From Paracoccus sp. (in: a-proteobacteria) (GTDB lineage Bacteria; Pseudomonadota; Alphaproteobacteria; Rhodobacterales; Rhodobacteraceae), in NCBI RefSeq assembly GCF_030538695.1, contig NZ_JAUNTN010000001.1, positions 124,001 to 188,000 on the forward strand: a stretch of DNA of 64,000 nucleotides, in the 5' to 3' direction. The notes beneath the pieces are model-generated. The model saw only the letters and a list, made by a program, of their open reading frames with translations, was not told where the DNA came from and searched no databases. Every line of letters begins with the position of its first letter. The stretch's first letter is position 1. Position numbers and translations under genes: made by a program. Below, in pieces: positions 1 to 64,000 of this stretch.

Positions 1-539
1 AGCTTGCGGGCTTCCAGAATGGCCAGATCTTCCTTGTTCACGTCGATGACGAACAGCAGGTCCGGCAGGCCGCCCATATCGCGGATACCACCCAGCGAGG
101 CTTGCAGCTTGGCCTGTTCCCGCTCAAGACCCAGACGCTCTTTCTTGGTCAGCCCCTCGGCGCCCTGTTCCATCGTCTCGTCGATGGCCTTCAGGCGGTT
201 GATCGACTGCGACACGGTTTTCCAGTTGGTCAGCGTGCCACCCAGCCAGCGGTGGTTCATATAGAACTGCGCCGATTTTTCGGCGGCATCGGCCACGGCC
301 TTCGAGGCCTGACGCTTGGTGCCGACGAACAGCACGCGGCCACCCTTGGCCACGGTGTCGCGGATGACCTTCAGCGCCTGATCCAGCATCGGAACGGTCT
401 GCGTCAGGTCCAGAATATGGATACCGTTGCGGTCGCCATAGATATACTGACCCATACGCGGATTCCACCGCTGGGTCTGGTGACCATAGTGAACGCCAGC
501 TTCAAGCAGCTGACGCATGGAGAAATCAGGAAGCGCCAT
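1..539 (-). CDS. rpsB: 30S ribosomal protein S2, 5' part (gene runs off the left edge)
   Basis: Component of the small ribosomal subunit. The first ~179 codons are present (the family is about 250 residues), reading [15 protein letters not shown] and then the hallmark [15 protein letters not shown] at residues 15-29; [13 protein letters not shown] and PDLLFVID follow. Two ATGs compete in frame (545 and 539). The ribosome-binding sequence GGAAAGGA ends only about 1 base before the first but about 7 before the second, and relatives begin MALP, so 539 is chosen. The C-terminus lies outside the window. Nothing odd in composition. Confidence 0.96.
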
Positions 540-688
540 GTCCATGTCCTTTCCGGTTTGCGCCTTGGCAAGGGATTCAGGACAGATGCCCCAACCGGTG
601 GACCATAACGGGATGTCTCCCCGCTGCGGCCCGCCCTTACCTGTGAAGTGGTCGCGCCTTACACGTCAAACGCACCGATGACAAGGGC

Positions 689-742
689 CATCTTTGGTCC
701 GATAAATATCCTCGGGGGGTCCGGGGGGCGAAGCGCCCCCGG
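689..742 (-). terminator. Terminator-like element with the GAGGATATTT motif downstream of the MttB-family gene
   Basis: On the minus strand this reads a GC-rich hairpin (arms 721-727 and 736-742, CCGGGGG/CCCCCGG), then CCCCCCGAGGATATTTAT and CGGACCAAAGATG. It directly follows the methyltransferase stop codon at 758. Nearly the same arrangement recurs at 55687-55757 between gdh and bioA, so it looks like a dispersed family element acting as a terminator. The 540-757 gap holds no gene; the remainder is the rpsB leader. Confidence 0.6.
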
Positions 743-757
743 CCTTCGGGCGCGACC

Positions 758-2302
758 TCACATAAAGGCGTCGGGTTCCGCCGCCTTTTTCCGCGCCACA
801 TAATCCGCCAGCGATTCAGCGATCCCGGCATCCAGATCGGGGGCCTGATATTCGCCCAGCATCCGCTGCACCTTGGCCGCGGCCAGCGTGGCGGTGTCGC
901 GCGCGCCTTCTTCTTCCCAGGTCTCGAACGGCTTGTAATCCAGAACGCCGGTGCGCCAGAAGGCGTCCTTGTAATTCGCCTGGGTGTGACCGCAGCCAAG
1001 GTAATGCCCGCCCGGCCCGACCTCGCGGATGGCGTCCATGCCCTGCCCGTTGTCCGACATGTCGATGCCGGCGGCCAGGCGGTGCAGGATGCCCAGCTGA
1101 TCGGCGTCCATGACGAATTTTTCATAAGACGACACCAGCCCGCCTTCCAGCCAGCCGCACGAATGCAGCATAAAGTTCACCCCCGCCAGCAGACCGATAT
1201 TCAGCGTGTTCGCCGTCTCATAGGCGGCCTGCGCGTCGGGCAGCTTGGACCCGCAGAACGACCCGGCGCTGCGATACGGCAGCCCCAGCCGCCGCGCCAA
1301 CTGCCCCGCGCCAAGGGTGATCTGCGCCGCCTCGGGCGTGCCAAAGGTGGGCGCGCCCGAATTCATGTCGATGCTGGTCACGAAAGCGCCAAAGATCACC
1401 GGCGCGCCGGGGCGGACCAACTGCGAATAGGCGACGCCCGCCAGCACCTCGGCCAGAACCTGTGTCAGCGTGCCCGCCACCGTCACCGGGGCCATCGCAC
1501 CGCCGACGATAAAGGGGCTGATGATCGCGGCCTGATTGGCCTTGGCATACACCTCCAGCGCGCCCATCATCACCGAATCGAACGTCAGCGGGCTGTTGAT
1601 GTTGATAAGGCTGGTCATCACCGTGTTCTGATCGACGAAATCCGACCCGAACAGCAGCCTGGACATTTCCACCGAATCCGCCGCCCGTTCAGGCAGCGTG
1701 ACCGACCCCATGAAGGGCTTGTCCGAAAGCGTCATATGCGCGTGCAGCATGTCCAGATGCCGCTTGTTCACCGCCACATCGGTCGGTTCGCAGACGGTGC
1801 CGCCGGAATGGTGCAGCCATTTCGACATCTGCCCCAGCTTCACGAAATTGCGGAAATCGGCGATGGTGGCGTAACGCCGCCCGCCCGCCTGATCGCGCAC
1901 GAAGGGCGGGCCATAGACCGGGGCCAGCACCAGATTGCGCCCGCCGATCTCGACGTTCCGTTCCGGGTTGCGGGCGTGCTGGGTAAAGGCGCGCGGCGCG
2001 GTGGCGCACAACTGCCGCGCCAGACCGCGCGGAATGCGCACCCGTTCGCCCTGCACATCGGCCCCGGCCTGCCGCCAGCGTTCCAGCGCCTCGGGCTGTT
2101 CAGGAAAGTTCACGCCGATTTCCTGCAAGACGGTATCGGCATTGGCCTCGATGATCTCGATCGCCTCGGCGTTCAGGATTTCAAGGTTGGGGATATTGCG
2201 GCTGATAAAGCGCGCGAATTCCGTGCGTGTTGCGGTGCGTTCTGCCCGCCGCGCCGCGCCGCCGCCACCGCGCCGTGACCGGCGTTCACCCTCATCGCTC
2301 AT
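758..2302 (-). CDS. Trimethylamine methyltransferase (MttB) superfamily protein
   Basis: A 514-residue protein of the MttB superfamily. Members without pyrrolysine demethylate quaternary amines such as glycine betaine onto a corrinoid protein. A basic, Arg/Gly-rich N-terminus (about residues 7-27) precedes the TIM-barrel part, with conserved stretches such as HHSGGTVCEPTD and SAGSFCGSKLPDAQ. There is no in-frame amber codon, so this is the non-pyrrolysine type. Start at 2302 is preceded by AGGGAGA. No corrinoid protein or corrinoid reactivase gene lies beside it, so substrate and acceptor are unknown. It is divergent from the aldolase gene across 156 bp. Confidence 0.85.
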   Translation of the reverse strand: MSDEGERRSRRGGGGAARRAERTATRTEFARFISRNIPNLEILNAEAIEIIEANADTVLQEIGVNFPEQPEALERWRQAGADVQGERVRIPRGLARQLCATAPRAFTQHARNPERNVEIGGRNLVLAPVYGPPFVRDQAGGRRYATIADFRNFVKLGQMSKWLHHSGGTVCEPTDVAVNKRHLDMLHAHMTLSDKPFMGSVTLPERAADSVEMSRLLFGSDFVDQNTVMTSLININSPLTFDSVMMGALEVYAKANQAAIISPFIVGGAMAPVTVAGTLTQVLAEVLAGVAYSQLVRPGAPVIFGAFVTSIDMNSGAPTFGTPEAAQITLGAGQLARRLGLPYRSAGSFCGSKLPDAQAAYETANTLNIGLLAGVNFMLHSCGWLEGGLVSSYEKFVMDADQLGILHRLAAGIDMSDNGQGMDAIREVGPGGHYLGCGHTQANYKDAFWRTGVLDYKPFETWEEEGARDTATLAAAKVQRMLGEYQAPDLDAGIAESLADYVARKKAAEPDAFM

Positions 2303-2458
2303 CTGCGGTCTCCCTGTCTGCTGCCTGATCCATAGGCCGCGCGCCCTGCCCCAACCCGCGCGTTTGCGTCAAAACACCGCCACAAAACGACATCGCGCAC
2401 CCTTGCACCTTTCGCCGCCTGCGTTACCCTGCCCGCGACGCAAGGAAAAGGTGGCATC

Positions 2459-3100
2459 ATGACCCCACAAGAACAGTCGCGGAAATCCCGCGCCCTGTGC
2501 CAGATCGCGCCGGTGATCCCGGTGATCGTCATCCGCGACGCCGCCCGCGCCGAAGGTCTGGCCCGTGCGCTGGTCGCAGGCGGCACCCCCGTGCTCGAAG
2601 TGACGCTGAGATCTGATGCCGCGCTGGATGCGATCCGCGCCATGGCGGCGGTTCAGGGCGGCTATGTCGGCGCGGGCACCGTGCTGACGCCCGATGATGC
2701 AAAACGGGCGAAAGACGCAGGGGCCAGCTTTGCCGTATCGCCCGGCCTGACCGACCGGCTGATCGACGCCTGCACCGACATCGGCCTGCCGCTGCTGCCC
2801 GGCACCGCCACCGCGTCCGAGGTGATGCGCGCGATGGAGGCCGGTTACGACATGCTGAAATTCTTTCCCGCCGAAGCCATCGGCGGCGCGCCGGCGCTGA
2901 AATCCCTGGGCGGGCCGCTGCCACAGGTCAGCTTTTGCCCGACGGGCGGTATCTCGCCCAAAAATGCGGGCGATTATCTGGCGCTGCCCAATGTCATCTG
3001 CTGCGGCGGAAGCTGGCTGGCAAGCGATGCCGACATCGGCGCCGGGAACTGGGACCAGATCGAACAACGCGCCCGCGACGCCGCCGCGCTGAGAGGCTAA
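2459..3100 (+). CDS. eda: 2-dehydro-3-deoxy-phosphogluconate (KDPG/KHG) aldolase
   Basis: Class I aldolase that splits KDPG into pyruvate and glyceraldehyde 3-phosphate, the last step of the Entner-Doudoroff pathway; family members also cleave 2-keto-4-hydroxyglutarate. Length 213 matches the family. Visible residues are the catalytic Glu47 in LEVTLR, the phosphate-binding GAGTVL at 71-76, and Schiff-base Lys134 in MLKFFPAE, followed by PTGGIS. Start has AAGGAAAAGGTGG upstream. The MFS gene starts one base after its stop, so the two are co-transcribed. No edd or other sugar-acid gene is nearby. Confidence 0.9.
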   Translation: MTPQEQSRKSRALCQIAPVIPVIVIRDAARAEGLARALVAGGTPVLEVTLRSDAALDAIRAMAAVQGGYVGAGTVLTPDDAKRAKDAGASFAVSPGLTDRLIDACTDIGLPLLPGTATASEVMRAMEAGYDMLKFFPAEAIGGAPALKSLGGPLPQVSFCPTGGISPKNAGDYLALPNVICCGGSWLASDADIGAGNWDQIEQRARDAAALRG

Positions 3101-3101
3101 G

Positions 3102-4292
3102 ATGGATCGCGCCCGCCGGAATGTCGCGGTGCTGGTCGCCGCGCAGGCGATCCTTGGCGCGCAGATGTCGATGATCTTTATCGTCGGCGGGCTGGCGGGG
3201 CAGATGCTGACGCCGAACCCCTGCATTTCCACCCTGCCGCTGTCGATGATTATTCTGGGGTCGGCCCTATCGGCGCGGCCCTTGGCGGGGTTCATGCAGC
3301 GATACGGGCGGCGCGCGGGATTCAGCCTTGCGGTTCTGGCCGGAGCCATCGGCGCGGGCATATCCGCCGCCGGGCTGTGGCTGGGATCGTTCTGGCTGTT
3401 CATGGCCGGATCGCTGTTTACCGGCATCTATATGGCGGCGCAGGGGTTTTACCGCTTTGCCGCGACCGATACCGCCTCGCCCGAATTCGCGCCCAAGGCG
3501 ATTTCATGGGTGATGGCGGGCGGTCTGGCCGCCGCGATCACCGGCCCGGCGCTGGTGCGGATGACCAATGACATTACCGCCGTGCCGTTTCTGGCCACCT
3601 ATGGCGCGATTATCGCGCTGAACCTGTTTGGGCCGCTGCTGTTTTCCTTTCTCGACATTCCGCGCCCGCCCGCCCGCACCGCCGCCACGCCACCGGGCCG
3701 CCCGCTGGGGCAGATCCTGCGCGACCCCACCATCATCGTGGCGATGATCTGCGGCATGGTCGCCTATGCGCTGATGAATCTGGTGATGACATCGGCCCCG
3801 CTGGCGGTCGTGGGCTGCGGCTTTGCGCCCAATGACGCGGCCAGCATCGTCAGCCTGCATGTGCTGGCGATGTTCGCGCCCAGCTTTTTCACCGGCCATC
3901 TGATCGCCCGCTTTGGCGCGCCGGTGGTGGTGGGGGCCGGGCTGATGATTCTGGCCGGGTCGGGTGCCATCGCCCTGTCGGGGGTCGAGATGTCGCATTT
4001 CTATGGGGCGATGCTGCTGCTGGGGCTGGGGTGGAACTTTGGCTATATCGGCGCCACCGCCATGCTGACCGCCGCCCACAAGCCCGAGGAACGGGGGCGG
4101 GTGCAGGGCATCAACGATTTCTTCGTCTTTGGCGGGGTATTTCTGGCCTCGCTGTCGTCGGGCGGGCTGATGAACTGCCTTGGCGGCGACGCCCAGACGG
4201 GGTGGAGCGCGGTAAACCTTGCCATGCTGCCGTTTCTGGTGCTGGCGGGCGGGGCGCTGATCTGGCTGGTGCTGCGCCCCAAAGACGCCTGA
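3102..4292 (+). CDS. Major facilitator superfamily transporter
   Basis: A 396-residue inner-membrane protein with about 12 hydrophobic segments and the usual mid-protein break (around residues 185-205, rich in Pro/Arg). A degenerate MFS motif A is seen after segment 2 as GFMQRYGRRAG. It sits one base after eda, so a sugar acid or other organic acid is a reasonable but unproven substrate. It ends at a strong bidirectional terminator shared with the RND genes on the other strand. Confidence 0.8.
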   Translation: MDRARRNVAVLVAAQAILGAQMSMIFIVGGLAGQMLTPNPCISTLPLSMIILGSALSARPLAGFMQRYGRRAGFSLAVLAGAIGAGISAAGLWLGSFWLFMAGSLFTGIYMAAQGFYRFAATDTASPEFAPKAISWVMAGGLAAAITGPALVRMTNDITAVPFLATYGAIIALNLFGPLLFSFLDIPRPPARTAATPPGRPLGQILRDPTIIVAMICGMVAYALMNLVMTSAPLAVVGCGFAPNDAASIVSLHVLAMFAPSFFTGHLIARFGAPVVVGAGLMILAGSGAIALSGVEMSHFYGAMLLLGLGWNFGYIGATAMLTAAHKPEERGRVQGINDFFVFGGVFLASLSSGGLMNCLGGDAQTGWSAVNLAMLPFLVLAGGALIWLVLRPKDA

Positions 4293-4329
4293 GCGCCCCG
4301 CCACCGGGCCGGGCCGGGCCAGACATAAC

Positions 4330-4363
4330 AACGCCGGGGCAATCACCGCGCCCCGGCGTTTTT
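4330..4363. terminator. Bidirectional intrinsic terminator between the MFS gene and the RND operon
   Basis: An 11-bp perfect stem (4330-4340 with 4350-4360, ACGCCGGGGC core) around a 9-base loop. It is followed by a run of five T on the plus strand (4359-4363), and the arms lie between two convergent genes. Confidence 0.85.
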
Positions 4364-4384
4364 ATGCTGGCAACAGGCCGGGCC

Positions 4385-7300
4385 TTACTGTGCCGGCTGC
4401 TGGTCCACCCGCACGCGGGCCTGTTCGTCGGGTTCCTCGGGCGCGGGCCTGGCCTCTTTGGGGGCGATCAGCGTGTAAACCGTCGGCACCACGAACAGCG
4501 TGAACAGCGTCCCCACGGAAATGCCGGAAAAGATCACCAGACCCATGGCAAAGCGCGCCGCCGCACCCGCGCCATCGGCGGTCATCAATGGCACCACCCC
4601 CACCGCCGTGGCGATGGTGGTCATCAGGATCGGGCGCAGACGCAGGCGGGCCGCCTCGATCATGCCTTCCTCGCGCGACAGGCCACGTGTTTCCCGCTGC
4701 TGATTGGCGAATTCCACCAACAGGATACCATGTTTCGAGATGATGCCGATCAGCGCCAGCATGGCGATCTGGGTATAGATGTTCAGCGTTCCCAGCCCCA
4801 GATTCAGCGGCACGATCACGCCAAAGATCGCCAGCGGCACCGAGGTCAGGATGATGAACGGATCGCGCCAGCTTTCGAACTGCGCCGCCAGCACCAGATA
4901 GATCACCACCAGCGCCAGCCCAAAGGCCGCCAGAATGCCCGCGCCTTCGGTCTTTTCCGTGCGCGACTGGCCGGAATAGTCGATAAAGAAGCCGTCGGGC
5001 AGAATTTCGGCGGCAATCGCCTCGATCTCGGCCAGACCGTCGCCGGTGGTCACGCCCGGCAGCGGCAGGGCGGAAATGGTGGCGGCGTTCAACTGGTTGA
5101 ACTGTTCGATGCTGGCGGGCGCGGCGCGGGTGTTGATGTCGATCACCGCCGACAGCGGCACCATTTCCCCGGTCAGCGACCGGATGCGGAACTCGCCCAG
5201 ACGTTCGGGGTTTTCCCGGTATTCCCGCGGCACCTGCATGATGACGTCATAGCTGTTGCTGTCGCGGTCGAACTGGCCGATGGCCCCGCCCCCCACCAAC
5301 AGCGACAGCGTGGCGCCGATCTGGCTGGCCGGAATGTTCAGCGCCGCCGCCCGGTCGCGGTCGATGGTGACGACAACCTGCGTGGTGTCGAAACTCATCG
5401 AGTTCTGCACGATGATGAACCGCCCCGAGGCCTGTGCGCGATCCTTGATTTCCTCGGCCAATTCATAGACCTGCGCGGCATCCGAGGTGGACTGGATCAC
5501 CATGGTGATCGGCAGCCCGCCCCCCGTGCCCGGCAGCGAGGGCGGCGCAAAGACAAAGGCCTGCACCCCGGCCAGCGGCTCGATCCGCGCTTGCAGATCC
5601 TGCTGCACCTCGGCCTGACTGCGATCGCGTGCGCCCCAGTCCTTCAGCGCCCACAGGGCAAAGCCCGAATTGGTGCCGCCGCCAAAGCCGACCACGGAAA
5701 AGCTGGCCTCGACCTCGGGCAGGCCGGCGGTCAGATCGTTGATCTGATCGACATAGCGCGAGGTATAATCCGTCGTCGCATAGGACGGCCCCGCGACCAT
5801 GGCCAACAGCGCGCCCGCGTCTTCCTCGGGGGCCAGTTCGGTCGAGGTCTTGGTGAACAGATAAGCGGTCACACCCATCAGCACGACCATAATCATGATC
5901 GTCACTGGCCGGTAATCGAACGAGCTTGCCACCCGGCGCGCATACCAGCCCTCGACCTTCAGGAAATTGCGGTCGATCCATTGCTGAAACCGCGAATGCC
6001 CGCCCGCCTTCAGGATACGCGCCGACATCATCGGCGAAATGGTCAGCGCGACAATGCTGGACAGGAACACCGCCCCGGCCAGGGCCAGGGCAAATTCCTG
6101 AAACAGCGCCCCGGTCAGGCCGCCGGTAAAGAACAGCGGCATGAACACCGCCATCAGCGCCAGCGTGGTGGCAACGATGGCCGTGAACAGTTCCTTCATC
6201 GAGAAAAAGCTGGCCTGCATCGGCGTCATGCCGTCATCAATATGCCGCTGGACGTTTTCCACCACCACGATGGCATCGTCCACCACAATCCCGATGGCCA
6301 GCACCAGCGCCAGCAGCGTCAGCAGGTTGATGGAATAGCCCGCCACGAACAGCAAAAACAGCGCCCCCACCAGCGACAGCGGGATGGCGGCCACTGGCAT
6401 GGCCACCGACCGGATCGACCCCATGAACAGCAAGATCACCACCGAGACGATGGCGGTCGCCTCGGCGATGGTGCGCAGCACCTCGCGGATCGAGGCGGAA
6501 ATGGCGTCGGTGGCATCATACATCAGCGTCATCGTCATGCCCTGCGGCAGCGATGCCTGAATCACTGGCAATTGCGCGCGGACATTGGCGGTGGTGTCCA
6601 GCGGGTTGGCCCCCGGCGTGGGAAAGATGCCGATAAAGGTGCCGGGTTCGCCGTTGAATTCGACCACGGTATCGGTGCTTTCGGCCGCCAGTTCGACGCG
6701 GGCCACATCGCGCAGCCGCACCACGCTGTCACCGCTGCCCGACAGCGGCATCGCCCCGAACGCCTCGGGCGTTTGCAGCGTCGATTCCATGGTGATGGGA
6801 TAGCTGACCAGCTCGCCCTCGGTCTTGCCGGGCGCGGCCAGAAAGTTGGAGCTGTTGATCGCCTGCATCACCTCGGATGCGGTCAGGCCACGGCTGGCCA
6901 GCAGCACCGGGTCGATCCAGACCCGCATGGCATAGTTGGCGCCGCCCAGAATTTGCACCTCGGCCACGCCCTCGATGGTGGACATGCGGGGGCGGATCAC
7001 CCGTTCGATATACTCCGTCAATTGCTCGGGCGTCATATGCGGGTTTTGCAGCGCCAGATACATGGTGGCGAACTGCATGCCCGTGCCCTTGACGATCGAG
7101 GGGTCTTCGGCATCCGATGGCAGTTCGCTGCGCACCTCTTGCACCTTGGACATGACCTCGGTCAGCGCCACGTCGGGATCGGCCCCCAGCCGCATGTTCA
7201 CCGACACCACCGAGGCCGAAGGCTGCGACTGCGTGCTGACGTAATCCACCCCTTCGGCGGTCGAAACCGCCGCCGCAATGGGCGAGGTGACAAAGCCCTG

Positions 7301-7477
7301 TATCAGATCCGCCGAAGCGCCGGGGTAAACCGTGGTGACGGTGACAACGGTTTCGTCAACCTCGGGGTATTCGCGGATTTGCAGGTTCGACGCACCCATC
7401 GCACCCAGCAACAGCATGAACAGCGCCACCACGGTCGCCAGAACGGGCCGCTTGATAAAGATGTCCGACATGCTCAT
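4385..7477 (-). CDS. RND-family efflux transporter, inner-membrane permease (HAE1/AcrB type)
   Basis: Proton-driven tripartite efflux pump permease, 1030 residues, the normal length for AcrB/MexB relatives. It starts MSDIFIKRPVLATVVALFML, the usual first membrane helix. The paired acidic residues of helix 4 needed for proton relay are Asp400-Asp401 in IGIVVDDAIVVVEN. Two large periplasmic loops and a duplicated membrane half follow. The start overlaps the stop of the adaptor gene by 4 bases. No TolC-like outer-membrane gene is present here. Drug substrates cannot be read from the sequence. Confidence 0.95.
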   Translation of the reverse strand: MSMSDIFIKRPVLATVVALFMLLLGAMGASNLQIREYPEVDETVVTVTTVYPGASADLIQGFVTSPIAAAVSTAEGVDYVSTQSQPSASVVSVNMRLGADPDVALTEVMSKVQEVRSELPSDAEDPSIVKGTGMQFATMYLALQNPHMTPEQLTEYIERVIRPRMSTIEGVAEVQILGGANYAMRVWIDPVLLASRGLTASEVMQAINSSNFLAAPGKTEGELVSYPITMESTLQTPEAFGAMPLSGSGDSVVRLRDVARVELAAESTDTVVEFNGEPGTFIGIFPTPGANPLDTTANVRAQLPVIQASLPQGMTMTLMYDATDAISASIREVLRTIAEATAIVSVVILLFMGSIRSVAMPVAAIPLSLVGALFLLFVAGYSINLLTLLALVLAIGIVVDDAIVVVENVQRHIDDGMTPMQASFFSMKELFTAIVATTLALMAVFMPLFFTGGLTGALFQEFALALAGAVFLSSIVALTISPMMSARILKAGGHSRFQQWIDRNFLKVEGWYARRVASSFDYRPVTIMIMVVLMGVTAYLFTKTSTELAPEEDAGALLAMVAGPSYATTDYTSRYVDQINDLTAGLPEVEASFSVVGFGGGTNSGFALWALKDWGARDRSQAEVQQDLQARIEPLAGVQAFVFAPPSLPGTGGGLPITMVIQSTSDAAQVYELAEEIKDRAQASGRFIIVQNSMSFDTTQVVVTIDRDRAAALNIPASQIGATLSLLVGGGAIGQFDRDSNSYDVIMQVPREYRENPERLGEFRIRSLTGEMVPLSAVIDINTRAAPASIEQFNQLNAATISALPLPGVTTGDGLAEIEAIAAEILPDGFFIDYSGQSRTEKTEGAGILAAFGLALVVIYLVLAAQFESWRDPFIILTSVPLAIFGVIVPLNLGLGTLNIYTQIAMLALIGIISKHGILLVEFANQQRETRGLSREEGMIEAARLRLRPILMTTIATAVGVVPLMTADGAGAAARFAMGLVIFSGISVGTLFTLFVVPTVYTLIAPKEARPAPEEPDEQARVRVDQQPAQ

Positions 7478-8667
7478 GGCGCGGCATCCCCGGCGGGCTG
7501 ATCCGATGCCGGTTCCGCGGGCGCGGCGGCGGTTTGGGCCGAGGGGGCTGGCGGGGTCTGGCCCTGCCCGTCGGGGGTGACGGTGTTATCCACCCTGACC
7601 CCGGCCCCGTTCGACAGCCGGTTCTGGCCCGATGTCACCACCTGCTGGCCCGCCGTAACGGCGCCGCCCCGAACTTCGATCATGCCCCCCGACCGGCGGC
7701 CCGGCTGCACAAAGACCTGCGCCACCTCTTGCGTGGCACCGCCTTCGGGCGGGTCTTCACGGTCGCGCAGCACATAGACGTAATCGCCATACAGGCTGGA
7801 CATGACCGCCGTCTGCGGCAGCGCGATCACGCCGTCTTCGGCGGGCAGCACCACCGACACGCGCACGAACTGCCCCGGCGTCAGCGCGCCATCGGCCCCG
7901 TCGATCTGCGCGCGGATCGACACCATCCGGCTGGCGGAATCGATGCGCGGGTCGATGCCGGTGATTTCCCCGGCCAGGGGCTGCGCGTCTTCGGCGATGC
8001 GCGCCTCGATCCGCTGGCCCATGCGCAGATTGGGCAATTCCTGTTCGGGCAGGCTGAAATCGACATGCACATTGTCGATGTCCTGCAAGGTCGCCACCAC
8101 CGTGCCGGGGCTGATATAAGCGCCCGGATCGACCTGCGGCAGACCGATGATGCCATCGAAAGGCGCGACCAGACGGCGCTGCTGCACCACGGCTTCGGCC
8201 CGCGCGACCTGCGCTTCGGCGGCGCGGGCATTCGCCTGAGAGGTTTCCAGATTCGCATCCGCCGCCACGCCGCGCTGTTGCAATTGCCGCGACCGGCGCA
8301 GCGTGGTCTGCGCCAGATCCAGCTGGCTGCGGCTGGCGGCCAGATCGGCGGTCTGCATCACGTCATCCAGTTGCAGCAACAGCTGATCCTGTTCCACCCG
8401 GTCATTCGCGGCAAAGGCGATCTGTGTCACGATACCTGCGGTTTCTACCGTCAGATCAATGCCTTGCGACGCCTTGACGGTGCCGGTCGCCTCGATCCCC
8501 GGACGCCATGTCACGGGTTCGACGGTCACGGTCGTCACCGGCATCACCTGTTCGGGCAGGTTGGCGAAAATATCGGTAATCATCTGGTCGCGGAACATGT
8601 TGAACCAGATCAGGCCACCCCCGACCAGGGCCAGCATGACAGCGGCAATGATGAATCGCAGGATCAT
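7474..8667 (-). CDS. RND efflux periplasmic adaptor (membrane fusion protein)
   Basis: Bridges the permease to an outer-membrane channel. It has 397 residues with an N-terminal membrane anchor (FIIAAVMLALVGGGLIWF), a lipoyl/biotinyl-like half (GIDLTVETAGIVTQI) and an alpha-helical hairpin rich in Gln/Ala (about 110-160). A second lipoyl half (RLVAPFDGIIGLP) and a beta-barrel follow. The tail is Pro/Ala-rich. First gene of the two-gene pump operon, divergent from tetR, with the dyad operator in the 111-bp spacer. Confidence 0.93.
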   Translation of the reverse strand: MILRFIIAAVMLALVGGGLIWFNMFRDQMITDIFANLPEQVMPVTTVTVEPVTWRPGIEATGTVKASQGIDLTVETAGIVTQIAFAANDRVEQDQLLLQLDDVMQTADLAASRSQLDLAQTTLRRSRQLQQRGVAADANLETSQANARAAEAQVARAEAVVQQRRLVAPFDGIIGLPQVDPGAYISPGTVVATLQDIDNVHVDFSLPEQELPNLRMGQRIEARIAEDAQPLAGEITGIDPRIDSASRMVSIRAQIDGADGALTPGQFVRVSVVLPAEDGVIALPQTAVMSSLYGDYVYVLRDREDPPEGGATQEVAQVFVQPGRRSGGMIEVRGGAVTAGQQVVTSGQNRLSNGAGVRVDNTVTPDGQGQTPPAPSAQTAAAPAEPASDQPAGDAAP

Positions 8668-8742
8668 CGGATGTCTCTCTCGTTGCGGCGCAGGCTGAAG
8701 AGTAGCTGTATCGCGCGGATTGTGCTATCGCCGGAATAACTT

Positions 8743-8758
8743 TACCGTCCAGACGGTA
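8743..8758. promoter_or_regulatory. Dyad operator TACCGTC-CA-GACGGTA for the TetR regulator
   Basis: A perfect 7+7 inverted repeat with a 2-base centre lies 20 bases before the tetR start and 75 bases before the pump operon start. This is the expected position for a TetR-type repressor controlling itself and the divergent RND genes. Binding is inferred from symmetry and position. Confidence 0.75.
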
Positions 8759-8778
8759 TTGTCAATGCCGAGGACAAG

Positions 8779-9306
8779 ATGGCCCGCGATCCCCGCCAGA
8801 CCCGCCTGCGCATCCTGACCGCCGCCGAAACGCTGACCCGAACGCAGGGGGCAAGGGCCGTCTCGCTAGAGGCGGTGGCCGAACAGGCGGGTATATCCAA
8901 GGGCGGGCTACTGTATCACTTTCCCAGCAAAGAGGCGCTGATGCAGGGGCTGGTGCAGCATTATCTGGATCAGGCCGTGGCCCGTCTGGATGCCGCAGAT
9001 GCGGATCGACCCAATGGCATCCTATTGCAATTGCTGAATAATTTCGAACAAGACTGGCAGGAATCGCAATCGGCCAGCGGTCTGCTGGCGGCGGTGACGG
9101 AACATCCCGGCATTCTGGCCCCCGTGGCCGAATTCAACGATCAGGCGCTGCGCCGGCTGCGCGCCGGATCAACCGATCCGCTGCTGGCCGAGCTGATCTT
9201 TCACAGCCTGAACGGGCTGTGGTCGGCGCGGATGCTGGGGATTCATTCCCCCGATGACAAGCATGTGATGGCGCTGATCGCGACGCTGCGTCAAAGGCTG
9301 GTCTAG
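8779..9306 (+). CDS. TetR/AcrR-family repressor of the adjacent RND pump
   Basis: A 175-residue regulator. The N-terminal helix-turn-helix spans about residues 10-60 (SLEAVAEQAGISKGGLLYHF, then PSKEALMQGL). The rest is the ligand-binding helical domain, short for the family. Divergent from the pump genes with a perfect dyad between them, so it probably represses both itself and the pump until a substrate binds. GAGGACAAG precedes the start. Confidence 0.9.
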   Translation: MARDPRQTRLRILTAAETLTRTQGARAVSLEAVAEQAGISKGGLLYHFPSKEALMQGLVQHYLDQAVARLDAADADRPNGILLQLLNNFEQDWQESQSASGLLAAVTEHPGILAPVAEFNDQALRRLRAGSTDPLLAELIFHSLNGLWSARMLGIHSPDDKHVMALIATLRQRLV

Positions 9307-9398
9307 GCTTTCGCCCCGCTCATTGCACGGCGGCGCGGCGGCGTGGGTGATCGGCCCGCGATAGCCCGCTGCGATGGGGCCGCACGGCCTGCCCGGCC

Positions 9399-10601
9399 CT
9401 AGGCGCGTTCGATCAGCAGCGCCGCCCCCTGCCCCACGCCGATGCACATGGTGGCCAGCGCATATCGCCCGCCGCTGCGGGCCAGTTCCAGCGCGGCGGT
9501 GCCAGCGATGCGCGCGCCCGACATCCCCAGCGGATGCCCCAGCGCGATGGCCCCGCCGTTGGGATTCACGCGCGGATCGTCATCGGCCAGCCCCAGCCCG
9601 CGCGTCACGGCAAGGGCCTGCGCGGCGAAAGCCTCGTTCAGCTCGATCAGCGACAGATCGGCCAGGGTGATCCCGGTCAGCGCCAGCAGCTTGCGCACGG
9701 CGGGCACCGGGCCATAGCCCATCACGCGCGGCGCCACCCCGGCACTGGCCGCCGCCACGATCCGGGCCAGAGGGCGCAGGCCGTGGCGCTGTGCCGCCGC
9801 CGCACTGGCCACCACCAGCGCCGCCGCTCCGTCATTCACGCCCGAGGCATTCCCCGCCGTGACCGAGCCATCGGGCCGCGTGATCGGGCGCAGCGCCGTC
9901 AGTTGCGCCAAGGTGGTGTCGCGCGGGTGTTCATCCTGCGCGACCGTGGCGGTCTGGCCCCGCCCCTGCGGCACGCGCACCGGGGTGATTTCCACCGCCA
10001 GCCGCCCGCTGGCCTGCGCCGCCGCCGCGCGCCTTTGCGACCGCAGGGCAAAGCCATCCTGATCGGCGCGGCTGATGCCGTGTTCGTCGGCCAGATTCTG
10101 CGCGGTGTCGGGCATGGACTCGGTGCCATAGGCGGCCTGCATCCGGGGGTTGACGAAACGCCAGCCGATGGTGGTGTCATAAACCTCGCCCGCGCGCGAC
10201 CATGCTGCGCCGGCCTTGGGCATGACGAAGGGCGCGCGGGTCATGCTTTCGACGCCGCCCGCGATGGCCAGTTCCATATCGCCCGCCCGGATCGCGCGTG
10301 CCGCCGCCGCCACCGCCTCTAGCCCGGAACCGCACAGCCGGTTCACCGTCACCCCCGGCACACTGTCGGGCAGCCCGGCCAGCAGCGCGGCCATGCGGGC
10401 GACGTTGCGGTTATCCTCGCCCGCCTGATTGGCGCAGCCCAGCCAGACCTCCTCGACCGCCGCCGGGTCCAGCGCCGGGTTACGCCGCAGCAGTTCGGCC
10501 AGCGGCAGAGCGGCCAGATCATCGGTCCGCACCTGCGCCAATGCGCCGCCATAGCGCCCGATGGGCGTGCGGATGTAATCGCAGATGAAGGCGTCGCTCA
10601 T
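9399..10601 (-). CDS. Acetyl-CoA acyltransferase (thiolase), PcaF/PaaJ type; probable 3-oxopimeloyl-CoA thiolase
   Basis: Thiolytic cleavage of a 3-oxoacyl-CoA to acetyl-CoA and a shorter acyl-CoA. A 400-residue protein with nucleophile Cys90 ([11 protein letters not shown]), His356 in [10 protein letters not shown] and Cys386 in MCIGVGQG, all in place. The sequence style ([27 protein letters not shown]) is that of 3-oxoadipyl-CoA thiolases, which act on dicarboxylyl-CoAs. In this operon the likely substrate is 3-oxopimeloyl-CoA (PimB role), giving glutaryl-CoA. An upstream in-frame start is possible, but the chosen ATG overlaps the preceding stop as ATGA. Last gene of the operon. Confidence 0.9.
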
Positions 10602-12661
10602 CCCGGTGCCCCCGTCAGTTCGTCCAGCCCGACACCCGTTTCCACCGCGCGGCGCAGGATTGCGGGCACCTGCCATGACAGCGGGTCCGCCGCCGCATAC
10701 CCCTCGATCCGGGCCAGCACCCCGGTCAACCCGGCCCGCCCGGCATAATGCAACGGCCCGCCGCGCCAGCGCGGAAAGCCATAGCCATGCACCAGCACCA
10801 GATCGACATCGGACGGTGCGGTGGCAATGCCCTCATCCAGAATTTGCAAGCCTTCCGCGATCATGGCGGTGGTGGCGCGGGCCACGATTTCCTCATCAGA
10901 AAAGGCGCGGCGGGTGATGCCCGCCTCGGCGCTGGCCTGCGTCACAATCGCGTCGATCATGGCCGAGGGCGTCGCCGTGCCACCGTCGTAATCATACCAG
11001 CCCGCCCCGGTCTTGCGCCCCAGCCGCCCCGTTTCCACGATCCGGTCGGCAATCGGCACATAACGCACACCGGGCTGACTGGCCCAGTTCAGCCGTTTGC
11101 GGTTGGCATAGGCAATGTCCAGCCCCGACAGGTCTTGCACCTCATACGGACCCATCGCCATGCCCCAGCCGCGCATCGCCGCATCGACCTGCGCGGGCAG
11201 CGCGCCTTCAATCAGCATCACATCGCAGATCTGCCGGTATCGCGTCAGGATACGGTTGCCGATAAAACCGTCGCAGACCCCCGCCAGCACCGGGATTTTC
11301 CCCAGCCGCGCGGTCAGGCGCAGGGCGGTGGCCAGCGTTTCCGGCGCGGTGGCGCGGGCGCGGATCACCTCGACCAGCTTCATCACATGGGCAGGGCTGA
11401 AGAAATGCAGCCCCAGAAAGCGTGAAGGGTCACGCACCGGCTGCGCAATGGCGTCGGGGTTCAGATAAGACGTGTTGGTGGCCAGAATCGCATCGGCGGG
11501 CAAGGCGGCGTCCAGCGCGGCAAAGACCTGCTGCTTGGCGGTCAGATCCTCGGGCACGGCCTCGATGGCGATCTGCGCCGGGGGCAGGTCGGCATAGCCG
11601 CTGTGCAGGCTGTGCCGCGCGGCCTGATCGGCGGCGGCCTGCCCTGCCGTCATCTTGCCGCGCCTGACCGCATCGGCATACAGCCGGGCCAGATTGCCGC
11701 GCGCCCGTTCTGCCGCCGCCGCATCCGTCTCGACCGTTGCGACCTGAATGCCCGCCTGCGCCAAGGCATAGGCGATCCCCGCGCCCATGGTGCCGCCGCC
11801 GACCACCACGGCGCGTTCAACCGGGGCACCGCCCTGACGGCCAAGGGCCATGGCCGCGCGCTCGGCGAAAAAGAGGTGCCGCAGCGCCGCGGCCTGATCC
11901 CCGGTCTTGAGGTCCAGAAACGCCGCGCGTTCCAGCGCCAGCCCCTGATCCAGCGGCAGCCGGGCCGAGGCCGCGACCAGATCGACCGCCCGCTGCGGCG
12001 CGATCTGCCGGGGGCTGCGTTTCGCCGCCCGCGCCCGCGCGGCATCCAGCGCCGCATCATCCGCCGCCGGGGTGGGCCGCGCGCCGGTGGCGGGCCGGTC
12101 GGGCAGCGCCATCCGCGCGGCATGGGCCAGCGGATCGTCGCAAACCGCATCGACCAGACCCAATGCCTGCGCCGCATCGGCCTTGATAACGCGGCCCTCG
12201 GCAATCATCGCCACCGCCTGCGCCACGCCGATCAGGCGCGGCAGGCGCTGTGTGCCGCCCGCGCCGGGCACGACACCCAGCGTGACTTCGGGCAGGCCCA
12301 ACGTCGCAGCGGGCGCGGCCACCCGCGCCGCACAGGCCAGAGCCAGCTCCAGCCCGCCGCCAAGCGCCGCGCCGTTGATCGCGGCCACCACCGGCACCGG
12401 GCTGGCTTCGATCCGCGCCACCACATCGGGCAGGTGCGGCGGCTGCGGCGGGGCATCGAATTCGCGCGCATCGGCCCCGGCGACAAAGGCACGGCCCGCG
12501 CCGGTCAGCACGATCCGCGCCGCCCCGGCCCGCACGGCGGCATCCAGCGCCGCCATCAGCCCGGCCCGCACCGGCTGCGAGGTGACATTCACCGGCGGGT
12601 TGTCGATGGTGATGACGGCCACATCACCGTCATGGTGCAGCCGGACCGGATCAGCCGTCAT
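10598..12661 (-). CDS. FadB-like enoyl-CoA hydratase / 3-hydroxyacyl-CoA dehydrogenase fusion
   Basis: Bifunctional beta-oxidation enzyme, 687 residues. The crotonase half (about 1-190) shows [13 protein letters not shown] and [15 protein letters not shown]. The dehydrogenase half begins at about 287 with the NAD motif [15 protein letters not shown] and carries the catalytic-His region [13 protein letters not shown] near 415-425, then two C-terminal helical domains. Coupled by ATGA overlaps to aliA before it and the thiolase after it. It should act in pimeloyl-CoA beta-oxidation (PimF role). As no badK is present, its hydratase half may also hydrate cyclohex-1-enecarboxyl-CoA; that part is inference. 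Confidence 0.9.
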
Positions 12662-14307
12662 GGCTGCGCGGCCTGATTTTCCGCGCGCAAACGGTTGCGC
12701 AGCACGAATTTCTGCACCTTGCCCGAAGCGGTGGCGGGCAGGGCATCGACGATCTCTAACCGCTCGGGCCAGTATTGCGTGGCAAACCGGCAGGATTGCA
12801 GATGCGCCGTCATCTGGTCGAAACTGATCGTCTGCCCCGGCCTTGGCACGATAAAGGCGCAGGCCCGTTCGCCCAGCCGTTCATCGGGATAGCCGACCAC
12901 GGCAACCGCCTGCACGGCGGGATGACGAAACAGCGCCGCCTCGACCTCGACCACGGGGATGTTTTCGGCGCCGCGGATGATGATGTCCTTGGACCGGCCG
13001 CAGATGCGGATATAGCCATCGGCATCCATCCGGGCGATGTCGCCGGTGTCGAACCAGCCTTGGGCATCGGTGTTGTTCCACTGCGGGCGTTTCAGATAGC
13101 CGCCAAAGTTGGAACAGCCGCGCACGAACAGTTCGCCCTCATGGCCCGGCGGCACGGGCTGGCCATCCGGCCCGCGAACGCACAGCTCCATCCCCGGCAG
13201 GGGCACGCCGTCGGAACTGGCCGATTTATCCGCCGCATCGTCCAGACGCACGGTGGTCACGGCCCCGTTTTCCGTCATTCCCCAGGCGGAAATCACCCGC
13301 GCGCCCGTCACCTGCTGCGCCCGTTCCACCACCGGGCCGGGGATCGCCGTGCCCGCGCATAAAAAGATGCGCAGCGCGCTGGTGTCGATCCCGTCCTGTT
13401 CGACCACCGTGGTCAGGTCGATCAGGAACGGGGTCGAGGCCATGGTCCATGTCACCCCTTCATCCCGCAGGATCTGCGCGGCGCGCGCCTTGTCCCATGT
13501 GTTCAGCAGCACCGACCGCGCCCCCAGCATCAGCGGCAGCAGCAGCCCATACATAAAGCCGGTCTGATGGGCCATCGGCGAAAACATCATGATGACATCA
13601 TCGCCGCCCATCCGCAGCCGGTCGGCAAAGGGGGCAAGGTTGGCATACATGGTGTTGGCGGTGTGCATCACGCCCTTGGGCTCGCCAGTGGTGCCGGATG
13701 TATAGATCAACTGGCACACATCATCGGGGCCAAGCCGGTCGGCAGGGGCCAGCCCGGCGGCATCGGCATCAAAGGCCGGATCGCTTAGCGCCGCGTCAAA
13801 GCTGTGGGGGCCATCGCCGCCCATCACGATGACATGGCGCAGGTCAGGCAGATCGGGGCGCATCCGCCCGGCCATCGCCTGATGGTCAAAGCCGCGGAAC
13901 TCTTGCGGCACGATGAACACCTTGGCCTGCCCATGGGCCAGCATAAAGCCCAGCTCGTGTTCGCGGAAAATCGGCATCACCGGGTTGAACACCGCACCGA
14001 TCCGGGAACAGCCCAGATAGGTGGCGACGAATTGCCAGCCATTGGGCAGTTGACAGGTGACGACATCGCCACGCCCGACACCCAGCCGCCGCAAGCCCAC
14101 CGCCACGCGGTTCGCCAGCCGGTCAAGCTCGGCCCAGGTCAGATCGCGGCGGGTGCCGGCCACCAGATCAAAGGCCGACAGCGCCAGCCCCTGCGCATCG
14201 GCGGCAAGGCGGGCATCAAGGTAATCATCGGCGGTGCGGTCGTGCCACAGCCCGGCCTGCGTCATCGCCTGACGGCGCGGTTCGATCAGAACGGCGTCAA
14301 ATTCCAT
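12658..14307 (-). CDS. aliA: Cyclohexanecarboxylate-CoA ligase (AMP-dependent acyl-CoA synthetase)
   Basis: Activates cyclohexanecarboxylate to its CoA thioester with ATP. 549 residues. The AMP-binding signature LIYTSGTTGEPKGVM lies near residues 196-210; the C-terminal lid with GRSKDIIIRGAENI is about 100 residues before the end, and PATASGKVQKF carries the catalytic Lys. The chosen ATG has AAGGGAGGA upstream; the frame stays open further upstream but codes nothing family-like. Assignment to AliA rests on the neighbours badH, badI and aliB; from the domain alone it could be another medium-chain ligase. Confidence 0.82.
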   Translation of the reverse strand: MEFDAVLIEPRRQAMTQAGLWHDRTADDYLDARLAADAQGLALSAFDLVAGTRRDLTWAELDRLANRVAVGLRRLGVGRGDVVTCQLPNGWQFVATYLGCSRIGAVFNPVMPIFREHELGFMLAHGQAKVFIVPQEFRGFDHQAMAGRMRPDLPDLRHVIVMGGDGPHSFDAALSDPAFDADAAGLAPADRLGPDDVCQLIYTSGTTGEPKGVMHTANTMYANLAPFADRLRMGGDDVIMMFSPMAHQTGFMYGLLLPLMLGARSVLLNTWDKARAAQILRDEGVTWTMASTPFLIDLTTVVEQDGIDTSALRIFLCAGTAIPGPVVERAQQVTGARVISAWGMTENGAVTTVRLDDAADKSASSDGVPLPGMELCVRGPDGQPVPPGHEGELFVRGCSNFGGYLKRPQWNNTDAQGWFDTGDIARMDADGYIRICGRSKDIIIRGAENIPVVEVEAALFRHPAVQAVAVVGYPDERLGERACAFIVPRPGQTISFDQMTAHLQSCRFATQYWPERLEIVDALPATASGKVQKFVLRNRLRAENQAAQP

Positions 14308-14336
14308 GCTGTCCTCCCTTGGGGCAAGGTCCCGGT

Positions 14337-15494
14337 TCAGGCGGTTGTGGCATCGCGCCCGGCGCGTTCGCGGGCGATGATGTTCTTCATGATATGCGCG
14401 GTGCCGTCGCCGATTTGCAGCCCCAGCACATCGCGCAGCCGCTGCTGAAACGGCAGCGCATCGGAATAGCCGGCATGGCCGTGGATCAGCAGGCAGGCGT
14501 GGATCGTCTCGTAGGCCAGCAGCGGCGGCCACCATTTGGTCATCGCGGCCTCGGCCGTGTGCGGCAGGCCCTGATCCTTCAGCCACAGCGCATTCAGCGA
14601 CATCAGCCGCGCCGCCTCGACCCTGGTATCGAAATCGGCCAGTTGGTGGGTGATGCCCTGAAACGCGCCCAACGGTTTCCCAAAGGCCCGCCGTTCGCCG
14701 ATATAGGCCCATGTTTCATCCAGACTGGCGCGGGCCGCGCCCAGACATTGCAGCCCGATCAGGCTGCGGGAAAAGTCGAACCCCTGCATCACCTGCCCGA
14801 AACCGCGCCCTTCTTCGCCCAGCAGATAATCGGCGGGCACCCGGACGTTATCGAACCAGATCGAGCCATGCCCGACCGAATTCTGCCCCATGTTGGAAAA
14901 TTTCGAGGTGGTGATGCCCGGCAGGTCCAGCGGGATCAGAATGGCCGACACACCCCGCGCGCGATCCTCGGGGCGGCCGGTGCGGGCAAATGTCACCACG
15001 CCCCGCGCGATCTGGTTGGCGGAAATCGAGGTTTTTTCGCCGTTGATGATATAATCGGCCCCGTCGCGCTCCATCCGCAGGCCCAGATTTGCCGCATCTG
15101 AACCGCCCTTGGGTTCGGTCAGCGCGATGGCCAGCATGATCTGCCCGGCGGTCAGTTGCGGCAGCCATTCGGCGGCGATATGCGGTTTCGCGAATGTCGC
15201 AAGGATCTGCCCGTTCAGCGAGGCCAGCAGCGGCGCATAGCCAAAGGTGAAATCCGCCTTGGCGATTTCCTCGATAATGGCACCGGAATACAGGTAATCG
15301 GCCCCGATCCCGCCAAATTCCGGCGGCAGTTCCGGGGCGATCAGGCCCAGTTCGCCCATCTCGTGCAGCAGCGACATGTCGAATCTGCCCGCCTTTTCCC
15401 GCGCCAGATAGCCGGGGGCGACACGGTCTTGCGCGAATTTACGCGCCAGATCGCGGATCTGATCCAGTTCCGGGCTGTCGAAAACGGTTCTCAT
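14337..15494 (-). CDS. aliB: Cyclohexanecarboxyl-CoA dehydrogenase (acyl-CoA dehydrogenase family)
   Basis: FAD enzyme that introduces the first double bond into the ring. 385 residues from the chosen ATG (an in-frame GTG lies 9 bases earlier). The family signature LAIALTEPKGGSDAAN and the second one QCLGAARASLDETWAYI are seen. At the place where most acyl-CoA dehydrogenases have the catalytic Glu (YEGT) the sequence reads QIGDGTAHIMKN, so an Asp (residue 363) stands there. Lies 29 bases before aliA and about 29 after badI in the same operon. Confidence 0.83.
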   Translation of the reverse strand: MRTVFDSPELDQIRDLARKFAQDRVAPGYLAREKAGRFDMSLLHEMGELGLIAPELPPEFGGIGADYLYSGAIIEEIAKADFTFGYAPLLASLNGQILATFAKPHIAAEWLPQLTAGQIMLAIALTEPKGGSDAANLGLRMERDGADYIINGEKTSISANQIARGVVTFARTGRPEDRARGVSAILIPLDLPGITTSKFSNMGQNSVGHGSIWFDNVRVPADYLLGEEGRGFGQVMQGFDFSRSLIGLQCLGAARASLDETWAYIGERRAFGKPLGAFQGITHQLADFDTRVEAARLMSLNALWLKDQGLPHTAEAAMTKWWPPLLAYETIHACLLIHGHAGYSDALPFQQRLRDVLGLQIGDGTAHIMKNIIARERAGRDATTA

Positions 15495-15523
15495 GCGGGG
15501 CACCTGCTGCGGATGGGCGGGGC

Positions 15524-16306
15524 TTATTTGCCGAACTTGCGGAAATCGGGCTTGCGCTTTTCGCGAAAGGCGATCCCGCCCTCTTTGCTTTCATCGGTAT
15601 CATAATACAGCGACAGCGCCCGCATCCCCATGGCGGAAATGCCCCGGATGCTTTCGCTGTCGGCATTGAACGACAGCTTGGCCAGCGCCAGTGCCGTGGG
15701 CGAGCGTTCCATCAGCTCGGCCGTCCAGCGATCCACCTCGGCATCCAGTTCGGCGGCGGGGACGACGGCATTCACCAGCCCCATCGCCAACGCCTCGGCT
15801 GCGGTGTAACGCTTGTTCAGATACCAGATTTCACGGGCGCGTTTTTCGCCCACGACGCGGGCCAGATAGGCGGTGCCAAAGCCCGGATCGACGGACCCGA
15901 CCTTAGGCCCGACCTGCCCGAACTGCGCGGTCTCGGATGCGATGGTCAAATCGCAGATCGTCGCCAGCACGTTACCGCCACCGATGGCAAAGCCGTTGAC
16001 GCGGGCGATGACGGGTTTGGGCACGTCGCGGATCAGCGATTGCAATTCGTCGATCGGCAGGCCGATGACGCCGCGCCCGTCATACCGGCCATCATGCGCC
16101 GACTGATCGCCGCCGGTGCAGAACGCCTTGTCGCCCGCGCCGGTCAAAACGATCACGCCGATGTCGCGATCCCAACCCGCCTTTTGAAAGGCGTGGATCA
16201 GCTCGTCCACGGTCTGCCCGCGAAAGGCGTTGTATTTCTCGGGGCGATTGATGGTGATCCAGGCCGCGCCGCCGCGTGTGTCATAGGTAATATCGGTATA
16301 ATCCAT
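15524..16306 (-). CDS. badI: 2-ketocyclohexanecarboxyl-CoA hydrolase
   Basis: Crotonase-fold enzyme that opens the alicyclic ring of 2-ketocyclohexanecarboxyl-CoA to give pimeloyl-CoA. 260 residues, with the MenB-like stretch CTGGDQSAHDGRYDGRG, the oxyanion-hole region NGFAIGGGNVLATICDL and the distinctive C-terminus GGIAFREKRKPDFRKFGK. The combination closely fits BadI of benzoate/cyclohexanecarboxylate degraders. It follows badH by 9 bases. The related alternative is naphthoyl-CoA synthase (MenB), which the context makes unlikely. Confidence 0.88.
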   Translation of the reverse strand: MDYTDITYDTRGGAAWITINRPEKYNAFRGQTVDELIHAFQKAGWDRDIGVIVLTGAGDKAFCTGGDQSAHDGRYDGRGVIGLPIDELQSLIRDVPKPVIARVNGFAIGGGNVLATICDLTIASETAQFGQVGPKVGSVDPGFGTAYLARVVGEKRAREIWYLNKRYTAAEALAMGLVNAVVPAAELDAEVDRWTAELMERSPTALALAKLSFNADSESIRGISAMGMRALSLYYDTDESKEGGIAFREKRKPDFRKFGK

Positions 16307-16315
16307 GATGCCCCC

Positions 16316-17086
16316 TCAGCCGTGCATGGTCAGGCCGCCCGATACGGAAATCACCTGTCCGGTGATGAACGCCGCATCGTCGCTGGCCAGAAACAGGATC
16401 GCGCCCGGCAGATCGTCGGGGCGGCCAAGGCGGCCCATCGGAACCGCCCTGGCAAAGGCGCCGCGCAGTTTTTCCGTGTCACCCGCGGCTTCCAGAAAGG
16501 CATCCAGCATCGCGGTTTCGGTCACGCCGGGGCAGACAGTGTTAAAGGTGATCTGATCGCGCGCATGTTCGCGGGCCAGCGTTTTCATGAATGCGATGAT
16601 CCCCGCCTTGCAGGCCGCATAGACGGATTCGCCCGACGACCCGACCCGCCCCGCGTCCGAGCCGACCGACACGATCCGCCCGCCATTGCCCCGCGCCACC
16701 ATCGAGGCCAGCACCGGCTGGGTGATATTCAGCACCGAGCGCAGGTTGATGTCGATGATTTTGGTCCAGAAGTCAGGGTCTTGTTTCAGGAACGGCACGA
16801 ACAGATCCCAGCCGGCATTGTTCACCAGAATGTCGATGGGGCCAAGCTCGGCCTGAACCCGCTCTACCGCCGCGCCGGTGGCGGCATGGTCGGTCAGATC
16901 GGCGATCATCGCAAACGCCGCGCCGCCCGATGCGGTGATCTGGTCAACCACCGCCTGCGCCGCGTCAGTGCTGATGTCAGCCACCACCACCCGCGCCCCT
17001 TCCTGCGCAAACCGCAAACAAGTGGCCGAGCCGATCCCGCCGCCGCCGCCGGTCACGACAACCAGTTTATCCTTCAGACCTCTCAA
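16316..17086 (-). CDS. badH: 2-hydroxycyclohexanecarboxyl-CoA dehydrogenase (SDR family)
   Basis: NAD-dependent oxidation of 2-hydroxycyclohexanecarboxyl-CoA to the 2-keto compound that BadI cleaves. Classical short-chain dehydrogenase of 256 residues: nucleotide motif TGGGGGIG at 12-19, NNAG at 89-92 and the catalytic Ser143-Tyr156-Lys160 set (VYAACK). First gene of the six-gene operon; AGGAGGATG precedes the start. Divergent from badR across about 170 bp that holds a candidate BadR site. Confidence 0.88.
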   Translation of the reverse strand: MRGLKDKLVVVTGGGGGIGSATCLRFAQEGARVVVADISTDAAQAVVDQITASGGAAFAMIADLTDHAATGAAVERVQAELGPIDILVNNAGWDLFVPFLKQDPDFWTKIIDINLRSVLNITQPVLASMVARGNGGRIVSVGSDAGRVGSSGESVYAACKAGIIAFMKTLAREHARDQITFNTVCPGVTETAMLDAFLEAAGDTEKLRGAFARAVPMGRLGRPDDLPGAILFLASDDAAFITGQVISVSGGLTMHG

Positions 17087-17187
17087 GACATCCTCCTGCC
17101 GTTCATCACGCCTGTTCGGATCGGGACCGGCCTGCGGTCATCCAGATCGCGCGTCTTGCCGGGCAGTCTGCGGCGGGGGTGATATTA

Positions 17188-17203
17188 TGTCAACTAGTTT
17201 ACG
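17188..17203. promoter_or_regulatory. Candidate BadR operator in the badH-badR intergenic region
   Basis: TGTCAACTAGTTTACG, centred on the perfect 8-bp palindrome AACTAGTT (17192-17199), about 102 bases upstream of badH and 57 upstream of badR. It matches 10 of the 12 fixed positions of the dyad TGNCAA-N4-TTGNCA seen perfectly upstream of the acyl-CoA dehydrogenase gene at 18961-18976. Binding is inferred. Confidence 0.5.
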
Positions 17204-17259
17204 CAAAAATTCCGGCGCACCATCTTGCGCCGCATCCGCTTTCGCGCAACCCTGCGGGG

Positions 17260-17754
17260 ATGAACGACAAAACCCGGCACACCGACACCTTTGGCGCGGA
17301 CCTGTCCAACCGGCTGGCCTTTCGGCTGTATCAATGCGCCAATCAGTTGAACAAGACCGGCACCAAATGGATGGAGCGGCACGAGGTGACGACCCAGCAA
17401 TGGGCCATCATCGGCGCACTGGTCAACCCACGCTGGCGCGACGGCATTGCGGTGCGCCATCTGGCCGGGGTGCTGATGGTCAGCCGCCAGAACCTGACCG
17501 GCGTGCTGTCGCGGCTGGAATCGCGCGGCTGGATCGAACGGACGATGGACGAACAGGACAACCGCTCGCGGCTGATCCGCCTGACGCCCGAGGGCTGGCA
17601 GCGGTGGGCCGAAATGCAGGCCGACATCCTGTCCTTTTACGATGCCGCGATGAAGGACATGTCCAACAGCGACAAGATCCACCTGCTGCACCATCTGGAC
17701 AGATTGCGCCACAATTTCCGCGACATAGATCAGTTGCAGGGCGGCGAGGGCTGA
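17260..17754 (+). CDS. badR: MarR-family regulator of the alicyclic-acid cluster (BadR-like)
   Basis: A 164-residue winged-helix regulator: dimerisation helices at both ends and the recognition region AVRHLAGVLMVSRQNLTGVL followed by the wing (TMDEQDNRSRLIRLT). BadR of Rhodopseudomonas palustris represses the bad/ali genes and responds to a CoA-thioester intermediate; the same role is inferred from its place between the two transcription units. Translation could begin at an upstream GTG (17179), but the ATG at 17260, with GCGGGG before it, gives the normal family length. Confidence 0.8.
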   Translation: MNDKTRHTDTFGADLSNRLAFRLYQCANQLNKTGTKWMERHEVTTQQWAIIGALVNPRWRDGIAVRHLAGVLMVSRQNLTGVLSRLESRGWIERTMDEQDNRSRLIRLTPEGWQRWAEMQADILSFYDAAMKDMSNSDKIHLLHHLDRLRHNFRDIDQLQGGEG

Positions 17755-17778
17755 GGCCCGGCCAGCCCTGCCAGCGGC

Positions 17779-18939
17779 TCAGATCGCGGCGCGGGCCTGT
17801 TCGGCCATGGCGCGGGCGATGATGCCCTGCTGAATCTGCGTCGTGCCTTCGTAAATGCGGAACAGGCGGGCGTCGCGGAACAACTGTTCGGCCCGGTATT
17901 CGCGGATATAGCCGTTGCCGCCATGCACCTGCACATTGCGGTCGGCGACCCGGCCGACCATTTCGGATGCGAACATCTTGGCGCAGGATGCCTCGACCCC
18001 GACATCCTGCCCGGCATCGCGGCGGCGCGCGGCATCCAGCACCATGCAGCGCGCGGCATAGGCCTCGGCCCGGCTGTCGGCGAACATCGCCTGCAACAGT
18101 TGAAATTCCGCGATGGGTTTGCCGAACTGCCGGCGCGTCACGGCATAGGCCATCATGTCGTCGATGATCCGTTCCGCCAGCCCGGTGCAGGCGGCGGCGA
18201 TATGCAGGCGGCCCTTGTCCAGCACCTTCATCGCGGTCTTGAAGCCCTGCCCCTCGACCCCGCCGATCAGGGCATCCGCCGGGATACGGCAATCCTCAAG
18301 GATCACGTCGCAGACATGCGCGCCCTGCTGGCCCATCTTGTGTTCCGGCCTGCCGGTGGACAGGCCCGGCGTGCCCGCCTCGACCGCAAAGGCGGATACG
18401 CCGCGCGGGCCGGGCTGGGCCGGATCGGTGCGCGCCATCACCGTGAACAGACCGGCATGGGGCGCATTGGTGATAAAGCGTTTGGTGCCGTTCAGGATGT
18501 AATGATCGCCGTCGCGCCGCGCCGTGGTGCGCACCGATCCGGCATCCGACCCCGCATCCGGTTCGGTCAGCGCAAAGGCCCCGATAATCTGCCCCGAGGC
18601 CAGCCCCGGCAGATATTTCGCCTTTTGATCTGCCGTCCCGTCAATCGCGATCCCCTGCGAGCCGATGCCGATATTGGTGCCGAACACCGACCGAAAGGCC
18701 GGCGCGGCGCGGCCCAGTTCCAGAATCAGCAGGGCCTCTTCTTCCATGTTCAGGCCAAGGCCGCCGTAATCGGGGCTGATCGACAGGCCGAACAGGCCCA
18801 GATCGCGCATCGCATCCAGCAGATCACCGGGAATGGCATCGGTTTGCGCGACCACGGCTTCGGCGGGGATCAGGCGTTCATCCACAAAGCGGCGGATCGT
18901 CGAAATCAGATGGTCGCGGGTGTCCGGGTCCAGTGCCAT
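17779..18939 (-). CDS. Acyl-CoA dehydrogenase, probable pimeloyl-CoA (or glutaryl-CoA) oxidation step
   Basis: FAD-linked alpha,beta-dehydrogenation of an acyl-CoA. 386 residues with both family signatures (FALTEPDAGSDAGS and QVHGGNGYIREY) and the catalytic Glu364 in RIYEGTTQIQQ. The ATG at 18939 has GAGGGCG upstream; an upstream TTG would lengthen it by 9 residues. It is convergent with badR and separately promoted, with a palindromic site directly upstream. As the pathway produces pimeloyl-CoA and no other dehydrogenase is nearby, that is the likely substrate; a single subunit is present, whereas R. palustris uses the PimC/PimD pair. Confidence 0.82.
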   Translation of the reverse strand: MALDPDTRDHLISTIRRFVDERLIPAEAVVAQTDAIPGDLLDAMRDLGLFGLSISPDYGGLGLNMEEEALLILELGRAAPAFRSVFGTNIGIGSQGIAIDGTADQKAKYLPGLASGQIIGAFALTEPDAGSDAGSVRTTARRDGDHYILNGTKRFITNAPHAGLFTVMARTDPAQPGPRGVSAFAVEAGTPGLSTGRPEHKMGQQGAHVCDVILEDCRIPADALIGGVEGQGFKTAMKVLDKGRLHIAAACTGLAERIIDDMMAYAVTRRQFGKPIAEFQLLQAMFADSRAEAYAARCMVLDAARRRDAGQDVGVEASCAKMFASEMVGRVADRNVQVHGGNGYIREYRAEQLFRDARLFRIYEGTTQIQQGIIARAMAEQARAAI

Positions 18940-18960
18940 ATCGCCCTCAATCTTGATATA

Positions 18961-18985
18961 TGGCAATATATTGTCACATATGACA
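18961..18985. promoter_or_regulatory. Overlapping dyads upstream of the acyl-CoA dehydrogenase gene
   Basis: TGGCAATATATTGTCA (18961-18976) contains the perfect 10-bp palindrome CAATATATTG and fits TGNCAA-N4-TTGNCA exactly. It runs into a second near-palindrome, TGTCACATATGACA (18972-18985). The site is about 22 bases before the start codon, a position suited to repression. The rest of 18986-19214 shows no gene and no clear promoter for the plus-strand genes. Confidence 0.55.
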
Positions 18986-19214
18986 GCAAAGGCAAGGCCC
19001 TGCGCAGATCACAGCCGCCCGCGCCCGCCAAACCCGCAACGCAGCCGCCGGATGCAAAGTTTTTCCCATTCGCAGAATGGCATAACCGCCTCTGGTTAAC
19101 GCCGCAGGCCGGGCGAATACCTTGTGAAGCGGGCGTTTCTGTGCAATGTCTGCACCCTGAATTTCCCTGCCCGCATCCTTGGCCGATGCGGCAGCCAGCC
19201 AAGGTGAACCCGGC

Positions 19215-20360
19215 ATGTTCGTAGATGAATCCTTTGAACCAAGCCCCGATCACGGCTGGTCGCGCGAGGTCAGGCCGGTCGAAGGCGCGACGATCATTCC
19301 GCCCACCAATATGCTGGCCTTTCCGACCTGTGGCGTTCTGGACAGCAGCGGCACCGATCTGCCCGAGGCCGCGATCTATCGCAGTTCCGCCGAGGGGCGC
19401 CTGCGCCGCATGATGCTGCCGCCCAAACCCGCCCAAGGGCCGGTGGCGCGCCTGTCGGGCACGCATCTGTGGGGCGGGCAGATCTTTAACCATTTCGGCC
19501 ATTTCCTGACCGAATCCATCTCGCGGCTGTGGGCGGTTGCCGATCATCCGGCGGACAGCATCGTTTTTGTCGGTCGCCACAAGGAAATGACCGATCTTCA
19601 GCAATGGCACCGCAATTTCCTGACCATGGCAGGGATCGACCTGCCGGTGCGGCTGATAACCGAACCAACGCAGGTCGAACGCCTGCTGGTGCCGGGTCAG
19701 GGCTTTGGCCTTGGTCCCATCGCCCGCGGCACGCCGGAATTCCGCGCCTTTGGCCACCGTCTGGCCGAACAGATCGAACCCAAAGGCGACGACAGGATCT
19801 ATATCTCGCGCACCCGGCAGGGCAAAAAGGGCCGGGCGCTGAACGAGGTTCAGATCGAAGACAACATGCGCCGCAACGGCTATGGCATCTATTACCCCGA
19901 ACGGCATTCGCTGGCCGAACAACTGGCCCAGTATCGCAAGGCCAGCCATATCGTCGGGCTGGACAGTTCGGCCTTTCATCTGGCCGGACTGATCGCCCGC
20001 CCCGGACAAAAGATCGCCATCATCCTGCGCCGCAACATGTCGGCCTATTACAACATCCAGCGCCAGTTCGAAGGCATGACCGGCACCAGCCCCGATATTC
20101 TGAACGTGCTGGAAGGCGACTGGATGCCCGAAAAGCACAAAGGCGCATCGCGGCTGAGCTGGGGGCAACTGGATCATGCGGCACTGGCGCGGCTGCTGGC
20201 CGAACGCGGCTATATCGACAGCGCCGACGACTGGCACCTGCCGACCGAAACCCAGAAAGAGGGTGCATTGCAGGGGCTGGCCAAGCATATGGGCGGCGCG
20301 GCGATGAAATTCGTGCCCGCCGACACGCCAATAGACCAACAGATGGCCGGCAGGCACTGA
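19215..20360 (+). CDS. Glycosyltransferase family 61 (DUF563-type) protein
   Basis: Probable cytoplasmic transferase for an extracellular or capsular polysaccharide. 381 residues. GT61 marks are the His-rich GGQIFNHFGHFLTESISRLW near residues 81-100, the RIYISRTRQGKKGRALNE stretch in the middle, and HIVGLDSSAFHLAGL near 246-260. An upstream in-frame ATG exists at 19179, but AAGGTGA lies correctly before 19215. No signal peptide. It is followed after 41 bases by two further polysaccharide-type genes, so the three probably work on one glycan. Confidence 0.8.
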   Translation: MFVDESFEPSPDHGWSREVRPVEGATIIPPTNMLAFPTCGVLDSSGTDLPEAAIYRSSAEGRLRRMMLPPKPAQGPVARLSGTHLWGGQIFNHFGHFLTESISRLWAVADHPADSIVFVGRHKEMTDLQQWHRNFLTMAGIDLPVRLITEPTQVERLLVPGQGFGLGPIARGTPEFRAFGHRLAEQIEPKGDDRIYISRTRQGKKGRALNEVQIEDNMRRNGYGIYYPERHSLAEQLAQYRKASHIVGLDSSAFHLAGLIARPGQKIAIILRRNMSAYYNIQRQFEGMTGTSPDILNVLEGDWMPEKHKGASRLSWGQLDHAALARLLAERGYIDSADDWHLPTETQKEGALQGLAKHMGGAAMKFVPADTPIDQQMAGRH

Positions 20361-20401
20361 CGGCCCGCCGTGATCCGATCCGCAGCGCAGGGCCGCATCC
20401 G

Positions 20402-22372
20402 ATGACCTCGAAACCGACTGACACGACCAAGGCCGGGCTGGCGCCCATCGGATCGCTGTGGATCGACGGGCCGCTGTCATGGCTGGAAATCGCCTCGGTC
20501 CGCAGCTTTGTCGAACTGGGCCATGATTATGTGCTGTATAGCTATGGCTCGGTGCCCAACCTGCCCCAGGGCGCGCAACTGCGCGACGCGCGCGAGGTCT
20601 GGGCCAATGACGACATCATCACCCATGCCAAGGCGGGCAGCCCGGCCATCCACGCCGATGTGTTCCGCGCCATCATGGTGCGCGATACCGGCCGGGTCTG
20701 GGTCGATACCGACATCATCGCGCTGAAACCCTTTCCCGCCGATCTGCAATGGTTCATCGGCCATGAACGCGATGACAAGCTGTTGCTGGGCAATGCCGTC
20801 ATGGGCGCGCCGCGCGGGTCTGAAACCATCCGGCTGCTGGCCGATTTCCTGACCACCCCCAACGCGATCCCGCCATGGCTGCCGCAGGGCCAGCGCAAGC
20901 GGATGCAGGCGACGCTGGACGCAGGCCAGACGCTGAATCTGGGCGATCTGCCATGGGGGGCCACCGGTCCCATCGCGCTGACGCATTTCGCCAGCCAAAC
21001 CGGCGATCTGGCCCATGCGCAGCCGACGCATGTGTTCTTTCCGATCAGCTTTCAGGATCGCAAGCTGCTGACCGAAAATGCCAGTCTGGACCGCGCCACC
21101 CAGTTGATCGGGCAGGACGACGTGCTGTGTGTGCATCTGTATTCCCGCTGGATGCGCAAATACACCAAGGGGATGCGCGGCGGCGTTCCGGCGCGGCGGT
21201 CATGGATCGGCGCATGGCTGGATCAGCGCCAGCAGGTCGATTACGACGCGCTGGAACAGAAAACGCAGGTCAAGGCCGCCCAGCAGGAACGCAGCAAGGA
21301 CAAGCTGGACCGGATCGACCCGGTGGCCTTTCTGACCGATCTGGAGGAACGCAAGGCGCACATTCCCGGCGGGGCCAACAGCTCGCCCTATGGGCATGTG
21401 ATGCTGACCACCATGGCCAAGGACGAGGGGCCGTATATTCTGGAATGGGTGGCCTATCACCACCTGCTGGGCTTTACCGATATTCTGGTGCTGACGAATG
21501 ACTGCACCGATGGCACCGATGAAATGCTGGATGCGCTGGCCGCGCTTGGGCTGGTGTCGCGGCTGGATAACGGCCCGTGGCGCGACAAGCCGCCGCAATC
21601 GCGCGGCATTGCCCGCGTCGGGGGGCATCCGTTGTTCACCCGCGCCGACTGGCACATGCTGATCGACCTTGACGAATTCTTGCAGATCAAGACCGGCGAC
21701 GGATCGGTGAACGCGCTGATCGACCAGATCGTGGCGAAAAAAGCCACCGCGATGCCGGTGGCGTGGCGCTTTTTCGGGTCGGGCGGCAACCGGCTGTATC
21801 GCGACGAACCCGTGGTGTCGCGCTTTACCGCTGCGGCAACGGATCAGTTCGTCAAAGGCCATGGCGTCAAGACGATCTATCGCCCCGAACCATTCATGAA
21901 ACTGGCGATCCACCGCCCGCATCTGAAACCCAAGTTCCTGAAAACCGACGAAAAGCAACTGCGCTGGGTCAACGGCTCTGGCCAGATACTGGATGGCCGC
22001 AAGGTCGCGTGGAAATACAAGCAGGGCCAGGCGGGCTATGATCTGGCGCAGGTCAATCATTACGGGGTGAAATCGGGCGAAGAATACCTGATGCGCCGCC
22101 TGCGCGGCGACGTGCTGAACAATCACAGCAAATATGACGCCGAATATTTCCGCACCTTCGACCGCAACGACATCACCGACACAGGCGCCGCCGATCTGGC
22201 CGACAAGGTTGCGAAATTCTGCACCCGCCTGCTGCGCGACAAGGGCGTAAAGCAGGCGCAGGCGCTGATCCGCGAACGCTATGCCGCCAAACTGGCGCGG
22301 CTGCGCGCGTCAGACGGCTATGACGACCAACTGGCGGAACTGGGCTTTGCCGGACCGGACGCCGGGGAATGA
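20402..22372 (+). CDS. Two-module glycosyltransferase (GT32-like N-terminus, GT2-like C-terminus)
   Basis: A 656-residue protein that joins two transferase modules. The N-terminal ~290 residues look like the Gly_transf_sug/capsular type: HADVFRAIMVRDTGRVW then the metal-binding DTD at 102-104. After a Lys/Glu/Gln-rich linker (about 285-320) comes a GT2-like (Glyco_tranf_2_4) module with TTMAKDEGPYILEWVAYHH, LTNDCTDGTDEMLDAL and a second metal motif DLDE at 422-425. The frame is open far upstream, but only the ATG at 20402 begins family-like sequence. Its stop overlaps the next gene as ATGA. Confidence 0.78.
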   Translation: MTSKPTDTTKAGLAPIGSLWIDGPLSWLEIASVRSFVELGHDYVLYSYGSVPNLPQGAQLRDAREVWANDDIITHAKAGSPAIHADVFRAIMVRDTGRVWVDTDIIALKPFPADLQWFIGHERDDKLLLGNAVMGAPRGSETIRLLADFLTTPNAIPPWLPQGQRKRMQATLDAGQTLNLGDLPWGATGPIALTHFASQTGDLAHAQPTHVFFPISFQDRKLLTENASLDRATQLIGQDDVLCVHLYSRWMRKYTKGMRGGVPARRSWIGAWLDQRQQVDYDALEQKTQVKAAQQERSKDKLDRIDPVAFLTDLEERKAHIPGGANSSPYGHVMLTTMAKDEGPYILEWVAYHHLLGFTDILVLTNDCTDGTDEMLDALAALGLVSRLDNGPWRDKPPQSRGIARVGGHPLFTRADWHMLIDLDEFLQIKTGDGSVNALIDQIVAKKATAMPVAWRFFGSGGNRLYRDEPVVSRFTAAATDQFVKGHGVKTIYRPEPFMKLAIHRPHLKPKFLKTDEKQLRWVNGSGQILDGRKVAWKYKQGQAGYDLAQVNHYGVKSGEEYLMRRLRGDVLNNHSKYDAEYFRTFDRNDITDTGAADLADKVAKFCTRLLRDKGVKQAQALIRERYAAKLARLRASDGYDDQLAELGFAGPDAGE

Positions 22373-24177
22373 GGGTCATCGTCCATCCGGGCCTGCATCA
22401 ATGCGGCACGGCCTTTCTGCACGAGACGCTGCGCGCCATCCCCCAGCCATTGCCGCAGGGCTGGATCAACGCCCGCAACGACGACCGGCTGCGCCCGGTG
22501 TTTCGCAGGCTGGCCGACGATCTGGCGAATTTTGCCACCACCGGCAGACCGCGCAAACGCGCCGGGGCACAGGCGGCGCTGCGCGATCTGCTGCAACAGG
22601 CGGGCGATCTGGGGGCGCAGGTTCTGCTGCTGTCGGATGACGGCTTTCTGGGCAGCCCGCCGGCGGGCCATCTGGCGGCGGGGCGGCCGCCGCTGCTCTA
22701 TCCGCGCGCGGCCGAGGTCGCCGAACTGTTCGAGGCGGCGCTGTCTGGCCATGACCGCGACTATCTGTTCACCCTGCGCCCGCATCTCGACCTGCTGCGC
22801 CGTCAGTATCTGGACGCCATCGGGCATATCCGCTTTGACCTGTCGCTGCCCGATTATATCGACCGGCTGGCCGAACAGGGGCTGGCGGGCCATCGCTTTG
22901 ACCGGGTGATCGGCGATTGGGCGCAGCACAGCGGCGCCCGGCGGATCACCCTGCTGCATCACGACCTGCTGGACGACGATCCCGACCAATATCTGCGGGC
23001 GCTGGAACGGTTTCTGGCCCTGCCCGCGCGGCTGCTGCACCCCCCGGCAAACCGGGCCGAGCCGGAACTGACGCCGGGCCAGATCGCCCTTGCACGGTCG
23101 CTGTTCGATCCGGGTCAAAGCAATCAGGACATCCGCCACAAACGCGAACAACTCGCCGCGCATCAGCCCGGCCCCGGCGATCCGCCCGACGACCCCCCGA
23201 CCGCCGCGCAGGCGCAACTGATCCGCGACAGCTTTGCCGCTGATCTGGACAAGGACGCGTGGCCCTACCAGCAACTGACCCCACCCGACGACCTGCCCCC
23301 CGATCTTGGCGCGCTGAACGCTCATTTCGGCATCGGCGGGCTGGCGGATGCGCGGCCGGACGGGCGCAATGTCATCTATTTCTGGGATGCCGCGCTGAAA
23401 ATGCCGCGTCCGTTTTACAGCAACGTCGCCCATTGCGCCGCGCAGCAACCCGGCTGGCAGGTGATGCTGTTGCACGATGCCGACGCCCCTGCCCTGCTGG
23501 ACGGGCTGGACCCGGTGCTGGCGCAGACCTATCCGCAGATCCGCCCGCCCGCCGCGCGCAGCGATATTCTGCGGCTGGCGTTTCTGTTCAAACACGGCGG
23601 CTGGTATATCGACGCCGATTCATCGCCGGTGATGCCGCTGGATGATTTCGACCTGTCCCGCCCGGTGATGTTCCACCGCGATGACATGTCGCGCGGCCTG
23701 CGATTTTGCGCCAATCATTGCCTGTATTTCGACGCGGGCCACCAGATCCCCGGCCTGTGCCTGCAACGGATTGCCGAAAACATCACCCGCAAAACCCATC
23801 TTTACGATGTCGAGGCGTTTTCCGGCCCGGCGCTGCTGACGCGGGTTCTGACGGAACTGGATTACCCGGCAGATGCGCTTTACCCCTATTCGCGCTATTT
23901 CGTGCAGAAAGACCCGCTGTATTTCCGGTCGCTGCGCCTGCCCGGCTCTACCTCCTGGTCGATGGAGCAGTTCTTTGGCGTGCTGGACAACCTGCCGCCC
24001 GATTTCAGCGGGTTGCCGCTGAAGCTGTCGCCGCGCACCTCGGGTCAGTTGATGGTCATGCTGAACCGCCACCCCGACCCGGCCATTCTGGCGCAGATCG
24101 CGCAGATCCGGCCACGCTTTCTGAAAGACGGGCCGTTCCGGCAGCGTTACGAAACCGCATTCGGCCCCATCGGCTGA
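22369..24177 (+). CDS. Sulfotransferase-like / GT32 glycosyltransferase fusion
   Basis: A 602-residue protein. The start (HPGLHQCGTAFLHETL, residues 6-21) resembles the PAPS-binding loop of sulfotransferases, and ITLLHHDLLDDDPDQYLRAL fits the same fold; the first ~230 residues form this part. From about 330 onward it is a GT32/Gly_transf_sug module: NVIYFWDAALKMPRPF, then ARSDILRLAFLFKHGGWYID with the DAD metal motif at 415-417. Translationally coupled to the gene before it (ATGA). It could sulfate and glycosylate the same glycan, but either module may be inactive; the sulfotransferase assignment is the weaker one. Confidence 0.65.
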   Translation: MRVIVHPGLHQCGTAFLHETLRAIPQPLPQGWINARNDDRLRPVFRRLADDLANFATTGRPRKRAGAQAALRDLLQQAGDLGAQVLLLSDDGFLGSPPAGHLAAGRPPLLYPRAAEVAELFEAALSGHDRDYLFTLRPHLDLLRRQYLDAIGHIRFDLSLPDYIDRLAEQGLAGHRFDRVIGDWAQHSGARRITLLHHDLLDDDPDQYLRALERFLALPARLLHPPANRAEPELTPGQIALARSLFDPGQSNQDIRHKREQLAAHQPGPGDPPDDPPTAAQAQLIRDSFAADLDKDAWPYQQLTPPDDLPPDLGALNAHFGIGGLADARPDGRNVIYFWDAALKMPRPFYSNVAHCAAQQPGWQVMLLHDADAPALLDGLDPVLAQTYPQIRPPAARSDILRLAFLFKHGGWYIDADSSPVMPLDDFDLSRPVMFHRDDMSRGLRFCANHCLYFDAGHQIPGLCLQRIAENITRKTHLYDVEAFSGPALLTRVLTELDYPADALYPYSRYFVQKDPLYFRSLRLPGSTSWSMEQFFGVLDNLPPDFSGLPLKLSPRTSGQLMVMLNRHPDPAILAQIAQIRPRFLKDGPFRQRYETAFGPIG

Positions 24178-24181
24178 TCGC

Positions 24182-24209
24182 TGCGGGACCGGCAGGCACC
24201 GGCCCCGCA
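24182..24209. terminator. Hairpin between the convergent glycosyltransferase and RTX genes
   Basis: TGCGGGACCGG (24182-24192) pairs with CCGGCCCCGCA (24199-24209) with one mismatch around a 6-base loop, directly after the plus-strand stop at 24177. No T-run follows, so it may work as a weak or factor-assisted terminator for either side. Confidence 0.6.
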
Positions 24210-24216
24210 ACATCGG

Positions 24217-27200
24217 TCAAAAGACGAAGAAGTCATCCCCGTCCAGATTCAGCCCGCGCGACAGCGTGGCGAAATGCACCCGCGCAGCCGAACCAGTGCC
24301 ATCTTCGTCGTAATACAGCCGGCCCGAGCGTGAATCATAGATGATCCGGTCCGCGCCGCTTTGCGCAACGCCGGTGGTGTTCGACCGAAAGCCCACATCC
24401 AGCGCACCGCCACGCAGCCCGGTAAAGATCGACTGAGCCAGCCAGATCGTATCCTCGTTCGGGGCAAAGTCGCGGATCGAATCGACGCTGCCATACGGCC
24501 GCGTATCTATGACAAAAACATCCGCGCCCGCGCCGCCGATCAGCACATCGCTGCCCGCGCCGCCATACAGCGTGTCATTGCCGCCTCCGCCGCGCAGCGT
24601 ATCGTTGCCAGACCCGCCCCAAAGCCGGTCGTCGCCCGCATCGCCGCTGAGCGCATCATTCCCGTTGCCGCCATGCAGCCAGTCGTTGCCCACGCCGCCG
24701 AACAGGGAATCATTGCCGTTACCGCCGTGCAACGTGTCATTCCCCAGCCCGCCCCAAAGACGGTCATCGCCATCATCGCCATACAGCAGATCGTTATCCG
24801 CATCGCCGAACAGCTGATCGTTGCCGATGCCGCCATACAGGGTGTCGTTCCCGCCACCGCCGCGCAGCGTATCATTGCCGTCATCGCCCCACAGCCGGTC
24901 ATGGCCGGTGCCGCCGTTCAACACGTCATGGCCGGAACCGCCATAGAGCCAGTCGTTGCCCGCGCCGCCGAACAGGGTATCGTTACCCGCATCGCCGCGC
25001 AGCGTATCGTGGCCATCCTCGCCCCACAGGCCGTCGTTACCGTCGCCGCCGCGCAGCAGATCGTTACCCTGATTGCCATGCAGCGTATCGTTGCCAGAAC
25101 CACCATCCAGCGTATCGTTACCGCCGCCGCCATGCAGTTTATCGTCACCGGTATCGCCATACAGCCGGTCATTGCCCGCGCCGCCGTTCAGCAGATCGTT
25201 CCCGGCACCGCCATACAGCAGATCATCGCCGGATTCGCCATTCAGCATATCGTTGCCATTGTCGCCGCGCAGCGTGTCATTGCCCGCACCGCCGTAAAGG
25301 CGGTCGTTGCCGTCGTCACCATGCAGCAGGTCGTTGCCGGCGTGGCCATACAGCACATCATCGCCCAAACCGCCGTAAAGGCTGTCATTGCCGTCCCGGC
25401 CATAGAGGGTATCGTTGCCCTCATCGCCCCACAGCCGGTCGTGGCCGCCACCGCCGTCCAGCACATCATGGCCCGACCCGCCATACAGCCAGTCATGGTC
25501 GTTGTCGCCAAACAGGGTATCGTTGCCCGCACCGCCGCGCAGCGTGTCATTGCCATTGCCGCCGCGCAGGACGTTGTTGCCGGAATTGCCGGTCAGCACA
25601 TTGGCGCGCGCATTGCCGGTGCCGTTGATATGGGCCGTGCCGGTCAGCGTCAGATCCTCGACAAAGCGAATGCCCTGATGCGTGTCCAGCGAATAGGTGA
25701 CAGAGCTTTCCACCCGGTCATGCCCGCCCGCATCAACATGCCCGCCGCGCACCGTCGCCTCGTCCACGATGTCGGTGGTTTTGGTTACGGTATAAACATC
25801 GTCACCGGCCCCGCCCATCATGACCAGCGCGCCCTTGGCGTCGATCCAGTGGATCATGTCGGTTTCAGGGGCCGTTCCGTCAAAAGAGCCATTGTTGCGC
25901 AGGCCATAGCGCGCGATTTCCCGTTCGGTCACGCTGAATTTGACGATGTGATGAACCTCCAGCACCTCGCCGGTGGCGCGGTCAGCCACATAGTCCAGAA
26001 AGCGGATGACACGGGTGCCATCGGGCAGCGTCCAGAACCCGTCGCGCTGAATCAGCATCAGCATCGAGTTCTTGTCCACCAGCTCACGGTCATTGACCGA
26101 CAGCCGTTCCTTGGTGCCGATGGAATCGGTCTTGATGCCCGCGCGGCTGAACGGCTGGCCCAGCTTGTAAACTTCCGGCCCGGTATAGGTCAGCGACAGC
26201 CGGCCGGGGGTCAGATCGGCGGAATCCATCGTGGTATGGAAACCGGGGCGAAAATTCACCAGCACGTTCTCCACATTGGTCGCATCAAGGTCGATCAGGA
26301 TATGCGCCACATCCGAGGGCAGCACCTTCGGGTAATGTTCGGAAAACGATTCGTCCGCCTCGGTGAAGTAAACGCCGTTCTTGAACCCGTCCAGCTTCAG
26401 ACCGTTGAACACCATGTCAAAGACGTTCAGGCTGAACCGGACACCGTTCGACGCAGCGGCGACCCGTTCGGAGTTCGTCGTTCCGATCAGATCAAAGTCC
26501 AGCATCGTGTAATGCGACGTATAGCCGATCACAACGCCGGTCGAGGTTTCCCAGTTCAGGAAACCGTCAAAAACCGAACGAAGATCGTTGTTTTGTTCAG
26601 GGGTGGCCTTGATGACCATCAGCCCGATCTGGGTGCCGAAGGCCTCGTTGTCGCGGAACCCTTCGATCGGGGTGCGGTTAACGGCCACGGTGTCCTGCCC
26701 GTAAGCGATACCGGGATATTCCAGATTATCCGCCAGCGGATTTTCAGGTGCGACGCGATGGAACCATGTATAGCCGTGGGTGGTGTTGATCGCCACGTTT
26801 TCAACGGCATGAACCTGACGCCCGGCGAAAAAGAACCCGTCGCCGGTCTTGCCGATGTCATTGTCGGCGGGGTCGCCCACACGTTTCACCGACCAGTCGC
26901 CATAATCGACACCAGAGGATTTGATGGCCATGTTCTGGCCCCAGACGCCGGTTTCGTTGCCGTCCTCGGCCACGAAGGCGGCGCCGAACACGTCAAAGGC
27001 CACGTTGCCGATGAAATCGGCGTGGCTGCCGTGATGAACAAAGCCCCAGCCCGGCGATCCGCTGACGGTATTGCCGATGGCGATGGCGGGGTTGTCCTGA
27101 TCCTCGACCCCGTTCTTGTGGAAATGGAACGGATAACGCGCCTTGGCGTTGAAATCGGCCGTCAGCGTCCCCGCCTTCGAGGCGTCCATCGCCGCCTGCG

Positions 27201-28185
27201 ATTTGTCGGTGCGGCCCAGATCGTCAAAGGCGGCATAGCGCACATCGACATCGTTGGAATGCATGAACATCACATGACCGCGGTGATGCGTCTGCGTGGC
27301 ATCTCCGTCGATACTGGAAAAGGTGATGTTGCGGGTCATGTTCGCGACATAGGCCGACAGATCGTCGCGCGGCGTGTCGTGGTCATAGGTCAGCGGGCGG
27401 TCCAGCGTAACGGTGTTACCCTCGATCCCGATGATCCGCACTTCTTCGTCCTGGCTTTCCTTGTGAACCACGGCGCGGACGCTGTTATCCCAGGTCCAGC
27501 CGGTCTTGTGCGTGCCGCTGAGAACCAGGTTGTCGCCGACCTGCCAGCCCTTGGGCACCTCGGCCAGTTTCAGCACCGTGTCGCCTGCCATGGCATCGGT
27601 AGCGACCTTGACGAAGGGGGTCTTTTCCGCCCCGTGAATCTCTGCCGCCCCGTGCGAGATGACGCCGCGCGACAGCAGCGCCGGGTCCCAGCCGATGTCG
27701 ATATCGCCGTTATTGGCGATCTTGATTTCCGCCTGAACGCCGGCCTGCACCGGATTGTCGGCGGTGCCGATTTCCAGCCGCCCCTGCGGGCTGACCACCA
27801 GCGTATCCACCACCATCCGGGTGTCCGAGGCCGTGGCAAAGGACAGTTCGCCATCGACACGCACGGTGAACAGCGAGGTATCGCTGACCTCGTTGTAATT
27901 CACCGAAATACCTTCGGGAATCAGCGCCTTGGCCCCTGCGGTGGGGATGCGCCCCTGATACCATGTGCCCGGATCGAACCAGTCGCCGTTCTTGATGGCG
28001 ATATGGGTCGCCTCGGCCCGTGGCACCAGCGCCAGCAGCCGCGCATGATCCGCGGCCATCCCCTCGTTCGACATGTCATGCGCATGTTCAGGCGCGTTCT
28101 TTACCGCCCGGACAAAAGCATCAGCATCGCCCGTGTTGACAGGGTAAGTCGGATGATCCGCAGAATGATCACCGTTCGTTGGCAT
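24217..28185 (-). CDS. G8-domain / RTX repeat extracellular protein
   Basis: A 1322-residue secreted protein. A G8-like domain lies at about 60-180 ([19 protein letters not shown], then a beta-rich run), followed by a parallel beta-helix-like region to about 770 resembling CEMIP/TMEM2-type proteins. A long block of calcium-binding RTX nonapeptides (GGxGNDxL, roughly 40 units) runs from about 862 to 1222. The last ~100 residues resemble an RTX C-terminal secretion domain ending DDFFVF. No N-terminal signal peptide, as expected for type I secretion, but no ABC exporter or adaptor is nearby. Related G8 proteins in animals bind or degrade hyaluronan; a polysaccharide target here is only inference. 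Confidence 0.85.
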
Positions 28186-28477
28186 GATGCACCTTTAAAT
28201 TCAGAAGTCAGCGTCCTGCGATAGCCTGTGATCGCCGACGTCATCAATACGGTCTTGCATGCAAAATGCGACGTAATTGTAATGCCCGCCAGAAGATCGG
28301 CATAAATCTGCCGCGAATCGGCGGAAACCTCTGAAATTAACTAAAAATTAACCTTTAATCGGTAGTTTTCCGCCGATTTTCAACGCAGGGTTGAGGGTTT
28401 TGCTCAATAGCCTAATTTGCACATGCTGCATAAACGTGCAGATGAGGGCGGGTAAACAAGCATATAGAATCAACGCA
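28186..28477. promoter_or_regulatory. AT-rich upstream region of the RTX gene with two palindromes
   Basis: No gene. This stretch is clearly more AT-rich than its surroundings (for example 28330-28385). It contains the perfect palindrome TTGCATGCAA at 28255-28264, about 70 bases before the RTX start, and CTGCATAAACGTGCAG at 28426-28441, which has CTG-N10-CAG symmetry like LuxR-type boxes. A loose inverted repeat AATCGG/CCGATT lies near 28357-28378. This is the likely promoter and control region of the RTX gene. Confidence 0.45.
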
Positions 28478-28656
28478 GCACCCTGCGGCGCGGGCAATGC
28501 CGCGCCGCAGAAACCGTCTTGACCCTCAAGGGTGATGCTGCGCCCGGCCCCGGCGAAATCGCCGCGCTCATCGGTCCAGATCATGCGCAAGGTGCCGCTG
28601 TCGCGGGCGGCACAGGTGAAACCGATACAGGGTTCCGGGATACAGCCGGTTTCAGC
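28478..28656 (-). repeat. soxZ-tail repeat, copy 1 (degenerate)
   Basis: One of three consecutive copies with an exact 179-base period. It starts GCACCCTGCGGCG, includes an 11-bp stem hairpin (CTGCGGCGCGG/CCGCGCCGCAG), then a near copy of the end of soxZ (RMIWTDERGDFAGAGRSITLEG). The soxZ stop triplet is replaced by CAA here, so the minus-strand frame reads on into the hairpin sequence. Confidence 0.9.
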
Positions 28657-28835
28657 GCACCCTGCGGCGCGGGCAATGCCGCACCGCAGAAACCGTCTTG
28701 ACCCTCAAGGGTGATGCTGCGCCCGGCCCCGGCGAAATCGCCGCGTTCATCGGTCCAGATCATGCGCAGGGTGCCGCTGTCGCGGGCGGCGAAAGTGAGA
28801 ACTCGATACAGGGTCGGGATACAGCCGGTTTCAGC
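28657..28835 (-). repeat. soxZ-tail repeat, copy 2 (degenerate)
   Basis: Second 179-base copy, abutting copy 1 and copy 3. Same hairpin with one substitution, and the same stop-to-CAA change after ITLEG. Since 179 is not a multiple of three, the three copies lie in three different frames, so read-through cannot join them into one protein. Confidence 0.9.
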
Positions 28836-29014
28836 GCACCCTGCGGCGCGGGCAATGCCGCGCCGCAGAAGCCATCTTAACCCTCAAGGGTGATGCTGCG
28901 CTCGGCCTCGGCGAAATCGCCGCGTTCATCGGTCCAGATCATGCGCAGGGTGCCGCTGTCGCGGGCGGCGAAGGTGAACTCGATATAAGGGTTCTGGGAG
29001 ACAGTCGGCTCGGG
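28836..29014 (-). repeat. soxZ-tail repeat, copy 3 (the copy inside functional soxZ)
   Basis: The parental copy: the hairpin region followed by the last ~46 codons of soxZ. Similarity to copies 1 and 2 fades around 29015. The intact copy differs from the other two at scattered positions (for example EAE where they have AGA), so the duplication is not recent. Confidence 0.85.
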
Positions 29015-29206
29015 CTGCCATTCCATCAGCACGGCATCATTCAGCAACGCGCGGAACCCGGTCAGGATATTGCGCGGCATAGGCGTGCCATCGGCCTGTT
29101 GGCGAAAGCCGGTTTCCATCGGATGCGCGATCTGGGCGCGGATGCGCACGATTTCATCCCTGGCGGGGGTTTCGGTGCTGATCCAGATGCGGGGGGGTCT
29201 GCTCAT
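28877..29206 (-). CDS. soxZ: Thiosulfate-oxidation carrier subunit SoxZ
   Basis: SoxZ pairs with SoxY in the periplasm; the SoxYZ dimer carries sulfur intermediates on the SoxY cysteine. 109 residues, the normal length: PRIWISTETPARDEIVRIRA at the start, IAHPMETGFR at about 26-35, and RMIWTDERGDF near the end. No signal peptide, as usual: SoxZ is co-exported with SoxY by the Tat system. Starts 9 bases after soxY. Its 3' end is part of the 179-bp repeat array. Last gene of the sulfur operon. Confidence 0.93.
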   Translation of the reverse strand: MSRPPRIWISTETPARDEIVRIRAQIAHPMETGFRQQADGTPMPRNILTGFRALLNDAVLMEWQPEPTVSQNPYIEFTFAARDSGTLRMIWTDERGDFAEAERSITLEG

Positions 29207-29215
29207 GGTTGGTCC

Positions 29216-29710
29216 TCACATACCGCAGCCGCCGGCGGCGACGGTGGTTTCGGCGCTGGCTTGCAGGAAACGGCCATCGCTCATCCGGGCGACGGCGCGG
29301 ACGCGCATGCTTTCGATCAGGCGCAGCCGCAGGGCCACATCCACCGGACCCGTCGCCGGGCCAAAGCGGAACACGCTGGCCAGCGGCAGCGGGTTACGGT
29401 CGGCCAGCACGATCAGTTCCTCGCAATAGACATCCGCGCCGGGGTCGGCCGCGATCTGCACGCGGACGGGCACAGCGGCGGGGTTATCGGCCAGCGCGGG
29501 CAGGTCCAGCAGCAGGTCGGCTTGCTCTGCCGTGGCATCGCCCAGGAATTCGGCGATAATCCGGTCGGCCTCGGCATCGTCGGGCTGCGGAAAGGCGCTG
29601 GTCAGCATGTGCTCCTGTGCCATCGCCGCCTGCCCGGCCAGCGCGGCGGCGCCAAAGGCTGCCGCGCCGATCAGGATCTGCCGCCGGTCGGGTTCAGCGC
29701 AAAAAGTCAT
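29216..29710 (-). CDS. soxY: Sulfur covalently-binding protein SoxY
   Basis: 164 residues. A twin-arginine signal (DRRQILIGAAAFGAAALAGQ, then AAMA) leads to an immunoglobulin-like body and the swinging C-terminal arm AAGGCGM with the sulfur-carrying Cys162. The family usually ends GGCGG; a final Met replaces the last Gly. The ATG at 29710 overlaps the end of the preceding flavoprotein gene by 17 bases. The rest of the Sox system (SoxXA, SoxB, SoxCD) is absent from this window, so its partners must be encoded elsewhere or it serves the flavocytochromes here. Confidence 0.92.
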   Translation of the reverse strand: MTFCAEPDRRQILIGAAAFGAAALAGQAAMAQEHMLTSAFPQPDDAEADRIIAEFLGDATAEQADLLLDLPALADNPAAVPVRVQIAADPGADVYCEELIVLADRNPLPLASVFRFGPATGPVDVALRLRLIESMRVRAVARMSDGRFLQASAETTVAAGGCGM

Positions 29711-31022
29711 TGAACATCCCATCAATCCAAACAAAGTCTTCTTCCAGCAGATCGGGCGTGCGCACGTCAACGTCAATCTGCGTCTGCTGCACATTCCCGT
29801 CAGGGCCGATTTCGTAAAAGAACTCGACCGAGATGGCCTCGCGCGGGTCGCCGTTCACCAGCATATAGCACAGGTTGTCGGGCAGTTCCGCCACGACTTC
29901 TTCGCCGCGCACGCGCTGACCGATGTTCCGTGCCACGATCTTGGCGATATAGTTCGCGACATGCGCGCTTTTGGGGTAATGGCCGAACTGCGGGGAAATC
30001 GTGCCCATGCTGTCGCCGACGATATACACGCTGTCATCGCTGTTGGCGTGGAACAGGCGCGGGTGCATATCGGCCCAGCCGGTCGAGTTATCCTCGGCGT
30101 CGCGGCCGATCAGATCGGCATAGAACACCATTTCCGACGCCTGATGCGGCGGCATGATGATGGCTTCGTCAAAGTCGAAATCACCCGCCTCGGTCATGAT
30201 GCGCTTGTTATAGGGGTCCAGTTCGCGGACGCGCGCATTGGGCACATGGGTGATGATGTCGGGATACAGTTCCTCGAACGCGGCGCGGTATCCGGCCCCG
30301 ATGGGGGCGATCATCGGTTTCGGGTCAAGGATCAGGATCTTGGCCGGGATGTTGTTGACCTTGAAATGCCACGCCATCACGCAGGCCCGCTCATAGGGCG
30401 AGGGCGGGCAGCGATGCGGCGGCGGCGGCAGCGTCATCACGATGGTGCCGCCCTTGAAATCGTGGATCTTGTTCTTCAGCGCCACATGTTCCGCACTGGG
30501 GATATAGGCCGAAGGGAAATGCGTCCGGGTGTAATCCGCCGCCGCCGTGTCATCGCCGAACCACACGTCATAGGCATTGCGGATGCCGCCCGCGAGGATC
30601 AGGAAATCGTAATCAACGCTGCCTTTTGACGTGCGCACGATCTTGCGGTCGCGTTCGATGCCGGTGATCTCGCACTGGATCAGGCTGTAGCCGTATTTAT
30701 TGGCCGGATGCAGCATGTCCTGGGTCAGGAATGCGGTATCCACCACGTCGATCAGCCATTTGTTCGACATCGGGCAGGACCAGAAGAACGGGTTGCGTTC
30801 CAGCAGGATCACTTCGGCATCGGGGACCTCTTGCCGCAGATAGCGTGCGGCGGTCATCCCGCCCCATCCGCCGCCGCAGACGACGATGCGCGGACCGCGC
30901 CCCTCGCGCGGTTTCAGTATCGTGTCGGCGGTCAGCGCGGCGGGGGCGGCCAAAAGGCCAGTGGCGGACAGGCCAAGGGCCAGGGCGGGCGCCCCGGTCA
31001 GCAAGCTGCGGCGATGGATCAT
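29694..31022 (-). CDS. FccB/SoxF-like sulfide dehydrogenase flavoprotein (copy next to soxYZ)
   Basis: Periplasmic FAD protein of the flavocytochrome c sulfide dehydrogenase family, 442 residues. Tat signal at the N-terminus (HRRSLLTGAPALALGLSATG), FAD-binding motif GGGWGGMTAARYL at about 50-62, Cys83 in WSCPMSN at the place used for covalent FAD in FccB, and the redox cysteine regions RCPPSPYERAC and NLCYMLV. It has a longer N-terminal linker than its paralogue at 32028. One base separates its start from the transporter stop. It probably oxidises sulfide or a SoxYZ-bound sulfur species. Confidence 0.85.
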   Translation of the reverse strand: MIHRRSLLTGAPALALGLSATGLLAAPAALTADTILKPREGRGPRIVVCGGGWGGMTAARYLRQEVPDAEVILLERNPFFWSCPMSNKWLIDVVDTAFLTQDMLHPANKYGYSLIQCEITGIERDRKIVRTSKGSVDYDFLILAGGIRNAYDVWFGDDTAAADYTRTHFPSAYIPSAEHVALKNKIHDFKGGTIVMTLPPPPHRCPPSPYERACVMAWHFKVNNIPAKILILDPKPMIAPIGAGYRAAFEELYPDIITHVPNARVRELDPYNKRIMTEAGDFDFDEAIIMPPHQASEMVFYADLIGRDAEDNSTGWADMHPRLFHANSDDSVYIVGDSMGTISPQFGHYPKSAHVANYIAKIVARNIGQRVRGEEVVAELPDNLCYMLVNGDPREAISVEFFYEIGPDGNVQQTQIDVDVRTPDLLEEDFVWIDGMFNDFLR

Positions 31023-31023
31023 G

Positions 31024-32031
31024 TCAGATTCCGGTGTTTCGTGTGTGACGGGTTGCGATCAGAGCAACCGCAATCCCGGCCAGAATACCGGCAAACGCGA
31101 CCAGACTGGCCAGCGACAGCGTAGAAACTCCGCTTAAACCTTGCCCGATCGAACACCCCAAGGCAAGCACTCCGCCAAAGCCCATCAGCACGCCGCCCGC
31201 GATAGCTTTGACGGTCTGGCGCGGGGTGGTAAAGCTTTCGATGCGCAGATCGCGCATCAGCACGGTCATGCCAAAGGCCCCCAGAAACGTGCCGCCCACA
31301 ACCGCCACGCCAAAGACCAGCGCCCGCCCGGTGGACAGCATCAGCCACAGCAGGCCGTCGCCCACCGGCCCGACAAAGCTGACCGAGGTCAGGATCGGCG
31401 GATCGAACGGGTCAGCCGTCGCCGCCGTGATCCACCAGCCCGCCGCCACGGTTGCGCCCACGATCACGGCGGCGGCGGCCTGTGGCAGATGAGTGCGGCG
31501 GATCAGCGGCCATGCCAGTGCCAGCAGCGCCAGCACCGGCCCGCCGATGGCCAGTGGCGCGGGGATCACCTGCGCCAGCGACAGCGCCTGCGGCTGCGCG
31601 ACGCCCCACGACTGCATCCACAGCCGCAGCGGGGCCAGCACGCCGGTCAGGCTGGCCTGCGCGGTCAGGCCAAGGCAGGCCAGCACCACGACCGAACGCA
31701 GGTTGCCCCCCGCCGCCAGCACCACCGACCGCGCCCCGCAGGCATTGGCCAGCACCATGCCCACGCCAAAGATCGCACCCCCCGCCAGCATCGCCACCCA
31801 GGAAAAGCGGGGCCGCATCGGCAGGGATTCCGCCAGATCGGTCAGCCCCGCCATCTGCAAGCCCTGCGCGCCGATGATCGCCACCGCCAGCGCCAGCGCA
31901 AAGGCGCGCAGCGGCGACAGATCGCCGCCGCTCAGCAACCCCTTCATCCCGCGCAGCAGGCAGAACCGCCCGGCCCGCGCCGCCGCACCAAAGACCACGC
32001 CCAGCAGCAGACCGGCCAGAACCGGCGTCAC
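31024..32031 (-). CDS. YeeE/YedE-family sulfur-compound transporter
   Basis: A 335-residue inner-membrane protein with about 9-10 membrane segments and the conserved motifs of the family: AGRFCLLRG near 20-28, NACGARS near 96-102 and GCSIGQGLSG near the C-terminus, each with a Cys. Such proteins import thiosulfate or other sulfur species, and SoxT versions sit in sox clusters. GTG start overlaps the FccB stop (GTGA). Placed between two flavoproteins it likely exchanges sulfur between periplasm and cytoplasm. Confidence 0.85.
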   Translation of the reverse strand: MTPVLAGLLLGVVFGAAARAGRFCLLRGMKGLLSGGDLSPLRAFALALAVAIIGAQGLQMAGLTDLAESLPMRPRFSWVAMLAGGAIFGVGMVLANACGARSVVLAAGGNLRSVVVLACLGLTAQASLTGVLAPLRLWMQSWGVAQPQALSLAQVIPAPLAIGGPVLALLALAWPLIRRTHLPQAAAAVIVGATVAAGWWITAATADPFDPPILTSVSFVGPVGDGLLWLMLSTGRALVFGVAVVGGTFLGAFGMTVLMRDLRIESFTTPRQTVKAIAGGVLMGFGGVLALGCSIGQGLSGVSTLSLASLVAFAGILAGIAVALIATRHTRNTGI

Positions 32032-33299
32032 GCCGCGCCCCAGATGTCGGTGGTGATGGCCTCATACCAGCCCGCGCCATAGACCGCCTCGGCCTTGCGG
32101 AATTCGGCGTCGGCCTCGATGGGGCTGACGCCGCCCGCGCCCTCGATCTCGACCACGGCATCGTCTTGCGCGGCATAGACCCCGGCGACCGAGATGCCCC
32201 AGTCCGGCCCGATCAGGCTGTAGCAGGTGTTGGCAAAGCTGGCGGTCGGGGGTTCCTGCCCGGCCAGTTCGGCGCTGATCGCCGCCGCCGCCACCTTGGC
32301 CTGCGCATTGGCGCAAAAGCCCGATTTCGGCATCGGCGCGGCGATGGTCGCATCGCCCACCACATAAATGCCCGGCACCTGCGCCGATTCAAAGCGGCCC
32401 GCCCGCACCGGCACCCAGCCCGTCGCATCGGTGACGCCGGCACGATCCGCGATCCAGCCGGCCTTTTGCGGCGGGACCACGTTCAGCACATCGGCCCGAT
32501 GCACGGTGCCAAAGGCGGTTTCCACCTGCCGCGCCGCCGCATCGACACGCAGCACCTGCCCGTCATCCGACAGCGGCACCCATTCGATCATGTCGCCATA
32601 CAGCGCATCCCAGCCCTGCTGGAACAACCCCTGCTTGGAAAAGCTGTCCTTGCTGTCCAGCAGCAGGATTTTCGACGCCGGCTTGTTGGTTTTCAGGTAA
32701 TGCGCCACCATCGAGGCGCGCTCATACGGGCCGGGCGGGCAGCGGAAAGCGCCGTCGGTGATCGACATGACGAATGTGCCGCCGTCCTCCATCGCCTCTA
32801 GCCGGGCTTTCAGCAATTGCGTCTGCGGCCCGGCCTTCCACGCATGGGGGGCCAGTTCCGCCGCCGCCTCGTCATAGCCGTCCAGCGCGTTCCAGCGGAT
32901 GTCGATGCCCGGCGACAGGATCAGCCGGTCGTAATCCAGCACCGCCCCATCGGCCAGCGTGACGCGCCGGGCGGCGCTGTCCACATCCTGCGCGGTGGTG
33001 TGGATCACCTCGACCCCCTGCGCGCGCAGATCGTCGAACCCGTGGCCGATGCTGTCCCATGTCCGCAGCCCGCCCAGATAGAGGTTGGAAAACGGGCAGG
33101 TCACGAACCGCTGCGCCGGTTCCACCAGCGTCACCCGCAGATCCGGGTTCAGCCGCCGCAGATAGCGCGCCGCCGTGGCCCCGCCAAAGCCGCCGCCGAC
33201 CACCACCACATGCGCCGAGGCCGCCTGTGCCCGCACCAGCGCGGGGGCCATCAGGCTGGCCCCGATACCGCCCAGAACCGTTCGCCGTGTGAATGTCAT
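32028..33299 (-). CDS. fccB: Sulfide dehydrogenase flavoprotein subunit (FccB/SoxF)
   Basis: 423 residues. Twin-arginine signal (FTRRTVLGGIGASLMAPAL), FAD-binding VVVVGGGFGGATAARYL at 31-47, Cys68 in FVTCPFSN for covalent flavin, and the cysteines of the active-site disulfide in FRCPPGPYERA and ANTCYSLIG. Immediately follows the small cytochrome gene (ATGA overlap), the standard fccA-fccB arrangement, so together they should oxidise sulfide and pass electrons to cytochrome c. An in-frame start 21 bases earlier would spoil the Tat signal spacing. Confidence 0.9.
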   Translation of the reverse strand: MTFTRRTVLGGIGASLMAPALVRAQAASAHVVVVGGGFGGATAARYLRRLNPDLRVTLVEPAQRFVTCPFSNLYLGGLRTWDSIGHGFDDLRAQGVEVIHTTAQDVDSAARRVTLADGAVLDYDRLILSPGIDIRWNALDGYDEAAAELAPHAWKAGPQTQLLKARLEAMEDGGTFVMSITDGAFRCPPGPYERASMVAHYLKTNKPASKILLLDSKDSFSKQGLFQQGWDALYGDMIEWVPLSDDGQVLRVDAAARQVETAFGTVHRADVLNVVPPQKAGWIADRAGVTDATGWVPVRAGRFESAQVPGIYVVGDATIAAPMPKSGFCANAQAKVAAAAISAELAGQEPPTASFANTCYSLIGPDWGISVAGVYAAQDDAVVEIEGAGGVSPIEADAEFRKAEAVYGAGWYEAITTDIWGAA

Positions 33300-33604
33300 T
33301 GCCCGATCTCCGAAAACCATTGCGCCAGCGCGGCGATCTGCGCCTCGTCATAGCCGCGCATATGCCGCCCCATCACCGTCGAAGGCTCTGATCCGTCGCG
33401 AAAGGCCAGCATCCGCGCCTGCAAATCATCGCGCGGCAGCCCCGCGATCGAGGGAATCGCCCCCGGCGAATGCCCGTCGGGGCCGTGGCAACTGGCGCAA
33501 GGCCCGGCCAGCACCTGCACCGCCGTGCGGTCCGGTTCCTGCGCCGCCGCCATGCCCGGCAGCAGGACGCACAGCGCCAATATCCCCGTCAGTTTCAGGC
33601 GCAT
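33296..33604 (-). CDS. Small periplasmic c-type cytochrome, FccA/SoxE-like subunit
   Basis: 102 residues with a Sec signal (LTGILALCVLLPGMAAA) and a single haem motif CASCH at 36-40; MGRHMRGYDEAQIAALAQWF near the end supplies the probable axial Met. The start at 33604 has GGGGAAAG upstream, and the longer open frame before it is not family-like. First gene of the six-gene sulfur operon and electron acceptor for at least the adjacent FccB. SoxE of Paracoccus is a dihaem protein; this one has one haem. Confidence 0.85.
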   Translation of the reverse strand: MRLKLTGILALCVLLPGMAAAQEPDRTAVQVLAGPCASCHGPDGHSPGAIPSIAGLPRDDLQARMLAFRDGSEPSTVMGRHMRGYDEAQIAALAQWFSEIGQ

Positions 33605-33674
33605 CGCAGTCTTTCCCCTTGCAGCCAGATCTCGCCGCCATGGTGGCGCAGCGATCTGGCCAAGTAAAGCAATG

Positions 33675-33698
33675 GAAACAAAAAGGAAAGTTTGTTTC
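33675..33698. promoter_or_regulatory. Inverted repeat GAAACAAA-N8-TTTGTTTC upstream of the sulfur operon
   Basis: Perfect 8-bp arms (33675-33682 and 33691-33698), 71 bases upstream of the cytochrome start and AT-rich in a GC-rich setting. A plausible regulator site for the sulfur operon. The 33605-33953 intergenic stretch holds no gene; it is the divergent promoter region of the sulfur and TRAP operons. Confidence 0.5.
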
Positions 33699-33891
33699 GC
33701 CACATTGCGACCAGCCGGAACGGCGTTCCCCGAAACGCCGGCGGGGCAGAACCTGCGCCCCGCGCCCGCGATACACCCCCGCCACGCCGGGCACAGGCCG
33801 CACAGCCGCCGCGCGACCCCGAAACCGCCCTTTCCCGCCAGAGCTGCGCCGCCGGGCCGCAAAACTGTTCAAAAGGTCACGACTGCCGCGA

Positions 33892-33920
33892 TTGACACAC
33901 CGTCGCCAAATCGAAACAGT
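33892..33920 (+). promoter_or_regulatory. Candidate sigma-70 promoter of the TRAP operon
   Basis: TTGACA at 33892-33897 with a 17-base spacer to AACAGT at 33915-33920, about 34 bases before the dctQ-like start. The -35 box is perfect and the -10 box weak. A GGAGGGG ribosome-binding site follows. Confidence 0.45.
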
Positions 33921-33953
33921 GCGCGCGCATAAAACAAGAAAAGGAGGGGGGAC

Positions 33954-34469
33954 ATGATCTCGGTCATCGACTGGATCAATGAAACGGTCGGGCGCGTGCT
34001 GTCGCTGATCGCGGGCGTGTTTGCCGTTATCATCATCTATGACGTGTTCATGCGCTATGTGATGGTGCGGCCAACGCCCTGGGGCTTTGACATGACAAAG
34101 ATGCTGTATGGCTTTTACTTTGTCATGCTGGGCGGCTATGCGCTGCGCCATCAGGCCCATGTCAAGGTCGATCTGCTGACCGCGACCATGCGCCCCGCGA
34201 TGCGCCGCTGGACAGAGGTCGCCGGTTACATCATCTTTTTCCTGCCCTTCAGTCTGGTGTTCATGCTGTATAGCTGGCAGTTCGGCCTGCGTGCGCTGGC
34301 GCAGATGGAACGCACCTATGGCGCCGTGCAACTGCCGGTCTATCCGCTGAAACTGGCGATGGGCGTCGCCGCCACGCTGCTGTTCATTCAGGGCATTTCC
34401 GAATTGCTGAAGCTGGTCCTGCACCGCACCGACCATCTGGAACCGATGGAGCCGCTGGATGTTCACTGA
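33954..34469 (+). CDS. TRAP transporter small permease (DctQ type)
   Basis: 171-residue membrane protein with four helices (about 12-35, 50-70, 92-115, 135-155) and the family mark YDVFMRYVMVRPTPWGFDM. It joins the large permease and the periplasmic binding protein to make a sodium-driven high-affinity uptake system. Overlaps the next gene by 11 bases. Divergent from the sulfur operon; whether the substrate is sulfur-related is unknown. Confidence 0.9.
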   Translation: MISVIDWINETVGRVLSLIAGVFAVIIIYDVFMRYVMVRPTPWGFDMTKMLYGFYFVMLGGYALRHQAHVKVDLLTATMRPAMRRWTEVAGYIIFFLPFSLVFMLYSWQFGLRALAQMERTYGAVQLPVYPLKLAMGVAATLLFIQGISELLKLVLHRTDHLEPMEPLDVH

Positions 34470-35853
34470 TTTCATCAACAGCGCCATCCCGGTGCTGAAC
34501 GGCGCGCTTGGCTGGATGGCCGTTCCCGGCATCAGCGGCGAAGGTATCGCGCTGGTCATGGCCGGTCTGCTGGTGATCGGCCTGTTCATGGGGCACCCGC
34601 TGGCCTTCGTGCTGGGCGGCACCGCCGTGCTGGGGGCCTTTATCGCCGGAAAACCGATGGTGCTGGGCATCACCATCAACCGCATCTTTGGCGATGTTCT
34701 GGATAATTACACGCTGATCGCCATTCCGCTGTTCGTGCTGATGGCGCGGTTCCTGTCGGACAGCGGCGTGACCGACAAGATGTTCGAGGCGCTGCGCCAC
34801 CTGATGGCCAATGTGCGCGGCGGGCTGGGGCTGGCGGTGGTGTTCATCTCGATCCTGCTGGCGGCGACCACGGGCATCATCGGGGCCTCGATCACCGTCA
34901 TGGGGCTGATGGCACTGAAACCGATGCTGCAATACCGCTATGACAAGCGGCTGACCACCGGGCTGATCGGTGCCTCGGGCTGTCTGGGCATCCTGATCCC
35001 GCCCTCGATCATGCTGATCCTGATGGCATCCTATGCCCCCGGCCTGTCCGTGGGCGAGCTGTTCGCCGGCGCGCTGATCCCCGGCGTGGCACTGGGGCTG
35101 ATGTATGGGGTCTATGTCTATATGGTGGCGCTGATCCGCCCCGACATGGCCCCGCGCCTGTCGGAAAGTGAACAGATCAGCCGGTCTGCCATGTGGCGGA
35201 TGCTGATCGTCGAGGCGGTGCCGCCGCTGATCCTGATCCTTGGCATTCTGGGGTCGATGCTGATGGGCATCGCCACCGCGACCGAGGCATCGGCCATCGG
35301 CGCCGTGCTGGCGCTGCTGATCGTGATCGTTCGCGGGCGTTTCACCTGGGCGAATTTCTACAGCGCCTTTCTGGAAACCGGCCGCACCTCGGCGATGATC
35401 CTGTTCATCGTTGTGGGCGCGACCGCCTTTACCGGCGTGTTCAACATCACCGGCGGGCTAAGCGCGACGCAAAGCCTGATCCGCGGGCTGGCCGACGACC
35501 CGAACACGCTGCTGATCGTGATGCTGGTGTCGGTGTTCATCCTGGGCATGTTCCTTGACTGGACCGGCATCGTGCTGCTGTGCTTTCCGATCTTTCTGCC
35601 GATCGTGACGGAAATGGGCGTCAGCCCGCTGTGGTTCGTGGTGCTGATGGCTGTCGTGCTGCAAACCAGCTTTCTGTCGCCGCCCTTCGGCTATGCGCTG
35701 TTCTATATGCGGGCGATTTCGCCGCCCGACATTACCATGGTGGACATCATCAAGGGCGTGATCCCCTTTATCATCATGGTGTTGCTGATGTGCGGCCTGA
35801 TCGTGCTGTTCCCGCAGCTGGTCACATGGCTGCCCGAAACGCTGTATAAATAA
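34459..35853 (+). CDS. TRAP transporter large permease (DctM type)
   Basis: 464 residues with about 12 membrane helices; family stretches MGHPLAFVLGG, GASGCLGILIPPSIMLI and PPFGYALFYMRAI are clear. It forms the translocation path of the TRAP system. Middle gene of the three; the binding-protein gene begins 17 bases after its stop with GGAGGAGAT before the start. Confidence 0.93.
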   Translation: MFTDFINSAIPVLNGALGWMAVPGISGEGIALVMAGLLVIGLFMGHPLAFVLGGTAVLGAFIAGKPMVLGITINRIFGDVLDNYTLIAIPLFVLMARFLSDSGVTDKMFEALRHLMANVRGGLGLAVVFISILLAATTGIIGASITVMGLMALKPMLQYRYDKRLTTGLIGASGCLGILIPPSIMLILMASYAPGLSVGELFAGALIPGVALGLMYGVYVYMVALIRPDMAPRLSESEQISRSAMWRMLIVEAVPPLILILGILGSMLMGIATATEASAIGAVLALLIVIVRGRFTWANFYSAFLETGRTSAMILFIVVGATAFTGVFNITGGLSATQSLIRGLADDPNTLLIVMLVSVFILGMFLDWTGIVLLCFPIFLPIVTEMGVSPLWFVVLMAVVLQTSFLSPPFGYALFYMRAISPPDITMVDIIKGVIPFIIMVLLMCGLIVLFPQLVTWLPETLYK

Positions 35854-35870
35854 CCAACGGAGGAGATAAG

Positions 35871-36959
35871 ATGAAAACCGCAATCCTGACCTGCGCCGCG
35901 CTGGCCGCACTGACGGCGGCCCCGGCCATGGCCAACAACTGGACGATGACCAGCACCTGGCCATCCTCGCTGGAACTGATCGAGATTGACAAACACTTCG
36001 TCAAGCTGGCCAACGACCTGATCGACGATTCTGACCTGACCATCGAGTTCTTTGAGGGCGGCGCACTGGTCCCCGCAGGCGAGGTGTTCGGCGCGGTCGA
36101 ATCGGGCACCATTCAGGCCGGGGCCGACTGGCCGGGTTACTGGGCCGGGCGCGACCCCGCCTTTTCGCCTCTGGCCACCACCGCCAGCCTGTTCAATGCT
36201 GTGGATTACGTCAACTGGATCAAGGCATGGGGCGGGGATGAAATCTATAACGAGGTCTATGGCCGCTTTGGCATGGTCTATCTGCCCTATGGCGTGACCA
36301 ACAATGAATCCGGTTTCCGCACCGTCAGCAAACCGATCCGCACCACCGACGACCTGCAAGGTCTGCGCCTGCGCGTATCTGGTCTGGAACAGGGGCGGCT
36401 GCTGGAAAAGCTGGGCGGCAGTCAGGTCTCGATCGCGGGTGGCGAGATTTACCAGTCGCTGGAACGCGGGGTCATCGACGGGGCCGAATTTTCCACCCCG
36501 AACGTCGATCTGTCGGGCGGTTTCCAGCAGGTGACCAAATACTGGTCCACGCCGGGCTGGCACCAGTCGTCATCGGTGTTCGGTGTCATGATTAACAAAG
36601 CCGCATGGGACGCCCTGTCCCCCGAAACCCAGGAAAAGCTGAAAATCGCCGCCGATGCCACGCTGCTGTGGTCGCTGGCCAATACCGAAAAGCGCGCGAC
36701 CGAAGCCTATCAGGCATTCCAGGACGCGGGCACCGAGATTACCCGGTTGGACGATGCAACGCTGGAAAATATCCAGAACATGGCCAACGAAACCATCGTC
36801 GAGGTGGCCTGCGCCAACCCGACCTCGGCCAAGGTCTATGCCTCGATGCTGACCTATCTGGACGATTATGCGAAATGGCGCGATGCCTCGGCCCCGTTCA
36901 ATCTGGGCCGCACGCCGCAAGGCCCCGATCTGGCCCGCATTCAGGAATGCGCGGGCTGA
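35871..36959 (+). CDS. TRAP transporter periplasmic substrate-binding protein (DctP type)
   Basis: 362 residues with a Sec signal (ILTCAALAALTAAPAMA). DctP-family marks are GALVPAGEVFGAVESG near 62-77, LRLRVSGLEQ with the carboxylate-binding Arg, and GGEIYQSLERGVIDGAEF near 185-202. The layout (YWAGRDPAFSPLAT, GWHQSSSVFGVMIN) resembles 2-oxoacid/TakP-like binders, but the ligand cannot be fixed by eye. Ends at a strong hairpin terminator. Confidence 0.9.
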   Translation: MKTAILTCAALAALTAAPAMANNWTMTSTWPSSLELIEIDKHFVKLANDLIDDSDLTIEFFEGGALVPAGEVFGAVESGTIQAGADWPGYWAGRDPAFSPLATTASLFNAVDYVNWIKAWGGDEIYNEVYGRFGMVYLPYGVTNNESGFRTVSKPIRTTDDLQGLRLRVSGLEQGRLLEKLGGSQVSIAGGEIYQSLERGVIDGAEFSTPNVDLSGGFQQVTKYWSTPGWHQSSSVFGVMINKAAWDALSPETQEKLKIAADATLLWSLANTEKRATEAYQAFQDAGTEITRLDDATLENIQNMANETIVEVACANPTSAKVYASMLTYLDDYAKWRDASAPFNLGRTPQGPDLARIQECAG

Positions 36960-36981
36960 CCTGACCCGCCGCCGCAACGAC

Positions 36982-37005
36982 AAGGCCCGCCACACGGCGG
37001 GCCTT
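36982..37005. terminator. Bidirectional terminator between the TRAP operon and the response-regulator gene
   Basis: Perfect 10-bp stem AAGGCCCGCC/GGCGGGCCTT around ACAC, between convergent genes and close to both stop codons. Confidence 0.8.
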
Positions 37006-37011
37006 GATCGT

Positions 37012-37698
37012 TCAGGCCACCAGACGATAGCCGCCCGATTCCGTCACCAGCAGCCGGGCATTGCCGGGATCGGGTTCGATCTTTTGCCGCAGCCGATAGA
37101 TATGGGTTTCCAGCGTGTGCGTGGTGACGCCCGCGTTATAGCCCCAGACCTCGTGCAGCAGCACATCGCGCGGCACCACCCCATCCTGTGCCCGATACAG
37201 GAATTTCAGGATATTGGTTTCCTTTTCCGTCAGCCGGATCTTGCGATCCTTGGCATCGACCAGAATCTTCATCGAGGGCTTGAACGTATAGGGGCCAAGC
37301 TGGAAAATCGCGTCCTCGGACTGTTCATGCGTGCGCAATTGCGCCCGCAGACGCGCCAGCAGAACCGGGAATTTGAACGGCTTGGTAATGTAATCATTCG
37401 CGCCTGCGTCCAGCCCCAGAATGGTGTCCGCATCGGTGTCATGGCCGGTCAGCATCACGATGGGGCATTTGACGTTCAGCTTGCGCAGCTTTTTGCACAG
37501 CTCGCGCCCGTCGGTATCGGGCAGGCCCACATCCAGCACCACCAGATCAAACAGGTTGCCCTTGACGGCCTCGACCGCCTCGGCACCGCTGCCGGCCTCG
37601 GTCACGTCGAAATCATCGGTCGCGACCAGTTGTTCGGCCAAAGCCTCGCGCAGATCGTCTTCGTCATCGACCAGCAGGATCTTTTTCAGTCCGGGCAT
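37012..37698 (-). CDS. OmpR/PhoB-family response regulator
   Basis: 228 residues: receiver domain (acidic pair Asp11-Asp12, phosphoacceptor Asp56 in VVLDVGLPDTDG, Lys in ITKPFKFPVL) and a C-terminal winged-helix DNA-binding domain (RLTEKETNILKFLYRA, THTLETHIYRLRQKIE). Start at 37698 follows AAAGGAGG. No histidine kinase gene adjoins it, so it is an orphan regulator with an unknown partner; close relatives are widespread in Rhodobacterales. Confidence 0.9.
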   Translation of the reverse strand: MPGLKKILLVDDEDDLREALAEQLVATDDFDVTEAGSGAEAVEAVKGNLFDLVVLDVGLPDTDGRELCKKLRKLNVKCPIVMLTGHDTDADTILGLDAGANDYITKPFKFPVLLARLRAQLRTHEQSEDAIFQLGPYTFKPSMKILVDAKDRKIRLTEKETNILKFLYRAQDGVVPRDVLLHEVWGYNAGVTTHTLETHIYRLRQKIEPDPGNARLLVTESGGYRLVA

Positions 37699-37820
37699 GG
37701 TTGCCTCCTTTGCCTGTTTGACCGATGGATGGGGGCGCGCGAGGCCTGCGTCCAGCAAGGTTGCAGAAATCTCACAGGCTCTTGTCCGCAGGCGCCCTTA
37801 TGTTTCAGATTGTTACAGAA

Positions 37821-38888
37821 ATGACCCCGATGCCGCTGATCCCGACCCTGCCCGAACGAATCGCCCGCGCCCGCGCCGATCTGCGCATGGGCCTGCCGGT
37901 GCAGATCGGCGGCTGGCTGACGGCGGCGCTGGAAACGCTGACCCCCGACCGGCTGGCGGCGCTGCGCGGCTTTGGCCCGCCGCTGGCCGTGCTGACCGAG
38001 CGCCGGGCCGCGACGCTGAAGGCGCGGATCTATGATGCCGGGCTGGCGCGGGTGCAGGTGCCCGATGATGCCGACCTGCGCTGGCTGCGCGCGCTGGCCG
38101 ACCCCGCCGATGACCTGATGGTGCCGCTAAAGGGACCGCTGTTCACGCTGCGCGGCGGCAATACCGCGCCCCATGCCGCCGCGCTGGCGCTGGTGAAATC
38201 GGCGCAACTGCTGCCCGCCGCGCTGATGGTCGTGGCCCCGCCGCTGCCCGATCTGACGGTGCTGGACCCCGCCCCCCTGCGGGCCGAGCTGACCCGCGCC
38301 GCCGCCATGGCCCCGGTGGCGAACGCGCGCCTGCCGCTGAGCACGTCGGAAAACGCCCGGCTGCACATCTTTCGCCCCGACACCGGGGACGAGCCGCATT
38401 ACGCCATCGAAATCGGCGACCCGCCCCGCGATGCCCCGGTGCTGACGCGGCTGCACTCGGCCTGCTTTACCGGCGATGTGCTGGGCAGCCTGAAATGCGA
38501 TTGCGGCCCGCAATTGCACGCGGCACTGGCCGCCATGGGCACGGCAGGGGCGGGGGTGCTGCTCTATCTGAATCAAGAAGGCCGCGGCATCGGGCTGGCC
38601 AACAAGATGCGCGCCTATAGCCTGCAAAATCAGGGCTTTGACACAGTGCAGGCCAACCACCGCCTTGGCTTCGAAGATGACGAACGCGACTTCCGCACCG
38701 GCGCGGCGATCCTGCGGCGGCTGGGGTTCGACGCCGTGCGGCTGATGACCAACAACCCGCGCAAGGTGGCGATGCTGGAATCCCAGGGCATCCGCGTCGC
38801 CGAACGGGTGCCGCTGCTAACCCCGCGCAACCGCCATAACAGCGGCTATCTGGATACCAAGGCCGAAAAATCAGGGCACCTGCTGTGA
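37821..38888 (+). CDS. ribA: GTP cyclohydrolase II with N-terminal extension
   Basis: First committed step of riboflavin synthesis from GTP. The C-terminal ~200 residues hold the catalytic domain: zinc cysteines in SACFTGDVLGSLKCDCG, QEGRGIGLANKMRAY and NNPRKVAMLESQGI. The N-terminal ~150 residues (ERIARARADLRMGLPVQI and on) are not a recognisable DHBP-synthase domain; they match the extension usual in this family order. Start is uncertain (37800, 37821 or 37830). The stop overlaps the GTG of the next gene. Confidence 0.9.
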   Translation: MTPMPLIPTLPERIARARADLRMGLPVQIGGWLTAALETLTPDRLAALRGFGPPLAVLTERRAATLKARIYDAGLARVQVPDDADLRWLRALADPADDLMVPLKGPLFTLRGGNTAPHAAALALVKSAQLLPAALMVVAPPLPDLTVLDPAPLRAELTRAAAMAPVANARLPLSTSENARLHIFRPDTGDEPHYAIEIGDPPRDAPVLTRLHSACFTGDVLGSLKCDCGPQLHAALAAMGTAGAGVLLYLNQEGRGIGLANKMRAYSLQNQGFDTVQANHRLGFEDDERDFRTGAAILRRLGFDAVRLMTNNPRKVAMLESQGIRVAERVPLLTPRNRHNSGYLDTKAEKSGHLL

Positions 38889-39406
38889 CGCTGCACCTGA
38901 CCCCGCGCGGGCTGTCCGCCTTTGGCCGGATGATCCCCTGTTCCATCGGGCGCGGCGGCATCCGCCCCGACAAGCGCGAAGGCGATGGCGCCACCCCCAG
39001 CGGCACGCACCGGATCGCGCAACTCTATTACCGGCCCGACCGCCTGCCCCCGCCCGCGCCCTGGGCCATCGCCATCGGCCCGCGCGACCTGTGGTGCGAC
39101 GACCCGGCGCACCCGGCCTATAACCACGCCACCCGCGCCCCGCTGGCCGCCAGCCATGAAAAGCTGCGCCGCGCCGATCCGCTGTATGACGTGATCCTGA
39201 CCACCGACTGGAACTGGCCCGACGCCACCCCCGGCAAGGGCAGCGCCATCTTTCTGCACCAATGGCGACGCCCCGGCTTCCCAACCGAGGGCTGCATCGC
39301 CATGGCGCGGCCCAACCTGATCTGGCTGGCCAAACACGCCGCGCCGGGAACGCGGCTGATGGTTTCCTGTTTGCCTAAATACGCAAATCCGGCCGCTCAA
39401 CCATAA
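38885..39406 (+). CDS. L,D-transpeptidase (YkuD-domain) protein
   Basis: 173 residues covering a compact YkuD-like domain: IGRGGIRPDKREGDGATPSG, then SAIFLHQW and the catalytic TEGCIAMAR with nucleophile Cys. No signal peptide is visible, and GTG is the likely start (overlapping the ribA stop), so it may act in the cytoplasm or need another export route. Cross-linking or carboxypeptidase activity on peptidoglycan is the family role; this short version is related to YkuD-like proteins of unknown target. Confidence 0.8.
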   Translation: MTLHLTPRGLSAFGRMIPCSIGRGGIRPDKREGDGATPSGTHRIAQLYYRPDRLPPPAPWAIAIGPRDLWCDDPAHPAYNHATRAPLAASHEKLRRADPLYDVILTTDWNWPDATPGKGSAIFLHQWRRPGFPTEGCIAMARPNLIWLAKHAAPGTRLMVSCLPKYANPAAQP

Positions 39407-40050
39407 TCGCGCGCGCCGAATATCGCGCTGCCGACCCGCACATGAGTCGCCCCTTCGGCGATGGCGGCCTGAAAATCGGCACTCATGCCCATCGACAGCA
39501 ACGGCAGGCCCGCATCCGCCGCCAGCGAGCGCAGCAGGCGGAAATGCGGCACCGGGTCCGCGCCTTCGGGCGGGATGCACATCAAGCCGCGCGGCGACAG
39601 GCCCAGTTCGGCGCAGGCCGACAGGAAACCGGGCAGTTCATCGACCAGAACCCCCGCCTTTTGCGGCTCGTCCCCGGTGTTGACCTGCACGAACAGATCC
39701 GGCAGCACCGCCCCGTCCGCCGCCAGCCCGGCCAGCTTGCGCGCCAGCGACATGCGGTCCAGCGTGTGGATGGCGTCGAACAGCCCCACCGCCACCCGCG
39801 CCTTGTTCGATTGCAGCGGCCCGATCATATGCAGCGATACGCCCGGATAGCTGACACGCCAGCCGGGCCATTTGCCCTGCGCCTCTTGCACATAGTTTTC
39901 GCCGAACACACGCTGGCCCGCGTCCAGCACGGCCAGCACCCGGTCATCGGGCTGCACCTTGCTGACAGCGATCAGCGTCACCGTTTCCGGGTCGCGGCCC
40001 GCCTGTTCACATGCGGCCCGGATGCGGGCCTGAATATCCAAAACACCCAT
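39397..40050 (-). CDS. YggS-family PLP homeostasis protein
   Basis: 217-residue single-domain relative of the alanine-racemase N-terminal barrel that binds pyridoxal phosphate through Lys31 (TLIAVSK). Other marks are FGENYVQEAQGKW, HMIGPLQSNKAR and MGMSADFQAAIAEG near the end. It keeps PLP and amino/keto acid pools in balance rather than acting as a racemase. The ATG at 40050 gives the family start. Overlaps the L,D-transpeptidase gene by 10 bases, convergently. Confidence 0.92.
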   Translation of the reverse strand: MGVLDIQARIRAACEQAGRDPETVTLIAVSKVQPDDRVLAVLDAGQRVFGENYVQEAQGKWPGWRVSYPGVSLHMIGPLQSNKARVAVGLFDAIHTLDRMSLARKLAGLAADGAVLPDLFVQVNTGDEPQKAGVLVDELPGFLSACAELGLSPRGLMCIPPEGADPVPHFRLLRSLAADAGLPLLSMGMSADFQAAIAEGATHVRVGSAIFGARDYG

Positions 40051-40070
40051 GCCCTTACCAAACAAAAAGA

Positions 40071-40097
40071 AAAGAGCGGGCACAAGGCCCGCTCTTT
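40071..40097 (-). terminator. Intrinsic terminator of the porin gene
   Basis: Perfect 11-bp stem AAAGAGCGGGC/GCCCGCTCTTT with a 5-base loop, 24 bases past the porin stop. On the minus strand it is followed by TCTTTTTGTTTG, a T-rich tail. Confidence 0.85.
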
Positions 40098-40120
40098 CCG
40101 AAAATCATCCGATCATCAGA

Positions 40121-41056
40121 TCAGAAGTTGAAACGCACGCCCAGATCGCCGCGGGTTTCTTTTTCATAGCCACGCTCGACCGCGCCGGCCAGATAGGCAC
40201 CGCCCAGATCGTATTTGAAGCCGATACCGAAGGCATTGTCGGTTTCTTTGGCAGCCCATTCACCATCGTTGTTGGCGATGTAAGCCGACAGGGTGGTCTG
40301 CGGAGCAACAACATAGTCACCATACAGAACAATGGTCTTGCCAGCATCGACAGTGCCGATTTCGCCGTTGTCGATGTAGTTCAGACCGATACCGTTATCG
40401 GTGCCCGGCATGGTGTAATAGGCACCAACGAAGTATTTGTCGTTGTCAGCAACACCAGCGCCGTCCTGAACGGCAGCGGCCGACAGTTGCACGTCGTTCC
40501 ATTTGTAGTCAACCGAGACGGCCAGTTCTTCGGTGCTGCCCGAAGTGGTCTGGTTCGGGTCAATATAGGACAGGCGGGCGGTCAGATCGCCAACGCTATA
40601 GATCGCGGCCAGACCCTGACGCTGGTTTTCATCACCGTAGGATTTGGACGAATACGCGTAGAAGGTGTCTTCCGGGTTACCGAACGAACGGCTCAGCAGA
40701 CCGACTTCCGATTCGTAGATCAGGCCAGCTTCGTCGAAGGCGGTGTAGACGTTACCGATCTGAACGGTCGCACCCTGATAGGTGGCGTAGATCTGCGCCG
40801 GGTTCACGCCGGTGCTGGAATCGCCCTGATCCCACTGGATGCGGAAGCGCGCACCGAAATCAACGCCGATGTCCGACGAGGTGGTGGCGTGGATGTTCAA
40901 ACGAACACGCGACTGCATGTGGGTTTTCGAAACGGTGTCACCGGGATCGCTGTGATAGCTCAGCGCGGTGCGGCCATAGCCCGACAGGGTGATGTCAGCG
41001 GCAGCAACGCCAGCCGACAGAACCAGCGCGGTGGAGGCGAAAAGAGCCTTTTTCAT
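40121..41056 (-). CDS. Outer-membrane porin (Rhodobacter type)
   Basis: 311 residues with a Sec signal (MKKALFASTALVLSAGVAAA) followed by DITLSGYGRTALSYH and alternating beta strands, ending LGVRFNF with the C-terminal Phe that the BAM complex recognises. It forms a 16-strand trimeric diffusion pore in the outer membrane. The start has GAGGGAAC upstream; the frame continues open upstream without porin-like sequence. Codon choice is noticeably less GC-skewed than neighbours, as expected for a highly expressed protein. Confidence 0.92.
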   Translation of the reverse strand: MKKALFASTALVLSAGVAAADITLSGYGRTALSYHSDPGDTVSKTHMQSRVRLNIHATTSSDIGVDFGARFRIQWDQGDSSTGVNPAQIYATYQGATVQIGNVYTAFDEAGLIYESEVGLLSRSFGNPEDTFYAYSSKSYGDENQRQGLAAIYSVGDLTARLSYIDPNQTTSGSTEELAVSVDYKWNDVQLSAAAVQDGAGVADNDKYFVGAYYTMPGTDNGIGLNYIDNGEIGTVDAGKTIVLYGDYVVAPQTTLSAYIANNDGEWAAKETDNAFGIGFKYDLGGAYLAGAVERGYEKETRGDLGVRFNF

Positions 41057-41389
41057 GGTGATGTTCCCTCTTGTCTCTCTGTTGCCCAAGCTCGGCCTTG
41101 ACCGGTCCGGGGATGAGAACGGTTTGAGCCTTTCCGAGCGTTGATGCAACGGAATCACCCCGGTCGATAATTCTTTAGTCAAATCTGTGATGCACAAGCG
41201 CCACACCCTGTTGCAACAGCCCCGAAAACGCCATCGCAACCTTAAATTGCAGGGCCGCGGGCCGGATGACGCGGCAGCCGCAGCCGAATGCGCCGGAATG
41301 CCCAAGGCGCTTGTCGCGGCAGGTGGTTCCGCGCTATGGCTGGGCATCCGCGACCAGCGGGCCGTCTGACTGCTTTACGGGAATATGCC
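41057..41389. other. Porin / DUF3576 intergenic region, no gene seen
   Basis: 333 bases between divergent genes. It holds the porin leader and a moderately AT-rich patch around 41160-41200 with TTGACT on the minus strand (near 41175-41190), a candidate -35 box. No hairpin or short gene could be supported. Confidence 0.4.
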
Positions 41390-41863
41390 ATGTCCGCCCA
41401 AGCCCTGCGACTGACCCTTGCCCTTGGCCTCTGCGCCGGTCTTGCTGCCTGTGGCGGCTTGCGGCTGGGCGGCGGCGGGTCCGACACCGGGGCCGCGCCG
41501 CGCCCCGAACAGCGCGAAACCACCATATGGGAGGCGTTTCGCGGCCGCGATAACCCCAACAATACGGTGGGCGTGAACAAATATCTGTGGAACGCCAGCC
41601 TTGAGGTGCTGAATTTTCTGCCGGTGCAATCGGTTGATCCGTTCACCGGCGTGATCGTCACCGGCTATGGCACGCCGCCGGGCGGCGGGCGCAGCTATCG
41701 CGCGACGATCAAGATCAGCGATCCGGCGCTGGACGCGCGCAGCCTGAAACTGTCGCTGCAAGGGGCGGGCGGGTCTGCCGTGGCCCCCGATACCGTGCGC
41801 GCGGTCGAAGATGCGATCCTGACCCGCGCCCGGCAGCTGCGCATTCAGGACGGGCGGCTGTAA
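41390..41863 (+). CDS. DUF3576 lipoprotein
   Basis: 157 residues with a lipoprotein signal (lipobox LAAC, Cys21), then a Gly-rich spacer and the conserved DUF3576 body: TIWEAFRGRDNPNNTVGVNK, YLWNASLEVLNFLPVQSVDP and GVIVTGYGTPPGG. Function unknown; the family is common in alphaproteobacteria and usually lies just before leuS and lptE as here, which hints at an envelope role. Confidence 0.88.
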   Translation: MSAQALRLTLALGLCAGLAACGGLRLGGGGSDTGAAPRPEQRETTIWEAFRGRDNPNNTVGVNKYLWNASLEVLNFLPVQSVDPFTGVIVTGYGTPPGGGRSYRATIKISDPALDARSLKLSLQGAGGSAVAPDTVRAVEDAILTRARQLRIQDGRL

Positions 41864-41944
41864 TCCACTAGGCGTAAGGCGTCACTGGACCCGAGCGGCG
41901 TCTGGGGCTAAACCCGGCGGGCGAAATATGCCCGAGGAAGCCCC

Positions 41945-44476
41945 ATGCCCTATACCCCGTCGAACAGCGAAGCGCACTGGCAACAGGCATGGGCCGAGGC
42001 GGGCAGCTTTACCGCGACCCGCGACGACCGGCCGAAATATTATGTGCTGGAAATGTTCCCCTATCCCTCGGGGCGCATCCACATGGGCCATGTGCGCAAC
42101 TATACCATGGGCGACGTGGTGGCGCGATATAAGCGCGCGCAGGGCTTTTCCGTGCTGCATCCGATGGGCTGGGACGCCTTCGGGATGCCCGCCGAAAACG
42201 CCGCGATGGAACAGGGCGGCCACCCGCGCGACTGGACCTATGGCAATATCGCCACCATGCGCGATCAGTTGCGCCCGCTTGGCCTGTCCATCGACTGGTC
42301 GCGCGAATTCGCCACCTGCGACGATGCCTATGTGCATCAGCAGCAGGCGATGTTCCTTGATATGCTGGAAGCCGGGCTGATTACCCGCAAGTCGGCTCAG
42401 GTCAACTGGGACCCGGTCGATATGACCGTGCTGGCGAATGAACAGGTGATCGACGGCAAGGGCTGGCGATCCGGCGCGCAGGTCGAACGGCGCGAGCTGA
42501 CACAGTGGTTCTTCCGCATCTCCGACTATTCCGACGAATTGCTGTCGGCGCTGGACGGGCTGACCGGCTGGCCGGAAAAGGTCCGCACCATGCAGGCCAA
42601 CTGGATCGGCAAATCGCGCGGGCTGCAATTCCGGTTCGACACGGTGGACCTGCCCGATTTCCCGCAGATCGAGGTTTACACCACCCGCCCCGACACGTTG
42701 ATGGGCGCGTCCTTCGTGGCGCTGTCGCCCGATCACCCGCTGGTCAAATCGCTGATGGACCGCCCCGACATCGCCGCCTTTGTCGAGGAATGCCGCAAGA
42801 TCGGCACGACAGAAGAGGCGATCGAAACCGCGCCCAAGCTGGGTTTCGACACCGGGCTGCGCGTGCGCCATCCGCTGGACCCGGCATGGGAATTGCCGAT
42901 CTGGATCGCCAATTTCGTGCTGATGGATTACGGCACCGGCGCGATCTTCGGGTCGCCCGCGCATGACGAACGCGACCACGAATTTGCAACGAAATACGCC
43001 CTGCCGATCCGCGCCACCTTTGGTCAGCCGGGCATGTCGCAGGAACAGGCCGATGAGCTGGTCACAGCCGCGCCCTATGTGCCGCTGAAATCCGAAACCG
43101 TGACCTATGTGCGCGGCTTTGCCGGGGCAACGGATCAAACCGGCGACGATGCCGTGACCGCCGCCATCACCGTGGCCGAACAGGGCGGCTGGGGCGAGAG
43201 CGTGACCAAATTCCGCCTGCGCGACTGGGGCATCTCGCGGCAACGCTATTGGGGCTGCCCGATCCCGGTCGTGCATTGCGAGACCTGCGGCACCGTGCCG
43301 GAATCCAAGGAAAACCTGCCGGTGCTGTTACCGCTGGACGTCAGCTTTGACACGCCCGGCAACCCGCTGGACCGCCACCCGACCTGGCGGCAGACCACCT
43401 GCCCCAAATGCGGCGGCGCGGCGCGTCGGGAAACCGATACGATGGACACATTCGTTGATTCGTCGTGGTATTATGCGCGGTTCACCTCGCCGGGGGCGGC
43501 CACGCCCACCGACCGCGCTGACGCCGATTACTGGATGAACGTCGATCAGTATATCGGCGGCATCGAACATGCGATTCTGCACCTGCTGTATTCGCGATTC
43601 TTCGCCCGCGCGATGGTGAAAACCGGGCATCTGCCCGATGCGGCGTGCGAACCGTTCAACGCGCTGTTCACGCAGGGCATGGTCACGCATGAGATCTATC
43701 AGACCACCGACGCGCAGTCCCGCCCGGTCTATCACCTGCCCGAGGATGTAAGCGACGGCAAACTGGCCGACGGCACGCCGGTGACGGTGATTCCCTCGGC
43801 CAAGATGTCGAAATCGAAAAAGAACGTGGTGGACCCGGTGAATATCGTGTCCAGCTTTGGCGCCGATACCGCGCGCTGGTTCATGCTGTCCGACAGCCCG
43901 CCCGAACGCGACGTGGAATGGACCGCATCCGGGGCCGAGGCGGCGCATAAATTCCTGGCCCGCGTCTGGCGTCTGGCCGAGGATGTGCAGGATGGCCCCG
44001 CCGACCCCGATCTGGCCCGCGCGGCGCATCGCGCCATTGCCGAGGTGACGAAATCCATTGAAACCTTTGCCTTTAACAAGGCGGTGGCGGCGCTTTACAC
44101 GCTGGCGGGTGCCATCGGCAAATCGCCTGCGGGCGGCGAATCGCGCCGCGATGCGCTGCGGATCATGGCGCAGCTGATGGCACCGATGGTGCCGCATCTG
44201 GCCGAAGACCTGTGGCAGATGTCCGGCGGCACCGGCATGGTGGTGGATGCGGCATGGCCGCAGGCCGACCCTGCGCTGTTGCAGGACGACAGCGTGACCC
44301 TGCCGATCCAGATCAACGGCAAGCGCCGCACCGAGATCACCGTGCCCAAGGACATGCCCAAGGATCAGATCGAGGCCTTGGTGCTGGCCGATGACACCGT
44401 GCAACGCTTTCTGGACGGGGCCGCGATCAAAAAGCTGATCGTCGTGCCCGGCCGCATCGTCAACGTGGTGGCGTGA
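41945..44476 (+). CDS. leuS: Leucyl-tRNA synthetase
   Basis: Charges tRNA-Leu. 843 residues. Class I signatures are HMGH at 46-49 and KMSKS at 620-624. The CP1 editing domain lies in between ([30 protein letters not shown]), a zinc-knuckle-like CPKCGG precedes WYYARFTSP, and the C-terminal domain is VKVPG-like ([14 protein letters not shown]). The ATG at 41945 gives the standard start MPYTPSN. It is translationally coupled to lptE (TGATG). Confidence 0.97.
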
Positions 44477-45000
44477 TGGCGATGCGCAGCACCGGGCCGC
44501 TTGCTCAGCTCGCCCCCCGCCGGGGCACGCCGCGCCGCACCGTGCTGGCCGCGCTGGCGCTGCTGGCACTGACGGGCTGCGGCATGACCCCGGTCTATGG
44601 GCCGGGCAGCCCGGCCAAGGCGCTGTTCGGGCAGGTGCGCCCGAAAGACGCCTCGACCTTCGACGAATTCACCTTTAACCGCCGCATCAGCGAACGGCTG
44701 GGACCAGAGGGGGCGGATTACGCCCTGTCCTATACGCTGCGGTTCGGCGCGGTGCCGCAGGGCATCACCCCGGACGAGGTGACGACCCGCTATTCCCTGA
44801 ACGGCACCGCCGATTTCACCCTGACCGATGCGGCGGGCCATGTGGTCACGCGCGGGCGGGTCAGCAATTTCACGTCCTTCTCCACCACCGGCACCACGGT
44901 TGCCTCGCTGATGGCGGATGTGGACGCGCGGGAGCGGCTGGCGCGGATGCTGGCCGATCAGGTGGTGACGCGGCTGATCGCCGCCGTCGCGGCACAGTGA
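44476..45000 (+). CDS. lptE: LPS-assembly lipoprotein LptE
   Basis: 174 residues; plugs the LptD barrel that inserts lipopolysaccharide in the outer membrane. A basic N-terminus, hydrophobic stretch and lipobox LTGC (Cys35) are followed by GMTPVYGPGSPAKAL, the usual start of alphaproteobacterial LptE, and a two-sheet domain ending in helix LADQVVTRLIAAV. Lies in the conserved leuS-lptE-holA order. An in-frame GTG three bases earlier is also possible. Confidence 0.88.
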   Translation: MAMRSTGPLAQLAPRRGTPRRTVLAALALLALTGCGMTPVYGPGSPAKALFGQVRPKDASTFDEFTFNRRISERLGPEGADYALSYTLRFGAVPQGITPDEVTTRYSLNGTADFTLTDAAGHVVTRGRVSNFTSFSTTGTTVASLMADVDARERLARMLADQVVTRLIAAVAAQ

Positions 45001-46025
45001 ACCTGAAGGGCGGCGAGATCGCGCGCTATCTGGCGCGGCCCGACCCGGCCCGGCCTGCGCTGCTGATCTATGGCAATGACGCCATGCGCGTGGCGCTGAA
45101 ACGGGCCGAGGCGGTGAAATCGCTGACCGGTCCCAATGCCGACGAAGAAATGCGCCTGACCCGCATGGCGGGCGGCGATCTGCGCAAAGACCCGGCGGCG
45201 CTGATGGATGCGATCAAAGAGGTCGGCTTCTTTCCCGGCCCGCGCGTGGTGCTGGTCGAAGATACGCCCGATGCCGTGGCCGATACCGTCGCCGCCGCGC
45301 TGGCCGAATGGCGCGCGGGCGATGCGGTGATGGTGGTCACGGCGGGCAATCTGTCGAAATCCTCGGCGCTGCGCAAACTGTTCGAACCTCACGCGCAGGC
45401 CGTGGCCGCCGCCATCTATGACGAACCGCCCGGCGAGGACGAGATCACCCGCTGGCTGGCCGATGCCGGTCTGCATCAGGTGCCGCGCGATGCCATGCGC
45501 GACCTGCTGACGCTGGCCCGCGCGCTGGACCCCGGCGATCTGCGGCAGGTGATCGAAAAGATCGGGCTGTATAAATACGACGACCCCAGCCCTCTGACCC
45601 CCGAAGATGTCGCGCTGATGGCCCCCGCCACGATCGAGGCCGATCTGGACGCCGCCATCCATGCCGCAGCCGAGGGCAAGACCGCCGATCTGGGCCTGAT
45701 GATGCGCCGGATCGAGGCGCAGGGTGTCAGCCCGGTGACGCTGTGCATCGCGGCGCAGCGGCATTTTCGCGCGCTGCATGCGGCGGCGACCGATCCGGGC
45801 GGGCCGGTGGCCGGGCTGATGCGGCAGCGCCCGCCGGTCTTTGGCCCGCGCCGCGACCGCATGGCCCGGCAGGCGCAAAGCTGGGGCGCGATGAAGCTGG
45901 AAGACGCGCTGCATCACCTGATCGAAACCGATCTGACGCTGCGCTCATCCTCGCGCGCGCCGCAGATGGCGCTGGTCGAACGGGCGCTGATCCGGCTGTC
46001 GCATCTGTCCGGCGGGCGGCGATGA
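44997..46025 (+). CDS. holA: DNA polymerase III delta subunit
   Basis: Clamp-loader subunit that opens the beta clamp. 342 residues: YGNDAMRVALKRAEAVKSL in domain I, VVLVEDTPDAV and DAVMVVTAGNLSKSSALRKL, then the helical domains with GDLRQVIEKIGLY and the C-terminal collar domain. GTG start overlaps the lptE stop, and its own stop overlaps the next ATG, so three genes are coupled. Confidence 0.92.
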   Translation: MNLKGGEIARYLARPDPARPALLIYGNDAMRVALKRAEAVKSLTGPNADEEMRLTRMAGGDLRKDPAALMDAIKEVGFFPGPRVVLVEDTPDAVADTVAAALAEWRAGDAVMVVTAGNLSKSSALRKLFEPHAQAVAAAIYDEPPGEDEITRWLADAGLHQVPRDAMRDLLTLARALDPGDLRQVIEKIGLYKYDDPSPLTPEDVALMAPATIEADLDAAIHAAAEGKTADLGLMMRRIEAQGVSPVTLCIAAQRHFRALHAAATDPGGPVAGLMRQRPPVFGPRRDRMARQAQSWGAMKLEDALHHLIETDLTLRSSSRAPQMALVERALIRLSHLSGGRR

Positions 46026-47230
46026 GCCAGCAGGCGCTGGTCATCGGCGCAGGCCCGGCGGGGCTGATGGCGGCCGGGGTGCTGGCGGCGGGCGGGGCGC
46101 AGGTCATCCTGGCCGAGGCCATGCCAACCCCCGCGCGCAAGTTTCTGATGGCGGGCAAATCGGGGCTGAACCTGACGCGGCATCAGCCTTTGGCCGAATT
46201 TGCGGCGCAGGTTTCCATGGGCGCGACGGATGCGCAACTGCGCAGGCAGCAGGCGATTCTGGCGGATTTCGGCCCGGATCAGGTTCAGGATTGGGCGCGC
46301 GGGCTGGGTGTGGACCTGTTCACCGGCTCGACCGGGCGGGTCTTTCCGGTCGGGATGAAGGCGTCGCCCCTGCTGCGGGCATGGCTGGCACGGCTGCGCG
46401 GCGCGGGGGTGGACCTGCGCACCCGCTGGCGATGGCGCGGGTTTGCCGGCGACGGTTTCGCCTTTGACACGCCCGCCGGGCCGCAGGTGATCCGGCCCGG
46501 TGCCTGCGTGCTGGCGCTTGGCGGGGCAAGCTGGCCGCGGCTGGGGTCTGATGCGGCATGGGTGCCGTGGCTGGCGGCGCGCGGCGTGCCGGTGGTGCCG
46601 TTCCAGCCCGCGAATATGGGGTTTTTCGTCGATTGGTCGGCCCCGATGGCGCGGCACTTTGGCGCGGCGGTCAAGGGCGTGGCGATCCGCGCGGGCGGGC
46701 AGCTCAGCCGGGGCGAATGGGTCATCACCCGCGACGGGATCGAGGGCGGCGGCGTCTATACCGTGGCGGCGGCCCTGCGCGAGGGGGCGGCAGCCACGGT
46801 CGATCTGGCCCCCGATCTGGATGCGGCGGCCTTGGCGGGCCGGTTCGCGCGGCCACGGGGCAAGCTGTCGGTCGGCAACTGGCTGCGCCGGGTTCTGGGC
46901 GATCCGGTGCGGGCCGCGCTGTTGCTGGAATGGGGCCAGCCCCTGCCCGGTAATCCCTTGGCACTGGCCATTGCGGCCAAGGCATTGCCATTGCGTCATC
47001 GCCGACCGATGGGACTGGCGCGGGCGATTTCCAGCGCCGGAGGCATCGGCTGGGACGGGCTGGACGATGATCTGCAACTGCGCGCCATTCCCGGCTGTTT
47101 CGCCGCAGGCGAGATGCTGGACTGGGAGGCCCCGACCGGCGGCTATCTGCTGACCTTTTCCATGGCCAGCGGCCGGCTGGCCGCGCGCGGGGCACTGGCA
47201 CGGCTGCGCACCCGGCAGATGTCGCCCTAA
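46022..47230 (+). CDS. YhiN-like NAD(P)/FAD-dependent oxidoreductase (TIGR03862-type flavoprotein)
   Basis: 402 residues. Dinucleotide motif VIGAGPAGLMAAGVLAAGG at 6-24, FLMAGKSGLNLTRHQP near 43-58, GASWPRLGSDAAW in the middle and the C-terminal GEMLDWEAPTGGYLLT. This is the HI0933/YhiN flavoprotein family; its reaction is not established. Coupled to holA by ATGA. Its stop overlaps the convergent GST gene by 4 bases. Confidence 0.88.
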   Translation: MSQQALVIGAGPAGLMAAGVLAAGGAQVILAEAMPTPARKFLMAGKSGLNLTRHQPLAEFAAQVSMGATDAQLRRQQAILADFGPDQVQDWARGLGVDLFTGSTGRVFPVGMKASPLLRAWLARLRGAGVDLRTRWRWRGFAGDGFAFDTPAGPQVIRPGACVLALGGASWPRLGSDAAWVPWLAARGVPVVPFQPANMGFFVDWSAPMARHFGAAVKGVAIRAGGQLSRGEWVITRDGIEGGGVYTVAAALREGAAATVDLAPDLDAAALAGRFARPRGKLSVGNWLRRVLGDPVRAALLLEWGQPLPGNPLALAIAAKALPLRHRRPMGLARAISSAGGIGWDGLDDDLQLRAIPGCFAAGEMLDWEAPTGGYLLTFSMASGRLAARGALARLRTRQMSP

Positions 47231-47814
47231 CGCGCCGCCGCCCGCTTGAACGCAGGCCGGGCGCGCATCTGATCCAGATAATCCGACAGCCGGTGTTCGA
47301 TGATCGGGAATTTCGCCGTCAGCGCCCAGATCAGGCAATGGGTCAGGATGATGTCGGGCACGGTCATCGCCTCGCCCATCAGGAAGGGGCCGTCGGCCAT
47401 GCGGTGGGCCAGCACCTTTTGGCTGCGCTGAAATTCCCACCGCAGAGTGTTCTTGATCCCGGCCATACGCATTTCCTGAGGCAGCACAAAACTGTGCCGC
47501 GCGGCCAGCCACAGCGCCGCATCGAATTCATCCAGCAGAAACTGGGTCAGGCTGTCCTGTCTCGCACGATCCAGCGAGCCGGCGGGATGGGTCAACTGGC
47601 CGTGGCGATCCGCCAGATAGGTCAGGATCGCGGTGGAATCGGTGATCGGCGTGCCATCGTCGATCAGCACCGGCACCTTGCCCGCCGGGTTAAAGGGCGC
47701 CACCCCGTCGCTTTGCGGCAGGGCGGGGACGTGGGTGTAGGGCAGGCCCAACTCTTCCAGCGCCCACAGAACCCGCAGGGTGCGCGATTGCGATGTGCCG
47801 ATGACCGTCAGCAT
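47227..47814 (-). CDS. Glutathione S-transferase family protein
   Basis: 195 residues: thioredoxin-like N-terminal domain (IGTSQSRTLRVLWALEELGL, then the cis-Pro loop GKVPVLI and DSTAILTYLADRHG) and an all-helical C-terminal domain (MTVPDIILTHCLIWAL). Conjugation or glutathione-dependent isomerisation is possible; the substrate is unknown. It starts 4 bases after the thioesterase stop, so both are in one transcription unit. Confidence 0.88.
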   Translation of the reverse strand: MLTVIGTSQSRTLRVLWALEELGLPYTHVPALPQSDGVAPFNPAGKVPVLIDDGTPITDSTAILTYLADRHGQLTHPAGSLDRARQDSLTQFLLDEFDAALWLAARHSFVLPQEMRMAGIKNTLRWEFQRSQKVLAHRMADGPFLMGEAMTVPDIILTHCLIWALTAKFPIIEHRLSDYLDQMRARPAFKRAAAR

Positions 47815-47818
47815 TCCC

Positions 47819-48235
47819 TTAACCCTTCCAGTCCAGAACCATCTGCGTCTGGGTGACGATGGCCGCCACCTGCCCGTCGGGGCGCGTCACCGTGGTCTGC
47901 CAGACCTGAATCGAGCGGCCCCGGTGCAGCGGCTGGCAGGTGGCACGGGCGGTTTCGCCGATGCGGATCGGGCGCAGAAAGTTGGTCTTGCTTTCAATGG
48001 TGGTGGTGGACTGACCCTCGGGGATGTTCAGAAAGGTGGCAGTGCCGCCCGCGTTATCGGCCAGCCCCATGATCGCCCCGCCATGCAGCACGCCGTTGCG
48101 GTTGGCCATCTGCGGCGTCACCTGCATTTCCATCACCACCTGATCGGGCTGCGCCGAAACGACCCGGATGCCCAGCAGTTCGGCAAATTCCGGCTGTGCC
48201 CCGGCAATGCGCTCAAGGCGCGAATCCTGATCCAT
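47819..48235 (-). CDS. PaaI-like hotdog-fold thioesterase
   Basis: 138 residues with the hotdog helix region NRNGVLHGGAIMGLADNAGG (the His-Gly-Gly and catalytic acidic residue) and ESKTNFLRPI. It hydrolyses aryl- or acyl-CoA esters; exact substrate unknown. Start at 48235 has AAAAGGGGGGATC upstream. First gene of the thioesterase-GST pair. Confidence 0.88.
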   Translation of the reverse strand: MDQDSRLERIAGAQPEFAELLGIRVVSAQPDQVVMEMQVTPQMANRNGVLHGGAIMGLADNAGGTATFLNIPEGQSTTTIESKTNFLRPIRIGETARATCQPLHRGRSIQVWQTTVTRPDGQVAAIVTQTQMVLDWKG

Positions 48236-48349
48236 GATCCCCCCTTTTCTTTTCACCATAGGGCCGCAGCGCGCGGCAAAGCGCAAGCGGCTGCCGGATG
48301 GACGGCGCGCAAAATCTGCCGCAATCTGCGTGGTATGAGCGGGTGAAGA

Positions 48350-49159
48350 TTGCAAACGCGGATCGTGCTGCTGATCGTGGCGGTGCAGATCGCCGCGCGG
48401 CTGGCCTATCTGACGCGCGGCGATCTGTCGGCGCGCATCGGGCCGGTGGCGGTGCCGGACCTGGCCACCCTGGCGGCACAGGCCGACCGGCTGGGCGATA
48501 CGCTGCAACAGGCACAGGCCGACCGCGCCCGGCTGTCGCGGCAGGTGGTCACGCGCGGAGACGAGGAACGCAAGGCCATCGCCCGTGATCTGCACGATGA
48601 ATTCGGCCCCTGCCTGTTCGCCCTGCGGGTCGAGGCGGACGCGCTGCGGCAGGGCTTTGACAATCCGGCCATCCGCACCCATGCCGAGACGCTGGCCGCC
48701 ATCGCCGATCAGATCGGGCGGGTGAACCGCACGCTGCTGGACGGGTTGCGGCCGATGGCGGTGGGGCAATTGCCGCTGGCCACGGTGCTGGCCGATTACA
48801 TCGCCGACCTGACGCGGCGGTTCCCCGACATGCGCTTTGATCTGGACCTGCCCCCCGGCCTGCCCGAACCGGACGAGGCCACCGCCCTGACCCTGTTCCG
48901 CATCCTGCAAGAGGGCACCCCCAACGCGCTGCGCCATTCCGGGGCCAGCCGGGTTTCCGTCACGCTGCGGCGCGATCCGGCGGATTGGCGGATCACCATT
49001 GCCGATGACGGGCGCAGCATCCCCGACACCGCCCGCCCCGGCACCGGCCTGTCGGGAATGCGCGAAAGGGTGCTGCTTCTGGGTGGCGCGCTGCATATCG
49101 GTCGCGCTAAGGTAGGCACCGAAATCCGGGCCAGTCTGCCCGTGCAGGGAACCGCATGA
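48350..49159 (+). pseudogene. NarX-type sensor histidine kinase, apparently internally deleted
   Basis: 269 residues from a TTG start. The kinase core is intact: HisKA_3 motif DEERKAIARDLHDEFG with His82, an N-box-like NALRHSGASRV and GTGLSGMRERVLLLGG. The front is abnormal: a first-helix remnant (TRIVLLIVAVQIA) runs straight into a HAMP-like piece (YLTRGDLSARIGPV), with no periplasmic sensor or second helix. An upstream in-frame ATG at 48335 gives MSG, then a TGA. The usual domain order for this family suggests an in-frame loss of about 130-150 codons. It may be a soluble, unregulated kinase or a decaying gene. Confidence 0.6.
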
Positions 49160-49368
49160 AAACCGCGCTTGTCGTCGATGACCACCCGATCACGCATCTG
49201 GGCGCCGCGCGCCTGCTGCGCGATCTGGGCTACGAGGCGATCTTGCAGGCGATGGACGGCGAACAGGCACTGGCGCAGGCCGCGCAGGGGCCGGATGTGA
49301 TCGTGCTGGACATCGGCCTGCCGGGGGCCGACGGGCTGATGAAGATCGCGCTGGAAGGAAAGGTATGA
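49156..49368 (+). pseudogene. NarL-type response regulator reduced to part of its receiver
   Basis: Only 70 residues (the family has about 210). The receiver start is normal: Asp8-Asp9, then phosphoacceptor Asp52 in VIVLDIGLPGADG. Right after GADGL it jumps to MKIALEGKV and stops, a tail that looks like the natural C-terminus of this regulator type. The beta4-alpha5 part and the LuxR-type helix-turn-helix are missing. Coupled to the kinase (ATGA) and to the next gene (ATGA). It cannot bind DNA. Confidence 0.65.
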
Positions 49369-49877
49369 CCATGCGGCTGGGCTTCTTTTGCGATGCGCCG
49401 GGCGATCCCTATGACCGGCTGGCCGATCTGGCCGAAACGCTGACCCACGAGGGCGCGCGGCTGGCCGGGGCGGTGCAGCGCAATTCCGGCGGCAGCGCCG
49501 ATTGCGCCTGCGATGTCGATCTGGTCGTGCTGGGGGATACGGGCGCGCCGGTGCGCATCTCGCAATCGCTGGGGGCCGGGTCCAGAGGCTGCCGTCTGGA
49601 TGCCGGCGCGCTAGAGGCTGCGGTGGCGCGGGTTGCCGCCCGCATCGAGAGGGCCGATCTGGTGATCCTGTCGAAATTCGGCAAGCAAGAGGCCGCAGGC
49701 CGTGGCTTTGCCCCGCTGATCGGGCAGGCATTGCAGGCCGGGCGGCCGGTGGTGCTGTATGTGGCCCCCGATTACCGCGCCGCATTCGACGCATTTTCCG
49801 GGGGGCTGGCGCAGGAACTGCCCGCCGATGCCATCGCCGCATGGTGCCGCGACGGCATCCGGGCGCAGGCCGCATGA
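49365..49877 (+). CDS. DUF2478 protein
   Basis: 170 residues with DUF2478 marks: LGFFCDAPGDPYDRLADLA near the start, the Cys pair in DCACDVDLVVL, and the conserved LVILSKFGKQEAAGRGFAP near 98-116. The family is related to NTP-binding (ThEP1-like) proteins and often sits by molybdenum or sulfur genes; its function is unknown. GGAAGGAAAGG precedes the start, which overlaps the regulator stop. It is coupled by ATGA to the TusA-like gene. Confidence 0.8.
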   Translation: MTMRLGFFCDAPGDPYDRLADLAETLTHEGARLAGAVQRNSGGSADCACDVDLVVLGDTGAPVRISQSLGAGSRGCRLDAGALEAAVARVAARIERADLVILSKFGKQEAAGRGFAPLIGQALQAGRPVVLYVAPDYRAAFDAFSGGLAQELPADAIAAWCRDGIRAQAA

Positions 49878-50167
49878 CCCCCTCTGCCGAGGTCGATGCC
49901 CGCAACCTGCTGTGCCCGCTGCCGGTGCTGCGGCTGCGCAAGGTCTTGCTGGGGCTGGCACCGGGCGGCACGGTGCGGCTGATCGCGACCGATCCGGCAG
50001 CGCAGATCGACGTGCCGCATTTCTGCGAAACCGGCGGGCACCGGCTGCTGTCGCAGGCGGCGCTGCCTGACGGGGCGCGGGAATATCTGGTGATGCGCGG
50101 CCCTGACGGCGAGCAGAGCGAACAGCCGAGCCTGACTGCGCCCGCAGCGCCCCAAGGGGATATTTGA
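49874..50167 (+). CDS. TusA/SirA-family sulfur carrier protein
   Basis: 97 residues. The family signature NLLCPLPVLRLRK with the persulfide-carrying Cys14 and CPxP motif is complete; FCETGGHRLL follows. Members relay sulfur for tRNA thiolation, molybdenum cofactor or sulfur oxidation. The C-terminal ~20 residues are low complexity, and the last codons (GGGGATATTTGA) come from the dispersed GGATATTT element, which supplies the stop. Confidence 0.88.
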   Translation: MTPSAEVDARNLLCPLPVLRLRKVLLGLAPGGTVRLIATDPAAQIDVPHFCETGGHRLLSQAALPDGAREYLVMRGPDGEQSEQPSLTAPAAPQGDI

Positions 50168-50180
50168 AAACGAAAGACGG
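50150..50180 (+). repeat. GGATATTT dispersed element overlapping the tusA-like stop
   Basis: CCCCAAGGGGATATTTGA then AAACGAAAGAC, similar to the minus-strand reading of the elements at 689-742 and 55687-55757 (CCCCCGAGGATATTT ... ACCAAAGATG). Here it lies inside the end of a coding sequence. Confidence 0.5.
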
Positions 50181-50270
50181 GGCGGGTTGCGCCCGGCGGG
50201 GACAGATGGTTTTCTGGTCCGGTCACGGAGGGACACAGATGCAGCACAGACAACCGGCGACGACTGGCTG

Positions 50271-51200
50271 ATGCTGGCGATCTTTCTGAAAACCCTGCCT
50301 TTCTTTGCGCTGATCGGCCTTGGCTGGCTGGCGGGCCGGACGCGGTTCTTCCCGCCCGAGGCCACGGCATGGCTGACCAAATTCGTGTTCTATTTCGCCC
50401 TGTCGGCGATGCTGTTCCGCTTTGCCTCGGGCTTGGATCTGGGGGCGCTGTGGGACGGGCGCTTTGTGATGGCCTATCTGACCGGATCGCTGCTGGTCTG
50501 GGCCATCGGCTTTGCCGCCGCACGCTGGCGCGGGCTGCCCCTGCCCGATGCCGCGATGGAGGCGCATTGCGCCATGACCGGCAACACCGGCTTTCTGGGG
50601 GTGCCGATGCTGGTGGTGCTGCTGGGACCGGCGGCGATCGGGCCGGTGCTGATGGTGCTGACCATCGACATGGTGGTGTTCTCGACCCTGATTACACTGC
50701 TGATCCATGCCGCCCGGCATGGCCGCGTGACCGCCGCCATGGTGCTGCCGATGCTGCGCGGGCTGGCGGGCAATCCGATGATCGTGTCGATGCTGGCGGG
50801 CCTTGGCTGGGCGGTGCTGGACCTGCCGATGCCCGGCCCGCTGGACGAATTTCTGGCCCTGCTGGGCGGCGCGGCCACACCCGGCGCGCTGTTCGCCATT
50901 GGCGCGGGGCTGGCCGGGCGTGCGGCGCAGCGGCTTGGCCCGGCGCTGTGGCTGGCCGGGGCCAAGCTGGTCCTGCATCCGCTGGCCGTGGCCATCGCCG
51001 CATTCGCCATCTTTCGCGTCGAACCCGTTTCTGCCGGGATCATGGTCGCCGCCGCCGCGCTGCCGGTGGCGGGGAACGTCTATATTCTGGCGCAACATTT
51101 CAACGTAGCGGTGCAGCGGGTGTCGGCGGCGATCCTGATCTCAACCGCGGCCAGCATCGCCACGGTTCCGCTTGTCATCCACTGGATCACGAAAGGCTGA
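50271..51200 (+). CDS. AEC-family auxin-efflux-like transporter
   Basis: 309-residue membrane protein with about 10 helices; LIGLGWLAGRTRFFPPEA at the start and MTGNTGFLGVPMLVVLLG in the middle are typical of the AEC family (malonate, malate or auxin-type carriers). Later ATPGALFAIGAGLAG and ALPVAGNVYILAQHF. The start is chosen for family fit; the ribosome-binding site is weak. Substrate unknown. Confidence 0.85.
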   Translation: MLAIFLKTLPFFALIGLGWLAGRTRFFPPEATAWLTKFVFYFALSAMLFRFASGLDLGALWDGRFVMAYLTGSLLVWAIGFAAARWRGLPLPDAAMEAHCAMTGNTGFLGVPMLVVLLGPAAIGPVLMVLTIDMVVFSTLITLLIHAARHGRVTAAMVLPMLRGLAGNPMIVSMLAGLGWAVLDLPMPGPLDEFLALLGGAATPGALFAIGAGLAGRAAQRLGPALWLAGAKLVLHPLAVAIAAFAIFRVEPVSAGIMVAAAALPVAGNVYILAQHFNVAVQRVSAAILISTAASIATVPLVIHWITKG

Positions 51201-51206
51201 CCCCTC

Positions 51207-52007
51207 ATGCGACAGATTTCCGAACTGCGGCTGGAAAACACTCTGCTGGAGGTGGATGATGACGGCATCGCCACCCTGACCCTGAACCGCCCGGCCAAGC
51301 GCAACGCGCTGGACGCCGCCACCATCGACGAGCTGATCGAGATCTTTTCCACCCTGCCCCGCGCGGGCGTGCGCGCCTGCATCCTGCGCGCCAATGGCGA
51401 CCATTTCAGCGCCGGGCTGGATCTGGTGGAACACCACCGCGAAAACCGCTCGGCCAGCGACTTCATGCATGTCTGCCTGCGCTGGCACGAGGCGTTCAAC
51501 AAGATGGAATACGGCGGCGTGCCGGTGATCGCCGTGCTGAAGGGCGCGGTCGTCGGCGGCGGGCTGGAACTGGCCTCGGCCGCGCATATCCGGGTGGCCG
51601 GGCCGGATACCTATTTCGGCCTGCCCGAAGGTCAGCGCGGCCTGTTCACCGGCGGCGGGGCCACGATCCGGGTCGCCGACCTGATCGGCAAGGCGCGGAT
51701 GATCGACATGATGCTGTCGGGCCGCCTGTATCGCGGAACCGAGGCGGTGGACGTCGGCCTGTGCCAGTATCTGGTCGATGACCCCGAGACAAAGGCGCGC
51801 GACATCGCCGCCAATGCCGCCAAAAACCCGCCGCTGTCGAATTTCGCCATTTGCAGCGCGATCAGCCATATGCAGAACATGTCGGCGCTGGATGCCGCCT
51901 ATGCCGAAGCGGTGGTGGCGGGCGTCGTCAACACACAGGATGCGGCGCGCGAACGGCTGGCCGCCTTTGCCCAGGGCACGGCGAACAAGATCAAGCCGGG
52001 GGCCTGA
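51207..52007 (+). CDS. Crotonase-family enoyl-CoA hydratase/isomerase
   Basis: 266 residues: [21 protein letters not shown] near 28-48, [14 protein letters not shown], the oxyanion-hole region [20 protein letters not shown] and the second active-site region [19 protein letters not shown], which keeps a Glu. Begins 6 bases after the AEC transporter gene. Substrate unclear. It is the nearest free-standing crotonase after badI, but is 35 kb from the bad/ali cluster and does not look like BadK. Confidence 0.85.
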
Positions 52008-52022
52008 CGGGGCGCGGCCCGG

Positions 52023-52358
52023 TCAGTCGATGGCGCGGATCAGCTTTTTGTCGAACACCCGCACCACCGCCCGCAGATCATGGCCGCGCTTCAGAATGCG
52101 GCCATCCATGCCGATAACGGCATAGGCCCCTTGGGCATTGCGCAGCCGGGGGCGCTTTTCGATGCGATAGATCGGGGTTTCGGCAGCACGGCGAAAGATG
52201 CTGAACACCGCCACGTCGCGCAGGAAAGACATGGCGTAATCACGCCATTCCCCGGCGGCCACCATGCGGCCATAAACCGACAGAATCACCCCCAGCTCGG
52301 CCCGGTCAAAGGCAACCCGGTCGGGATCATATGTCGGGGGCGGCGTGGCGTTCAGCAT
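52023..52358 (-). CDS. DUF2794 protein
   Basis: 111 residues, normal for this alphaproteobacterial family: FDRAELGVILSVYGRMVAAGEWRDY, AVFSIFRRAAETPIYRIEKRP and MDGRILKRGHDLRAVVRVFDKKL. Function unknown. No signal peptide or membrane segment. Convergent with the crotonase gene. Confidence 0.88.
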   Translation of the reverse strand: MLNATPPPTYDPDRVAFDRAELGVILSVYGRMVAAGEWRDYAMSFLRDVAVFSIFRRAAETPIYRIEKRPRLRNAQGAYAVIGMDGRILKRGHDLRAVVRVFDKKLIRAID

Positions 52359-52424
52359 CGGGCCATGGTGGCACCGCCGCCCGCGCCGCGCAATGACGAA
52401 TCACCGCGCGGGTGGTGGCGCAGA

Positions 52425-52718
52425 TCAATAGCAGGACACCTTTTCGATCAGCCCGCCGCTGCCATATTCGATATTCAGCCGCTGGGGCCGATAATCGCTG
52501 GTGATGGCATCGCTGGGACCAATGGTGCGGGTGCCCAAGGGAAAGCGCATCGAATCCAGCACCGTGCGCGGCTGGCCGATCAGGCCGCGATAGCCGGTTG
52601 CGCCGCATTGGTCGGCATCGGGCGCAGGTTCAGCCGGCGCAGGCGGCAGCGGCTGACAGGCCGACAGCGCCAGCAGGGCAAATGCGGGGATCAGAACCAG
52701 CCCGCGCATCAGCCGCAA
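52425..52718 (-). CDS. I78-family peptidase-inhibitor-like lipoprotein (downstream copy)
   Basis: 97 residues: lipobox LSAC (Cys21), a Pro/Ala spacer, then the inhibitor I78-type domain DQCGATGYRGLIGQP and DYRPQRLNIEYGSGGLIEKV with paired Cys (38 and 96). Family members inhibit serine proteases; many bacterial ones are uncharacterised. Overlaps the paralogue upstream of it by 10 bases, so they are coupled. Confidence 0.75.
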   Translation of the reverse strand: MRLMRGLVLIPAFALLALSACQPLPPAPAEPAPDADQCGATGYRGLIGQPRTVLDSMRFPLGTRTIGPSDAITSDYRPQRLNIEYGSGGLIEKVSCY

Positions 52719-53086
52719 TCCACGTTCTGGATGTTCCCCGACGAATCCAGCCGGAACACGATCCGGTTGGGGTCATAGTTCTGCGGCTCGATCCCGCGGA
52801 ACTCGACCACGCGATAGGGCTTGGTGATACCCAGGCCCGGCACCAGACTGCCCGGCTGGCCGACATAGCTGGCATAGTTACTGGCCCCGCACAGGTCGGG
52901 CTGGCGTTCCTGCAAACCCGAACCGCCCGCCACCGGCACCGGTGCCAGCCCGCCGTCGATCGGCGGGTTATAGGGCACATTCGCCTCGACCGGCGGGGTC
53001 ATGGGCGCATAGGCGGGCGGCTGCATGACGCAGGCTGAAATCAGGCCCGCCGCGACGGCAAGGCCCAGAAAGGGAACGGGTTTCAT
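52709..53086 (-). CDS. I78-family peptidase-inhibitor-like lipoprotein (upstream copy)
   Basis: 125 residues from the ATG at 53086 (GGAAG 7 bases before; an adjacent ATG at 53089 is closer to it). Lipobox ISAC (Cys19), a long Pro-rich linker (about 20-60), then an I78-like domain LCGASNYASYVGQP ... NYDPNRIVFRLDSSGNI ... VDCG. Related to the next gene by domain, but more diverged; the usual RLN motif reads RIVFRL. Confidence 0.7.
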   Translation of the reverse strand: MKPVPFLGLAVAAGLISACVMQPPAYAPMTPPVEANVPYNPPIDGGLAPVPVAGGSGLQERQPDLCGASNYASYVGQPGSLVPGLGITKPYRVVEFRGIEPQNYDPNRIVFRLDSSGNIQNVDCG

Positions 53087-53202
53087 CATCGGTCTTCCGT
53101 GGTCTGTGCCTGCTGCCCGGCCCAATACCGGACTGTCTGCCTGTTATAAAACTGCCGCCGCCGGTTGCCCAGCAGCGGCGGCCTTCACAAAGCGGTCAAC
53201 CG

Positions 53203-53883
53203 TTATTCTGCGGCAGTGCTGTGGCGCACAGGACGCGCTTCCTGCGACCGCACCTGATCGCGCACTGCCTTGGACCCGTAGGTCAGCAGGAACATGCGCA
53301 CGGTTCCGGCGCAGCACTGCTTGATTTCCTCGTCCGTCACCGAGGCCGGGCCAAGGAACATGGCCTTGTCGAACACCCGCACGGCACAAAGCTGCAACAA
53401 CTGATCGGCGGCCAGCGCCAGATCGTCGATTTCCAGCTCGCCCCGGCTGATGCAATATTCAAAATATTCCGACAGCTTGAACTGCACATCGCGCGGGCCA
53501 GAGTTGTAATATTCCGCCGCCAGCGCCGGGAACCGTTCCGCCTCGGATGCGGACAGCCGCCAGACACGGATGCCGAATTCCGACACCAGATGCCCGGTCA
53601 GCATCTGCACCACAAAGGGCAGAACCTGATGCACCGGCAGGTCGATGTTAATCAACGCCTTGGAATCATGGGTTTCGCGGGACAGTTCGGCCCGGAAAAC
53701 CTCGATGAACATCAGGCGCTTGTCGGGGAAATAGCTGTAAAGTGTCGCTTTGGAGACGCCAGCCTCACGCGCAATGTCATCGACACTGGCCCCCTCGAAC
53801 CCATCACGCAGAAAGATCTTCCGCGCGCCATCCAGAACCTGCGCGAACTTTCGTCCGCGGGTGATTGGCGGTGTTTTCTGCAT
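53203..53883 (-). CDS. TetR/AcrR-family regulator
   Basis: 226 residues: N-terminal helix-turn-helix (ASVDDIAREAGVSKATLYSYF, then PDKRLMFIEVF) and a C-terminal AefR-like domain (FGIRVWRLSASEAERFPALA). It stands alone, facing away from gdh. Target unknown; self-regulation is likely. The 53203 stop leaves about 115 bases before the lipoprotein gene upstream of it in transcription terms. Confidence 0.88.
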   Translation of the reverse strand: MQKTPPITRGRKFAQVLDGARKIFLRDGFEGASVDDIAREAGVSKATLYSYFPDKRLMFIEVFRAELSRETHDSKALINIDLPVHQVLPFVVQMLTGHLVSEFGIRVWRLSASEAERFPALAAEYYNSGPRDVQFKLSEYFEYCISRGELEIDDLALAADQLLQLCAVRVFDKAMFLGPASVTDEEIKQCCAGTVRMFLLTYGSKAVRDQVRSQEARPVRHSTAAE

Positions 53884-54253
53884 TATGTCCGCTCCATCAT
53901 CTCGTCTTACCCACTATCGCACACCGGGGTTAAGAAAGATCAAACGCTGAATACCCGGCCCACATGCGCCAGACACAGGTCAACAGACCGTTCAGCCAGA
54001 TTTTCTTTCCCCACACACCCAAAGGTTTTCGCGTAACACCGCACATTCAGACTGGCCTTTTCGACCCATCCATGATCGGCTTGACGCAGGCACCCCCGGA
54101 TCACACCATGCAGTTTCGAAAGATCCGGCGGGAAATGGTGCAGGAAACCGGCCGATCTAAGACTAAAGTCGTATAAAAATCTTCAAGTCGGCACTACACA
54201 AGGTTAGGTTTCGCCTATTCCTGCCTTTCAGACGACACAACAGGAGGTTGAAA
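53884..54253. promoter_or_regulatory. Divergent promoter region between tetR and the glutamate-type dehydrogenase gene
   Basis: 370 bases without a supported gene. TATAAA at 54172-54177, about 77 bases before the gdh start, could be a -10 box, but no good -35 is spaced from it. GACTAAAGTC at 54161-54170 is a short dyad just upstream. TTGACG near 54081 is another possible -35. A short open frame at 53964-54176 shows no family features. Confidence 0.35.
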
Positions 54254-55681
54254 ATGGCCGCTCCCCACGCTTCTTTCCGCGATTCAGTCGACCGCATGTT
54301 CACGCAAGCCGCACGTTTCATGGATCTGCCCGGCGGACTCGAGGAAAAAATCCGGGTCTGCAATTCGACCTATACGGTTCGGTTCGGCGTGCGACTCAGG
54401 GGGCAAATTCAGACATTTACCGGCTATCGTTCGGTCCATTCCGAACATATGGAGCCGGTAAAAGGGGGGATTCGCTATTCTCTGGACGTCAATCAGGACG
54501 AGGTCGAGGCCCTGGCAGCCCTGATGACCTATAAATGTGCGCTGGTCGAGGTGCCCTTTGGCGGGTCCAAGGGCGGGCTGTGCATCGACCCGCGGCAATG
54601 GGACGAAGACGAACTGGAACGCATCACCCGGCGGTTCACCTACGAACTGTCGCGCCGCAGCCTGATCTCGCCCAGCCAGAACGTGCCCGCACCGGATATG
54701 GGCACCGGCGAACGGGAAATGGCGTGGATGGCCGATGCCTATAAACGCCTGCACCCCGACGACATCAACGCCAAAGCCTGCGTCACCGGCAAACCATTGG
54801 CGGCGGGCGGCATTCAGGGCCGGGTCGAGGCAACAGGCCGCGGCGTCCAATACGCCCTGCGCGAATTCTTCCGCCACCCCGACGCCATGCAGCGCGCGGG
54901 GCTGACCGGCACGCTGGCGGGCAAGCGAATCATCGTGCAGGGGCTGGGGAACGTCGGCTATCACGCCGCCGTCTTTCTTTCGACACAGGATGACGCGCTG
55001 ATAACCACCGTCATCGAACGCGACGGCGCCATCACCAACCCCGCCGGGCTGAACATCGACGCCCTGCGCGGCCATATCCAGTCCACCGGCGGCGTCCGGG
55101 GCTTTGCGGGCGGCGAATTCCGCGAGAACGGCATGGCCGCGCTAGAGGATGAATGCGACATCCTGCTGCCCGCCGCCGTCGAAAGCGTCATCCACGCAGA
55201 AAACGCCCCCCGCATCCGCTGCAAACTGATTATCGAGGCCGCGAACGGCCCCGTCACCGCCGACGCCGACCAGATCCTGCGCGACCGGGGCGTGGTCATC
55301 ATCCCCGACATGTATGCCAATGCCGGCGGCGTCACCGTGTCCTATTTCGAATGGGTCAAGAACCTGTCGCAGATCAGCCTCGGCCGCCTGGAACGCCGCC
55401 ACGAAGAGGCCCGCGCCCGCCTGATCGTGGACGAGCTGGAACGCCTCTCCGCCGACACCGGCCTGAACTGGACGCTCTCCAAAGGCTTCAAGGATGCCTA
55501 TATGACAGGCGCGAACGAACTCGATCTGGTCCGCTCGGGCCTTGACGACACCATGCGCGTCACCTTCGGCAAGATGAAAGACGTCTGGATGAGCAACCCC
55601 AACGTTACCGACCTGCGCACCGCCTCTTATATGGTGGCGATCCGCCGCATCGCGAATGTGTATCGCTCGCTGGGGCTGTGA
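54254..55681 (+). CDS. Glu/Leu/Phe/Val dehydrogenase (glutamate dehydrogenase type)
   Basis: 475 residues. Reversible oxidative deamination, most likely of glutamate. Substrate domain: PVKGGIRYSLDVNQDEVEAL and the catalytic PFGGSKGGLCIDP; PAPDMGTGEREMAWMAD follows. The Rossmann domain carries VQGLGNVGYHAA. C-terminal sequence NAGGVTVSYFEWVKNL is typical. ATG at 54254 has CAGGAGG upstream; a TTG 6 bases earlier is also in frame. Monocistronic; ends at the GAGGATATTT element. Confidence 0.92.
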   Translation: MAAPHASFRDSVDRMFTQAARFMDLPGGLEEKIRVCNSTYTVRFGVRLRGQIQTFTGYRSVHSEHMEPVKGGIRYSLDVNQDEVEALAALMTYKCALVEVPFGGSKGGLCIDPRQWDEDELERITRRFTYELSRRSLISPSQNVPAPDMGTGEREMAWMADAYKRLHPDDINAKACVTGKPLAAGGIQGRVEATGRGVQYALREFFRHPDAMQRAGLTGTLAGKRIIVQGLGNVGYHAAVFLSTQDDALITTVIERDGAITNPAGLNIDALRGHIQSTGGVRGFAGGEFRENGMAALEDECDILLPAAVESVIHAENAPRIRCKLIIEAANGPVTADADQILRDRGVVIIPDMYANAGGVTVSYFEWVKNLSQISLGRLERRHEEARARLIVDELERLSADTGLNWTLSKGFKDAYMTGANELDLVRSGLDDTMRVTFGKMKDVWMSNPNVTDLRTASYMVAIRRIANVYRSLGL

Positions 55682-55686
55682 CAGGG

Positions 55687-55757
55687 CATCTTTGGTCTGA
55701 AAATATCCTCAGGGGGTGAATTGGCCGTCAGGCCAAGAGGGGGCGCGAGCGCCCCCT
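55687..55757. terminator. Terminator element between gdh and bioA, second copy of the GAGGATATTT family
   Basis: CATCTTTGGTCTGAAAATATCC begins the element, which continues TCAGGGGG (55687-55716), then a hairpin TTGGCC/GGCCAA (55721-55736) and a 9-bp hairpin AGGGGGCGC/GCGCCCCCT (55738-55757). Lies between convergent stops. It shares the first ~30 bases, with one indel, with 689-719, and both copies continue into a GGGGG/CCCCC hairpin. Confidence 0.65.
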
Positions 55758-55759
55758 TG

Positions 55760-56995
55760 TCACCCGCGCCAATCCAGAACCGCGCCCCAGACCCGATCCA
55801 GTTGATCGCCACTGATACAATAGGGCGGCATCACATAAACCGTATTGCCCAAAGGCCGCAGCAAGACGCCGCGTTCCAGACAATGCGCGCGCAGACGCGG
55901 CCCGGCATCGGCCAGATAACCGGCATCGGCCACCTTCAGATCGACCGCAGCAATGGTGCCGCACTGGCGGGGGTTTTCGAACCGGGGATCGGCGGCCACA
56001 TGCGCCAGCCGCTCGGCCTGCATGGCGGCCAGCGCATCCAGCCGCGCCTGCATCGGCGACGCGCGCCATAACCGCACCTGAGCCAGCGCGGCGGCGCAGG
56101 CAATCGGGTTCGCGGTATAGCTGCTGGAATGATAAAACGTCCGGGCGCGGTCGGTCGAATAATGCGCCTGAAACACCGCCTCGCTGGCCAGTGTCACGGC
56201 CAGCGGGATGGCCCCGCCCGTCAACCCCTTGGAGCTGCACAGAATATCCAGCGCGATCCCGGCATGATCGCAGGCCCACAAACGCCCGGTGCGGCCCCAC
56301 CCCGTCATCACCTCATCCGCGATCAGCAGAACGCCGTGCCGGTCGCAAAGCGCCCGCAGCCCGGCCAGCACCTGCGGATCATACATGCGCATCCCGCCCG
56401 CACCCAGAACCAGCGGCTCCAGGATCAGCGCCGCCATATCACCCTGCGCCGCCAGCCCCTCGAACGCGGCCAGTGTCGCCGCACCGTCGCCCTGCGGAAA
56501 GGGCAGCGTATCGACCGCAAACAGCAGCGGATCATAGGCGGCATTGAAAACACCGCGCTCGCCCACGCTCATGGTGCCGATGGTGTCGCCGTGATAGCTG
56601 CCCTCGATCACCGCAATCCGGTGGCGCGGCTGGCCAGCATGGCGCCAATAGCCAAGCGCCATCTTCAGCGCCACCTCGACCGAGGTCGAGCCGCTGTCGG
56701 AATAGAACACCCGCGACAGCCCGGCAGGGGCCATGGCGATCAGCGCTTCGGCCAGTTCCTCGGCCGGGGCGTGGGTCAGACCGGCAAAGATCACCTGATC
56801 CATCCGCGCCGCCGTCTCGGCAATCGCATCCATGATTTCGGGCGTGCGATGGCCGTGGGTGATGACCCACCAACTGGAAATCGCGTCGATCAGCGGCCCG
56901 CGATCGGTGTCGATCACCGCGCCATGGGTCGCGGTCACGCGCGGCGGGGCGGGTTCCAGCGCGTGCTGGGTAAAGGGATGCCAGACGGCGCTCAT
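55760..56995 (-). CDS. bioA: Adenosylmethionine-8-amino-7-oxononanoate aminotransferase
   Basis: Third step of biotin synthesis: converts KAPA to DAPA with S-adenosylmethionine as amino donor. 411 residues, class III PLP aminotransferase: ISSWWVITHGHRTPEI (BioA-specific), FYSDSGSTSVEVALKMALGY, the Asp in LLIADEVMTGWGRTG and the PLP Lys in CSSKGLTGG. Last gene of the operon; start overlaps the bioD stop (ATGA). Confidence 0.95.
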   Translation of the reverse strand: MSAVWHPFTQHALEPAPPRVTATHGAVIDTDRGPLIDAISSWWVITHGHRTPEIMDAIAETAARMDQVIFAGLTHAPAEELAEALIAMAPAGLSRVFYSDSGSTSVEVALKMALGYWRHAGQPRHRIAVIEGSYHGDTIGTMSVGERGVFNAAYDPLLFAVDTLPFPQGDGAATLAAFEGLAAQGDMAALILEPLVLGAGGMRMYDPQVLAGLRALCDRHGVLLIADEVMTGWGRTGRLWACDHAGIALDILCSSKGLTGGAIPLAVTLASEAVFQAHYSTDRARTFYHSSSYTANPIACAAALAQVRLWRASPMQARLDALAAMQAERLAHVAADPRFENPRQCGTIAAVDLKVADAGYLADAGPRLRAHCLERGVLLRPLGNTVYVMPPYCISGDQLDRVWGAVLDWRG

Positions 56996-57603
56996 GCGAA
57001 ATCCTGCGGGTTGAAGTGGCGGGCCATGGCGGCGCTCAGTCCGGCACGGTCCAGCGGGTCCAGCCGAGGCAGACGCCCCAGCACCCGCACCGCACCCATC
57101 TGGCCGATGGTGGCGATATTATCCGGGTTGTCATCGCCGACAAAGGCCACCCCATGCAACGGCACGCCCCGCGCGCGCAGCGATTCCAGCGCGGTCAGCG
57201 TGTGGCTGATGGTGCCCAGCCCGGTTGTGGCCACCACAACCACCGGAATGCCCCAATCGGCAAACAGATCGGCAAACAGCATCTGCCGCGTCACCGGAAC
57301 CAGCGCGCCGCCGGCCCCCTCGATCACCAGCGACGGCGCATCAGGCGGGGTCAGCGCCGCCGCGTCAATGGTGACGCCATCCAGTTCCGCCGCACGATGC
57401 GGCGACAGGGGCTGGCGCAGGCGATAGGCCTCGGGCCAGATGCGCGCACCCGACAGACCGGCGACGCAATCGGCATCCAGCCCGTCGGCCAGCCCGGATT
57501 GCAGCGGCTTCCAGTAATCGGCACCGATCAGCCCGCACAATCCGGCGGCAAAGACCGTCTTGCCGATGCCGGTGCCGGTGCCGGTGATTACGAACCGGGC
57601 CAT
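56992..57603 (-). CDS. bioD: Dethiobiotin synthetase
   Basis: ATP-dependent closure of the ureido ring. 203 residues: P-loop GTGTGIGKT at 8-16, catalytic Lys in YWKPLQSGL, and EGAGGALVPVTRQMLFAD. Start lies inside the end of bioF (16-base overlap). Confidence 0.93.
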   Translation of the reverse strand: MARFVITGTGTGIGKTVFAAGLCGLIGADYWKPLQSGLADGLDADCVAGLSGARIWPEAYRLRQPLSPHRAAELDGVTIDAAALTPPDAPSLVIEGAGGALVPVTRQMLFADLFADWGIPVVVVATTGLGTISHTLTALESLRARGVPLHGVAFVGDDNPDNIATIGQMGAVRVLGRLPRLDPLDRAGLSAAMARHFNPQDFA

Positions 57604-58715
57604 AGCTCCTCCAGCGTGTCGGCAAGGCGGATCACGTCATCCTCGCTGGCATTCAGCGTCAGCGAGACACGCAGCCGCGCCGTGCCCAAAGGCACGGTGG
57701 GCGGGCGGATGCCGCGCACATCAAAACCACGCGCCTGCACCTGTTCGGCCAAGGCCATCGCGGGCGCGTTGCCGCCGACGATCACCGGCACGATCTGACT
57801 GCCGCTGGCGCTTAGCCCCATCCGCGCCAGCCGCGCGGAAAACAGCGCCACCCGCGCCGCCAGCGCATCGCGCCGCCAGCCCTCGTCTCGCAGGATTGCC
57901 AGCGCCGCCCGCCCCGCCGCCGCCATCAAAGGCGAGGGCGCGGTGCCAAAGATGAACGGGCGGCAGCGGTTCACCATGAAATCGGTCAGCAGCCGCGGCC
58001 CGCAGACCAGTGCGCCCGACCCGCCCAAAGCCTTGCCCAGCGTGTGCAGCGTCAGCACATTGCCGCGCCCTTCCAGATCATGGGCCAGCCCGCGCCCGTC
58101 AGGGCCGTAAACGCCGGTGGCATGGGCCTCGTCCACGATCAGAAAGCCGTGGTCATCGGCCAGGGCCGCCAGATCGGCCAGAGGCGCACGGTCGCCGTCC
58201 ATGCTGTAAAGGCTTTCCACCGCGATCCACACCGCGCCGCGCCCGCCCGCCGCGCGCCAGTTGCGGATGCGATCCGCCGCGTCGCCCGCATCGTTGTGGC
58301 GAAAACCGAGAACCTCGGCCCGGCCAGCCCGCGCGCCTTCATGCGTGCTGGCGTGGGACAGATCATCCATCAGCAACAGGTCGCCGCGCTGCGGCAGAGT
58401 GGTCAGAATGGCGAAATTCGCCACATAGCCGCCACCGAACCCCAGCGCCGATTCCGCGCCGAAAAAGGCGGCGGCCTCGGATTCGAACTGCTCTTGTTCG
58501 TCGCAATTGCCGCGCAGCAACCGCGACCCGGCAGCCCCCACCGGAACGCCGCGATCCAGCGCATCGCGCACGGCATCGGCCAGCCGCCCCGACCCGGCCA
58601 GCCCCAGATAATCGTTCGAGGAAAAATCCACGCCCGCGCGCGGGATCAGCCGCCGCAGCCGCGCATCCGCCGCAAGCCCGGCCAGTTGTTCGCGATATAC
58701 CGCCAGCCGGTCCAC
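57588..58715 (-). CDS. bioF: 8-amino-7-oxononanoate synthase
   Basis: PLP enzyme condensing pimeloyl-CoA or pimeloyl-ACP with alanine. 375 residues: DFSSNDYLGLAGSG near 30-43, FGGGYVANFAILTTLP, the His in DDLSHASTHEG, DEAHATGVYGPDGRG and the PLP Lys in HTLGKALGGSGA. 54 bases after bioB. No bioC, bioH or other pimeloyl-supply gene is in this operon. Confidence 0.94.
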   Translation of the reverse strand: MDRLAVYREQLAGLAADARLRRLIPRAGVDFSSNDYLGLAGSGRLADAVRDALDRGVPVGAAGSRLLRGNCDEQEQFESEAAAFFGAESALGFGGGYVANFAILTTLPQRGDLLLMDDLSHASTHEGARAGRAEVLGFRHNDAGDAADRIRNWRAAGGRGAVWIAVESLYSMDGDRAPLADLAALADDHGFLIVDEAHATGVYGPDGRGLAHDLEGRGNVLTLHTLGKALGGSGALVCGPRLLTDFMVNRCRPFIFGTAPSPLMAAAGRAALAILRDEGWRRDALAARVALFSARLARMGLSASGSQIVPVIVGGNAPAMALAEQVQARGFDVRGIRPPTVPLGTARLRVSLTLNASEDDVIRLADTLEELWPGS

Positions 58716-58769
58716 GCCGCCCCCTTGTCTAGCCTTGTCGTGCCGCCGGTCCGGGCAGTGGCCGCAGAA

Positions 58770-59837
58770 TTATCGCAGCACCGGAATCGCCGGATCGGCC
58801 TGCCGGGCGGCCTGACGCCGCGCCTCGGCCTGCAACTCCTCCGGGTCGGGCAGGTGTTCATGCACCGCCATCGGCTTCAGCCCCAGCCGGGCGAACAGGC
58901 GCGCGTCCTGATCTTCGCCGGGGTTGTCCTTGGTCAGCAGCGTATCGCCCACGAAAATCGAGTTCGCCCCGGCAAAGAAACACATCGCCTGCATTTCATC
59001 CGACATTTCGGTGCGCCCGGCCGACAGGCGGACATGGGCCTGCGGCATCATGATCCGCGCCACGGCGATGGTGCGCACGAAATCAATCGGATCGACGGGG
59101 GCGGCATCGGCCAGCGGCGTGCCCTCGACCGGGATCAGCATGTTGATCGGCACGGAATCGGGCGGCTCAGGCAGGTTAGCCAGCGTCACCAGCATATCCA
59201 CCCGGTCCTGATTGCCCTCGCCCAGACCCAGAATGCCGCCGGAACAAACCTTGATGCCAGATTTGCGCACGTTTTCCAGCGTTTCCAGCCGGTCCGCAAA
59301 GCTGCGAGTGGTGATAACCTTGCCGTAATGCGATTCCGAGGTGTCGATGTTGTGGTTATAGTAATCCAGCCCGGCCTGTTTCAGCCGCTGCGCCTGACCG
59401 GCATCCAGCATCCCCAGCGTCATGCAGGTTTCCATGCCCAGCGCCTTGACGCCTTCCACCATGGCGACGATCTGCGCCATGTCGCGTTCCTTGGGGCTGC
59501 GCCAGGCGGCGCCCATGCAATAGCGGGTGGCCCCGGCATCGCGCGCGCGACGCGCCTCGGCGATGACGCGCTGCACCTGCATCAGTTTCGACGCCGACAG
59601 GCCGGAATCATAGCGCGCCGACTGGCTGCAATAGGTGCAATCCTCGGGGCAGCCGCCGGTCTTGATCGACAAAAGCCGGCTCATCTGCACGCGGTTGGGG
59701 TCGAAATTCTGGCGATGCACGGTCTGCGCCTGAAACAGCAGATCCATGAACGGCAGATCGAACAGCGCCCGCGCCTCGTCCCCGGACCAGACCTTGCGAC
59801 CCGAAGTGTCAGAGGAGGAAAGATCGGTGTGCAGCAT
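58770..59837 (-). CDS. bioB: Biotin synthase
   Basis: Radical-SAM enzyme inserting sulfur into dethiobiotin. 355 residues: [4Fe-4S] cysteines Cys63, Cys67, Cys70 in [16 protein letters not shown], further [25 protein letters not shown] and [13 protein letters not shown], and C-terminal [13 protein letters not shown]. First gene of bioB-F-D-A. The promoter region (59838-59909) shows direct repeats of AGATT but no clear BioR or BirA operator. Confidence 0.96.
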
Positions 59838-59909
59838 GGCGCGTATCCGTGACTGTGAATCTGCCGAAATCTGTAACAGCTTGCCGCGGCGCTGTCCAAT
59901 GGCGGCGGA

Positions 59910-60275
59910 TCACGACCCCGGCTTGGGCCGCATCGCGGCGGCGGCCAGGTTATACAGCGCCTCGGCCCGCCCAAACTCGCGCGAGGCGGTGGCGCGCGCC
60001 TGTTCGAACCGGGGCATCATGCGATCCAGATCGGCATTGGCCTTGCGAATTTCCCGCGCGGCCCGGCCCGCCTGCGCATTCGCCATCCGCGCCTCGGCCA
60101 CGCCCAGCGGCGCGGTGGCCCGATAGGACTGCTGCAAGGCCGCTTCGAGGCTGGTGATATTCTGCCGCGCAGCCGTGACATGAGCGTTAAAGGCCGCGAA
60201 CTTGCGCAGCTCCAGATCGGCCTTGATCCGGGCGACCTGTTCCAGTTGCTGCAACTGCTTGATCTTTTTCACCAT
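59910..60275 (-). CDS. FliJ-like coiled-coil protein of the flagellar export operon
   Basis: 121 residues, highly helical, Ala/Gln/Arg-rich with heptad patterns (IKQLQQLEQVARIKADLELR, then EAALQQSYRATA). No signal or membrane segment. Overlaps flhB by 7 bases and is last in the flhA-fliR-flhB operon. Size and character fit a FliJ-type export chaperone, but sequence marks are weak, so it may be a lineage-specific flagellar protein. Confidence 0.6.
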   Translation of the reverse strand: MVKKIKQLQQLEQVARIKADLELRKFAAFNAHVTAARQNITSLEAALQQSYRATAPLGVAEARMANAQAGRAAREIRKANADLDRMMPRFEQARATASREFGRAEALYNLAAAAMRPKPGS

Positions 60276-61336
60276 CCCGCACGGCTCCTGGCGCGCATCT
60301 TTTCGGCAAAGCGAATGGCCGCCGCGACCGGGCCAAAGTGATCGCGGCGGATTTCCTCGCCCACCTTGACGGTGGCGTGAATGGCGCGGGCGCAGGGCGG
60401 ATCGGACCAGATCGGCACGTTGTTTTCCTTTGCTTTTTCACGGATTCTGGCGGCGATTTCATCGACACCTTTGGCCACGCAGACGGGGGCCAGCCCGCTG
60501 CCGCGTTTCCATTCCAGCGCGACGGCGTAATGCGTGGGGTTGACGATCACCACATCGGCCTTGGCCACATCGGCGATCATCTGCGACATGACAATATCGA
60601 CAGCCTTTTGCCGCCGTGCACCCTTCATATGCGGATCGCCCTCGGAATCCTTGTGTTCGTCCTGCATTTCCTTGCGGCTCATCCGCAGCTTTTGCAAATG
60701 TTCGTGGCGTTTCCACAGGTAATCGATAATGGCAAACACCGCCGAAATCGCCAGCGCCATCAGCAGCACGCGCCCGATCAGCATCCCCAGCCCGGCCACC
60801 CAGCGCCCTTCACCCATGAAGGGCGTGTTCAGCACCAAATTAATCAGAGAGGTAAAAAGATACCATCCGCCCACGCACACCACCCCCACCTTGGCCAATG
60901 AGATTGCGAATTGCACCAGACCGGATTTGCCGAATTTCTGCTTGGCATTGGCGAAGGGGTTGATCTTTTTGATGTCGGGCATGACCTTTTTGCCCGCAAA
61001 CACGATGCCACGCTGCGCCGCCAGACCGGCGATGATCGTGACACCCGGCACCAGCACCAGCGCCAGCACCGCTATGGCCGCGAACTGCCACAGGCTGTCA
61101 GCCGTCGCATAGACCGACCCCTGCGGCCAGCCATCCGCGCCCATCGCGCGGGCGCCCATGGCCAGCCACGTCCTGACCGCATATCCGGCCATCAGCGCAA
61201 AGGCGACCCAGGCGCCCAGATACATCAGCGCCGCATTCACCTCGGTCGAGCGGACAATATCGCCCTTTTCCCGCGCCTTGCGGATTTTCTGTTCCGAGGC
61301 GTCGAACTGCTTGTCGTCCTTGTCTTCCTCGCTCAT
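60269..61336 (-). CDS. flhB: Flagellar export switch protein FlhB
   Basis: Inner-membrane part of the flagellar type III secretion apparatus that changes substrate specificity. 355 residues: four membrane helices in the first ~215 residues, a charged linker (KRHEHLQKLRMSRKEMQDEH) and the self-cleaving NPTH at 266-269 followed by YAVALEW. ATG at 61336 overlaps the fliR stop; the open frame upstream is fliR in another frame. Confidence 0.94.
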   Translation of the reverse strand: MSEEDKDDKQFDASEQKIRKAREKGDIVRSTEVNAALMYLGAWVAFALMAGYAVRTWLAMGARAMGADGWPQGSVYATADSLWQFAAIAVLALVLVPGVTIIAGLAAQRGIVFAGKKVMPDIKKINPFANAKQKFGKSGLVQFAISLAKVGVVCVGGWYLFTSLINLVLNTPFMGEGRWVAGLGMLIGRVLLMALAISAVFAIIDYLWKRHEHLQKLRMSRKEMQDEHKDSEGDPHMKGARRQKAVDIVMSQMIADVAKADVVIVNPTHYAVALEWKRGSGLAPVCVAKGVDEIAARIREKAKENNVPIWSDPPCARAIHATVKVGEEIRRDHFGPVAAAIRFAEKMRARSRAGW

Positions 61337-62088
61337 GGCACCCCCGGCAGCGATATGGACAGCACCGCATCGGCCCAGACAGCCACCAGCAACGGCGCGA
61401 TCACCACCAGCGCCACCAGCGCCAGTAGGATCGAGCCGGGCGCGCCGATGAACAGCACCGGCAGTTGCGGCATCACCTTGTTGATGACCCCCGACAGCGC
61501 CTGATACAGAAATCCGCCCAGAATGAACGGCGCGGCCAGCGTCATCGCCAGCCCAAAGCTGCGCGCGACATAAGACACGATCTCGGGCAGGATCGCGGCA
61601 ATGTCGGGCACGGCACCCAGCGGCCACAGCACAAAGCTGTCGGCCAGCAACTGCACCATCATCACCGGCAGACCCAGCGTGAACAGAATCGCAATCCCGC
61701 CCAGATGCAGCATGTTGCCGACGGGATGCGGCGACGCCTCGTTCGCGCCGCCCACGATCTGCGCCAGCGAGGTGCTGGCGGCAATGGCGCTGGTGCCGAT
61801 GTCGATGGCAAAGGCCATGATCCGCACCAGCGTCCCCGCCGCCAGCCCGACCGCTATTTCCGTAAGCGCCGGCAACAGCAGCCCGGCGGCGTCCGCCGTG
61901 TCAGGGCCGGGGCCGCTGATGCCCGACAGCAGGGGTGCCAGCGACATGGCGATGGCCACCTTGACCCGCCCCGGCACCATGCGTTCGCCGATGCCGGGCA
62001 GCATCAGCAAAAACGCCTGCAACCGCAGATAGGTCAGCACCAGCCCCATATCCAGGCCCGGAACAGCGGCGGCCAGCCCGTTCAGCAT
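61333..62088 (-). CDS. fliR: Flagellar biosynthesis protein FliR
   Basis: 251 residues, hydrophobic, about six membrane helices; LRLQAFLLMLPGIGERMVPGRVK near the start, a conserved QIVGGANEASPHPVGNML and VMMVQLLADSFVLWPLG in the middle. Part of the export gate with FlhA, FlhB, FliP and FliQ. One-base overlap with flhA (TGATG) and four-base overlap with flhB. Confidence 0.9.
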   Translation of the reverse strand: MLNGLAAAVPGLDMGLVLTYLRLQAFLLMLPGIGERMVPGRVKVAIAMSLAPLLSGISGPGPDTADAAGLLLPALTEIAVGLAAGTLVRIMAFAIDIGTSAIAASTSLAQIVGGANEASPHPVGNMLHLGGIAILFTLGLPVMMVQLLADSFVLWPLGAVPDIAAILPEIVSYVARSFGLAMTLAAPFILGGFLYQALSGVINKVMPQLPVLFIGAPGSILLALVALVVIAPLLVAVWADAVLSISLPGVP

Positions 62089-64000
62089 CAGGCGGCCTCG
62101 ATCGTGCCGACCAGCCGCAATTCGGCGGCCGGGTCGATTTCTTCCAGCCCGATGACCGGCACCGCCAGCCCGTTCGAGGCCAGCAGCGATTTCACCATCC
62201 GCCGCCGATGATCCGGCGCTGCGATCACCGGCGCGCTGGCCGGTTCCGACACCGCCATCGCCTTGCGCGTCTGATCCAGCAGCTTGCGCGACAGCGCAGG
62301 CGTGATCGCCCCGGCACCGCTGCGACCCGTTTCATTGTCGGATCGCACGAACTCGGCCTCCCACGCGGGGTGAAGCTGGATGACGCTGATCCGGCCCTCG
62401 GGGTCGGCCAGTTGCTGGGTGATCTGCCCGCGAAGGCGTTTGCGCACCAGTTCGTAAACCGTTTCCACCGAATCGATGCCCCGGAATTCGGAAATCGCAT
62501 CGACGATCAGCGGCAGGTTGCGGATCGAGACCCTTTCCTCCAGCAGGCCGCGCAGCACCGCCAGCAGCATTTCGGGCGTGACCTTTTCGGGGATCATGCT
62601 GTCGAAATACTTACGATAGCGTTCGGCGCGGGTCGGGTCGGACAGGTTTTTCAGCTCGTCCAACTGCCGCTGCATGGCGGATTGCGTCAGCAGGGCGGGC
62701 AGATGCGCCTTGACCACCTCCATCAGATGGGTGGACAGGATCTCCATCGGGGTGACGACGGTCGCACCCAGCATCACGGCTTCGTCCTGCGCATCGCGCC
62801 CGATCCAGCGGGCCGGGCTGCCATAGACAGGCTCTTTGACCGCGACACCACCCAGCGCCTTGACCGCATCTTCGGGGCCAAGCGCCAGAACCTCGGTCGG
62901 GCGCAGCGCACCGCGGCCGCGGACCACGCCCTGAATGCGGATCTGATATTCGGCGGGCGGCAGATCGTCGGTGTCGGTGATGCGCACATCAGGCAGGATC
63001 AGGCCAAAGCCGCGCGCGATATGCACCCGCAGGTTATTGATCCGCGTGCCCAGCCCCCGCGCCTGATCCAGCGCGATGACGACCAGATCGGTGCCGATCT
63101 CGACGCTGATTTCGTCGGTATCCAGCACATCGCCGATACGGCTGGCCGGGGCCGGTTCGGGCGTGTCGTCGATTTCGGGCAGATCGGCCTCGGGCTTGCG
63201 CCGGGATACGCGCCAGGCAACCATGCCCATGACGGCGGCAATGCCCAGAAACAGCAGCGTCGGCATCCCCGGCACCATGGACATCACCACCATCGTGCCC
63301 GCAACCACCGCCGGTCCCTGCCAGCCTTGCAGCAACTGATTCGACAAAAGCTGGCTGGTGGTATCGGTGGCCCCGCCGCGCGACAGCAACAGCGCCGCCG
63401 CCATCGAGGTAATCAGCGCCGGCACCTGTGTCACCAGACCATCGCCGATGGTCAGCCGCGAATAAGAGGCCACGGCATCGCCCACCGCCATGCCATGCAC
63501 CAGAATGCCGACCGTCAGCCCGATCAGCAGGTTTATCATCGTGATGATAAGCCCCGCCACGGCATCGCCCTTGACGAATTTCGACGCCCCGTCGAGCGAG
63601 CCGAAAAAGCTGATCTCGCGCTGTTCCCGTTCGCGGCGGCGCTTGGCCTCGGCATGGTCGATGGCGCCCGAGGACAGGTCGCCGTCGATGGCCAACTGCT
63701 TGCCCGGCAAGGAATCCAGCGCGAAACGGGCCGATACCTCGGCCATGCGGCCCGAACCCTTGGTGATGACCATAAAGTTCACCACCGTAATCACTCCGAA
63801 CACCGTGATCCCGACCAGAATCGAGCCACCCGCCACGAATTGCGCGAACCCGGCGATCACCTGTCCGGCGGCCTGTTCGCCCGTATGCCCCTGGGTCAGG
63901 ATCAGCCGGGTCGAGGACACGTTCAGCGACAGCCGGATAACCAGCGTCACCAGCAGCATCACCGGAAACGCCTGAAAATCCGTCGGCTTATCCACCAGCG
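62088..64000 (-). CDS. flhA: Flagellar export gate protein FlhA (N-terminus beyond the window)
   Basis: About 636 residues present of roughly 690; the first ~50-60 lie off the right edge. Seen are the membrane part with LSLNVSSTRLIL, the conserved FHIPEP-loop region (FALDSLPGKQLAIDGDLSSG), ASKFVKGDAVAGLIITMINL and VTQVPALITSMAAALLLS, then the cytoplasmic domain (GFGLILPDVRITD, LRGLLEERVSIRNLPLIVDA). Sets the export motor core. First of the visible flagellar genes. Confidence 0.95.
   Translation of the reverse strand, partial: LVDKPTDFQAFPVMLLVTLVIRLSLNVSSTRLILTQGHTGEQAAGQVIAGFAQFVAGGSILVGITVFGVITVVNFMVITKGSGRMAEVSARFALDSLPGKQLAIDGDLSSGAIDHAEAKRRREREQREISFFGSLDGASKFVKGDAVAGLIITMINLLIGLTVGILVHGMAVGDAVASYSRLTIGDGLVTQVPALITSMAAALLLSRGGATDTTSQLLSNQLLQGWQGPAVVAGTMVVMSMVPGMPTLLFLGIAAVMGMVAWRVSRRKPEADLPEIDDTPEPAPASRIGDVLDTDEISVEIGTDLVVIALDQARGLGTRINNLRVHIARGFGLILPDVRITDTDDLPPAEYQIRIQGVVRGRGALRPTEVLALGPEDAVKALGGVAVKEPVYGSPARWIGRDAQDEAVMLGATVVTPMEILSTHLMEVVKAHLPALLTQSAMQRQLDELKNLSDPTRAERYRKYFDSMIPEKVTPEMLLAVLRGLLEERVSIRNLPLIVDAISEFRGIDSVETVYELVRKRLRGQITQQLADPEGRISVIQLHPAWEAEFVRSDNETGRSGAGAITPALSRKLLDQTRKAMAVSEPASAPVIAAPDHRRRMVKSLLASNGLAVPVIGLEEIDPAAELRLVGTIEAA

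Follow-up and report, generated by a model that had tools for sequence, protein, structure and literature searches.

In bacteria, tandem partial gene duplications arise by slippage or unequal exchange. The locus described here lies in a window of 64,000 nucleotides (the whole stretch analysed) from a Paracoccus sp., at positions 124,001 to 188,000 of contig NZ_JAUNTN010000001.1, and it is an array of soxZ tails that is real and ordinary in kind. Like other partial duplications, it consists of gene pieces set head to tail behind an intact parent, here soxZ; the extra pieces are absent from the nearest relative and carry coding damage. It differs in that the repeated unit is the end of an operon together with a hairpin, and in that three units are kept. 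The soxYZ operon end is thus triplicated, quite likely through two successive duplications, and the extra copies behind the soxZ stop codon are quite likely inert debris. The array is a clean example of the duplication of a bacterial gene end, since the parent gene, the extra units and a relative with one unit are all available and allow the order of the steps to be deduced. Among the literature matches listed, no title concerned a soxZ-end duplication or a duplicated operon end, though absence from print is not claimed.

The parent gene belongs to the SoxYZ sulfur-carrier complex, and in this respect the locus is conventional: soxZ is of ordinary full length, 109 aa, and adjoins soxY. Its product matches PF08770 at 81.3 bits (cut-off 25) over residues 13-102, and also solved SoxZ chains (2ox5, E 1.8e-14; 2oxh; 4uwq; 1v8h). 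The surroundings differ, since the pair sits beside two flavocytochrome-c sulfide dehydrogenase-like proteins and a Sulf_transp protein, and a second soxZ lies elsewhere in the genome. The latter (contig C22, 45578-45904) is 68% identical and shows no repeat signal within 900 bases behind the gene. SoxY usually ends in GGCGG; here, and in the nearest relative, the C-terminus is GGCGM.

The three units and their setting

On the minus strand the order is a flavocytochrome-c sulfide dehydrogenase-like gene, the Sulf_transp gene, a second flavocytochrome-c sulfide dehydrogenase-like gene, soxY, soxZ, the array, and a G8/CEMIP/RTX gene. The features discussed below are as follows.

29216..29794, minus strand: soxY, directly upstream of soxZ; PF13501; a listed open reading frame whose start codon is putative
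28877..29206, minus strand: soxZ, intact, ending ITLEG-TAA; Pfam SoxZ PF08770, E 4.2e-23
28836..29014, minus strand: unit 1, the true soxZ 3' end and hairpin; stop codon TAA at 28877-28879
28841..28868, minus strand: hairpin of unit 1, 11 pairs with a loop of 6
28657..28835, minus strand: unit 2, an extra copy; CAA at the stop position (28698-28700), small indels close to the unit start
28662..28689, minus strand: hairpin of unit 2, one C-to-T change, a G-U pair remaining
28478..28656, minus strand: unit 3, an extra copy; CAA at the stop position (28519-28521), followed by intergenic sequence common to the nearest relative
28483..28510, minus strand: hairpin of unit 3, unchanged relative to unit 1
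24217..28185, minus strand: protein of 1322 aa with a G8 domain, CEMIP beta-helix and RTX repeats; the next same-strand gene after the array

Each 179-base unit (28478-29014, minus strand) holds the soxZ 3' end, the stop position and an 11-pair hairpin. An initial sequence-only reading had placed the end of soxZ three times in tandem, and Tandem Repeats Finder bears this out, reporting 3.0 copies of period 179 at 28478-29008 with 92% matches and a score of 902. When the genome was searched with two adjacent units, the array gave a second match, shifted by one unit, of 507 bits at 93% identity. Other details of that reading need adjustment. A repeat of the soxZ tail it is, but the "last ~46 codons" are 45 codons plus the stop: the nominal unit begins at codon 65, the few bases at its start show hardly any similarity, and clear homology starts at about codon 67. 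The "exact" period of 179 does hold, but the units carry indels relative to each other, and aligning them in pairs gives 4, 2 and 3 runs of gaps. The change from TAA to CAA after ITLEG in both extra copies can be read directly from the DNA, as had been said.

With the period set at 60 to 500, Tandem Repeats Finder listed only the RTX repeats, two CRISPR-like arrays and the soxZ-tail array in 418,524 bases (the window and 20 further stretches, about 13% of the genome). Judged on that portion, arrays of the soxZ-tail type are uncommon in this genome.

Misjoined reads or strain variants could in principle generate such a structure, and the assembly is a draft of 62 contigs with 2.13% contamination. 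Against this, each unit is marked by differences and indels of its own, variant units of this sort occur singly in none of 125 genomes of the genus, and unit 3 passes unbroken into intergenic sequence that can be aligned to the relative. A simple assembly stutter, which the earlier reading had dismissed on the grounds that the copies had drifted, is unlikely because the units differ by 3.4-10.1% substitutions and by small indels; an assembly artefact of any kind is judged exceedingly improbable.

The anatomy of the array, a gene 3' end with a hairpin that recurs downstream, also has a superficial similarity to diversity-generating retroelements and to integration-site remnants, in which the repeats would be template or attachment-site copies. 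The changes inside the units speak against a retroelement. Going from unit 2 to unit 1, the interior changes are G-A (2), C-T (2) and T-C (2); with unit 3 as the starting point they are T-C (2), G-A (3) and C-T (2). All are transitions, and none falls at an adenine in the supposed template. The genome's only RVT_1 match is on another contig, C44, where a reverse transcriptase domain (27375-27959) lies within a 317-aa frame. As for an integration remnant, the units abut without an intervening element, and the flanks of the relative match both sides. The chance that the array is either of these is close to nil.

Single units in relatives and the order of events

The nearest relative by SoxZ (G019, 89% identical SoxZ) has one unit, with flanks that match both sides of the array, and the start of the G8/CEMIP/RTX gene stands behind its soxZ as well. 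The downstream gene was compared in this relative alone, and was also seen in L075, a related Paracoccus MAG. More broadly, an extra tail was found in 0 of the 14 Paracoccus genomes in which 1.1 kb or more could be read behind a soxZ of this type (G002, G019, G020, G027, G030, G032, G034, G066, G068, G077, G106, G122, G128 and G129), 12 of them covered by the second of two locus tests and 2 more by the first. The first test covered 12 of 15 loci, the Zoogloea loci L072-L074 being left out; in L061-L069 and L071, each with at least 1.1 kb readable, there was no further tail copy, the best match having E 0.004 over 17 bases when the trivial overlap inherent in the query is disregarded. The second test, of 17 loci, found a tail copy in no relative (best match 18 bases, E 0.006, in L043), while the same script recovered both extras from the window's own locus (L031). 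Its 15 relatives' loci represent 13 genomes by handle; L061 and L062 repeat G019 and G034, and L070 and L044 reach 115 bases. One Zoogloea locus likewise had no extra tail copy. At the level of whole genomes, a DNA search of 125 Paracoccus genomes gave matches in 30, with tandem matches only in the genome of the window.

Two loci stand outside the 14, L070 (115 bases to the contig end) and L075. The latter has exactly 100 N at 3168-3267, running from inside soxZ into the intergenic region, ahead of the same kind of downstream gene. These 100 N may mark a repeat that the assembly failed to close, or sequence that was masked, and because they span the soxZ end the array may be older than inferred below. 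A search for the triplet on plasmids gave two matching records, the better of which, from Paracoccus alcaliphilus, covers 303 bases in 3 pieces and is thus no triplet. A family-wide protein search matched 262 of 394 genomes, a result uninformative on arrays, as 40-residue fragments at about 35% identity would be expected to escape it; among the matches listed, G177 has 3. In Paracoccus solventivorans (L009 / L067) a repeat of a different kind, an 8-base tandem repeat GCCTGAGA, lies shortly behind soxZ.

The two extra units are the closest pair, with 6/177 substitutions (3.4%), compared with 14/176 (8.0%) between units 1 and 2 and 18/178 (10.1%) between units 1 and 3. Between this genome and the nearest relative, the intergenic sequence differs at 49/287 positions (17.1%), the RTX gene at 10.7% over its first 1000 bases, and soxZ codons 64-109 at 20/138 bases. 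Since the extras are closest to each other and all unit pairs fall below 17.1%, the pattern points to a duplication after the split from the nearest relative, then drift, then a second duplication. A first tandem duplication would have copied the soxZ tail, stop codon and hairpin; the copy would have drifted; and the drifted copy would then have been duplicated again, giving units 2 and 3. Each step may have been slippage or unequal exchange, perhaps aided by the GC-rich hairpin, the 3' arm of which comes to within 5 bases of the unit boundary.

Individual sites can be compared with the relative. The unit interiors contain 5 sites at which the two extras share a base that differs from unit 1; the nearest relative agrees with unit 1 at 4 of them and with the extras at 1. 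At nine edge sites of the same pattern for which the relative has a letter, it agrees with unit 1 at 6, with the extras at 2 and with neither at 1, though the alignment of the edges is uncertain.

Substitutions are unevenly spread within the units. The 134-base interiors differ by 4.5%, 5.2% and 2.2% in the three pairs, and between units 1 and 3 substitutions are denser at the leading edge than in the interior (8/38 vs 7/134, Fisher p 0.006); the corresponding contrast has p 0.056 for units 1 and 2 and p 0.116 for units 2 and 3. This could reflect either a ragged breakpoint or occasional gene conversion of the interiors with soxZ. Conversion between units would make the inferred ages look younger. 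Mosaic units were considered as proof of conversion, on the strength of two sites at which unit 3 agrees with the relative, and were set aside: among 12 relatives the first site is TTT in 7 and TTC in 5, and the second is TTG in 2 and CTG in 10.

Coding state of the extra units

Because soxZ ends at its own TAA ahead of them, the extras are not read in the soxZ frame. The earlier reading described the frame of the extra copies as running on past CAA into the hairpin, and the run-on, QDGFCGAALPAPQG, is as described; it belongs, however, to copies that are untranslated in that frame, soxZ having stopped earlier. Coding changes common to the interiors of both extras are two Glu-to-Gly replacements and the lost stop, private changes of unit 3 include two silent ones (CTG-TTG and GAA-GAG), and the indels close to the unit start disrupt the frame locally. 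Over these few sites, the changes look like those of unconstrained copies.

A more active role had been proposed, in which recombination swaps the normal SoxZ end for an extended one. If unit 1 exchanged with either extra ahead of the TAA, units would be lost and SoxZ variants with a tail would arise in the population. The unit interiors are about 95% or more alike, which suffices for recombination; the run-on frames are open, such that soxZ joined on paper to unit 2 or unit 3 before the stop position gains 39 or 57 residues; and the contrast between edge and interior hints at earlier exchange. That said, the single assembly carries the normal SoxZ end, and no long-tail or other alternative allele was seen, with one genome per species. 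The two apparent mosaic sites, which vary among other relatives as well, do not help the case. Such a switch is very unlikely, and less probable still is its extension, an operon end that serves as a recombination cassette, with a tailed SoxZ in part of the population tuning its docking on SoxY and partner enzymes while cells with the array intact retain the short SoxZ. Knowledge of SoxZ itself is unchanged by the array, which would matter more only if cultures lost units or made extended SoxZ.

Hairpins behind soxZ

The 11-bp-stem hairpin noted behind the soxZ tail, CTGCGGCGCGG-CATTGC-CCGCGCCGCAG, was found in all three units, with a single variant: 1 of 28 bases has changed, in unit 2 alone, and the pair affected is G-U on the coding strand. 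For units 1, 2 and 3 the folding z-scores are -3.72, -2.71 and -3.04, the minimum energies per 45 bases are -27.2, -23.7 and -25.6 kcal/mol, and 0, 2 and 0 of 200 shuffles were equally stable. A hairpin (z -2.93) also stands at the matching place behind soxZ in the nearest relative. Beyond this pair the feature fades. The 60 bases behind soxZ were folded for unit 1 of this genome and for 12 further sequences, from 11 relatives and the second soxZ (L023). Only unit 1, L066 and the nearest relative had z below -2; setting the nearest relative aside, 10 of the 11 other sequences gave z above -2. The hairpin is therefore common to the nearest relative and is no general feature of soxZ.

Conceivably, stacked hairpins set soxYZ off more sharply from the RTX gene or shield the 3' end of the soxYZ mRNA, in line with the earlier suggestion that the array acts as a string of RNA hairpins. 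The three stable structures, the counterpart in the relative, the retention of a G-U pair at the sole stem change and the presence of a downstream gene on the same strand would all suit such a role, and a hairpin that has changed so little may have a mild one. Yet no U-tract or T-run follows any of the three hairpins, and a terminator scan found 1 site, vs 1.2 in shuffles, which is no excess. GC-rich hairpins are present, but these are not intrinsic terminators. Moreover, the nearest relative makes do with one hairpin, a stable hairpin is not the rule behind soxZ, and a lone G-U change is a sample of one. A functional hairpin array is accordingly unlikely, and the suggestion of an RNA-hairpin string was not upheld. 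If the extras are inert debris, as preferred here, their hairpins, placed in the 3' untranslated or intergenic part, would make at most a modest addition to 3'-end formation or RNA stability.

Rfam returned four matches, all under the gathering score; the best, P36 (E 0.0045), lies on the plus strand over the hairpin and is taken as chance because the hairpin is GC-rich. Nor is the hairpin a genome-wide repeat: one other similar stretch was found, at C37:133813-133844, which reads as coding sequence and stands upstream of a frame that we take to be cas2-like.

The two CRISPR-like arrays listed by Tandem Repeats Finder are on other contigs, and in them a 24-base word occurs 17 and 20 times. One, on contig C37 (L091 15058-16337), has the repeat core GTCGCCCCCTCACGGGGGCGCGGATCGAAAC and lies beside frames that are presumably cas1 and cas2. 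The other, at the end of contig C24 (L084 709-1720), has the core CGGTTCATCCCCGCGCATGCGGGGAA at a 61-base period and continues nearly to the contig end.
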